Source: a virus
Virus record (IMG/VR): IMGVR_UViG_3300029319_000152
Span: 1 to 38,998 of that record
Reading direction: 5' to 3' (one strand)
DNA: 38,998 bases
Position numbers and translations under genes: made by a program. Shown piece by piece: positions 1 to 38,998 of this stretch. The notes beneath the pieces are model-generated. The model was given only the letters and a program-made list of their open reading frames with translations, made no database searches and was not told the DNA's origin. Positions within the stretch are counted from its first letter, which is position 1; each line of letters starts with the position of its first letter.

Positions 1-143
1 ACGCCACCAAGTTCAGTTCCTTCAACAACTACATTCGCTCCAACGAGTGGACCATCTTCAGTACCAACGTATCCTGTAACGGCTTGTCCAAAAACAAGAC
101 CAAAGGACATTGTCAATACTGAGATTAGATTACGATAATTCAT
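1..143 (-). CDS. Partial secreted protein with carboxypeptidase-regulatory-like domain
   Basis: The start of a gene that runs off the left edge; 47 codons are visible. It starts at ATG (143) with AGGAG a few bases upstream. The N-terminus looks like a signal peptide: a short Arg-containing start (MNYRN), a hydrophobic stretch (LISVLTMSFGLVF), then GQ. The next residues (GYVGTEDGPLVGANVVVEGT) match the beginning of the CarboxypepD_reg beta-sandwich fold, which has the pattern G.V.....PL.GA.V.V.GT and is often found at the N-terminus of TonB-dependent receptors and other exported proteins of Bacteroidota-like bacteria. The gene lies 74 bases after the reductase stop codon on the same strand. 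Export is an inference from the signal-like start; the full-length function cannot be seen. It may be a host-derived auxiliary gene. Confidence 0.7.
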   Translation of the reverse strand, partial: MNYRNLISVLTMSFGLVFGQAVTGYVGTEDGPLVGANVVVEGTELGG

Positions 144-173
144 AATCATTCTCCTATTGTTGTGTTTAACATT

Positions 174-197
174 GACACATTTTTCTACAGGTGTGTC
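174..197 (-). terminator. Weak hairpin between reductase and secreted-protein gene
   Basis: A six-base inverted repeat (GACACA/TGTGTC) with a 12-base loop lies in the 74-base gap between the reductase stop codon and the start of the next gene. There is no T-tract after it in the direction of transcription, so termination is doubtful. It could equally be chance. Confidence 0.2.
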
Positions 198-217
198 GTC
201 TGCCTGTCCGCTTTTTG

Positions 218-2227
218 TTAATTTGCATATTCCTGGTCATCATTATCGCCTGTCATTGGAATGATTTCACACGAATCATTGTTACAGAATTTATCTACTT
301 CTGCTTCTTCGTGTTTGATTACACCGAATGTCAGCCTACCAAGTTTTGAAACCTGTTTTTGATAAGTCTTCTCATCAATAGCTTCGTAAGGCATCTGAGG
401 ATAAGCACCATAATCGTGTCTTGGTAAAAGACTTATGCCTTTCAAATGATATTGATAATAATTCAAACAAGGAGCAATCTGTTCAGATTCTTTTTCAGGG
501 TCAAACGTCACCGTACAACTAACCTGATTATCAGCCCAATGTCTTTGCATAAATGCTGCAAGACTAAATTGTTCCCATATTGAAAGTTCTCCTGCAGTTC
601 TGATGCCTTCTCCGACATCTACAGGAACTTCTACAACCATTGTCGTGTCTTCAGAACCAAATGCAGGTTCTACTTTGTAACCTGCCTTTTTCATCGGTTC
701 TAATAATTCTGAATGTTTTGAAACTCTGATTCTTCTTATATAAAATCTTGATTCAGGATAATGGAGACCAGGTGTGGCACCTGCTAATAGAGATACCGTT
801 CCACTTGGTTTAACACTTGTTGTTTTTATAGAATTAGGTACAGCCATCCAATCTGAATATTGTTTATCCCATTTCTGAATAACATCATACCCATCGTTTA
901 ACCATTCTTTCAATTCATCAATACCACGATTTGTAATAAATTGAGCTACACCACTAACACTACAACCAATTCTTCTGTTTCTCAACATTACACGATTCGT
1001 ATCACTCCAATGAGTTCTACCTAATGTAACCGTTTTTGCATAAAGATAAGCATATTTAAGGGTACGTGCATAATCTTCAAAGTCCTCGTGATTGTCAGGA
1101 AACGTTTCTACTAAACAACATAATTCATATGACTCAAGTGTCTGCTCTAAACAAGGATTGCCTCCCATGGCTCTGTGGTCTTTGTTGTCACCCCCGTTTT
1201 TCATTCTTGAGTACTTTCTCATATTCTCTAACCAAGCAAATCCTGGTTCTCCATTATCATTAATTCTTTTCGCAGCTTCTGTGTAGTCCATACCCAACTC
1301 AGCAAATATTGAATTGTTTGATGTCCAACCATATTGGTCACGATGAGGATTAACTTTGTAATTCTTTAAGTCCAAGTATTCTTCTGAGTTAGGGTCTCCA
1401 AATACAATCTCAGCAGTTCTTCTAACGTTACCTGCTACAACACATTTACCAATGAGATTCATTATGTCTACGATTGTTGTTATTGTAATTGGTTCTCCTG
1501 TATTATTTTCAAGCACTTTTCTGATGGCTTCGTGAACTTCTTCTAATGGTTTGTGACCACTTGCCACACCACCGAATCCACTTATCGGTTCTCCTTCAGG
1601 TCTTATCTTTGAGTAATCAAACTCTAAAGGAGCTCTACTATGAAAGTAACTTTCTAATAATAGTTTCAAAGACTCTACCCAACCTTCTCTTGTATCAGGT
1701 ATTTCATAGACTTGATTATCTTTTTTCTTGTCTATACCTTTGACTACTATTTCTCCAGCACCTTTTGTATCAAATCCTACTCCAACACCCAACATACTTG
1801 CGTCCATTAAGAAACAAAATGGCTTGGCATAATCTTCTTTAAGTGTTTTTGTTGATACAAAGGCACAATTGTTTAGGGCGGCATATAAACCCTTTTGTTC
1901 TGTGATTGGTGTACCCATGGCCCACAGACCGCGTCCGGGAGGCAAGAACTTCATTGTGAAAATACGCTCGTACATTTCTTGAGCAGACTTTTGAGCTTGC
2001 CACGCATTCCACCCTAATTGATGTGATTCAATCCAATTCTTCTGCATATTATACGTGCCTTCTACAACACGCTGAACCGTTTCCCACCATCGTTCATTCT
2101 TACCATCGTCTTTTATTCTTGAGTAGGTTCTCATATAAACTAATTCACCGAGACCGTTAAAACCGAAAGGTGCTTTTCTTCTCTTGTATTTGTTTATAAA
2201 ACTATCCGATAACTTAAATTTTTCCAT
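218..2227 (-). CDS. nrdJ: Adenosylcobalamin-dependent (class II) ribonucleoside-triphosphate reductase
   Basis: Monomeric class II reductase of the Lactobacillus leichmannii RTPR type, 669 residues. It reduces ribonucleotides to deoxyribonucleotides using a cobalamin radical and supplies precursors for phage DNA synthesis. Visible features: NNCAFVS with Cys121, matching the first redox/active-site cysteine; NPCLE near residue 358, matching the thiyl-radical Cys and catalytic Glu; and a C-terminal CNNDSC, the CXXXXC pair that shuttles electrons from thioredoxin. Length is slightly short of the roughly 740 residues of RTPR but all key cysteines are present. The start ATG at 2227 follows a GGAG-containing leader; an out-of-frame ATG lies 8 bases upstream. 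It follows the helicase gene by 44 bases, with an ATATTTAT element in the gap. Oxygen-independent class II enzymes are common in marine phages; the enzyme depends on host B12. Confidence 0.93.
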   Translation of the reverse strand: MEKFKLSDSFINKYKRRKAPFGFNGLGELVYMRTYSRIKDDGKNERWWETVQRVVEGTYNMQKNWIESHQLGWNAWQAQKSAQEMYERIFTMKFLPPGRGLWAMGTPITEQKGLYAALNNCAFVSTKTLKEDYAKPFCFLMDASMLGVGVGFDTKGAGEIVVKGIDKKKDNQVYEIPDTREGWVESLKLLLESYFHSRAPLEFDYSKIRPEGEPISGFGGVASGHKPLEEVHEAIRKVLENNTGEPITITTIVDIMNLIGKCVVAGNVRRTAEIVFGDPNSEEYLDLKNYKVNPHRDQYGWTSNNSIFAELGMDYTEAAKRINDNGEPGFAWLENMRKYSRMKNGGDNKDHRAMGGNPCLEQTLESYELCCLVETFPDNHEDFEDYARTLKYAYLYAKTVTLGRTHWSDTNRVMLRNRRIGCSVSGVAQFITNRGIDELKEWLNDGYDVIQKWDKQYSDWMAVPNSIKTTSVKPSGTVSLLAGATPGLHYPESRFYIRRIRVSKHSELLEPMKKAGYKVEPAFGSEDTTMVVEVPVDVGEGIRTAGELSIWEQFSLAAFMQRHWADNQVSCTVTFDPEKESEQIAPCLNYYQYHLKGISLLPRHDYGAYPQMPYEAIDEKTYQKQVSKLGRLTFGVIKHEEAEVDKFCNNDSCEIIPMTGDNDDQEYAN

Positions 2228-2249
2228 TATTCATAATCTCCATACATTT

Positions 2250-2257
2250 ATAAATAT
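2250..2257 (-). promoter_or_regulatory. ATATTTAT element upstream of the reductase
   Basis: One of seven gap-located copies of ATAYTTAT on the coding strand; here 23 bases before the reductase start and just after the helicase stop codon. It could be a phage-specific promoter element. The T4-type late box TATAAATA would read in the opposite direction. Confidence 0.3.
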
Positions 2258-2271
2258 CATATATATTAATA

Positions 2272-3642
2272 TCAATCAAAGCCTTTTACATCTTTTTTCT
2301 TATAATCTTGATATTTTTGGCCTATTGTTTTTCTTAAAAACTCATCGTGGTTATTCATCTTCGTCTGAGTCTCTTTTCCAGCTTTACTACTTGCCTCGTA
2401 AATGTTCAAGTAGCCTGTATTCGTATTTATTGTTGAAGGGAAAGTTATACCATCTACCCCGAATCTGTTTTTGATTACGTGGAATCTACCTGTATTTGCT
2501 ATCTTGTCTTCTACCTTTCTACTCATACTCATTACAAAATCTGCCGTCATAACTTTTGAATAGTCTTCAGCCACTTTACTTGCATCAATGATGTCTTCTT
2601 CAAGTGAAGACCTATTAGCCTGTGAAGCAGTCCAAACAGGACATTTAAATTCACCTGCCATACCCCTTAACTCTTCATAGATGTTTCCTATTGCGTGTCG
2701 TTTTTCTTTGAAATTACCAATAGGTTTCATAATGTCAGCGTAATCAACAATAACCATATCAGGTTTATTATCAACTAACTCCATTTGTTTTATGTGACTT
2801 GCCAACGTTTGTGTTGACGCTGATTTTGTGGGAAAATATTTTATTAGTAAATAGCCAGGTAGATTTTTTAATTTAGCCTCTACCTCTTCTTGACTATATT
2901 TTAAATTGCCTGTAGGTACACCTGAGAATATTGTATCATATCTCAAGCCTACATAATTTTGATTTAACTCTAAAGTATAATGAACGACTTTTTTACCTTC
3001 TCTTACAGCGTGAGCACCAATTGATTGTAATGTCCAAGACTTACCTATACCCGCAGGTGCTACTATAACTCCTAATTCACCTTCACCTAATCCTCCGTCC
3101 ATAATTTCAGTTATACTATCCCAAGGTGTTTTCAAAGTATCTCTTGTAGATTTTGTCAAACGTTCTACTAATGAATCTAAGTATTCGTGACCTAAATCTT
3201 TTTCGGCACCGGCTCTCATCGCTGTATCAATCTTCGACTTGATTGAATCATAATCTTTTTTCTCTAACAAATCTACACTTTCAATAATAGCACTTTTTAG
3301 GACTTGATTTTTACAAAAGTCTAATGCAGTTTCTTGAACAAATTCTAAGTCAGGAGAGTCTATGTATCTAAAAACTTCCTTTAAGTTTTCAACTACACTT
3401 ACCTTCAGGACATCATTTTGAATCTCATCACTTTTTATCTTAAACACCTCCATAGTAGGAGGGTTCTTATACTTAATATAATAATCTTTTATAACACGGG
3501 CAAGCCATTTATTGCCTTCTGATTCAAAATAGTCTCCTTCTAATATGTCTATGATTGTTGATGTGAATTCGTTACTTTTTAGTAACGCTGATAATAATTT
3601 TATTTGAAAAGTAGGACCATATTGGTTCAATGCGTCTGCCAT
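2272..3642 (-). CDS. 41: Replicative DNA helicase, DnaB/gp41-like
   Basis: RecA-fold hexameric replicative helicase, 456 residues, like T4 gp41 (475 residues). It unwinds DNA ahead of the replisome with 5'-3' polarity. Walker A is APAGIGKS at residues 195-202, and Walker B is MVIVDYADIM with Asp300. The segment VVHYTLELNQ after Walker A has the catalytic Glu pattern typical of DnaB-family proteins. The N-terminal ~165 residues have the helical composition of the DnaB N-terminal domain. The ATG at 3642 shares its A with the TAA stop of the upstream 57-residue ORF, so translation is probably coupled. It sits in a replication block with FEN/RNase H, UvsX and gp32. No primase (gp61) or loader (gp59) is recognisable in this window. 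Confidence 0.9.
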   Translation of the reverse strand: MADALNQYGPTFQIKLLSALLKSNEFTSTIIDILEGDYFESEGNKWLARVIKDYYIKYKNPPTMEVFKIKSDEIQNDVLKVSVVENLKEVFRYIDSPDLEFVQETALDFCKNQVLKSAIIESVDLLEKKDYDSIKSKIDTAMRAGAEKDLGHEYLDSLVERLTKSTRDTLKTPWDSITEIMDGGLGEGELGVIVAPAGIGKSWTLQSIGAHAVREGKKVVHYTLELNQNYVGLRYDTIFSGVPTGNLKYSQEEVEAKLKNLPGYLLIKYFPTKSASTQTLASHIKQMELVDNKPDMVIVDYADIMKPIGNFKEKRHAIGNIYEELRGMAGEFKCPVWTASQANRSSLEEDIIDASKVAEDYSKVMTADFVMSMSRKVEDKIANTGRFHVIKNRFGVDGITFPSTINTNTGYLNIYEASSKAGKETQTKMNNHDEFLRKTIGQKYQDYKKKDVKGFD

Positions 3643-3815
3643 TAAAGTCCCTCTCCATATAGTTTTTGTTGTCTTTCTTTTTCTTTTTTCAATTTATACC
3701 TCAGTTTAGCTTGTTGTAGGATAGCCTCACGATTTCTCATATAGTACTCTCGTTGCCATCTGAGTTGAGCTTCCTTCTTTTCCTCTTTTGTTTTGTATTT
3801 AACTTTTCTTCCCAT
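3642..3815 (-). CDS. Small basic protein, 57 residues, unknown
   Basis: A short gene fitted between the FEN/RNase H gene and the helicase gene. It begins with ATGGGAAGAAAAG and ends in LYGEGL. The predicted protein is highly charged and helical, rich in Lys, Glu, Gln and Arg, with a central REYYMRNREAILQQAKLRY segment and no membrane segment. Its start lies 17 bases inside the end of the upstream gene in a different frame, and its stop TAA overlaps the helicase ATG by one base. That arrangement, unbroken coding and compact packing support a real gene. I see no clear Shine-Dalgarno sequence before its start, so coupled translation is likely. A helicase-associated or nucleic-acid-binding role is only a guess from charge and position. 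Confidence 0.6.
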   Translation of the reverse strand: MGRKVKYKTKEEKKEAQLRWQREYYMRNREAILQQAKLRYKLKKEKERQQKLYGEGL

Positions 3816-4809
3816 GGTAATTCAAAGTTGTCCAAGTTTCTCGTAACCAAACATCAAAGTTAGGTATGGCACCGGACATTCTATCTTCTAAAAACATTGA
3901 TTGTAAATTAAGTTTGTTTAGACTATTAGAGTCCTCTTGTAACATTGTAAGAACTGAAGACTTTGTGTTACCACTTATAACTACATCTGAAAGTTGCATT
4001 AATTCAAAATTTCTTTTGAGTTTTTCTAAATCATCACTAAGTCTTTTATCCGAATCAACGACCTCTTTTAAAGACATAGGTCTATCTACTAAATCAGGAC
4101 ATACTTTTAATAAAGTCTTCAAGCCGAAGCCTTTTACACCATCAATGTTATCACTCTTATCACCATCAATCATTCTGTACATAATAAAGTTTTCAGGTTT
4201 TATACCTTCATACTCTTCTGATAGTGAAGTAGGTGTATACATTTTCTTTTTAGTAGGACTATAAACAGATATTCTATCATTTACTAATTGTAGAAAGTCT
4301 TTATCAGTAGACATTATAGTTACTTTACTTTTTGGTAAGGCTTGTTTGGCACAATAGGCTATGATATCATCAGCCTCTACTTGATGTGCCACGTGAGTTT
4401 GAACAGGAAGGCTGTTCAGGTAATCCATAACACGAGACATTTGCATACTCATATTTTTCTGTTCGTCTGCAGGGTCGTCAAACTTCATTCTCCTGTTTAG
4501 ATTAGACCTGAACGCTCTTCCTTCTTTGTAACCCGAGAACATCTTCTTTCTCTTTTGGGAACCACCTTTACCATCAAAGATGATTATTACCCTTGTTGGT
4601 CTTACAAGTTTTATAGAATAGGCCAATGACTTCAAGAAACCAATAATAGCACCTACGTGAATACCATCATCATTTGTAACTGCAATAGCTGCAAAACACC
4701 TGATGAAATTATTCAATCCGTCTACGAGTAATATATGGTCGTCTCTCTCTGTTTTTGCAGGTGGAGCTTCTTTGATTTCTTGTAAAATACTATGGTACCT
4801 TTTCTTCAT
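3799..4809 (-). CDS. rnh: FEN-family 5'-3' exonuclease / RNase H
   Basis: Flap-endonuclease family protein, 336 residues (T4 Rnh is 305). It removes RNA primers and 5' flaps during lagging-strand synthesis. The PIN-like core is visible as a series of acidic motifs: LLVDGLNNF near the N-terminus, IIFDGKGGSQKRK, VEADDIIAYCA and STDKDFLQL. These are followed by DGDKSDNIDGVKGFGLKT, the helix-3-turn-helix region that binds DNA in this family. Together they supply the metal-binding aspartates expected of an active enzyme. The gene abuts the epimerase upstream and overlaps the 57-residue ORF downstream. The choice of the name rnh over a generic 5'-exonuclease rests on its place beside gp41, uvsX and gp32 in a T4-like genome. 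Confidence 0.88.
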   Translation of the reverse strand: MKKRYHSILQEIKEAPPAKTERDDHILLVDGLNNFIRCFAAIAVTNDDGIHVGAIIGFLKSLAYSIKLVRPTRVIIIFDGKGGSQKRKKMFSGYKEGRAFRSNLNRRMKFDDPADEQKNMSMQMSRVMDYLNSLPVQTHVAHQVEADDIIAYCAKQALPKSKVTIMSTDKDFLQLVNDRISVYSPTKKKMYTPTSLSEEYEGIKPENFIMYRMIDGDKSDNIDGVKGFGLKTLLKVCPDLVDRPMSLKEVVDSDKRLSDDLEKLKRNFELMQLSDVVISGNTKSSVLTMLQEDSNSLNKLNLQSMFLEDRMSGAIPNFDVWLRETWTTLNYHGKKS

Positions 4810-5700
4810 TTATAATCCGTGTTTTTCGTTTATGTAATCTTGTAAGTTATGTACAGGGTTGAAATCAAGTTCATTTACTGCCTTTGAATTGTCAGCAAGT
4901 GTAATCTTCATTTCACCAGGTCTTGTACCACCATCTGTAGTTTCAGATTGATACATAGATGCAATCTCATTAATACTAAGATTAGAGCCACGACCAAGTT
5001 CAAAGTATTCACCTTTGTACTCTGTTCTACCCATACATTTTATGAGACCTTGACAAATGTCTTTGACGTGTGTAAAGTCTCTACGTTGTTCACCACCATT
5101 TATGATTGGTAACGCTTTACCTTCTGCCTTCATCTCATCCCAAATCTGTATCACGGTCGCATAAGGACTATCTCCTTTTATCATATATTCTCCATACACA
5201 TTATAGAAACGAGTTATGATAGTAGGTAAGTCATATATTGCAGAATACATTCTACAAACTTCTTCCCCCTGCCATTTAGTAAATGTATAAGGATTAGCAA
5301 AATGGTCTCCGTGAACTGAACTTGATGCAGCGTATATGACCTGAATATTATTCTCACGTGCAAACTCACATATGTTCATAGTCGCTGTTGCGTTAGCGTG
5401 AAACGTAGTTAGTGGATGTTTGTATGAGGGTTGTATCCTTGCCAAAGCTGCGAGATGAAATATCACATCAAGGTCTTTAGGTATTTCAAAACGTGCCTGT
5501 CCCCAGGCTCCGTGTTTAGCAGATGAATCACTCAAGTCACCTTCTATGTAGGTAACTCGTTCATCATCAATGTGATTTTCTTTTAGACCTGTTGAGTAAT
5601 TATCAACTGAATATATCTTTGCATCTGTGTCTTCTAATAGAGATTCAATTAAATTTGTACCAACAAATCCAGCACCACCTGTGACTAATATGTTACTCAT
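4810..5700 (-). CDS. NAD-dependent nucleotide-sugar epimerase/dehydratase
   Basis: Extended short-chain dehydrogenase/reductase, 296 residues from the chosen start. The Rossmann motif is GGAGFVGTNL right at the N-terminus, followed by the ribose-binding Asp in YSVDNYSTG. The catalytic elements are the Ser region AASSSVHG and the YTFTK form of YxxxK. It resembles UDP-glucose 4-epimerase and related sugar-modifying enzymes; the exact substrate is unclear. I chose ATG at 5700 (MSNILVTGG) instead of one seven codons upstream because it starts the Rossmann strand directly, overlaps the uvsX stop as ATGAGTAA, and has an AAGG-containing site in the end of uvsX. It is unusual as a sugar enzyme inside a replication/recombination cluster; it may alter host surface glycans or glycosylate a phage component. 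Confidence 0.85.
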   Translation of the reverse strand: MSNILVTGGAGFVGTNLIESLLEDTDAKIYSVDNYSTGLKENHIDDERVTYIEGDLSDSSAKHGAWGQARFEIPKDLDVIFHLAALARIQPSYKHPLTTFHANATATMNICEFARENNIQVIYAASSSVHGDHFANPYTFTKWQGEEVCRMYSAIYDLPTIITRFYNVYGEYMIKGDSPYATVIQIWDEMKAEGKALPIINGGEQRRDFTHVKDICQGLIKCMGRTEYKGEYFELGRGSNLSINEIASMYQSETTDGGTRPGEMKITLADNSKAVNELDFNPVHNLQDYINEKHGL

Positions 5701-6790
5701 CGTATTCACCTTCCGTTTCAACTACATCGTCAATGCCAAGTTCCTTAGTGTCATATTTTAAAACAAGTTTATCACATATTTTAGAATAGAGTTCTTCCTT
5801 TAACTCAGGATTATTCTGTAACATTTCTTCAAAATCTTTTGATTGAAATTTTACATCATCATCTTCATAAGGTAATGTATACCAAGCACCTGATTGTTTG
5901 ACAATCTTATGTTCTTTCATAACCTTTAACCAAGAACCTGTATCATCAATACCTTTATCAAAGTATAGAGGAAATTCACAATGTCTCAAAGGAGGTCCTA
6001 AACGATTCTTTATGACTTGTGCCATAATAGTCATTCCTATAGTGTTCTTCTTTGAGTCTTTGATTTGACCTTTATTCTTTAAACGGATACGTGTTGAAGC
6101 GTGAAAAGGAAGTGCCTTACCTCCTGAAGTTGTCCACGGGTCTCCAAACATCACACCCATTTTTTGTCTTAATTGATTTGTAAATACGAGTGCCACACGC
6201 TGTCTTCCAATCATCTGAGTTACTTTACGCATAGCCTTTGAAATGATGATAGCCTTGTGTGTAGCGTAACCATCTTTATCAAAGTCAGCTTCAATCTCAA
6301 ACTTAGTAGAAGCAGCTGCAACACTATCAACTAATATAGTTACCAATCTATCTTTATCACTTTCACGTACTTTAGTAACAATCTCTTCTATAGCCTCAAA
6401 AATATCTTCTATAGTTTCTAAGTGTAAGTACAACATTTTGTTGATGTCACAACCTATCACTTTTAGAAAATCTTGACTAACGGCTGTTTCTGTATCTATA
6501 TAAACTGCTACTCCATCTCTCTTTTGAGTAGATGCCAATAAGTGAGCGCCTACTAAAGACTTACCACTTGATTCTAATCCATTGAGTTCAGTTATACGAC
6601 CAACAGCAATACCACCATTAGGTCTGTTTGAAATAGCTAAGTCAAGTAGAGTAGAACCTGTAGAAAGAAATTCATCAATATCTGTAGGTGTAGAATCTGT
6701 ACCATCCAAGAAATATGCTACTTTGTGATTGTGTTTTTTATTAATACTATCGGCAATAATATTAGCCAAATCGTCTTTAGTTTTAGCCAT
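5693..6790 (-). CDS. uvsX: UvsX/RecA-type recombinase
   Basis: RecA-family strand-exchange protein, 365 residues, close to T4 UvsX (391). It coats ssDNA and drives recombination-dependent replication and repair. Walker A is GLESSGKS at residues 71-78; VAVYIDTE follows at about 94-101, and Walker B is TILVDSVAAA with Asp155. FTNQLRQKMGVMFGDPWTTSGG corresponds to the L2/DNA-binding region, including the TxGGxALPF pattern of RecA-like proteins. The C-terminus is acidic (ETEGEYDE), as in many RecA proteins. It has a strong AAGGAG site 8 bases before ATG, lying just after the gp32-uvsX hairpin. The stop overlaps the likely epimerase start. It works with gp32, present immediately upstream. Confidence 0.92.
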   Translation of the reverse strand: MAKTKDDLANIIADSINKKHNHKVAYFLDGTDSTPTDIDEFLSTGSTLLDLAISNRPNGGIAVGRITELNGLESSGKSLVGAHLLASTQKRDGVAVYIDTETAVSQDFLKVIGCDINKMLYLHLETIEDIFEAIEEIVTKVRESDKDRLVTILVDSVAAASTKFEIEADFDKDGYATHKAIIISKAMRKVTQMIGRQRVALVFTNQLRQKMGVMFGDPWTTSGGKALPFHASTRIRLKNKGQIKDSKKNTIGMTIMAQVIKNRLGPPLRHCEFPLYFDKGIDDTGSWLKVMKEHKIVKQSGAWYTLPYEDDDVKFQSKDFEEMLQNNPELKEELYSKICDKLVLKYDTKELGIDDVVETEGEYDE

Positions 6791-6806
6791 ATTGACTCCT
6801 TATCTA

Positions 6807-6832
6807 AAGGGGGCAGAGGTTTCTACCCCCTT
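6807..6832 (-). terminator. Hairpin between gp32 and uvsX
   Basis: A 7-bp stem AAGGGGG/CCCCCTT continues, after one mismatch, into a 3-bp stem and a four-base loop. In the transcribed direction it lies just after the gp32 stop and 16 bases before the uvsX start. The following tract is only TTT, so it may be a partial terminator or mRNA-stabilising 3' structure that sets gp32:uvsX ratios. The longer T-rich tract lies on the other side, so termination would be stronger for plus-strand transcription. Confidence 0.55.
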
Positions 6833-6853
6833 ATTATTTTGTTGTATTATAAT

Positions 6854-7603
6854 CTAACGATTAAAGAGAGCGTCAAAGGCTTCGGTTGTATCAGTAACCG
6901 TTGCTTTGCTAACAACTTCATTAGGTTCGTCAGTCTTCTCCTCACCTTCATCAGGTGTATCGGAAAGCCAATTGTTAAGAACCTCTGTCAAATCATCATA
7001 ACTAAGTTCTTTGTAGACCTCAGTAATATCTGATTGATTTTCAAGAGTAGTTTCTAACAATGCCTTATCCTCAGTAATTGGAGTTTGATTAGGCTTCACT
7101 CTAACGTTAGTTGTTGGGAAACTCTTACCTGTATCTTCAGCTGATATGAATTCTACCACAACATCACGACCTGTCATTGGGTCTGTAATGTCACCATAGT
7201 CAGGGTCAGCTATAACAGAAAGAAGTTCTTGATATACCATCTTACCAAAACCCCAAAACTTAACACCTTCGTTCTCTTCACCACGAACAATTACCGGAGC
7301 AAAAGTTCTCATCTTTGCTGAAAGTTTCTTTGACAATTGATAATCTTCTTTGTTACCACTTGCTTTTAACTTGTTAGCAAACTCTTCAATAGGGTCAGGG
7401 CGACCAAATGAAATAGGTGAAAGGTAAGAACGTTCTCCGAGACCATAATGAAAAAACAATTCAATGAAAGGATTTGTTTTATCGTGCTTATAAGGCACAA
7501 CCCTAATCTGTTGTTTTCCTGGTTGAGGTCTCCATAAGTTTGAAGTTCTGTTGTTGGATGTCTGAAGTTGAGTCAGACGTTTACGAATAGCATCAATATC
7601 CAT
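6854..7603 (-). CDS. 32: Single-stranded DNA-binding protein, gp32-like
   Basis: Gp32-type SSB, 249 residues (T4 gp32 is 301). It protects ssDNA and organises the replication and recombination machinery. The N-terminal MDIDAIRKRLTQLQ resembles the cooperativity segment of gp32 proteins. The OB-fold core includes the aromatic and basic pattern LWRPQPGKQQIRVVPY and FIELFFHYGL. The C-terminal ~45 residues are acidic (SDTPDEGEEKTDEPNE) and end in a hydrophobic EAFDALFNR, matching the protein-interaction tail. I see no cysteine in the whole sequence, so the zinc site of T4 gp32 (His-Cys3) is absent. It has an AGGAG site and an unusual leader with a hairpin and A-rich stretch, reminiscent of the autoregulated gene 32 leader of T4. 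Confidence 0.85.
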   Translation of the reverse strand: MDIDAIRKRLTQLQTSNNRTSNLWRPQPGKQQIRVVPYKHDKTNPFIELFFHYGLGERSYLSPISFGRPDPIEEFANKLKASGNKEDYQLSKKLSAKMRTFAPVIVRGEENEGVKFWGFGKMVYQELLSVIADPDYGDITDPMTGRDVVVEFISAEDTGKSFPTTNVRVKPNQTPITEDKALLETTLENQSDITEVYKELSYDDLTEVLNNWLSDTPDEGEEKTDEPNEVVSKATVTDTTEAFDALFNR

Positions 7604-7686
7604 TTTATTCTCCTGTATTTATTATTTGTTATTGTTCAATAGTTACTTTTGTAACCATTAATAAGTATGGTCTAAACTATCTAAAA
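7604..7686 (-). promoter_or_regulatory. gp32 leader with hairpins and A-rich tract
   Basis: The 83-base gap before gp32 holds, in transcript order, the ATACTTAT element (7661-7668), a CCAT/ATGG inverted repeat around it, a perfect GTTAC-AAAA-GTAAC hairpin (7642-7655), then an A-rich, C/G-poor stretch leading to AGGAG. In T4 the gene 32 leader has a pseudoknot followed by an unstructured A/U-rich region where gp32 binds and represses its own translation; this layout is similar. The role is inferred. Confidence 0.4.
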
Positions 7687-8082
7687 TCAATTTAAATTTA
7701 TTATCTTAAACAATTTAGTCCTTACCACTTTTAGTCCTTTAGGACTTCCAATCAGAAGTTGATTAGTATAATTTTGCCAATTAATCTTAAATGATTTATC
7801 AAGAATACCATTGTTAGCAGACTTAATCAATTCATTGATAGCGTTTATAGTATACAATGTATTAGTATGTTTCTTTCTATGAATTGAAATTGTATTCTGT
7901 GTCTCAGGCATTCTCTGTGATTTTGCAACATTATATGTCAACATCAGATTATAAGTATTCTCCACATCCTCCAAAATGTAAACTTTATTTAAGAGGACAT
8001 CGTAACATTCTTTTATCAAAAAGATGACGTTCTCGTATTCCTCTCTGTTAGAGAAAGTGCATAGTAATTGTGAATCTATCAT
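7687..8082 (-). CDS. Hypothetical protein, 131 residues
   Basis: I do not recognise the family. I chose ATG at 8082 (MIDSQLLCTFSNREEYE) because it overlaps the upstream stop as AATGA and has a purine-rich AAGAAGAAG ribosome-site-like tract; an in-frame start nine codons earlier would give 140 residues. The protein is mixed alpha/beta by appearance, soluble, with a basic C-terminus (LKVVRTKLFKIINLN) and a central NTISIHRKKHTNTLYTINAI segment. No catalytic motif is evident. It is positioned between a large unknown protein and gp32, so a role in DNA metabolism or its control is possible. It does not look like T4 RegA. Confidence 0.75.
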   Translation of the reverse strand: MIDSQLLCTFSNREEYENVIFLIKECYDVLLNKVYILEDVENTYNLMLTYNVAKSQRMPETQNTISIHRKKHTNTLYTINAINELIKSANNGILDKSFKINWQNYTNQLLIGSPKGLKVVRTKLFKIINLN

Positions 8083-10160
8083 TTCTTCTTCTTGATTCTC
8101 AACGCCCAATTTGCACTTGTATATCTTTGTTTAGTTACTCTCGGTGGTGGTGGTTCTTTTTCAATGTTATCTCTTGGAGGTTCCATATAACCTTTATCGT
8201 GTAGACCAAAATCTGATGTAGTAAAGTTTCCATCTTTTTCGTTTATATCTATTTCAGGACCTCCTGTATTGACAAGTTCTACAAACTTTAACTTTGTATC
8301 AAGGTTCAAGTCAGCCATTTGTTTTATAGTTTCTGAACCTGAAAATTCTCTAAACGTCATCTCTTTCAATACAGGGCCTAATGATTGTGGACTCATCTCT
8401 AAATCATATGTGGCTCCATACTTACTATGATATGTGTTTAGTTTCTTCATTACCTTTTCCCACTTTTCTTCTGCATCAGGATAGTCTCCAAATACTTCTA
8501 TAAAAGTTTGTTTTGCCTTATCAAAATCTTCTGCCTTTTCTATAGACTTTATTGAATCAATTTGTTTTGAAAGTTTAGGGTCTGAAATATTCTGAACCTG
8601 TTCAATAGAGCCTCTGTGCAGATTTTCTATGTTTTCAAATTTTTCTTTATGTTCAGGGTAAACTTTTACAAAGTGTTTACAAAACTCTGAAGCAGATGAC
8701 CCTGGTTGTTGTTCTTTACCTCGTTGTGATTTTATGGATATACCATCTATAGATATGACATCACCTGAGTTTTCATCACGATTGACAACTATAACATCTG
8801 CCAAAGGATAGTTACCTGATACAGGCATATAACATTCTTTACCTTCTGCCAAGTAATTCATATATGTGAATATCTCACCCATATCTTTCAATACATTTTT
8901 ACCCTCATCTTCGTGTATCTGTGAAGCCTGTTCATACATATTCATAAACTCACTTGACAATGATGAGCGTAGTTTTTCCATCTTCTCTTCTGTGGACAAA
9001 CTCTCATCGTCAATAATACTTTTCATATCGCTTACATAATCATTGATATATTTTTTAGTCTTGTCGGGAGCATTTTCTTTTGCATAATCATCAAGTAAAT
9101 CAACTGCACGATTTATTTCTTTTACAAATGTTTCAGGTTTATCAGGGTCAAGTGGTTCACCGAAGAAATCATCAGCACCAACATCAACACCCGACTCTTC
9201 TTTTATCTTGTTTGCAATCTCTTGACCTAACATTTCGGAGCCATTTGTTTGTGGCGCCTTTTCATAAATCTTATTTGGTTTGAATGAAGTCGGTGTATGG
9301 CTTACATCAGGTGGATTGTCTACTACCGTGGCTCCACTTTTAAACTTAGGCATCTTGTCTTCAGGTACACCCTTCTCAATAAGTTCTGCCTTTATATCAT
9401 CCCACTTTTGTAATAATTCATTCTTGGCCTGTACACGTTTTCCATAACTATCTTGGGTATCTTTTCTATTAGCAACGTTTTGTATACCACCTGCTTTATC
9501 AGTTCTACCTTGCCAATACATTTGACCACTTCGTGAATTTCCTGATAAAACCAAGTATTGTAAATTATGTATATCTGATTCTGAAAGTTCTACATCCTCA
9601 CCTAAACCTATTAACTGCATTTTAGCAAATAAGTTTCTTGCCATAGCCTTTGCCTCTTTAGGCATATTCTCAGGGTCTATCTTTTCATCAAAACTTTGAT
9701 TTGCTTCTTGTTTATAATATTCAACTTGTTTATCATCTAAATTTGTTTTTATAACAGGCTTCTCTTTAGGCTCATCTTCCGAATCAATACCATCACTATC
9801 ACTACCAAGTTCTCTTTCAAAATCTTTAGGGCCACTTAATTTTTGTCCTGTATCTTCCTCCTCATCATCATCGCCTTTTAATTTTTCATACTCAATTTTT
9901 GCTGGATGGTCTTTCGCCATAGTTTTAGCAGAACCAGCTTTCATCTCTTTTGATTCACCATCGTCATCTTTATATTTGATTATAGTTTCATCATCAATCT
10001 CTTCTCTAATAAATCTTTGAGACAGCTCAACAATTTCAGAGTAAGGAATACCCATAGATGTTAAATAATCATATAATATTTCTCTGTCTTCTTTTAATGA
10101 AAAATCAGGATAACCTTTATCGTAGAGCCAGGATATTTCATTTAATATCTTGTCTATCAA
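8079..10160 (-). CDS. Large acidic hypothetical protein, 693 residues
   Basis: No family name can be given with confidence. The start is TTG at 10160, which overlaps the polymerase-like gene stop as TTGA and follows GGAG by about seven bases; the first downstream Met is at residue 35. The N-terminus (NEISWLYDKGYPDFSLKEDREIL) resembles that of other large hypothetical proteins of marine T4-like phages. Then comes IIKYKDDDGESKEMKAGSAKTM, followed by a long Asp/Glu-rich low-complexity stretch (about residues 95-150). Around residues 440-490, PLADVIVVN followed by SIDGISIKSQRGKEQ is faintly like the D...(D/E)XK core of restriction-type nucleases, but this is weak. The C-terminus is basic (RIKKKK). 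It sits between a polymerase-like gene and gp32, so a DNA-related role is possible; a structural role is an alternative. Confidence 0.8.
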   Translation of the reverse strand: MIDKILNEISWLYDKGYPDFSLKEDREILYDYLTSMGIPYSEIVELSQRFIREEIDDETIIKYKDDDGESKEMKAGSAKTMAKDHPAKIEYEKLKGDDDEEEDTGQKLSGPKDFERELGSDSDGIDSEDEPKEKPVIKTNLDDKQVEYYKQEANQSFDEKIDPENMPKEAKAMARNLFAKMQLIGLGEDVELSESDIHNLQYLVLSGNSRSGQMYWQGRTDKAGGIQNVANRKDTQDSYGKRVQAKNELLQKWDDIKAELIEKGVPEDKMPKFKSGATVVDNPPDVSHTPTSFKPNKIYEKAPQTNGSEMLGQEIANKIKEESGVDVGADDFFGEPLDPDKPETFVKEINRAVDLLDDYAKENAPDKTKKYINDYVSDMKSIIDDESLSTEEKMEKLRSSLSSEFMNMYEQASQIHEDEGKNVLKDMGEIFTYMNYLAEGKECYMPVSGNYPLADVIVVNRDENSGDVISIDGISIKSQRGKEQQPGSSASEFCKHFVKVYPEHKEKFENIENLHRGSIEQVQNISDPKLSKQIDSIKSIEKAEDFDKAKQTFIEVFGDYPDAEEKWEKVMKKLNTYHSKYGATYDLEMSPQSLGPVLKEMTFREFSGSETIKQMADLNLDTKLKFVELVNTGGPEIDINEKDGNFTTSDFGLHDKGYMEPPRDNIEKEPPPPRVTKQRYTSANWALRIKKKK

Positions 10161-11428
10161 TTCATTTCTCCATAGTTCATACCACGTTTCATCTTGACAG
10201 GATGTCCTTCCCTTTCAAGAATAGACTTGATACCATCAATACATTCTGTTGAATCATTGATGGAAAAATCAAATAAAAAACTATCGTAGTGGTACATAAT
10301 TAATTTACTCTCATATGGTTCTAAAAACTCAGATAACTTTACAAGTGTTTTAAGATTCGTCTCTGTTTCAAGATTTTGTATCTTGTAATTAAATAACTTA
10401 CTTGCATAAAAGTCTTTCTGATTAATTCTTATTTGTCTATTATAAATATCAGTTTGTAGAATATTTGTCTGTTTTACTTTTTGATATAATTTATCAGAAT
10501 AAGTCTTTACTTTACCGAAAAACTCGTAAGAATCCGAGACTTCTTTGGGTATACCTCCATATAAATATCTAAAACTCATCGTTTTAGCCTCGTTGTAATC
10601 AACGTTAAATATCTTACTAAAGTGTTCGTGTACACTTTCTTGACCGAAATCATAGTCTACCAAGTTGGCAATCAATCTCAAGTGATAAGCATCATAGTCA
10701 TATTCAACGAGGATACCCTTATCAAATCGTGTTGTTATGAAGTTTCTTGAATCATCTTTCTTACTCAACGCTGCAAAGTTCAGGCCGGCAAACGTGTTAC
10801 TTGGTCTACCCGTAGACGTTATTAAATTGTAATCACTATAGACATAATCTTCCTTTGAAATGTGTTTATCATAGTCTTTCAATGTTCCATTTGTCTTTAT
10901 GGCATTTCGTTCAATTGATGAAAAGACATCGTTGCCTTCTTGATAAAATTCATTGGGAACTTTGTCCATCAAATCTTCATAGTAGGTAAATAGTTCTTCG
11001 CACATCTCAATGTGTTTAACTAATGGAACATAGACATTATAATCTTTGATTTGTTTTCGTTTAAAGAATAAATGTGCCATGGTGTAAAAGTCTTCTATAT
11101 CAACCAATTCTTTACCCTCATCGTGAGCCAATTGTCTTAAATCATAAAAGTCACCTGGTATGTAATGTTTAGTTTTTTTAGCATCAATCACATACACATT
11201 TTGCTTCGTTGTTAAATGAAGAAGTATCTCTATGCTCATCTCTGAACATTCACTATGTTTTATTGGAAGTATATAACTTTCGTTGTTAGTTCTACAATAT
11301 ATTACTGAGGGATAATCATTTAATGGATGCTTATCTGAATCACATTGAATTATGTGCATAAACGACTTGTGAGCACCATAGACTTCCAAGAAGTCCTTAA
11401 AATGTGCAGAACTCTCTATTATAACCAT
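10157..11428 (-). CDS. Short, diverged family A DNA polymerase-like protein
   Basis: 423 residues, about half the length of bacterial Pol I. The polymerase motifs are readable: TGRPS (206-210) with GLNFAALSK matches the TGRLSS...NLQNIP segment; motif A is VEYDYDAYHLRL, with Asp244 in the place of the catalytic Asp; motif B is AKTMSFRYLYGG, with Lys282, Phe286 and Tyr290 in the places of O-helix Lys, Phe and Tyr; motif C is MYHYDSFLF, with Asp382. The end (GHPVKMKRGMNYGEM) also fits family A. Departures from E. coli Pol I are Glu710 to His, Arg754 to Tyr and Glu883 to Ser. The N-terminal ~190 residues look like a degenerate exonuclease-like domain without a DxE motif. It may be an active specialised polymerase or an accessory one. 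No family B (gp43) gene is in this window. There is no Shine-Dalgarno sequence before its ATG. Confidence 0.82.
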   Translation of the reverse strand: MVIIESSAHFKDFLEVYGAHKSFMHIIQCDSDKHPLNDYPSVIYCRTNNESYILPIKHSECSEMSIEILLHLTTKQNVYVIDAKKTKHYIPGDFYDLRQLAHDEGKELVDIEDFYTMAHLFFKRKQIKDYNVYVPLVKHIEMCEELFTYYEDLMDKVPNEFYQEGNDVFSSIERNAIKTNGTLKDYDKHISKEDYVYSDYNLITSTGRPSNTFAGLNFAALSKKDDSRNFITTRFDKGILVEYDYDAYHLRLIANLVDYDFGQESVHEHFSKIFNVDYNEAKTMSFRYLYGGIPKEVSDSYEFFGKVKTYSDKLYQKVKQTNILQTDIYNRQIRINQKDFYASKLFNYKIQNLETETNLKTLVKLSEFLEPYESKLIMYHYDSFLFDFSINDSTECIDGIKSILEREGHPVKMKRGMNYGEMN

Positions 11429-11433
11429 ATATT

Positions 11434-11462
11434 AATTTAGTAATAAAACCCTTAATTGTCAA
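11434..11462 (-). promoter_or_regulatory. Sigma70-like promoter before the polymerase-like gene
   Basis: On the coding strand, a consensus -35 TTGACA (11462-11457) is followed by a 17-base spacer and TAAATT (11439-11434), a 4/6 match to the -10 consensus. The A of the gene's ATG is the sixth base after the -10 box, where transcription would begin, so the mRNA may be leaderless. No ribosome-binding site is present. Confidence 0.6.
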
Positions 11463-11470
11463 GTATTTTT

Positions 11471-12337
11471 TTAGTAGCCTCCGCCACCGCCTCCGCCGGA
11501 GCCACCTCCTGATGAAGAACCTCCTCCACCACTTGCTCCTGCTCCTGCAGATTGTGCAAACTTTTGTAAGTTCTTCTTTTTAATTTTCATTTTACCGATA
11601 CCACCACCTTTTTTAGGACCTTTCATCTTAAATGAACCCACGGTTCCAAGTGGTACGGATGTTGGTGTTGAAGAAATTGATGACAGCATTTCTGTAGTAA
11701 TCACTATGTTACCATCTACGTCTTCTTCTATTCCTTCTACGCCAAGAGCTTCTCCTACTCTTTGCAATCTTGATTTCTTTTCAATATAATATTCAAGTGG
11801 GTTACCTATAACTTTTACTATTGATGGATTAGTTATAGAAACTTCATCTAAAGTGTTTTCGTTTTCTTCTCGTACATCTTTCATCGGTCCTGATATTCTC
11901 CAAGCAACTTCAATATATTCATAATATGGCGAATCAGTTTTATCTCGTATTTCAAATAAAGGATTAGGTCCATTGACTATCTTTCTTGCAAATCTCCTTG
12001 TTATTGTTCCTCCAGCATATTCATTAGGTCCTGGTAATGTTTTACCTGGAGGTTGTTCTACATCTAATTTTAGACCTTCGGCATCTTCATACTTTTTAAA
12101 TTGAGTGATACCTATGGTCGGTGTAATCAATCTTGATGCAATAGAATGTTCAGCACCCGACATAAATATTTCTTGTTGTGGATTTTCAAGATAATGTATA
12201 TGATAAGGAGTTCCTATAGGAACATTTTTTCCTGTTGAGTTAAAAATAAAATCATCTACTCCATCAACGGTTCCAGCATTTTTTACTATTCTTGTTGAAA
12301 ACTTATGTATTTGTTTTATCTTTTGAAATTCATTCAT
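11471..12337 (-). CDS. Hypothetical protein with glycine-rich tail, 288 residues
   Basis: Last gene of the tail/baseplate block; it starts two bases after the stop of the 1,709-residue protein. The main body (residues 1-205) is soluble and mixed, with segments such as GTPYHIHYLENPQQEIFMSG and EYIEVAWRISGPMKDVREENE that have no motif I can assign. A Lys/Gly-rich linker (KMKGPKKGGGIGKMKIKKKN) precedes a C-terminal low-complexity tail made almost only of Gly, Ser and Ala ending in GGGGGGGY. Flexible Gly/Ser tails occur in virion proteins that anchor or link parts. From its place I infer a minor tail or baseplate component. Expression from the upstream structural operon is likely, with a promoter for the next gene just after it. 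Confidence 0.75.
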   Translation of the reverse strand: MNEFQKIKQIHKFSTRIVKNAGTVDGVDDFIFNSTGKNVPIGTPYHIHYLENPQQEIFMSGAEHSIASRLITPTIGITQFKKYEDAEGLKLDVEQPPGKTLPGPNEYAGGTITRRFARKIVNGPNPLFEIRDKTDSPYYEYIEVAWRISGPMKDVREENENTLDEVSITNPSIVKVIGNPLEYYIEKKSRLQRVGEALGVEGIEEDVDGNIVITTEMLSSISSTPTSVPLGTVGSFKMKGPKKGGGIGKMKIKKKNLQKFAQSAGAGASGGGGSSSGGGSGGGGGGGY

Positions 12338-12339
12338 TA

Positions 12340-15300
12340 TTAAATAGCCTTGGTTAATTTATTTTTTATTGCAAAATCTGCTCTTGTTATTACGTTCCCC
12401 ATAATAGCAGCGTTATCTATACTCTCTTGATAAAATGGTGTTAGACCTTGGTCATTGTATACACTTAAATCTTTTGAAAAAGGAAAGTATGGTGAATATT
12501 GAAACAATTTAAGTTGTTGCTCATTAAGTCCATTAGGACCAAAGGAGACTTTTTCACTCCTCATAGAATATGCTTCATTCTGATTACACCTATCAACCAT
12601 AACTCCTATAGCCCTTGTAAAAATTTGTTGTCCTCCTACTTGGCTACCATTAAATTGGTAAGGTCTTGAGCCTACTTCAGTCCCTTTGCCATTAACATCT
12701 GCAATAGGACAACGTACATTTTTTTGTCCATAAACAAAGAGTTGCTCTGATTTTCTTACATAGTTTCTGTAATAACTGCTGTTATTTCTGTGAGGGCCAT
12801 TGCTGTAAAATATCCCTGTTGTTGCGCCATCAAGATTGGCAAAAACTTTATTGTTATTTGAGCCAGTCAATGCAAGAGCTGTATTCAATGTATAGTACCA
12901 ACCTGGCTTTGGTATCTTAGGATTATCCTTTAAATATCTTTCCGTCTCCTCTATTCTCCTCTCTGTGCTTAAATCCAATATTGGATTACCCGAGGAGTCT
13001 TTAAAAAACAAATGTGCTCCTGGTTCCCAATAGAACACACCAAGAGGACCAACACGGGCTCTTGCTAAATAATGTTCAAGTGAAAAAGACCTGGCTAATC
13101 CCACTTCACCTACTTTTACTTCTGCCTTTGCTGGTATGACTTCTTCATCTTGCTTTCTCAATTCGTTTTCTAAAAAGTCATCATCCTCTGTTCCTAATTC
13201 TACATCAACATCTAATATTTCATCATTAAATTCAGTTTCTTCTCTATATGTAACAGAAGGATTATCTATTATGCTTGGATGTATTAAGTTAATTAAATTT
13301 CTATCTTTACTTAAAAATAATCTTAAGGCATCATCAAGATATTCCCTATCTGCTGTTGCATCTACGTTAATTGGCATCTCAAAAACGTTACCATCTTCAT
13401 CTGTTATTCCGTCATCTTGAGCAAAGTTTACTCTTGTTTCATTTTCTCTTTCTGTATATTCTCTTAAATCAGCTGCTAATTTTAATAATTTTGACATATT
13501 AGAATTTATCGTACTTGAACCCGGTGGGTCTTTTTTAACATAAACCGTCATCATACCACCAAACTTGTCATATTCACTTTCTTCTTTAGCACCACGTGCA
13601 AATTCATCAGAGGCTCCGATATTTGTACCTACATTCATATCCATGATTGTAAATCTTTCATATCTTTCATCAAGCCACATTTCTACTTGTGTTCTTGCGT
13701 CAAGTTCATTTCCAAATTCATCGTTGTTAACGTGTTCTTTGTACTCTTCAACATTACTATAATAACTTACTATGGTTTCATATTCATCTTCAGTCAATAT
13801 ATCTGTTTGACCGAAACCATATGTAGATGCTCCAGGATTGTATGGGTCTACGGTAATGTTGTAATATGCCTGTTGATTGTCATCAGCAATACTATTAGGT
13901 GCCACAGGTTGTAGAGGTCTTTTAAATTGATGGTCAGTATCAAACTCGACCGAATATGGAACCATAAAGTCTTCAAACATATCAGTTAGGTCAAGTGGTT
14001 CTATGTCTAACTCTGTGAAATCAAATGGTTCTTCATCAGTAGGTATAGGTATGTCAGGTCGTACAGGTTCAGGACCTAACTCAACGGTTTGACCTTCATA
14101 GACATTATTGACATTAAATGTATATGTTACAGGTGTTGTAGCTACTTTTCTCGGGTCCTGCCTCAGTATAGCTTCTATCGTTGTTGTCCAAGCCTCACCT
14201 GATAACTCTTGGCTTACTCCTGTACATAAAAAATATGTTGTTTCTTTTAATGTTGTTGGTAGGTAATCTACTTTGAATTTATTACCTGGTAATATACCTG
14301 ATATACCATACAATGTTATACTAACCTTCAACATACCTGGTAGAGAATAATGTGGATTCCTCTTGCCTTGCAACTGATTGTTCATATGTTGATGGTCAAA
14401 CATTTGTTGTAAATTACCCGACATCCTCACTATAGGTAAATTGTATTGTAACTTGTCGTGTCTAACTTTTTCATAAGTGTAAAATCTAAAACGTGAGCCT
14501 TTCGCCTTTTCTATTTCTGTCCTGGCACTACTTAGAGAATCATTAAGAGCCTTAATGTCTGCTTCTTTTTGTAAATCTGAATTTGCAAGCCTATTAATTA
14601 GCACACTTGGAACAAATGGTGCAGGAGCATTTGGAGTATCTTTTTCTTTTTCTTTATCATTACCACTCGTGTTTAAAGCTCTTTGAAAATCTGCTAATGT
14701 TATACTCGTCAATGCAGAATTTTGATTAGATATTGTTTTTTCATTTTCAGGAACATCACTATCTTTTAATAGAGCAGAATACATAACTTGTGGTGATAAA
14801 TAAACTGAACTAAAATTAGATGGAGTATCACTATTTTGCGATAACTGATATGGTTCTATCACATTAATATTTTGTTTCATATACTCTTCAAGAGGGTCAT
14901 CTTTTAAACTTTTTAAAAGGTTTGACTTTTCATCTGTATCTAAATTTACTGAACCAAAGTTTGGATATTTTGTAAATGGGACACTCTTTGAAGATATCAA
15001 ATTATCTTCCTTTTTACCCATAGCCGTTTTAAGTGTTTCTTTGAATTGCATTATAGCTAATAAATCTTTTTGTTCCCCTTTCGGAAAAGAACCAAACGCT
15101 AATGAATCTTGACCTGATAGTCCAGCACCAAATATAGCGGCCTTTTGAACATTAGGTGGTATACTATAATCAAAAGATAAATTTGTAGTCAAACTATCCT
15201 TCTTAAAGGCTTTGACGGTAAAAATATCATCACCCGGATTTGTATAATTAGTATCTACCATACCTGTAATATTAGGATAAACAGGATTACTCTGCATCTT

Positions 15301-17469
15301 AAAACTATTAAAATTTCTGAATTGGTCATTGATGACATCCATCAAGTTCTTAACTCCCTCATCAACACTCGATACTGCTGCAGCTCTATTAAAATCAGGA
15401 GCACCTTCTATAATTTCGTGATGGTTAGGTCTATAAAAAAATTGTCTATTACTTGCTCCACAAAAACTTTCTTGTATTACATCTAAGTTAATATAAAGAT
15501 TTCGTATGTATCCACCACTTAGAACATTTTGACGGTCAACAAAAAATTGTCTTGCACCACCATATGATGAGTTAGGTGCATCGGCACCTTCTATTTTAAA
15601 TTCTGTAACAGCATCTACTTTTTTAGTACCCTTGACAATACTACCAGCACCCCCCATAAATCTCATAAGATTTCTATAAACTTCTATAGGAGAAACATTA
15701 GTTTTTTCACCTGCTTCACCCTCTTCCTTAAGTTGTTTTGAAATAAGACTCAATTGAAAAAATGGGTCAAGTGCACCACCACAAGGTTGCATTATAATCT
15801 TACTCATATCTTTAGGATAAGGATAATTTGATGTGACCATTCTCGTTGGCTCATTCATAAATTTATATAATTTTTGTTCTTTTACATTCTTCATTCCTTC
15901 GGGAACTGCCATAAATTCTTCTTTACTTGTAGGATTTTTTAAATCTACTTTTAACGTATCTGTGGGTACGGGAGTAACAGACCTAAAAGAATATGTGTCT
16001 TCTCCATCTTGAGTGACTCCAGCAAATTTTGTTAATACATTATCTTCAAAATATCCAAGTCTTACATAGATGTGAACGTAGTATGGCAACCCTTTAAAGT
16101 CATGGATTCCCTCAAAAACCTCCTTCGGGAAAGGTAAGAAAACGTATACAAAATCTCTATTAGCATCCATAAGGAACCCATATTGAAATTCTTTATCTAC
16201 ATTGTTTAATGGAATATTCCCAATCCAATTTGCGTTTTTAGCACATATGCCACTTGTTGTATTAAAAAATAAATCTTCTAAATCTGTAAAACCTTTTGAA
16301 GGCATTATTTCACTTAATTGTTTCCAACCTGCACTTTTATAGCTACTCTTAAAAGGGTCTCCTACTATGGTACACATTTGATTATTAAAATTGTAAGCCT
16401 TTTTTGTTTTGCCATATGTAGTAAATTCATTCGTTCCACCGTTGGCTATAGCACTATTTATACTCAAGCCAAATAAACCTCCCGACTCGCCTACCCAATT
16501 CTTAGAACCTTTTGGTTGATTAGTATTGAATGTTCTTGGCATAAAAATTTTCAAATCAGAAGATGCGATAACGTGTGACCTCATTGAAGCTATATAATTT
16601 ATTAAATCAACAGGCACAACATCGGGAGCAAGTTTTTCTTTTTCTTCTTTGGGTGCATCTGTTTTTAGAGCCTTAAATGCTTCTTGAGCCTCCTGAGATT
16701 GTGCAACAAAGGCGATAGGGTGTTCTTCTGTTGCTATGTCATTAGTGTAAAATGAAGTTCCGGATGATATTAAACTTATAGTACAATCAAAAGAGCCATC
16801 ATCTTTTACAGAAAATCCATATTCAGTAACTCTTCCTATACAAGTCTCAATGTTTCCATATGATTCAAATATCTTATCAAAACTTTGAAAGTAATCAAAA
16901 AAGTTTGTACCTTCTTTTAATGTTATACCACTATTTAATAATTGAATAAAAGAACCTTGAGATATTTCATCCATTCTCTTTGGATTTACCCAACCGAAAT
17001 CTACTAAGACTTCGGTACCAGGTATCATAAATTCGTGCATCATTATGGTTAAATCTGTTAATGAAAAACAAGTAAAATTAATCGTAGTCTTTTTCTTTGT
17101 TGCCATCGTGGCACCTTCACCAAGATATTCCGATTGAACTTGAGTTATACCAGGCTGTCCTGTTAGTCCTTTATTTTCATCAAAGTTATAATTAAAAGTT
17201 GGGTCCAACCTATCGTTAGTGCCGAGTGGGTCAGGTCCAAGTGCATTAGTAAAAAAAGTTCCTCCATAGAGAGCAGTATAGTTGGCATTACCTGTTCCTG
17301 CTCCTAAAGACAACATTCTTGCAAAAGTTGTTCGCGCATTCAAGTCCTCTTTCGTGTAGGATAAAGAACCTGCCGTATCTTCTGTAGGTAAGGTTGTCTG
17401 TCGGGTTAAACCTTTTCGTCTTGCCTCAAGTTCTTCCCTGATGTTCTTGTGTATAGGTGTTTCTATCAT
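12340..17469 (-). CDS. Giant baseplate/tail structural protein, 1,709 residues
   Basis: Large virion protein, probably baseplate. The N-terminal part (MATKKKTTINFTCFSLTDL, HEFMIPGTEVLVDFGWVNP at about residues 120-160) has the look of baseplate proteins of marine T4-like phages that form a beta-rich platform. In the middle, HYSLPGMLKVSITLYG, LPGNKFKVDYLPTTLKETTYF and GVSQELSGEAWTTTIEAILR (about 1030-1110) resemble hub proteins of the gpD/gp27 type, with the recurring 'TTxEAxxR' strand. A long Asp/Glu-rich stretch follows (about 1130-1420), then an aromatic C-terminal domain starting around VGPLGVFYWEPGAHLFF that I cannot place. The start overlaps the LysM gene stop as TAATG. A hub role is inferred; there is no lysozyme motif like that of T4 gp5. 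Confidence 0.7.
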   Translation of the reverse strand: MIETPIHKNIREELEARRKGLTRQTTLPTEDTAGSLSYTKEDLNARTTFARMLSLGAGTGNANYTALYGGTFFTNALGPDPLGTNDRLDPTFNYNFDENKGLTGQPGITQVQSEYLGEGATMATKKKTTINFTCFSLTDLTIMMHEFMIPGTEVLVDFGWVNPKRMDEISQGSFIQLLNSGITLKEGTNFFDYFQSFDKIFESYGNIETCIGRVTEYGFSVKDDGSFDCTISLISSGTSFYTNDIATEEHPIAFVAQSQEAQEAFKALKTDAPKEEKEKLAPDVVPVDLINYIASMRSHVIASSDLKIFMPRTFNTNQPKGSKNWVGESGGLFGLSINSAIANGGTNEFTTYGKTKKAYNFNNQMCTIVGDPFKSSYKSAGWKQLSEIMPSKGFTDLEDLFFNTTSGICAKNANWIGNIPLNNVDKEFQYGFLMDANRDFVYVFLPFPKEVFEGIHDFKGLPYYVHIYVRLGYFEDNVLTKFAGVTQDGEDTYSFRSVTPVPTDTLKVDLKNPTSKEEFMAVPEGMKNVKEQKLYKFMNEPTRMVTSNYPYPKDMSKIIMQPCGGALDPFFQLSLISKQLKEEGEAGEKTNVSPIEVYRNLMRFMGGAGSIVKGTKKVDAVTEFKIEGADAPNSSYGGARQFFVDRQNVLSGGYIRNLYINLDVIQESFCGASNRQFFYRPNHHEIIEGAPDFNRAAAVSSVDEGVKNLMDVINDQFRNFNSFKMQSNPVYPNITGMVDTNYTNPGDDIFTVKAFKKDSLTTNLSFDYSIPPNVQKAAIFGAGLSGQDSLAFGSFPKGEQKDLLAIMQFKETLKTAMGKKEDNLISSKSVPFTKYPNFGSVNLDTDEKSNLLKSLKDDPLEEYMKQNINVIEPYQLSQNSDTPSNFSSVYLSPQVMYSALLKDSDVPENEKTISNQNSALTSITLADFQRALNTSGNDKEKEKDTPNAPAPFVPSVLINRLANSDLQKEADIKALNDSLSSARTEIEKAKGSRFRFYTYEKVRHDKLQYNLPIVRMSGNLQQMFDHQHMNNQLQGKRNPHYSLPGMLKVSITLYGISGILPGNKFKVDYLPTTLKETTYFLCTGVSQELSGEAWTTTIEAILRQDPRKVATTPVTYTFNVNNVYEGQTVELGPEPVRPDIPIPTDEEPFDFTELDIEPLDLTDMFEDFMVPYSVEFDTDHQFKRPLQPVAPNSIADDNQQAYYNITVDPYNPGASTYGFGQTDILTEDEYETIVSYYSNVEEYKEHVNNDEFGNELDARTQVEMWLDERYERFTIMDMNVGTNIGASDEFARGAKEESEYDKFGGMMTVYVKKDPPGSSTINSNMSKLLKLAADLREYTERENETRVNFAQDDGITDEDGNVFEMPINVDATADREYLDDALRLFLSKDRNLINLIHPSIIDNPSVTYREETEFNDEILDVDVELGTEDDDFLENELRKQDEEVIPAKAEVKVGEVGLARSFSLEHYLARARVGPLGVFYWEPGAHLFFKDSSGNPILDLSTERRIEETERYLKDNPKIPKPGWYYTLNTALALTGSNNNKVFANLDGATTGIFYSNGPHRNNSSYYRNYVRKSEQLFVYGQKNVRCPIADVNGKGTEVGSRPYQFNGSQVGGQQIFTRAIGVMVDRCNQNEAYSMRSEKVSFGPNGLNEQQLKLFQYSPYFPFSKDLSVYNDQGLTPFYQESIDNAAIMGNVITRADFAIKNKLTKAI

Positions 17470-17768
17470 TAGTAACCATTGATTCTATTATATTCATCTA
17501 ATATGGGTGTTGTGTTTATTGGTATTCTATAAGTTAAACTTGGGTCCAATTGAACTTCATTACCCGATAAGTTATTGGCTTTGCTTATAATCCACCATAG
17601 AGTTGTATCACTATAGTATTTTTGAGCCAATATATCAAGTCTTTGACCTGAAAAAACTCTTATGTAAATATCAGTATCTTGAAAAGGTATCCGAGGGTAC
17701 ACTACAAACTTTTTGTAACGTTTACCATCTACGTCTTTTCTTAAAGGTGTTTTATCGTATCTCTTCAT
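17469..17768 (-). CDS. 53: LysM-like baseplate wedge protein, gp53-like
   Basis: 99-residue protein with a LysM-type fold in its middle: IRVFSGQRLDILAQKYYSDTTLWWIISKANNL followed by YRIPIN, matching the pattern G..L..IA..YY.D..LWW.I..aN....... Many contractile-tail phages use a small LysM protein in the baseplate (T4 gp53, 196 residues; P2 gpX), where it clamps wedges or hub. It sits between two large structural genes and shares TAATG with the next, so it is part of the same operon. It is much shorter than T4 gp53, and nearer the size of gpX, so the T4 name indicates role rather than close homology. Confidence 0.75.
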   Translation of the reverse strand: MKRYDKTPLRKDVDGKRYKKFVVYPRIPFQDTDIYIRVFSGQRLDILAQKYYSDTTLWWIISKANNLSGNEVQLDPSLTYRIPINTTPILDEYNRINGY

Positions 17769-17770
17769 AA

Positions 17771-20700
17771 TTATGTGGTACCGTTAGGAGGAGCAGGCTG
17801 ACCTCCTTCTGTGTTTGTTCCTTCTGCTGGTTCATTAGCTTGATTAGTTTGTTCTTGTGGATTTTCACCGCCTTGAGCATCATCCGGTCTCGCTGGTTCC
17901 GGTACATCAACATTATTTACTTGTCTATGTGACTTTGATATAAAATCTTCATACCCAAATACTGCTCTATTTGTAATAGGAGTATCTCCTCTCGTACCAT
18001 TTTGTCTTGCAGCTGCATCCATTTCTTTTTGTGTTAAGTACATACTTCCATTATAGACAGGACTTTCAAGAGCTTGGTCTCCTTCAAGTCCTAAGGTCGT
18101 ATTGCTTTGATTAGTTTTATTTACGTTGAAATATGGTATATCAAATTGTGCACCAAGTCCATGTGGTCTTCTCTTACCAATGTATCTGAATCCTAATGAG
18201 ACATCAATGTTTTTAGGAAATTCAAACAAGTCTATTTCCCAAGTTGAACTCTCTACAATGTTCATAGAAAAAGATGTCATATATCCTGGAATAAAATCAT
18301 ACATATCTCCTATCTTCATATCAACTAAGGGACCTATCATAAAATCACTCTTTGTATATTGTGGATAGTTTGCACCTGCCAACATATTTAATTTTTCTAC
18401 TAAGAAAGGAAACTCAACGATTGATTTAGGAAAGATTTTAAAACTTAATTGTATCTCTCTATCTGTTCCTGAATATGTATAAACTTTATCAGACCTTCCT
18501 ATGAATTTAGTTTCATTCCATTGAGGTGTTATCGTGTCATTAATGTCAGCAAAAGTTGCTCTAAATTTTAAAAATCTACGTTCAGGTTTACCTTCTTCGT
18601 TATATTGAGTGACTCTAAACTGAAAGTTAACAAAATCTTGACCACTATTTAAACCTGTTCCCTCTTGTACATTAGTTATAGGAGTAGCGTTTACGGTATC
18701 GTGTGTATTAGGGTCTATAGCACCAGGTGATGGTAGACCTTCTGAAGTCTTAAATAGCCTATCAGTATTATATAATTCTTCTTTATATTCTGCTAAATCT
18801 TTTTTACTATTACGTCCTGGTACACGTATTGAAAGTTGCCTCTTATAAGGTTTACTTGAATTACGTAACAACAATGTATTTTCCATACCTACTTCAGGAG
18901 CTGTTTTCATAACTAATGCTCTACCTTCGGCAGTTTGCATAACAATGTCTGCAATGGAATCATCGTGCTGGTCACCAAGACCTTCGTAGCCTTCTGTTTG
19001 ATATCCTGCGCTTTCTCCTAAAACAGAAAGTCCTGATGTCGTAGCATCTTCACCTATACCTGATTGTCCAACATTGGTTTCATCTGCATTTAGAATTCCT
19101 GTTTCAGCAAATTCAAAGTCATTATCTCCAAGGAAATCATATTTACCGCCCATATAAGCACCAACAAATTGAGCACCTTCATCCGGAAATCCTCCTGCTA
19201 AAGGTTTCGTCTGTTGGTTGAATCCTGCTTGAGTATTTAACTGACCATTAAATTTATTGCTAAATGTAAAGCCACTTTGTAATTTTCTTTTTCTATCTTT
19301 TAACTTTGAAAGAGGTCCCGGTAAATTTATAGAGAGATAATGTGGTTTATCTGTTAATACTAAATGTTTGTATTGTTTTAAGGATGTAGCCGAATCAATC
19401 GCATCACCTACTGCGGCTACAAATCTTCCGAACCTACCTGTTGGTTCGTCTCCTGCAGCTGGAGCTTGTGGTGTTACTCCTCCTGCTGCAAGTTCTTCTC
19501 CTGCTTCTGCTTGATGTATTATAGAACTTGTTAACCAAGGTTCAAAATCTATGGGTATAGCTTTTTTTATAAAATCTTTTATAGTGCCAGGTAATGGTAA
19601 TGGGTCAATAAAATCTCCACCTAAATGTCTATTAAATCTAATGAATGTATTATCGGATAAAAGACTAAATGGATTCCATATTCTCGTGTGTATAGAAGGA
19701 TTTTGACTTTGTAGTACAAATTGTTTTAATGAAAATAATCCAATATTATTTAGATAATATTTACCTACACGTATTTTATCCTGTATCTCTCTGTCCAAAA
19801 GTCCTGAAAAGCCTGTGGCTCCTCTATAAAAGGCACTCCCTATTCCATCTATGGCATCAACTATAGAACCGAAAGAAAAGCCATCTTGATTTTCCTCGTT
19901 ACCATCAAAGCCCCATTCTTGACCTTGTTTTCTAACTATGAATGGTTGTCTAAATCCTATTCCAGGATTGTAAGACACATCTCTAACAAAATCTACATAG
20001 TCTTTTGTTTCTGCAAACTCTTCACTATTAGGTTTACCTTTTTCAAACTTAATGAATTGGTCTCTATTCTTTAATCTACTCTCTGCATATTCTTGTAAAG
20101 TTTCACCTGCACTATAACTTATCTGTTTAGTATTACCAACACCACCTCCTACAAAAGATTCTGTATACTGAAAACTTTGATTTGCAGGCGCTATTGAAAA
20201 CTCAGTTGGCTGTTCTCCTGTAGCGAAAGGGTTATCAACTTTAATAGCAACATTGTTCATATAGTAATTTAAAATAGGTGTTTCTGAACCAGCACCTTGT
20301 GGAAAGAATCTCGATTTCTTTAATTCCATATTTTTGATAAACTTTGAATCTTGTCTAAAGTTGACATTACCTTCTGCTCTATCATAGAGAGGACCACTTT
20401 CAACAGAACTTATTTGTTTAGCATTACCTATTGTGCCTGTACCAAATACTGAATCACCTATTTTTATTTTTGTTGCAAATTGTTCAGCTAAATCTGTGAA
20501 GTCAGTAATACCCTTAAAGGCTCCTTGTCCTACTTTATCCTTTACGAAGCCTGAAACGTAAGAATCTTCTTGATTTGGGATATTAGTATTAGGTAATCTG
20601 AAACTTGAATAACTTGTTGAGCCAAATTTATCAAAGAAGTTTACTGCAAATGGCGTGTCCTTATCAGACCATTTATAGGTATCATTAGTTGTTGGAACAA

Positions 20701-21358
20701 AGTCCGATGTATTGTTGTCTAAATCTAATCCTTTTATATCACTTGTACCAGGACCTCCATTCTGAGGTGCTCTGTTTCTCTTGAACCCTTCAACGTAAGT
20801 GTCTATGAAAGAACTATATTCAGTATACGAGCCACCTGTTTGTAATGTATTCGTTATAGGACTTTCATTGTTTGGAACTTTATACGTTAAGGACGGATTA
20901 AAAGTTTGAGTCATATCACTTGTGCCAGGTCCAAAATTAGATGGAGCTCTGTTTATTTTAAATCCTTCTACGTATGTATTGTTGAGAAAATCAACTGCTA
21001 ATGGTTCAGTAGAACTTGCCCATCCATAGTCAAAATCTCCTATAAAACTATTTTTAGGTATCAATGATGATGACTTGGCTTCAATATCTAAAAAGTTAAA
21101 TTGTGAATTTAATACATCTGCGTTAGGTGTAAAGCCTGAAGCAAAATCATCATTGAATAAATTTATCCCCTGTGTTGCTTGAATGTCACGTGTGTTGTAA
21201 CCGACCTGTGTTTCTGTAATGGGTAATGGTTCCTCTATGGGTCTATCAAAGGTTTGTTGACCTGTAACCAATCTGCCATTAGCCTCAAATGATTGAGGTT
21301 GACCAACTTGTGTATAGTCAAAAGAAGTAATGTTATTTAATAAATCAGTTAGTGCCAT
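17771..21358 (-). CDS. Tail/baseplate structural protein with N-terminal repeats, 1,195 residues
   Basis: Large virion protein just downstream of the tape measure. The N-terminal ~450 residues are repetitive: TYVEGFKINRAPSNFGPGTS (about 128-147) recurs as TYVEGFKRNRAPQNGGPGTS (about 187-206), with a related DSYVSGFVKDKVGQ later, and GNAKQISS...GPLYDRAEG is echoed by GNTKQISYSAGETLQEYAES. The C-terminal part has a compact domain (RRFLKFRATFADINDTITPQW, EIQLSFKIFPKSIVEFPFL, FIPGYMTSFSMNIVE, at about 930-1080) of a kind seen in baseplate/tube-initiator proteins of marine T4-like phages. It ends in a Pro/Gln/Asn/Glu-rich tail. Start is ATG sharing TAATG with the tape-measure stop. I infer a baseplate component around the tube; exact equivalence to T4 proteins such as gp48/gp54 is not established. 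Confidence 0.7.
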   Translation of the reverse strand: MALTDLLNNITSFDYTQVGQPQSFEANGRLVTGQQTFDRPIEEPLPITETQVGYNTRDIQATQGINLFNDDFASGFTPNADVLNSQFNFLDIEAKSSSLIPKNSFIGDFDYGWASSTEPLAVDFLNNTYVEGFKINRAPSNFGPGTSDMTQTFNPSLTYKVPNNESPITNTLQTGGSYTEYSSFIDTYVEGFKRNRAPQNGGPGTSDIKGLDLDNNTSDFVPTTNDTYKWSDKDTPFAVNFFDKFGSTSYSSFRLPNTNIPNQEDSYVSGFVKDKVGQGAFKGITDFTDLAEQFATKIKIGDSVFGTGTIGNAKQISSVESGPLYDRAEGNVNFRQDSKFIKNMELKKSRFFPQGAGSETPILNYYMNNVAIKVDNPFATGEQPTEFSIAPANQSFQYTESFVGGGVGNTKQISYSAGETLQEYAESRLKNRDQFIKFEKGKPNSEEFAETKDYVDFVRDVSYNPGIGFRQPFIVRKQGQEWGFDGNEENQDGFSFGSIVDAIDGIGSAFYRGATGFSGLLDREIQDKIRVGKYYLNNIGLFSLKQFVLQSQNPSIHTRIWNPFSLLSDNTFIRFNRHLGGDFIDPLPLPGTIKDFIKKAIPIDFEPWLTSSIIHQAEAGEELAAGGVTPQAPAAGDEPTGRFGRFVAAVGDAIDSATSLKQYKHLVLTDKPHYLSINLPGPLSKLKDRKRKLQSGFTFSNKFNGQLNTQAGFNQQTKPLAGGFPDEGAQFVGAYMGGKYDFLGDNDFEFAETGILNADETNVGQSGIGEDATTSGLSVLGESAGYQTEGYEGLGDQHDDSIADIVMQTAEGRALVMKTAPEVGMENTLLLRNSSKPYKRQLSIRVPGRNSKKDLAEYKEELYNTDRLFKTSEGLPSPGAIDPNTHDTVNATPITNVQEGTGLNSGQDFVNFQFRVTQYNEEGKPERRFLKFRATFADINDTITPQWNETKFIGRSDKVYTYSGTDREIQLSFKIFPKSIVEFPFLVEKLNMLAGANYPQYTKSDFMIGPLVDMKIGDMYDFIPGYMTSFSMNIVESSTWEIDLFEFPKNIDVSLGFRYIGKRRPHGLGAQFDIPYFNVNKTNQSNTTLGLEGDQALESPVYNGSMYLTQKEMDAAARQNGTRGDTPITNRAVFGYEDFISKSHRQVNNVDVPEPARPDDAQGGENPQEQTNQANEPAEGTNTEGGQPAPPNGTT
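20735..20977 (-). repeat. Duplicated TYVEGFK...APxNxGPGTSD module
   Basis: Two copies of a 22-residue module at about residues 128-149 and 187-208 of the 1,195-residue protein. They differ at only a few positions, which suggests an internal duplication of short modules in the N-terminal half. Confidence 0.7.
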
Positions 21359-23358
21359 TATCCATCTGCCGAACTTTGTTTTACTGCACTCACGATGCCT
21401 GAGTTACCGCTTGATATGATTGAACCTAAATTATTCAACGTTTCATTCATTGAATCAAATTTAGGACCTAAGTCGCTAACCGCCTTCGTTGTTTTATCTA
21501 TCTCAAGATTCATTGATGACATAGCTTGTGTACCCATAAATAAACTATCGTTAGATACTCCTTGAACGATTGTGTTGCCTGTTGACATTGAACCTTGACC
21601 TTGTGGTATTACAGCATCACTAACAGATTCTTTTACAGCAAATCCTAATGCACCTGCTCCGGCACCTATGGCACCACCTGTTATGGCTCCACCTTTCATA
21701 GCTGCAAGACCTGCGAGTGAAGACCCGCCTGTAAAAAATGCTAATCCACCTAATACTGCTCCTATCAAGGCTCCTAAAGTAGCAGCTAATCCTGCAAAAA
21801 GACCGAACTTTAACAATAAATTTTCATTTGTTTCTTCATTTTTAGAATTAAAAATATCTTCACCTGCAATCAACTTTGCCAATTGTTCATTGGATAAACC
21901 TAAATTATCTGTCAATGAAGCAACTTGAGCTGCGTTCAATTCAGAAAGGTCAGCTATACCTCCAAATTGGGCTCTTACTTCTCTTGCAAGTGTAGCAGAG
22001 TCTCTGTTAAAAGCTGCTTCTCGTGCCTTGTTTAGATTTATACTTTTACCAAACAAGACTTGTAATTCAGCTTCTGCAGCAATACTTGATTCTAAATCTA
22101 ATAATTTTTCACCTATCTGCGTAACAGCTGATAACTCAAGACCAAACTTACGTGTTTCAACCGCCGCTCTCGCTAACTCTTCAGCAGTTTTACCGAAGCC
22201 TATAGCACTATCTTTTGCTGCGGTAGCCACATCTTCAAAGACTGCACTTCTCAATATACCTCTTGAGTCTGCTATGGCCTTTACACCATCTAATCTCGCT
22301 GATGCCTCCTCTAAGGATTGTCCTGTTGATAAGGCTTGTAGATTGGTCAATGTAGCGATGTTCTCTGCTGATAATCCTGTAGCCGTTGCCAAGTCTGCAA
22401 AGTTACTTGCTAATTCAACAGATGATGAAGATGCGGTTCCTGTTTGTTTGGCAATCTCTGATACAGCTCCTGCTGCTACTTCAGCATTACCACCAAATAT
22501 TTTTGCCTGTAATGAAGCAACCGTTGTCTCTGCTTGTAGTTCAGCAGCTGCTCCTGCAGTAAGACCTAATTCATTTCTTAATTCGTTGGCACCAAGAACA
22601 AAATCTTTTAGAGAATTTACCAATAGACCTGCAACTGCTAATAGTGCAGTTTGCGGTGTGGCTAAAACACTTCCTATGTTTTCAAGTGTATCTTGAAAAC
22701 CCTTTATAGTATCAAGAAAAGGCAAGTCAGCATCTAAGGCATTTGTGACGGCATTGACTTGTTCTTCTGTCATCTTACCAAACTTATCTCCTATACCCTC
22801 AAACGCAGCTGCAAGACCAGGATTTGTCCTTATCTCATCAGCAAATTCATCACTTATCTCTTTAAATTTTTCATTGAAAGATGCTGGATTAAATGAACCT
22901 TCTTCAAGTTGGTCTATGGCATCCTGTCTTAAGGCTTCAAGTTTACTAAGACCTTGCGCCTCTTTGATATTACCTCTTTCTCTTGCTACATTTGCTGCTT
23001 CAATGAGTTGCTTATTACTCTTCTGTATACCGAAACCTTTTAGTATGAGGTCTGAATTTGCTTTTGCAGCTGAGTTGGCTTTCTTTGAGAGGTTAAATAA
23101 TTCTTTATCTAATTTTAATCTATCCTTAGATGAGGCTTTGGCTTCTTCTCTTTGGCTATTTAGTAGATTGGCAATTTCTTGCTCAGCCTTTATTTGTTTA
23201 CTTGTTAAATCAAGTACTTCTTTTCTTGCCTTTACACCAAGTTGACCTTCTTTATTATAACGTCTACCATCTTCCGTAATCTTCTTCTGTAGCTCTTGTA
23301 TTTCTTTAAGAGCCTTCTTGGCTTTGTCAAGTTTTTTTAAATCATCAAAATTTGCCAT
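21358..23358 (-). CDS. 29: Tail tape-measure-like protein
   Basis: 666 residues, in the tape-measure position: after gp26/gp51-like chaperone genes. The N-terminal ~180 residues are coiled-coil-like and highly charged (ALKEIQELQKKITEDGRRYNK...). A long Ala-rich helical region follows (for example AVSEIAKQTGTASSSSVEL, SNFADLATATGLSAENIA). Around residues 510-575 there is a strongly hydrophobic Gly/Ala-rich stretch (LFAGLAATLGALIGAVLGGLAFF and GGAITGGAIGAGAGALGFA) of the kind tape measures use to insert in the host membrane at DNA ejection. T4 gp29 is 590 residues, so a tail of about T4 length or slightly longer is expected under the tape-measure rule. Its ATG lies 10 bases after the preceding small gene. 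Identification is by features and position. Confidence 0.8.
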   Translation of the reverse strand: MANFDDLKKLDKAKKALKEIQELQKKITEDGRRYNKEGQLGVKARKEVLDLTSKQIKAEQEIANLLNSQREEAKASSKDRLKLDKELFNLSKKANSAAKANSDLILKGFGIQKSNKQLIEAANVARERGNIKEAQGLSKLEALRQDAIDQLEEGSFNPASFNEKFKEISDEFADEIRTNPGLAAAFEGIGDKFGKMTEEQVNAVTNALDADLPFLDTIKGFQDTLENIGSVLATPQTALLAVAGLLVNSLKDFVLGANELRNELGLTAGAAAELQAETTVASLQAKIFGGNAEVAAGAVSEIAKQTGTASSSSVELASNFADLATATGLSAENIATLTNLQALSTGQSLEEASARLDGVKAIADSRGILRSAVFEDVATAAKDSAIGFGKTAEELARAAVETRKFGLELSAVTQIGEKLLDLESSIAAEAELQVLFGKSINLNKAREAAFNRDSATLAREVRAQFGGIADLSELNAAQVASLTDNLGLSNEQLAKLIAGEDIFNSKNEETNENLLLKFGLFAGLAATLGALIGAVLGGLAFFTGGSSLAGLAAMKGGAITGGAIGAGAGALGFAVKESVSDAVIPQGQGSMSTGNTIVQGVSNDSLFMGTQAMSSMNLEIDKTTKAVSDLGPKFDSMNETLNNLGSIISSGNSGIVSAVKQSSADG

Positions 23359-23368
23359 AGTAGATTAT

Positions 23369-23551
23369 TTATACACCGTAGTGTTTCTTGAGTGCGTCTT
23401 CTAATTTTTTTTGTTTGTCTCTGAGGTCTTTTACTGCATCTTTTACTTCAGGGTTATCCTTTATCATTTTTTTCATCGTTCTATCAACACGACCTTTGGC
23501 GATACCCATAAAGAATTTATCTAAGAAACCTTCGTCTATTTGATTTTTCAT
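23369..23551 (-). CDS. Small basic helical protein, 60 residues
   Basis: A short gene between the gp51-like frame and the tape measure. The protein (MKNQIDEGFLDKFFMGIAKG...) is Lys-rich and helical, with a run of charged residues (RDKQKKLEDALKKHYGV) at the C-terminus that could form a coiled coil. It has a GGAG ribosome site (CGGAGAATCTCTATG) and an ATATTTAT element 26 bases upstream. I do not know its function. Its position in the tail-assembly block suggests a small tail or baseplate-assembly factor. The stop TAA is part of TATAAATA, a T4-type late-promoter string, only 8 bases before the tape-measure start; that is too close for a useful promoter. Confidence 0.75.
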   Translation of the reverse strand: MKNQIDEGFLDKFFMGIAKGRVDRTMKKMIKDNPEVKDAVKDLRDKQKKLEDALKKHYGV

Positions 23552-23576
23552 AGAGATTCTCCGTTACGATTCATAT

Positions 23577-23584
23577 ATAAATAT
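23577..23584 (-). promoter_or_regulatory. ATATTTAT element before the 60-residue gene
   Basis: Copy of the recurrent coding-strand ATATTTAT element. It shares a 14-base string (plus-strand TCATATATAAATAT, 23571-23584 region) with the copy before the tube gene, which makes it the best supported pair. Confidence 0.4.
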
Positions 23585-23592
23585 CAACCAGG

Positions 23593-23799
23593 TCACTTTT
23601 TGAAACGAGGTAACTTGGCTTGTTTCTTCTTCATAGCCTTCTTTTCTTCCTCTTTGGCTTTTACCAAACGTTTGTAATGCCATCGGCGCATACCAATTGG
23701 CATATCATATAACTCTTTAAAATTATAAAACCCTTGACTATAGTAGCCAAGTTGGAAGATTTCCTCGTAGACTACTTCTTTATATTTTAACTGAAGGCC
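23593..23799 (-). CDS. 51: gp51-like baseplate hub assembly protein, reached by frameshift from gp26
   Basis: A 68-codon coding segment in the frame +1 (equivalently -2) to the gp26-like gene, open from 23814 to a TGA at 23593-23595. The protein (VYEEIFQLGYYSQGFYNF, YDMPIGMRRWHYKRLV, then a Lys/Glu-rich tail) resembles the small protein that follows gp26 in marine T4-like phages, pattern '..IFQ..YY..GF....VYNMP...RRF', and holds the gene 51 position of T4. There is no ATG, GTG or TTG before the conserved part; the first Met is in the middle of it (residue 33 after the shift point). The frame overlaps the end of the gp26-like gene exactly at a run of seven T. I therefore propose it is made as a gp26-gp51 fusion. 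A one-base homopolymer error in the sequence is the alternative explanation. Confidence 0.65.
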   Translation of the reverse strand, partial: GLQLKYKEVVYEEIFQLGYYSQGFYNFKELYDMPIGMRRWHYKRLVKAKEEEKKAMKKKQAKLPRFKK

Positions 23800-24523
23800 A
23801 AAAAAACTGAACGGTCATTGGGACCGTTACCTCCTTCATTTCACCCGACTCCATCTGAGCCTCTGTGACAAAATCTAAATCAGGTTCAACCTCAGAGATG
23901 TACTCTCTAAATGCTCTACTATCACCTGCCATAAAGGCATTGTCTATGAAATTATGTACTTCTTTCTCATCACGATTACCATTTACTGATGTGATTTGAA
24001 CTTTGTATCTATTGGTTAAAACTCTTGATTCACCTATCTTTTCATATGATTGATTCAAAGTGTCTATATCCTTTTCCATATGACCATCAATGAATTTGAA
24101 AGTTAATTTTACCTTACTCAAAGGTAAAGTGTATTTGACTTCATTTTCATTTTGTTTTGTTAAAATCTTTGAATCTAACCATTTTTCTTTTAATGATGTT
24201 AAATCAATTACAGCCTCTTCATCACCTATGGTACATTCATAATTCTTACCATAACCAAGAATACGTGCACCAACTAATACTGCGTTCTTATCACCTACAA
24301 TCATATCATCTAAGTTGATACTCTTGTCTACAATTAAACTTTGTAATAAAACATCAAGTGCTATTCCTTGTTGTATCAAGTTAGGAGAAGTCAAGATATC
24401 TTCTTCTTTAGCAGTCATATACTTGATTTCTACTTTACCTGATGATAAAGGACTTGTTTTGGGATATAATAATCCCTTTGAAGGTAATTCAATTACCTCT
24501 GTGGGAAATTTCATTTCAGACAT
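23780..24523 (-). CDS. 26: gp26-like baseplate hub / tail assembly protein
   Basis: 247 residues, resembling the gp26 proteins annotated in T4-like marine phages: MKFPTEVIELPSKGLLYP at the N-terminus, SSGKVEIKYMTAKEEDILTS and LIQQGIALDVLLQSLIVDKS next, and a C-terminus VPMTVQFFWPSVKI. The ATG at 24523 follows AGGAG (TTAGGAGTATTTATG). It is upstream of the tape measure, the place of tail-assembly chaperones in long-tailed phages; in T4, genes 26 and 51 are adjacent and act in hub assembly. No cysteine zinc motif is seen, although some relatives have one. The last codons contain TTTTTTT (23800-23806), the proposed slip site for producing a longer gp26-gp51 product. Confidence 0.82.
   Translation of the reverse strand: MSEMKFPTEVIELPSKGLLYPKTSPLSSGKVEIKYMTAKEEDILTSPNLIQQGIALDVLLQSLIVDKSINLDDMIVGDKNAVLVGARILGYGKNYECTIGDEEAVIDLTSLKEKWLDSKILTKQNENEVKYTLPLSKVKLTFKFIDGHMEKDIDTLNQSYEKIGESRVLTNRYKVQITSVNGNRDEKEVHNFIDNAFMAGDSRAFREYISEVEPDLDFVTEAQMESGEMKEVTVPMTVQFFWPSVKI
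23800..23806 (-). other. Candidate programmed frameshift site (T7)
   Basis: On the coding strand the gp26-like gene reads CAG TTT TTT TGG. A slip of +1 or -2 on the seven T would continue as GGC CTT CAG and enter the gp51-like frame. A -1 slip would stop after four codons. See the gp51-like entry. Confidence 0.6.
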
Positions 24524-24570
24524 AAATACTCCTAATAACCAATTATAAGATTGTGCCGAGGCACTTTAAG

Positions 24571-24578
24571 ATAAATAT
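24571..24578 (-). promoter_or_regulatory. ATATTTAT element before gp26-like gene
   Basis: Copy of the recurrent element 48 bases before the gp26 start, followed by a short GTGC-CTCG-GCAC hairpin (24553-24564) in the leader. Confidence 0.3.
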
Positions 24579-24600
24579 GAGTTAAGTTTTCAGAATAAAA

Positions 24601-24810
24601 TTATTTTCTGCCGAACTTCTCAGCAGCAGTTACACCAAGTCCGATGACCGTGATGTACATAAAATTTTCTAAGATTATATCTTTGACTTCAAATTGCCAA
24701 AACGTATTGGCAACCCAACTTGCAATAAGCATTACAAATGATGCAAAGCCTATAAATCTTTTGGAAGATATCTTTGCATCACTTGAAAGCATTTCTCTAA
24801 TAAAGTTCAT
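24601..24810 (-). CDS. Small two-helix membrane protein, holin-like candidate
   Basis: 69 residues. After a charged N-terminus (MNFIREMLSSDAKISSKRF) come two hydrophobic segments, FIGFASFVMLIASWVANTFW (about 20-39) and FMYITVIGLGVTAAEKF (about 50-66), ending in GRK. This two-span layout with a short basic tail is the form of class II holins and of small phage membrane proteins often annotated as holin-like. No endolysin gene is recognisable beside it, so the lysis role is unproven. It lies 15 bases after the tube gene stop in the same transcription direction, and its stop is followed by a gap carrying the gp26 leader. Start chosen at the only Met with correct spacing to the first membrane span. 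Confidence 0.7.
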   Translation of the reverse strand: MNFIREMLSSDAKISSKRFIGFASFVMLIASWVANTFWQFEVKDIILENFMYITVIGLGVTAAEKFGRK

Positions 24811-24825
24811 TTGTATTCCTACGTT

Positions 24826-25314
24826 TTAGAATTGTAAGACTGCGTAATCGTAACGTAGTGTACAAGTAATCTCTGCAGGTTCACTTACAGACCAATCTAA
24901 ATCACCAAAGTTGGCAGATTGTATATAAGTACCTTTCAAAGACCATTTCTCTACTACATCACCTACAGGTCCTAATAAGTTGAATTCAACATCTTTCTTA
25001 TAGAAATCACTATACCCATCACGTCCTGTAACAGACTCGTGACCAAGTCTAATCCACTCAATAACTGCTTGAGCACCACTCGGTACGATTGGGTCATATA
25101 ATGTGATATCAAGGGGCTGCCAAGAAGCCTTCCCTTTTACATATCTCTTAACGTTGATGTGATTTAACTCAACTTCTTCAAATTCTATTGAAGGGCGATT
25201 TGCTGCCCTTATTAAGAAACTTGGTACTCCCTCAATAAACATCACGAACCGATTCTTTGTCTTCGGTTCAAAGGGAGTAAAAAAGATTTCGTCAGCACCA
25301 ATTATATCAGGCAT
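24826..25314 (-). CDS. 19: Tail tube protein, gp19-like
   Basis: 162 residues, the same size as T4 gp19 (163). It forms the inner tube of the contractile tail. The N-terminal FEPKTKNRFVMFIEGVPSFLIRAANRPS and the following VKRYVKGKASWQPLDITLYDPI are characteristic of T4-type tubes; GRDGYSDFYKKDVEFNLLGP and LKGTYIQSANFGDLDWS complete the beta-sandwich, as does the C-terminal CTLRYDYAVLQF. ATG at 25314 follows AGGAGAACAAAA. It is separated from the sheath gene by 171 bases holding a terminator and an ATATTTAT element, suggesting that tube and sheath have separate transcripts. Confidence 0.92.
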   Translation of the reverse strand: MPDIIGADEIFFTPFEPKTKNRFVMFIEGVPSFLIRAANRPSIEFEEVELNHINVKRYVKGKASWQPLDITLYDPIVPSGAQAVIEWIRLGHESVTGRDGYSDFYKKDVEFNLLGPVGDVVEKWSLKGTYIQSANFGDLDWSVSEPAEITCTLRYDYAVLQF

Positions 25315-25349
25315 TTTTGTTCTCCTATTGCTAAAAACTTAACTCATAT

Positions 25350-25357
25350 ATAAATAT
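25350..25357 (-). promoter_or_regulatory. ATATTTAT element before the tube gene
   Basis: Copy of the recurrent element 36 bases before the tube start. It lies within a 16-base inverted repeat (TCATAT-4-ATATGA, 25344-25359), and shares a 14-base core with the copy at 23577. Confidence 0.4.
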
Positions 25358-25382
25358 GAACTAACTTGAAAAAAGTTATGTT

Positions 25383-25400
25383 AAATAAAGTTCTTTATTT
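25383..25400. repeat. AT-rich perfect inverted repeat
   Basis: AAATAAAG-TT-CTTTATTT lies between the sheath terminator and the tube leader. It could fold as a 7-bp hairpin with a GTTC or GAAC loop. Function unknown; it may be part of a regulatory region or a protein site. Confidence 0.4.
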
Positions 25401-25437
25401 GATATTTTAAGAAGTTTTATAGAAGTTTTTCATATAA

Positions 25438-25464
25438 GAAAAAAGGGGCTCTTTATGAGCCCCT
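25438..25464 (-). terminator. Rho-independent terminator after the sheath gene
   Basis: In the transcribed direction an 8-bp GC-rich stem, AGGGGCTC/GAGCCCCT with a five-base loop, is followed by six T. It lies 22 bases after the sheath stop codon. This is the clearest terminator in the window. Confidence 0.85.
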
Positions 25465-25485
25465 CAGTTCTTTTACACCCCCTTA

Positions 25486-27939
25486 TTATTCAGGGAATGA
25501 AGCGCCTGTTGGTAAGACAACAAAATCAAGTACAATGAACTCTGCAGTTCGTGTAGGCTGTACAAAGATTTGTCCTACTAATTGGTTTCTATCAATCACA
25601 TCAGGAGTGTTATTGGAATCATCCATTACTACTCTGAAGGCTGATAGACCTGAGCGTTGTTGTACCGACTCTAAATAAGGATTAACCGTATTTAAGAATC
25701 TCGCTCTTGTCGCTGATGTATTCTGTTCAAAAACTAAGAATCTTGATGTTGAAGCAATAAATTTCTTCAAGTTGATTAATAATCTTCTCACGTTAACTCT
25801 GTCAAGTGCTGAAGGTCTTGCTTGTAAGGTCTTTTGACCAAATACAGCTATACCTTGTTGTGGGAACTTGGCAATAGGATTGACTCTACCCTCATACAAT
25901 GTATCACGATTGAGATGAGTTAGAACGGTCTTAACATCAATAGCCGATATACCACCTCTATTCAAACCGGCGGGAGCGAACCATTCTTGACCTATAGAGT
26001 CATTCTGTGCATAGACACCACCAATTACAACTGATGGCGGTACCCATCTGTCAACACCTGTACCTGTTGCTATTTTCACCCATGGAAAATAAGTAGCAAC
26101 AAAGTTGTTGTCAAGTGAAGAAACGTCACTTACAGCATTATCAACTGACCTACCCCAACGTGAACCATCCATAATATAAAATGTATCACCTCTATCTTTA
26201 CAGATTGAAATAGCTCTGTTAGATATTGAAGAGTGATACTCGTGGATAACTCCTGGAGTAATCAATAGATTAATATCAATAAAGTCAGGGTCACTAATCG
26301 TACCTAATGCTCTCTTATATGCTAAACTACCACTTGCATTTCCATTAGACATATCAAAGCCGAAAGAATTGGCGCTTGATATATCACCCTCTTTAGCTTT
26401 ATGCACTGCTGGATTCATACCATCAAATCCCCATTGAAAAGGTACTGCAAACTTACGTTGTCTAACGTTAGTTGCTGCACCCAATGATAGATTTGTTGCT
26501 GAATTAGCAAATCCTGATTGTCCTGAAACGGTACCTTTCATATCCTCAAGTGAGAATGTTACGTTACTACCTACGGTAGCACTTGCAGGTATTTCAGATA
26601 AATAAGATTGGTTCACATAATTAGTAGATGCGAAATCAAAACCAAGATTTATACTATCTGAAAAGTTTCCATTTTCATCAGAACTTGTTACAAATGACGC
26701 AGTTGGTACGTTAGCACCACCTACGGTTGGATTCTCTACTGCTCCGAATCCCATTGGAGCTAATGATTTCAATGAGGCTCCTAATGTATCAAGTTGACTA
26801 AAGTCACCAACACGTATGTATTGAGACCTTGCTGGATAGTTACCATATTTGGTAATTTCACCACTTGCATTAGTTTCTTCAAACATATCACCAATTTGTT
26901 GTGCAAAGTAGTTTGGACTTTCTTTATCAAAGTTCAATCTATCAAACGTTTCAACGTTATCAAATTTAGTTGGGTCGTCACTTCTACGTTGAAATACTTG
27001 TAGTTTAAACATAGCAAAGTCAGGTGCACTATTATTAGCAGCTGCAGCTTTTACATCACTAACTACTGCGTACACATTATTGCTTATTTCCGAACCATGA
27101 CTTCTTGTATAGATTCTAAATAAGTTCTGTCTACCACCACCTATCAACTGAGATTGTAGATATGGTGAACGAGCAAAACTAAAAGAACTATTACCTGTCC
27201 ATGTATTAGCAGTACCATCTGAACCAAAACTTTGAACTCCTGTTGAAAAGTTAATTGAACCGGAATCGAGTTTTAAATTATATCCTGCTAAAGTAGCACT
27301 ACTTGCTACTGAACTACCATTATTAAACCACTTGTACATATAAGCACTTTTGTTATTGTCTTGTGGGTTATCTGATAATTGATTCAAATCAGCACCGTCA
27401 AATCCTGCATATACAAGTTCGGCAGTAACGTCTGAACCTGATAGTACAAGATTAGCTACACTTGCAGCTGATGATGTTGGAGCTACGTTTGAACCTGTAT
27501 ATTCTGCGCTCACGTTTGTCACAAAACGTGTTCCGGATAAATCACCGGTACCGCTTGTTTTTCTTGATGGTAACAAAGTAGCCAATACTTTTCCTGCCAA
27601 TGGTCTTGCTGCAGCAGCAGCGCCACTACCTGTTAAGACAACGTTGACAAAGTCTACCGTGTAACCACCTATGCCTAATACCCTAACAACGGTTACTGAT
27701 GGAGCTCCTCCATTCAAATAACGTTGTACAGCCATTGGCACATATAATCCTTCTGTATCTCCCAACTCGCCAAATATTTGACCATATTGAGATTCTGATG
27801 TAATTACGGTTGGTGTAAAAGCAGGACCTTTTATAGTTGGTCCTACGATAGCTGCCCCTATCGCTTCTACTCCTGCGGGAAGAAAAGATAAATCTTTCTC
27901 TCTCGTAAATACACCAGGACTTACAATTCTTTCTGCCAT
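25486..27939 (-). CDS. 18: Contractile tail sheath protein, gp18-like
   Basis: 817 residues (T4 gp18 is 659). The N-terminal MAERIVSPGVFTREKDLSFLPAG and GAAIVGPTIKGPAF are typical of T4-type sheaths. The C-terminal region has the conserved FAPAGLNRGGI (as WFAPAGLNRGG), INPIAKFPQQGIAVFGQKTL-like, RVNVRRLLINLKKFI and FVVLPTGASFPE segments that form the handshake-linked core. The central, Ser/Gly/Asn-rich region (about 130-480) is an expanded variable domain exposed on the outside. The ATG follows AAGGGAGAAACATA. A strong terminator follows. The extra length over T4 is in the protruding domains. Confidence 0.93.
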   Translation of the reverse strand: MAERIVSPGVFTREKDLSFLPAGVEAIGAAIVGPTIKGPAFTPTVITSESQYGQIFGELGDTEGLYVPMAVQRYLNGGAPSVTVVRVLGIGGYTVDFVNVVLTGSGAAAAARPLAGKVLATLLPSRKTSGTGDLSGTRFVTNVSAEYTGSNVAPTSSAASVANLVLSGSDVTAELVYAGFDGADLNQLSDNPQDNNKSAYMYKWFNNGSSVASSATLAGYNLKLDSGSINFSTGVQSFGSDGTANTWTGNSSFSFARSPYLQSQLIGGGRQNLFRIYTRSHGSEISNNVYAVVSDVKAAAANNSAPDFAMFKLQVFQRRSDDPTKFDNVETFDRLNFDKESPNYFAQQIGDMFEETNASGEITKYGNYPARSQYIRVGDFSQLDTLGASLKSLAPMGFGAVENPTVGGANVPTASFVTSSDENGNFSDSINLGFDFASTNYVNQSYLSEIPASATVGSNVTFSLEDMKGTVSGQSGFANSATNLSLGAATNVRQRKFAVPFQWGFDGMNPAVHKAKEGDISSANSFGFDMSNGNASGSLAYKRALGTISDPDFIDINLLITPGVIHEYHSSISNRAISICKDRGDTFYIMDGSRWGRSVDNAVSDVSSLDNNFVATYFPWVKIATGTGVDRWVPPSVVIGGVYAQNDSIGQEWFAPAGLNRGGISAIDVKTVLTHLNRDTLYEGRVNPIAKFPQQGIAVFGQKTLQARPSALDRVNVRRLLINLKKFIASTSRFLVFEQNTSATRARFLNTVNPYLESVQQRSGLSAFRVVMDDSNNTPDVIDRNQLVGQIFVQPTRTAEFIVLDFVVLPTGASFPE

Positions 27940-27975
27940 TATGTTTCTCCCTTATAAGGTTAAAGATGTTCTTTA

Positions 27976-27983
27976 ATAAATAT
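27976..27983 (-). promoter_or_regulatory. ATATTTAT element before the sheath gene
   Basis: Copy of the recurrent element (TCATATTTATTAAAG on the coding strand), 37 bases before the sheath ATG in an 82-base gap. The rest of the gap is AT-rich with no clear hairpin. Confidence 0.35.
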
Positions 27984-28021
27984 GATTAAATATAACCAAG
28001 GTTGATTTTATTTTGTTTTTT

Positions 28022-28306
28022 TTAAGATTTTTTTACAGGCTCAAAAGTTCCTGTATTAGGGTCAAGTGTCCCTTCGCCATACTTTTCAGATAACTTAGCA
28101 ACAAGTGCCTTTTCTTTAGCTTGTAGTTCACTCCACTCACTTTTTATAGCATCTTCTCTTTCTACGAAAGAGTTTACTCTCTGTTCCATAAGTATCTTTT
28201 GTACTGCTATTTGACCTAATTCAGATTGTCGTTTTTGATAAGTTAATGACAAATCCTGAATTTCTTTTAATTCATCTTCTGTGAATTTTATTTGTTCTTC
28301 AGCCAT
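28022..28306 (-). CDS. Small coiled-coil protein, 94 residues
   Basis: An acidic helical protein. Residues 8-80 have heptad-like spacing (FTEDELKEIQDLSLTYQKRQ ... LQAKEKALVAKLSEKYG) and end in a short extended motif, GEGTLDPNTGTFEPVKKS. Similar short coiled-coil proteins ending in YGxGTLDxxTGxFxP are frequent in marine T4-like phages, without known function. It lies between the oxygenases and the sheath gene. A structural or assembly role is possible. ATG at 28306 follows AGGAGCATAAA. Confidence 0.75.
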   Translation of the reverse strand: MAEEQIKFTEDELKEIQDLSLTYQKRQSELGQIAVQKILMEQRVNSFVEREDAIKSEWSELQAKEKALVAKLSEKYGEGTLDPNTGTFEPVKKS

Positions 28307-28325
28307 TTTATGCTCCTAATCGTGT

Positions 28326-29810
28326 TTATATTTCTTCAAAATCAAATTTCATTTTCTTTTTTGCTGTATTCTTTTTTGAAGGTTTTGATGATTCAATAAA
28401 GCTTTTATGATATACTTCGGGCCATATGGCCTGATACCAAGTTGTTAAAATATATTTATCGTCTGATAATGGAGTTTCAGCATAATGCACGTAAGGAAAA
28501 GAAGTTGGAAATGCAAGATGTTTTCCTGCTTCACATTTTACTGCACTTCTTGCAAAAGGAAATACCGTTCTACCGCCCTCTTCTACATCGTTTAAATAAA
28601 ACATACTTGTAAAGATTCTATTACCATATTCATACATATGGCTACCTTCTGTATGCCAGGATTCATAATGTCCTATTCCTTTTTCGTATTTATGTATTTC
28701 CCACATCGGATAGTAACGTCCATTTAAATGTAATTCATCTGCATTGTAATGTTGTAACATCCCATATTTTCTTGTATAGTTCAAAATACAATGGTCTGAT
28801 ACTTTTTCTAATGCACCAATATATTTAACTCCTTCCGGTATAAGCATTAAATCAAGCTCTCCTGTATCTTTAGTATCAGGGTCTATTCCTTTATGTGTAA
28901 GTCCTGCATCAACTTTATCTTTCTTAGCATATTCTTCATACAAATCAATAAGTTCTGTGCATACATTTGAAGGTATAGTGTCTTTTGTTATGTGAACAGA
29001 ATCCATAAAATGTTCCATAGTTTTTGCTGAGTATTGACCTCCTATCATACTTACATTAGTATCTATGTTTTTCATCTTGACATCGGGAGGACCTTTTTTA
29101 GTAGAGGTAAACATAAAAGAGTCTATTGGTTTGACTAAATCTTTTTTGTCTTTTCGCATTTTATATTTTTTAGATTTATTCTTTTTTGCTTCTTTTGTGT
29201 AAAAAATTTCTTCGTAATTATTTTTTAGATTGTACTGAAATTCATCTCCATCAAATCTTGTATGATGTCTCATACTATCATTATCTAAGACGTAATGTAA
29301 AAACAATTGAGAATACCAATCTCCTACAAATTTATTTCTATAATGAGAAACGTTATGACCAAGATATACTATAGCATCTCCTGGTTTCTGCACGACTTCT
29401 ACTGATTTTTTACTTTGTAAATCTGTCACATATATTGGATAAGGACTTGATTGTCCAATGTTTATTGTAAGTGATATTTGACACCAAGGCCAATCTGAAT
29501 GATGTGACATTTCAGCACCTTGCATATAAGTTCTCTGATACGTATAAATTGGTATTAGTTTTTCATCAACTATTGTCTCTACATCTTTTAGAGAACTATA
29601 TAAAGTATTCTGCCAAACAGGATGTGAATTTACATTCCAAGTCATCGGATGTACTCCTGCATCGCCATCTCCTATTTCACCTCCTCCTAACAGAAGTTCA
29701 CCGTTATTCATAGAATTAACAACTTGATATAAAAAATAGTCTGTTTGTACTTGACTATAAAAGCCTTCTATAACTTGATAACCGTGTGTGTATAACATAT
29801 CATTCATCAT
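28326..29810 (-). CDS. Two-domain 2OG-Fe(II) oxygenase, prolyl-4-hydroxylase-like
   Basis: 494 residues with two oxygenase cores. The first (about 90-175) has HSDWPW, giving the HxD pair, and GHNVSHYR with the distal His and Arg. The second (about 365-475) has ESWHTEG, an HxE pair instead of the usual HxD; FYLNDVEEGGRTVFPF, which is the YLN...GG.T.F signature of prolyl 4-hydroxylases; YVHYAETPL with the distal His; and DDKYILTTWY with the Lys that binds 2-oxoglutarate. A Lys-rich linker (about 205-240) joins them. The enzymes hydroxylate protein side chains using O2 and 2-oxoglutarate. The start overlaps the next oxygenase gene's stop. The nearby collagen-like fibre and tail proteins are plausible substrates, but this is inference. 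Confidence 0.85.
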   Translation of the reverse strand: MMNDMLYTHGYQVIEGFYSQVQTDYFLYQVVNSMNNGELLLGGGEIGDGDAGVHPMTWNVNSHPVWQNTLYSSLKDVETIVDEKLIPIYTYQRTYMQGAEMSHHSDWPWCQISLTINIGQSSPYPIYVTDLQSKKSVEVVQKPGDAIVYLGHNVSHYRNKFVGDWYSQLFLHYVLDNDSMRHHTRFDGDEFQYNLKNNYEEIFYTKEAKKNKSKKYKMRKDKKDLVKPIDSFMFTSTKKGPPDVKMKNIDTNVSMIGGQYSAKTMEHFMDSVHITKDTIPSNVCTELIDLYEEYAKKDKVDAGLTHKGIDPDTKDTGELDLMLIPEGVKYIGALEKVSDHCILNYTRKYGMLQHYNADELHLNGRYYPMWEIHKYEKGIGHYESWHTEGSHMYEYGNRIFTSMFYLNDVEEGGRTVFPFARSAVKCEAGKHLAFPTSFPYVHYAETPLSDDKYILTTWYQAIWPEVYHKSFIESSKPSKKNTAKKKMKFDFEEI

Positions 29811-30571
29811 CTAACTCCAAAGTTACATCCGTCAAAATTTGATTTGACTCTATAATTTATTGATGCTGACCTTCTTCTTTTTTCAGATATAAAAGGATAG
29901 ACACCATGCAATAATGATGCAGGAAATATCAAAAAAGTTCCTCGTTTAGGTCTATATTGAAATTGTCCTAATTCAAAATATTGATTACTATTGTATATTA
30001 TATGTAATAAACCGTCTTCTGTAGTGCCTTGTTTGTGTACATTGTCACCGAGTAAAAAACTATCTGTCTGTGTTGGTGCTATTATATCATCAATAAAATC
30101 TTCGTCTAAATCATCAAAGAAGAATACCGTGGTTAAATTACACTCAGGATGATAATGAAAAGGATTGTATTCACCACTTTTCATTGAATTTACCCAAGAT
30201 GACATTCTTACAACATCTACTCCTATGTCCAATTCTACTTGATTTTTTTCTTCAAAACCACTTTTCATAGCAAAGTTATTAGTGTTAATACTCCTTTTAG
30301 CTACTTCAGATACGTACTTTACAACTATGTTGTCTAAAAAATCTCCTAAATTACCATATTTAAGCTTTCCTTCATCAATGGTCCATTCGTCATCTATTCT
30401 TCCTGCTAATCCTTTTCCGTGATTTTTATTTTGAGCCTCTATAACATTATCTATTATTTTTTCAAACTCATCAAGTATTACATCAGGCATCTTGCCTATC
30501 AAAACAGATGGACCGAAAGGAGATATAAATTGATATTTTACTTTACTAAATTGTGTTCGTTTTTTTGACAT
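29807..30571 (-). CDS. 2OG-Fe(II) oxygenase, phage type
   Basis: 254 residues. The C-terminal half has the fold signature of the phage 2OG-FeII_Oxy_5 group: NPFHYHPECNLTTVFFFDD (metal-binding His region), GTFLIFPASLLHGVYPF (distal His) and EKRRRSASINYRVK (Arg that binds 2-oxoglutarate). The N-terminal part contains KVKYQFISPFGPSVLIGKMP, typical of the leading strand region of these phage enzymes. Such genes are widespread in marine T4-like phages, close to tail-fibre genes, and their substrates are unknown. It overlaps the two-domain oxygenase by four bases, so the two are co-translated. An ATACTTAT element lies 15 bases before its start. Confidence 0.85.
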   Translation of the reverse strand: MSKKRTQFSKVKYQFISPFGPSVLIGKMPDVILDEFEKIIDNVIEAQNKNHGKGLAGRIDDEWTIDEGKLKYGNLGDFLDNIVVKYVSEVAKRSINTNNFAMKSGFEEKNQVELDIGVDVVRMSSWVNSMKSGEYNPFHYHPECNLTTVFFFDDLDEDFIDDIIAPTQTDSFLLGDNVHKQGTTEDGLLHIIYNSNQYFELGQFQYRPKRGTFLIFPASLLHGVYPFISEKRRRSASINYRVKSNFDGCNFGVR

Positions 30572-30585
30572 AGAAACCGTTTACT

Positions 30586-30593
30586 ATAAGTAT
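30586..30593 (-). promoter_or_regulatory. ATACTTAT element before the oxygenase pair
   Basis: Copy of the recurrent element 15 bases before the oxygenase start, in a 48-base gap after the 115-residue gene. Confidence 0.25.
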
Positions 30594-30619
30594 TAAATTA
30601 ATTACTGAAAAATCTTTTT

Positions 30620-30967
30620 TTATAAACTTGAGTCTACAAGTTTAGATACAAACTGAGCATCACTTTCTATAGTTGTCTTTTGTTCGTTTGATAACTCATA
30701 AACCCAAATACAGCTTTGATTATTACTCGAATCGTAGGTATCAACTAACTCTGAACCACTAACTATGTGAGCTTCTACCCATCTTATGTCTGCCCAATAT
30801 ACGTTATTACTCGTATCAAATAATATTCCTGGCTCATTATTAGTTTCCCCATCATCATCAAATTCTGTATCGTTCCAGGATACCCAAGTTGTTTTGTACA
30901 AAGAGCCTGTTCTTGCCCCTTCAGAGGGTTCAAAGTATAGATTGCCGTCACTTCCGCTTACGTTCAC
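30620..30967 (-). CDS. Hypothetical fibre-region protein, 115 residues
   Basis: Small acidic protein with GTG start (30967), preceded by AAGGAG that overlaps the stop of the upstream gene, so coupled translation is likely. The sequence is rich in Asp, Asn, Ser and aromatic residues (YKTTWVSWNDTEF, NVYWADIRWVEAHIVSG) and looks beta-rich, with a helical end (SNEQKTTIESDAQFVSKLV). I do not recognise the family. Its place right after the fibre and the 352-residue protein suggests a fibre-tip or adaptor component. Confidence 0.65.
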   Translation of the reverse strand: MNVSGSDGNLYFEPSEGARTGSLYKTTWVSWNDTEFDDDGETNNEPGILFDTSNNVYWADIRWVEAHIVSGSELVDTYDSSNNQSCIWVYELSNEQKTTIESDAQFVSKLVDSSL

Positions 30968-30976
30968 AATTACTCC

Positions 30977-32035
30977 TTACATCTCATCTACAACGGTTCC
31001 ATAAATATATTCAAATTCGTGAAAGTGTGTTGAAGTTGGTGTACTCATAAATTTAGGACATCTAAAAGTCCAACCTCTCATCGTAGCATAAGTAGTATCC
31101 GTTACACTAATTTCATTATAACCATCAATTAAACCAGGTGTAGACTCTGTTGTAGGTCCCACTGCAACTTTTAATGTACGTGTTCCAAAAGCTGATTCGT
31201 GTACAGAAAAAACAAAGTCCATTGTCGTTCCTATGGTATAAGTTCCTGATGGTGTAGTTGCCAATGTAGTAACAGAGGTTCCACTACGTCTTCGTAATTG
31301 TACTTTACCTGTAGCTGGGTCAAGATTATCAGCAACTTGTATTTGATAAGTTTGTGTTGATATTCCTGGATTAGGAGTAAGATTAGTTGTGTTCATCCTT
31401 ACATCAACAACAGCATCTTTATTATTAGTGCTATTCATTTTGAATCGCCATCTAAAAGCCATTGCTTGGTCTGTGGATGTCAACATACCTGAAAATGGTA
31501 TACCAAAAGATGTAAAGGCTGTTGAATCTGTAGTTTTATACCATCCACCGTAAGGGGAGGTTGAATTAATTAATCGTAATGCAGTGCTGGTTGGATTGAA
31601 ACCTGTACCTCCTGGATTAGCTGTCCAAGTTGGTCTTGCATTTCTCGTAGTACCAAAACTCGTGTGTACGAAAGAAACATCTAATTCAGCACTATCCAAG
31701 TCACCATCTTCTGCTAACTGATGTCCTGTTTCGTGAAATGTATCACGAGTACCACTGATTTGTCCATCTTCCCAATCATCACAAAGTAGACCGGGTAAAT
31801 CGTCATCAACATCATAAGAATAGAATTCAGACATAGCGTGTGGAGCAGAAGCATCAGGTCTATTATGAGGCATCATAGCCTTATTAATGTGAGTTGTAAC
31901 CATTCCTGTAGATGTATTATTACTAATACCTTGTAAGGAAATGTCATTTCCAAATTTTGTTGAGGCATATGTTACACCTGCACACTCATTGTATATAGCG
32001 GCTAAATTGATTTGGCCTGAAGCTGGCACACCCAT
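30977..32035 (-). CDS. Fibre-associated structural protein with beta-sandwich-like domain, 352 residues
   Basis: The N-terminal ~75 residues (MGVPASGQINLAAIYNE ... NRPDASAPHAMSEFYSYD) match a module common in tail-fibre-region proteins of marine myoviruses, pattern 'MGVPxSG.I.L..I......PHAMSEFYGYD'. The rest (about 90-350) looks like a jelly-roll/concanavalin-type sandwich: AFRWRFKMNS, TYQIQVADN and VQLRRRSGTSVTTLA followed by MDFVFSVHESA, similar in form to LamG-like carbohydrate-binding domains. It begins three bases after the fibre gene stop, with AAGGAG inside the end of that gene. I infer a receptor-binding or fibre-tip role. Confidence 0.7.
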   Translation of the reverse strand: MGVPASGQINLAAIYNECAGVTYASTKFGNDISLQGISNNTSTGMVTTHINKAMMPHNRPDASAPHAMSEFYSYDVDDDLPGLLCDDWEDGQISGTRDTFHETGHQLAEDGDLDSAELDVSFVHTSFGTTRNARPTWTANPGGTGFNPTSTALRLINSTSPYGGWYKTTDSTAFTSFGIPFSGMLTSTDQAMAFRWRFKMNSTNNKDAVVDVRMNTTNLTPNPGISTQTYQIQVADNLDPATGKVQLRRRSGTSVTTLATTPSGTYTIGTTMDFVFSVHESAFGTRTLKVAVGPTTESTPGLIDGYNEISVTDTTYATMRGWTFRCPKFMSTPTSTHFHEFEYIYGTVVDEM

Positions 32036-32037
32036 AT

Positions 32038-35000
32038 TTACTCCTTGTCGTTAATTTTATCAGATAATTCTTTTACTGCTTCAATCAAGAGAGGTACCAT
32101 CTTATCATATCTTACAGCCTTGATACCTGTCTTTCTTGTTGCTACTACTTCAGGTAGTACTTCTTCAACTTCTTGTGCGATGACACCAATGTCTCTTCTT
32201 CTCATAAAGTAATCATCCTCACCACCCTTTTCGTTCATAAATTCATCGTTCCAATCATAAGTATAACCTGAAATCTTATTAATCTTATTTAATGCGCTAG
32301 GTATCTTTTCAATGTTATGCTTTAGTCTTCTATCAGAAGAGTAGAAAGCTATAACATCACCCTCACATCGTACGGTATCTGTAGCAGCTGAACTAAATGT
32401 AGCGCCATTACCTACGTAGAGAGCGTCTATTGAAACTGAACCTGCATTGAAGTTTACTGCATCACCACCTGAGGCACCTTGAGCACCTTGAGCACCTGTT
32501 GGTCCTTGAGAACCTTGTACACCTTGAGCACCTTGAGCACCTGTTGGGCCTTGTCCACCTTGATTTCCTGTTGGGCCTTGAGCACCTTGAGGTCCGGTAG
32601 CACCCTGTGGGCCTGTTGCACCCGTGACTCCTTGAGCACCTTGAGCACCTGTTGGTCCTTGAGCACCTTGTGGTCCTTGTGCCCCATTGGCTCCTTGAGC
32701 ACCTGTATCGCCTGTTGGTCCTTGACCACCTGTTGGTCCTTGTGCACCTTGTGGACCTGTGGCTCCATTGGCACCTTGTGGACCTGTTGGTCCATCTTCA
32801 CCTTGGTCGCCTTGAGCACCTTGAGGTCCTGTTGCACCTGTGACTCCTTGAGCACCTTGAGCACCTGTTGGTCCTTGTGCCCCTTGAGGTCCTGTTGCAC
32901 CATTGGCACCTTGTGCCCCTATGTCACCTTGTCCACCTTGAGCACCTGTTGGACCTTGAGCACCTTGTGGGCCTGTGGCTCCATTGGCACCTTGTGGTCC
33001 TGTTGGCCCATCTTCACCTACTTCACCTTGTGCACCTTGTGGACCTGTAGCTCCATTGGCACCTTGAGCACCTGTGGCTCCTGTTGGTCCTTGTGCCCCT
33101 TGAGGTCCTGTTGCACCCTGTGGGCCTGTGGCTCCATTAGCACCTTGAGCGCCTGTGGCTCCTGTTGGTCCTTGAGCGCCTTGTGGTCCTGTGGCTCCTT
33201 GAGGTCCTGTGGCTCCGTCAGCACCTTGAGCACCTGTATTTCCTGTTGGACCTTGTGCTCCTTGTGGGCCTGTGGCTCCTTGAACTCCTTGTGGTCCTTG
33301 AGCACCTGTTGGGCCTTGTGCTCCTTGTGGACCCGTGGCACCTTGTGCCCCTTGTGGTCCTAATCCACCATCTTCACCCTGGTCACCCTGTGCTCCTTGA
33401 GGTCCTGTTGCACCCTGTGGTCCTGTGGCACCATCGGCTCCTTGAGCACCTGTGGCTCCTGTTGGGCCTTGAGCACCTTGAGGTCCTGTTGCACCTTGAA
33501 CTCCTTGTGGTCCTTGAGCACCTGTTGGGCCTTGAGCACCTTGAGGTCCTGTTGCACCTTGAACTCCTTGAGGGCCTTGAGCACCTGTTGGTCCTTGAGC
33601 ACCTTGAGGGCCTGTGGCTCCTTGAACGCCTTGTGCTCCTTGTGCACCTGTTGGACCTTGTGCCCCTTGAGGTCCTGTGGCTCCTTGAACACCCTGTGGT
33701 CCTAAATTTCCATCTTCACCCTGGTCTCCTTGTGCTCCTTGTGGACCTGTTGCACCTGTAGGTCCTTGTGCACCTTGTGGTCCGGTAGCACCCTGTGGGC
33801 CTGTTGCACCCTGTACTCCTTGAGCACCATCTACACCTTGTGGTCCTTGATTTCCTGTTGGACCTTGAGCACCTTGTGGGCCTGTTGCACCTTGGTCTCC
33901 TGTAGGTCCTTGTGCCCCTTGAGGTCCTGTGGCACCTTGAACTCCTTGAGGTCCTTGAGCACCTGTTGGGCCTTGTTCTCCTTGTGGTCCCGTGGCTCCT
34001 TGAACACCCTGTGGTCCTTGACCTCCTGTTGGACCTTGTGCTCCTTGTGGTCCTGTTGCACCATCTGCACCTTGAGCACCTGTGGCTCCTGTTGGTCCTT
34101 GTGCCCCTTGTGGACCTGTAGCTCCCTGTACTCCTTGAGGGCCTTGAGCACCTGTTGGACCTTGGTCTCCTTGCGGTCCTGTTGCGCCATCGGCTCCTTG
34201 AGCACCAATTGCCCCTTGTGGTCCTGTTGGTCCATCTTCACCTACTTCTCCTTGAGCACCTTGAGGGCCTGTTGCACCTTGTGGGCCTGTGGCTCCTTGA
34301 ACTCCTTGAGCACCATCTACACCTTGTGGTCCTGTGGCTCCTTGAACACCCTGTGGTCCTTGAGCACCTGTTGGGCCTTGAGCACCTTGAGGTCCTGTGG
34401 CTCCATCAGCGCCTTGAGCACCTGTGTCTCCTGTAGGTCCTTGTGCTCCTTGTGGACCTGTTGCACCTTGAGGTCCTGTATCACCCTGTGGACCTGTGGC
34501 ACCTTGTACTCCTTGAGCACCATCTACTCCTTGAGGTCCTTGATTTCCTGTTGGACCTTGAGCACCTTGAGGTCCTGTTGCTCCTTGAGGTCCTGTATCT
34601 CCTTGTGGTCCTGTTGCACCTTGAACGCCTTGTGCACCTTGTACACCTTGTGGTCCTAAATTTCCATCTTCTCCTTGGTCTCCTTGTGCCCCTTGTGGAC
34701 CTGTTGCACCTTGAGGTCCTGTAGCACCATCTGCACCTTGAGCTCCATCGGCTCCTTGTGCCCCTATATCTCCTTGTCCGCCTTGAGCACCTTGAACTCC
34801 TTGAGGTCCTTGAGCACCTGTTGGACCTTGTTCTCCTTGTGGTCCTGTGGCTCCTTGAACTCCTTGTGCTCCGTCTACTCCTTGTGCTCCTTGAACACCT
34901 TGTGGTCCTTGATTTCCTGTTGGTCCTTGAGCACCTTGTGGACCGGTATCTCCTTGAGGACCGGTATCTCCTTGAGGTCCTGTGGCTCCGTCAGCACCTT

Positions 35001-38000
35001 GTGCACCTATAGAACCTTGAGCACCTTGAGCACCTACAGGTCCATCTTCACCTACTTCACCTTGTGCGCCTTGAGGTCCTGTTGCACCTTGTGGTCCTGT
35101 GGCACCTTGAACGCCTTGTGCTCCATCTACGCCTTGAGCACCTTGTACACCTTGTGGGCCTTGATTTCCTGTTGGACCTTGAGCACCTTGTGGACCCGTG
35201 TCTCCCTGTGGTCCTGTATCTCCTTGAGGTCCTGTAGCACCATCTGCACCTTGAGCTCCATCTGCTCCTTGTGCTCCAATAGAACCTTGAGCACCATCTG
35301 CACCTTGAGCACCGGTATTTCCTGTAGGTCCTTGTGCTCCTTGTGGGCCTGTTGCTCCTTGAGGTCCTGTATCACCTTGAGGACCTGTTGCCCCATCGGC
35401 TCCTTGAGCACCAATTGCCCCTTGTGGTCCTGTTGGTCCATCTTCACCTACTTCACCTTGTGCTCCTTGAGGTCCTGTGGCTCCTTGAACTCCTTGTGCT
35501 CCATCTACACCTTGAGCACCTTGTACACCTTGTGGTCCTTGATTTCCTGTTGGACCTTGGTCTCCTTGAGGGCCTGTTGCTCCATCGGCTCCTTGTGCCC
35601 CTATGTCACCTTGTCCACCTTGAGCGCCTGTAGGTCCTTGTGCCCCTTGAGGTCCTGTATCACCTTGTGGTCCTTCAGCTCCTTGAGGTCCTGTTGCTCC
35701 CTGTACACCCTGTGCCCCGTCTACACCTTGAGCACCTTGTACACCTTGTGGGCCTTGTCCTCCTGTTGGTCCCTGAGCGCCTTGAGGGCCTGTGGCTCCG
35801 TCAGCACCTTGAGCTCCAATAGAACCTTGAGCTCCATCGGCTCCTTGTGCCCCTATATCTCCTTGTCCACCTTGAGCTCCTTGGTCTCCTGTAGGTCCTT
35901 GTGCCCCTTGAGGTCCTGTTGCTCCCTGTGGTCCTGTATCTCCTTGTGGGCCTGTTGCACCATCGGCTCCTTGAGCACCAATTGCACCTTGAGCACCTTG
36001 AGCACCTACAGGTCCATCTTCGCCCACTTCTCCTTGAGCACCTTGAGGGCCTGTGGCACCTTGTACTCCTTGAGCACCATCAACGCCTTGAGCACCTTGA
36101 ACGCCTTGAGGTCCTTGATTTCCTGTTGGTCCTTGTGCTCCTTGTGGACCTGTATCACCTTGTGGACCGGTATCTCCTTGTGGTCCTGTAGCCCCATCAG
36201 CACCTTGAGCACCATCTGCTCCTTGAGCACCTGTATTTCCTGTTGGGCCTTGTGCACCTTGTGGGCCTGTAGCTCCCTGTGGACCTGTATCTCCTTGAGG
36301 TCCTGTGGCACCTTGAACACCTTGTGCTCCGTCTACTCCTTGTGCCCCTTGTAATCCTTGTGGTCCTAAATTTCCATCTTCTCCTTGGTCACCCTGTGCT
36401 CCTTGTGGACCTGTTGCACCCTGTGGGCCTGTGGCTCCGTCAGCACCTTGTGCCCCGTCAGCACCTTGTGCTCCTATGTCTCCTTGTCCGCCTTGAGCAC
36501 CACCTGGTCCTGTTGCACCTTGTGGTCCTGTTGCACCTTGTGGGCCTGTATCACCCTGTGGGCCTTCAGCTCCTTGAACGCCTTGTGCTCCATCTATACC
36601 TTGAGCACCTTGAACTCCCTGTGGTCCCTGTCCGCCTGTTGGACCTTGGTCTCCTTGAGGACCTGTGGCTCCGTCAGCACCTTGAGCTCCAATAGAACCT
36701 TGAGCACCATCATCTCCTTGTGCACCATCAGCACCTTGAGCACCTATGTCGCCTTGTCCTCCCTGTGCTCCTGTAGGTCCTTGAGCACCTTGAGGTCCTG
36801 TTGCACCTTGAGGTCCTGTATCACCCTGTGGGCCTTCAGCTCCTTGAACACCTTGTGCTCCGTCTACTCCTTGAGCACCTTGTACACCTTGTGGTCCTTG
36901 AGCACCTGTTGGGCCTTGAGCACCTTGAGCACCAACTGCACCTTGTGGTCCTGTTGGTCCATCTTCACCTACTTCACCTTGTGCTCCTTGAGGGCCTGTT
37001 GCCCCTTGAGGTCCTGTTGCACCCTGTGGTCCTGTGGCACCATCGGCACCTTGTGCACCGTCATCTCCTTGTGCTCCAATAGAACCTTGAGCACCATCTG
37101 CACCTTGAGCACCTGTATTTCCTGTTGGACCTTGTGCTCCTTGAGGTCCTGTTGCTCCTTGTGGACCCGTGTCTCCCTGTGGTCCGGTATCTCCTTGAGG
37201 TCCTGTTGCACCCTGTACACCCTGTGCTCCATCTACACCCTGTGCTCCTTGAACACCTTGAGGGCCTTGATTTCCTGTTGGACCTTGAGCACCTTGTGGA
37301 CCTGTGGCACCATCGGCTCCTTGAGGTCCTGTCGGTCCATCTTCACCCACTTCTCCTTGTGCACCTTGTGGTCCTGTTGCACCTTGAGGTCCTGTTGCTC
37401 CGTCATTACCTTGAGCTCCATCGGCTCCTTGAGCACCTATAGAACCTTGAGCACCATCGGCACCTTGTGCTCCTATATCTCCTTGTCCTCCCTGTGCGCC
37501 TGCAGGTCCTTGTGCTCCTTGTGGTCCCGTGTCTCCTTGAGGTCCTGTGTCACCTTGTGGGCCTGTTGCACCCTGTACTCCTTGAGCACCATCAACGCCT
37601 TGTGCTCCTTGTAATCCTTGTGGTCCTAAATTTCCATCTTCACCTTGGTCTCCTTGAGCACCTTGCGGTCCGGTAGCACCCTGTGGTCCTGTGGCTCCAT
37701 CAGCACCTTGTGCTCCGTCTGAACCTTGAGCACCTATATCGCCTTGTCCTCCCTGTGCTCCTCCTGGACCTTGTGCCCCTTGTGGTCCTGTTGCTCCTTG
37801 TGGTCCTGTATCACCTTGAGCACCAACAGCACCATTAGCACCTTGAGCTCCATCAGAACCCTGTGCTCCTATATCTCCTTGATTTCCTGTTGCGCCTTGA
37901 GGTCCTGTAGCACCATCACTTCCTTGAGCACCATCAGCACCTTGAGTACCATTAGCACCTTGAGGTCCTGTTGGCCCATCTTCTCCTTGGTCACCTTGAG

Positions 38001-38998
38001 CACCTTGTGGGCCTGTAGCTCCCTGTGGACCTGTGGCTCCGTCAGCACCTTGTGCCCCGTCAGCACCTTGAGCTCCTCCATCACCCTGTGCTCCTAAATC
38101 TCCTTGTGCTCCTGAATTTCCTTGTGCCCCATCGGCTCCTTGAGCACCTGTGTTTCCTGCTGGACCCTGTGCTCCTTGAGGACCTGTGGCACCTTGTGGA
38201 CCTGTATCACCCTGTGGTCCTACTGCACCATTGGCTCCTTGTGCTCCGTCATTACCTTGAGCACCTTGAGCACCAACTGCACCCTGTAATCCTTGTGGTC
38301 CTAATCCTCCATCTTCTCCTTGGTCACCTTGAGCACCTTGAGGTCCCGTGGCTCCCTGTGGTCCTGTAGCACCTTGAGGTCCTGTAGCACCATCACTTCC
38401 TTGAGCACCATCACTTCCTTGAGCACCATTGGCTCCTTGAGCACCATCATTACCCTGTGCTCCTAAATCTCCTTGTGCTCCTTGAGCACCTCCTGGTCCT
38501 GTTCCTCCCTGTGGTCCTGTATCTCCTTGTGGTCCTACTGCACCTTGAGCGCCTGAGGCTCCTTGAGCTCCATCAGCACCCTGTGCTCCTAAATCTCCTT
38601 GTGCTCCTTGAGCACCTTGTACACCTTGTGGTCCTAAATTTCCATCTTCACCTTGGTCTCCTTGAGCACCTTGTGGACCTGTTGCTCCTTGAGGCCCTGT
38701 TGCGCCTTGTGGTCCTGTGGCTCCGTCAGCACCTTGAGCTCCATCATTACCTTGTGGGCCTGTTGCACCTTGAGGTCCTGTAGCCCCATCGGCTCCTTGA
38801 GCTCCATCGGCTCCCTGATTTCCTGTAGCTCCTTGAGGACCTGTGGCTCCTTGTGGGCCTGTATCACCCTGTGGTCCTACTGCACCATTGGCTCCTTGTG
38901 CACCATCGTGGCCTTGTCCACCTTGAGCACCTTGTACACCTTGTGGTCCTAAATTTCCATCTTCACCTTGGTCTCCTTGAGCACCTTGTGGACCTGTA
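32038..38998 (-). CDS. Giant collagen-like tail fibre with S74 self-cleaving chaperone (partial, 5' end outside)
   Basis: Open in one frame from the window edge (first full codon at 38997) to the stop at 32038, at least 2,319 codons; I read each line in frame and found no stop. A GTG at 37350 is the only start-like codon reported within it, and is not the true start because Gly-X-Y repeats continue upstream. About 2,177 residues are continuous Gly-X-Y, mainly [18 protein letters not shown], with no interruption seen, no Lys or Arg and no Cys. After a 45-residue beta-like neck ([16 protein letters not shown]) comes a Peptidase_S74 chaperone: SDRRLKHNI has the Ser and Lys of the autocleavage dyad, so the last 99 residues would be released after trimer folding. 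It is probably a trimeric triple-helix tail fibre. Confidence 0.92.
32041..32337 (-). other. Intramolecular chaperone domain (Peptidase_S74)
   Basis: The final 99 codons of the fibre gene. The segment opens with SDRRLK (Ser and Lys five residues apart, as in the K1F endosialidase chaperone), then [24 protein letters not shown] and [19 protein letters not shown], all typical of S74 domains. Cleavage is expected just before the Ser at the start. Confidence 0.85.
32467..38997 (-). repeat. Gly-X-Y coding repeat (9-base period)
   Basis: About 725 Gly-X-Y triplets encoded with a strict 9-base period. The coding strand is purine-rich and clearly higher in GC than the rest of the window. Synonymous codons vary (GGT/GGA, CCA/CCT, CAA/CAG), so neighbouring repeats are not identical at the DNA level. 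Acidic GEDG-type cassettes recur about every 220-590 bases. Confidence 0.9.

Follow-up and report, generated by a model that had tools for sequence, protein, structure and literature searches.

In tail assembly chaperone (TAC) frameshifts of the lambda G/GT type, reportedly described by Xu, Hendrix and Duda in 2004, a short form and a frameshift-extended form are encoded in the interval between the tail tube and tape measure genes, with the slip near the 3' end of the first gene and a classical shift of -1 on X_XXY_YYZ. According to a 2016 review, long-tailed phages share a conserved G-T frameshift, 'except T4' (PMC5009743). The T4 proteins gp26 and gp51 are regarded as the short and long chaperones, and some T4-like phages as carrying poly-T -1 signals, a view that PMC10885494 and PMC12846349 appear to credit to Vladimirov, Gautam and Davidson (2022). 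The three arrangements thus named are the ones against which we compare a new locus below, together with two systems from outside the T4-like phages.

Bacterial prfB, the gene for RF2, has an efficient +1 arrangement in which CUU or UUU in the P site is followed by U and by a slow A-site codon. CUU and UUU before U have accordingly been called +1-prone (PRFect paper, PMC10885494, citing prfB work). Phage Mu uses a -2 frameshift (PMC5009743) in gp41, a tail chaperone encoded between tube and tape measure whose +1/-2 frame is entered near a homopolymer next to CGA, at a site resembling CGG GGG CGA.

The locus studied here lies in the IMG/VR virus record IMGVR_UViG_3300029319_000152, analysed over its full 38,998 nt and called the window hereafter. 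It resembles the lambda type in its two forms, its place and its late slip site, but differs in direction: the C-terminal domain (C-domain) is in the +1/-2 frame, the predicted shift is +1 (or -2) on UUU_Y/CUU_U, and the canonical -1 arrangement (X_XXY_YYZ, C-domain in the -1 frame) is not the one seen in the window clade. The best explanation of this locus, and in our judgement a probable one, is a gene for a tail assembly chaperone in which ribosomes undergo a programmed +1 frameshift.

A probable chaperone pair in the tail module

The gene order in the window, with coordinates on the minus strand, is tail sheath (25486..27939; phrog_23 E=2.5e-65, PF17482 E=1e-9), gp19-like tail tube (24826..25314; phrog_4542 E=4e-28, PF06841 E=6e-4), a 69-residue ORF, the chaperone pair, a charged 60-residue protein (23369..23551) and a probable tape measure protein of 666 residues (21358..23358). 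Family profile searches gave no match for the last of these; it has a charged, helix-like N-terminus and hydrophobic segments, and its position matches that of the 'tail tape measure protein' of Flavobacterium phage immuto. A small ORF occupies the place of the 60-residue one in immuto, SP-15 and Mel-JY01, and the order of sheath, tube, pair, small ORF and tape measure is common to the window, immuto and SP-15. Because of this neighbourhood of sheath, tube, pair and tape measure, we assign the pair to the tail chaperones. A previous sequence-only reading had placed the pair just upstream of the tape measure, which is borne out, with the 60-residue ORF between them and the tape measure itself probable.

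The first ORF (24523..23780, minus strand) encodes the gp26-like short product of 247 residues, which ends in VQFFWPSVKI, with FFW coded by TTT TTT TGG (23798..23806, minus strand); the seven T's, T1 to T7, occupy 23806..23800. The +1/-2 frame is open from after a TGA (23817..23815, minus strand), 8 nt upstream of the T run, to a stop at 23595..23593, and codes for a C-domain (23593..23799, minus strand) that reads GLQLKYKEVVYEEIFQLGYYSQG...FKK before the stop. When we re-read the coordinates, this junction proved to be as originally described, as did the lack of any ATG, GTG or TTG in the window among the codons of the gp51-like frame through its conserved N-terminal half. In the window, the C-domain would be accessible solely via a frameshift, and a +1 slip is predicted to give a long form of about 309 residues.

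Relationship to T4 gp26 and gp51

The profile phrog_150 ('baseplate hub') matches the short form of the window (E=1.9e-7), T4 gp26 (E=6.7e-71) and T4 gp51 (E=2.6e-84), reaching profile position 235 in gp26 and 280 in gp51. The short forms of relatives end at about position 233, while the fused products of Mel-JY01 and LR756508 reach 273-274, and judged by these end positions the short form is the counterpart of gp26 in extent, and the long form that of gp51. The phrog_150 match of the window's own fused protein is no longer than that of its short form. Direct profile comparison of the window-clade C-domain with the gp51 C-terminus aligned the two at the C-terminus with E=0.061; the cyanophage C-domain links them, matching the window-clade C-domain at E=3e-5 and the T4 gp51 C-terminus at E=1.2e-6. 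The label 'gp51-like' given earlier to this frame holds, as judged from these profiles, for the C-terminal domain of gp51 and by an indirect route through cyanophage homologues.

Pfam contained no match for either half of the pair. An AlphaFold model of the short form (mean pLDDT 92.9) matched an SP-15 baseplate hub subunit and T4-like hub assembly proteins in BFVD; its top PDB match, the HK97 tail assembly chaperone 2ob9, was not significant (E=1.0, prob 0.35). We infer that the window pair is a TAC pair related to T4 gp26/gp51, its N-domain belonging to phrog_150 with both T4 proteins and its C-domain resembling the gp51 C-terminus. The organisation in T4 is different. Genes 26 and 51 are adjacent, as the sequence-only reading had stated, but they are divergent, and because they lie on opposite strands T4 itself cannot use such a frameshift; its short and long forms come from two related genes, whereas in the window the pair overlaps and the shift is into the +1 frame.

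Conservation of the frame relation and proposed slip site

The sequence-only reading had proposed that the slip site might be conserved inside the FFWP motif of related phages, and this is exactly what we found. The +1/-2 relation, joined at FFWP, is present in all 80 of the best IMG/VR homologues (47-62% identical), and after further scans beyond these had enlarged the set to 155 unique loci of the window clade, it was kept in 153, with the C-domain conserved in sequence and in the same frame. It is likewise present in all seven readable MAG loci and in the isolates Flavobacterium phage immuto, Microcystis phage Mel-JY01, Rhodothermus phage RM378 and huge phage LR756508, and the more distant isolates SP-15, LIS04 and Streptococcus phage GXN1 agree. 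One locus (L004) had been put in a -1 class by its longest open stretch (67 versus 70 residues); reading its conserved domain overturned this and placed it in the +1/-2 class.

The commonest site is TTTTTTTGG (TTT TTT TGG, 102 of the 155 loci); the others, which include TTTCTTTGG, TTCTTTTGG and TTTCTATGG, are TTT CTT TGG (28), TTC TTT TGG (11), TTT CTA TGG (4), TTT CTT TAC (3), TTT TTT TTC (2) and, once each, TTT TTA TGG, TTT TTT TAC and TTT CTA TTC. The A-site codon at these slip sites is UGG, UUC or UAC. Alignment of the junctions of relatives, as had been suggested, upheld the frame relation but not the T run itself as the conserved element, which on this comparison is rather a slip-competent codon, UUU_Y or CUU_U, kept in frame in 153 of the 155 loci.

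This variety of sites bears on two alternatives. Homopolymers are error-prone, and a sequencing or assembly error splitting one gene had been named as the main alternative to a frameshift; because the relation is conserved in more than 150 separate contigs, many with no homopolymer at the site (TTTCTTTGG, TTTCTATGG), it is refuted, and we give it practically no credence. Under transcriptional slippage, RNA polymerase would add or drop bases in the T run and the altered mRNA would be translated normally into the long protein. The seven-T run of the window and of most of the 155 loci suits this explanation, yet in nearly 50 loci the run is broken (TTTCTTTGG, TTCTTTTGG, TTTCTATGG), no more than 3-4 T's stand together and the frame relation is unchanged, and we consider slippage very improbable.

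In a codon alignment of 126 non-redundant genes, we compared observed with expected synonymous differences per codon. The ratios of the site codons (0.26, 0.07, 0.17 and 0.02) are the lowest of the whole gene; the 231 other codons have a mean of 0.91 (SD 0.19) and a minimum of 0.41. The constraint on the Pro codon and the one after it is partly double coding, and that on the two Phe/Leu codons precedes the reading of the new frame under the +1 model. Stops close in on the site from both sides, with a +1-frame stop 2-8 nt upstream in 47 loci and the 0-frame stop 6-18 nt after TGG, and because these flanking stops are so close, hardly any other place is left for the shift to occur. The pattern lies far outside what chance would give, and conservation in 153 of the 155 loci together with the synonymous constraint strongly supports the earlier proposal that a programmed frameshift joins the gp26-like protein to a domain like the C-terminus of gp51.

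Alternatively, the C-terminal ORF could be a gene of its own, its initiation either independent or translationally coupled. Public records of Mel-JY01, S-SM2 and RHph_I34 do annotate separate ORFs, and the two loci that lack the slip motif, L104 (TTC TTG TAT) and L109 (TTC CTT TGG), have the C-domain in the -1 frame with its own ATG directly after the stop (site near 3205 in each). The start codon predicted to be missing is indeed missing in 47 of the 153 loci, the window included, which have no ATG, GTG or TTG from the upstream stop to 45 nt past the site; in the remaining loci start codons are scattered in position, and independent initiation would leave the constraint on the slip codons unexplained. 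A separate gene is, in our estimate, slightly less probable even than slippage. As read from their sequences, L104 and L109 are evolutionary replacements of frameshifting by independent initiation, in which the slip site was lost and a start codon gained.

Probable direction of the slip

Some +1 slip on UUU_Y or CUU_U fits all 153 loci. The second codon (UUU_U or CUU_U) is compatible with +1 in 147, and the remaining six (TTTCTATGG, TTTCTATTC, TTTTTATGG) cannot slip +1 there and need the first (UUU_Y). The window's own site taken alone permits both +1 and -2, and so do those six. In a programmed -2 frameshift at the same site, the tRNA of the second codon (TTT, CTT, CTA or TTA) would re-pair two bases back with TTT or TTC and an extra residue would be read (FFFGL). 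This alternative gains from the T at the third base of the first codon in 142 of the 153 loci, from the precedent of Mu, and from the sites with A at base 6 (TTTCTATGG, TTTTTATGG), where the tRNA of the second codon would re-pair well after a -2 shift but poorly after a +1 shift.

Strict -2 was in fact our first reading, drawn from TTTCTATGG and TTTTTATGG, but we gave it up as a rule for the whole family once the TTC TTT TGG loci appeared. In all 11 of these tRNA-Phe would land on UCU, which leaves 142 of 153 loci that -2 can fit, and the site of Streptococcus phage GXN1, TTC TTT CGT, likewise speaks against it. A -2 slip would moreover tolerate TTT TTC TGG, yet the 116 Phe-Phe sites comprise 105 TTT TTT, 11 TTC TTT and no TTT TTC. 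Some 19 of these 116 were expected to be TTT TTC, given that TTC accounts for 21% of the Phe codons outside the site. Judged by tRNA re-pairing rules, +1 is favoured over -2 by roughly four to one, and we regard a -2 shift as unlikely. The direction first proposed, +1/-2, thus stands as a frame relation; as a slip for the whole family, -2 fails at the 11 loci.

These results set the window clade beside prfB, with a P-site CUU or UUU that can re-pair at +1 (UUU_Y or CUU_U in 153 of 153 loci), but with a UGG sense codon in place of the UGA stop. Mu shares the position of its chaperone gene and likewise enters the +1/-2 frame close to a homopolymer; it differs in sequence, and its -2 shift does not suit all sites of the window family.

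Candidate stimulatory signals

In prfB a Shine-Dalgarno sequence lies 3 nt upstream; at this RF2-like spacing from the P codon we found no consistent element in the family loci. Shine-Dalgarno-like words occur mainly at about -27 to -32, with GGGGT at -9 in 27 loci. At about the place of the prfB element, the window has a hairpin, AACGGUC-CCAAU-GACCGUU, with a 7-bp stem 3 nt before the slip site (23828..23810, minus strand; -8.5 kcal/mol), more stable than expected both by dinucleotide shuffles (z -1.87, 9 of 200 shuffles as stable) and by synonymous-codon shuffles (z -2.8). Across the family, the 33-nt stretch leading up to the site has a mean z of -1.2 against -0.16 in control windows by synonymous shuffles, an excess that is small by dinucleotide shuffles (-0.65 against about -0.3), and a stem of at least 5 bp lies upstream of the site in 71% of the family versus 21-55% elsewhere. 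On 70S ribosomes, a hairpin upstream of CUUUGA can act in the manner of an internal Shine-Dalgarno sequence and stimulate +1 frameshifting there (PMC6321510). The data are suggestive only, and the upstream hairpin may stimulate the frameshift. Structure downstream of the site in the window clade was discarded as a signal: its z of -1.43 by synonymous shuffles became -0.12 by dinucleotide shuffles, and because the excess vanished in this way we attribute it to composition.

At 23817-23837 (minus strand), the window also has AAGGAGGU followed by an in-frame AUG (VTVPMTVQFFW), which resembles an internal ribosome site immediately ahead of the slippery codons; purine-rich codons of the Glu-Glu-Val type account for at least part of the resemblance of AAGGAGGU.

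Apparent frameshift direction across the chaperone family

The T4-like cyanophages, among them S-CAM8 and S-SM2, have a homologous gene with the C-domain in an alternative frame and a Phe-rich site at its very end. Unlike the window clade, all 61 unique cyanophage loci have a canonical -1 heptamer (U_UUU_UUC in 58, with UUA in place of UUC in two and UUG in one). This site ends 3 nt before the gp26 stop codon in 60 of the 61 (S-CAM8, L089, 3974-4684, and L116-L195), and structure downstream in the cyanophage loci is more stable than in synonymous shuffles. In the S-SM2 record, the C-domain is annotated separately as a 'baseplate hub assembly catalyst'. Sites of the same -1 kind occur in Aeromonas phage avDM6, Vibrio phage PG216 and Rhizobium phage I34; XacN1 has U_UUU_UUU, and the Ackermannviridae a weaker -1 site. 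In the jumbo phages LR756511 (L085, 4001-4801) and XacN1 (L092, 3941-4780), a -1 frame like the C-domain follows U_UUU_UUC or U_UUU_UUU.

On sequence comparison, the lineages of this chaperone family appear to differ in their solution, some shifting by -1 and others by +1 (or -2), with two genes in T4. Because a probably frameshifted homologue of T4's own proteins, that of the window clade, stands beside the two-gene T4 and the -1 cyanophages, one gene family appears to sample all three solutions. The +1 class of the window clade was not described in the literature that we searched, and it is probably a new, unusually well conserved variant of a frameshift already known in other phages. With it comes a natural collection of candidate +1 sites, strongly conserved and with sense codons in the A site, a kind of site for which to our knowledge few general motifs are known. 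The analysis also points to the probable long chaperone, otherwise hidden, of a very common group of environmental myoviruses; in the public record of immuto, the C-terminal half of the chaperone (L082, 6732-6995) is unannotated.

Proposed mechanism and hosts

We propose that the majority of ribosomes would continue to the TAA and make the 247-residue, gp26-like short chaperone. A minority would stall when tRNA-Phe is paired with UUU (in many relatives, tRNA-Leu with CUU) and the A site presents a slow codon, usually UGG, then move one base ahead as UUU_U or UUU_C is re-paired as UUU or UUC. In the window, the P-site tRNA would slip +1 on UUU_U while UGG occupies the A site; GGC CTT... would be read next, adding the C-terminal domain of the long form. 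If lambda G/GT is a guide, the tape measure would be coated by the short form, and recruitment of tail tube subunits would fall to the long one.

The hosts of the window clade are probably Bacteroidota, because immuto infects Flavobacterium and the MAGs are mostly from this phylum: the eight genome hits are mostly Flavobacteriia or other Bacteroidota, MAG binning not being proof of a host. Mel-JY01 infects a cyanobacterium. Bacteroidota ribosomes make little use of Shine-Dalgarno pairing. Tentatively, and as a possibility rather than an expectation, we suggest that a hairpin behind the ribosome has replaced the internal Shine-Dalgarno sequence and drives sense-codon +1 frameshifting at UUU/CUU_UGG in a large, mostly uncultured and apparently Bacteroidota-infecting clade, and that within one homologous family the frameshift has changed direction, from -1 to +1 or the reverse.

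Other features of the window

Rfam and tRNA searches of the window returned no family and no tRNA. Next to the tail sheath gene, a 494-residue protein (28326-29810, minus strand) has an N-terminal match labelled ferrochelatase and a C-terminal match to a 2OG-Fe(II) oxygenase; a second 2OG-Fe(II) oxygenase follows at 29807-30571, both adjoining the sheath gene. In the region 32038-38998, which is of unusual composition and possibly encodes a long repetitive protein, a GTG-started ORF runs to 1770 residues and both strands have numerous long ORFs that overlap.
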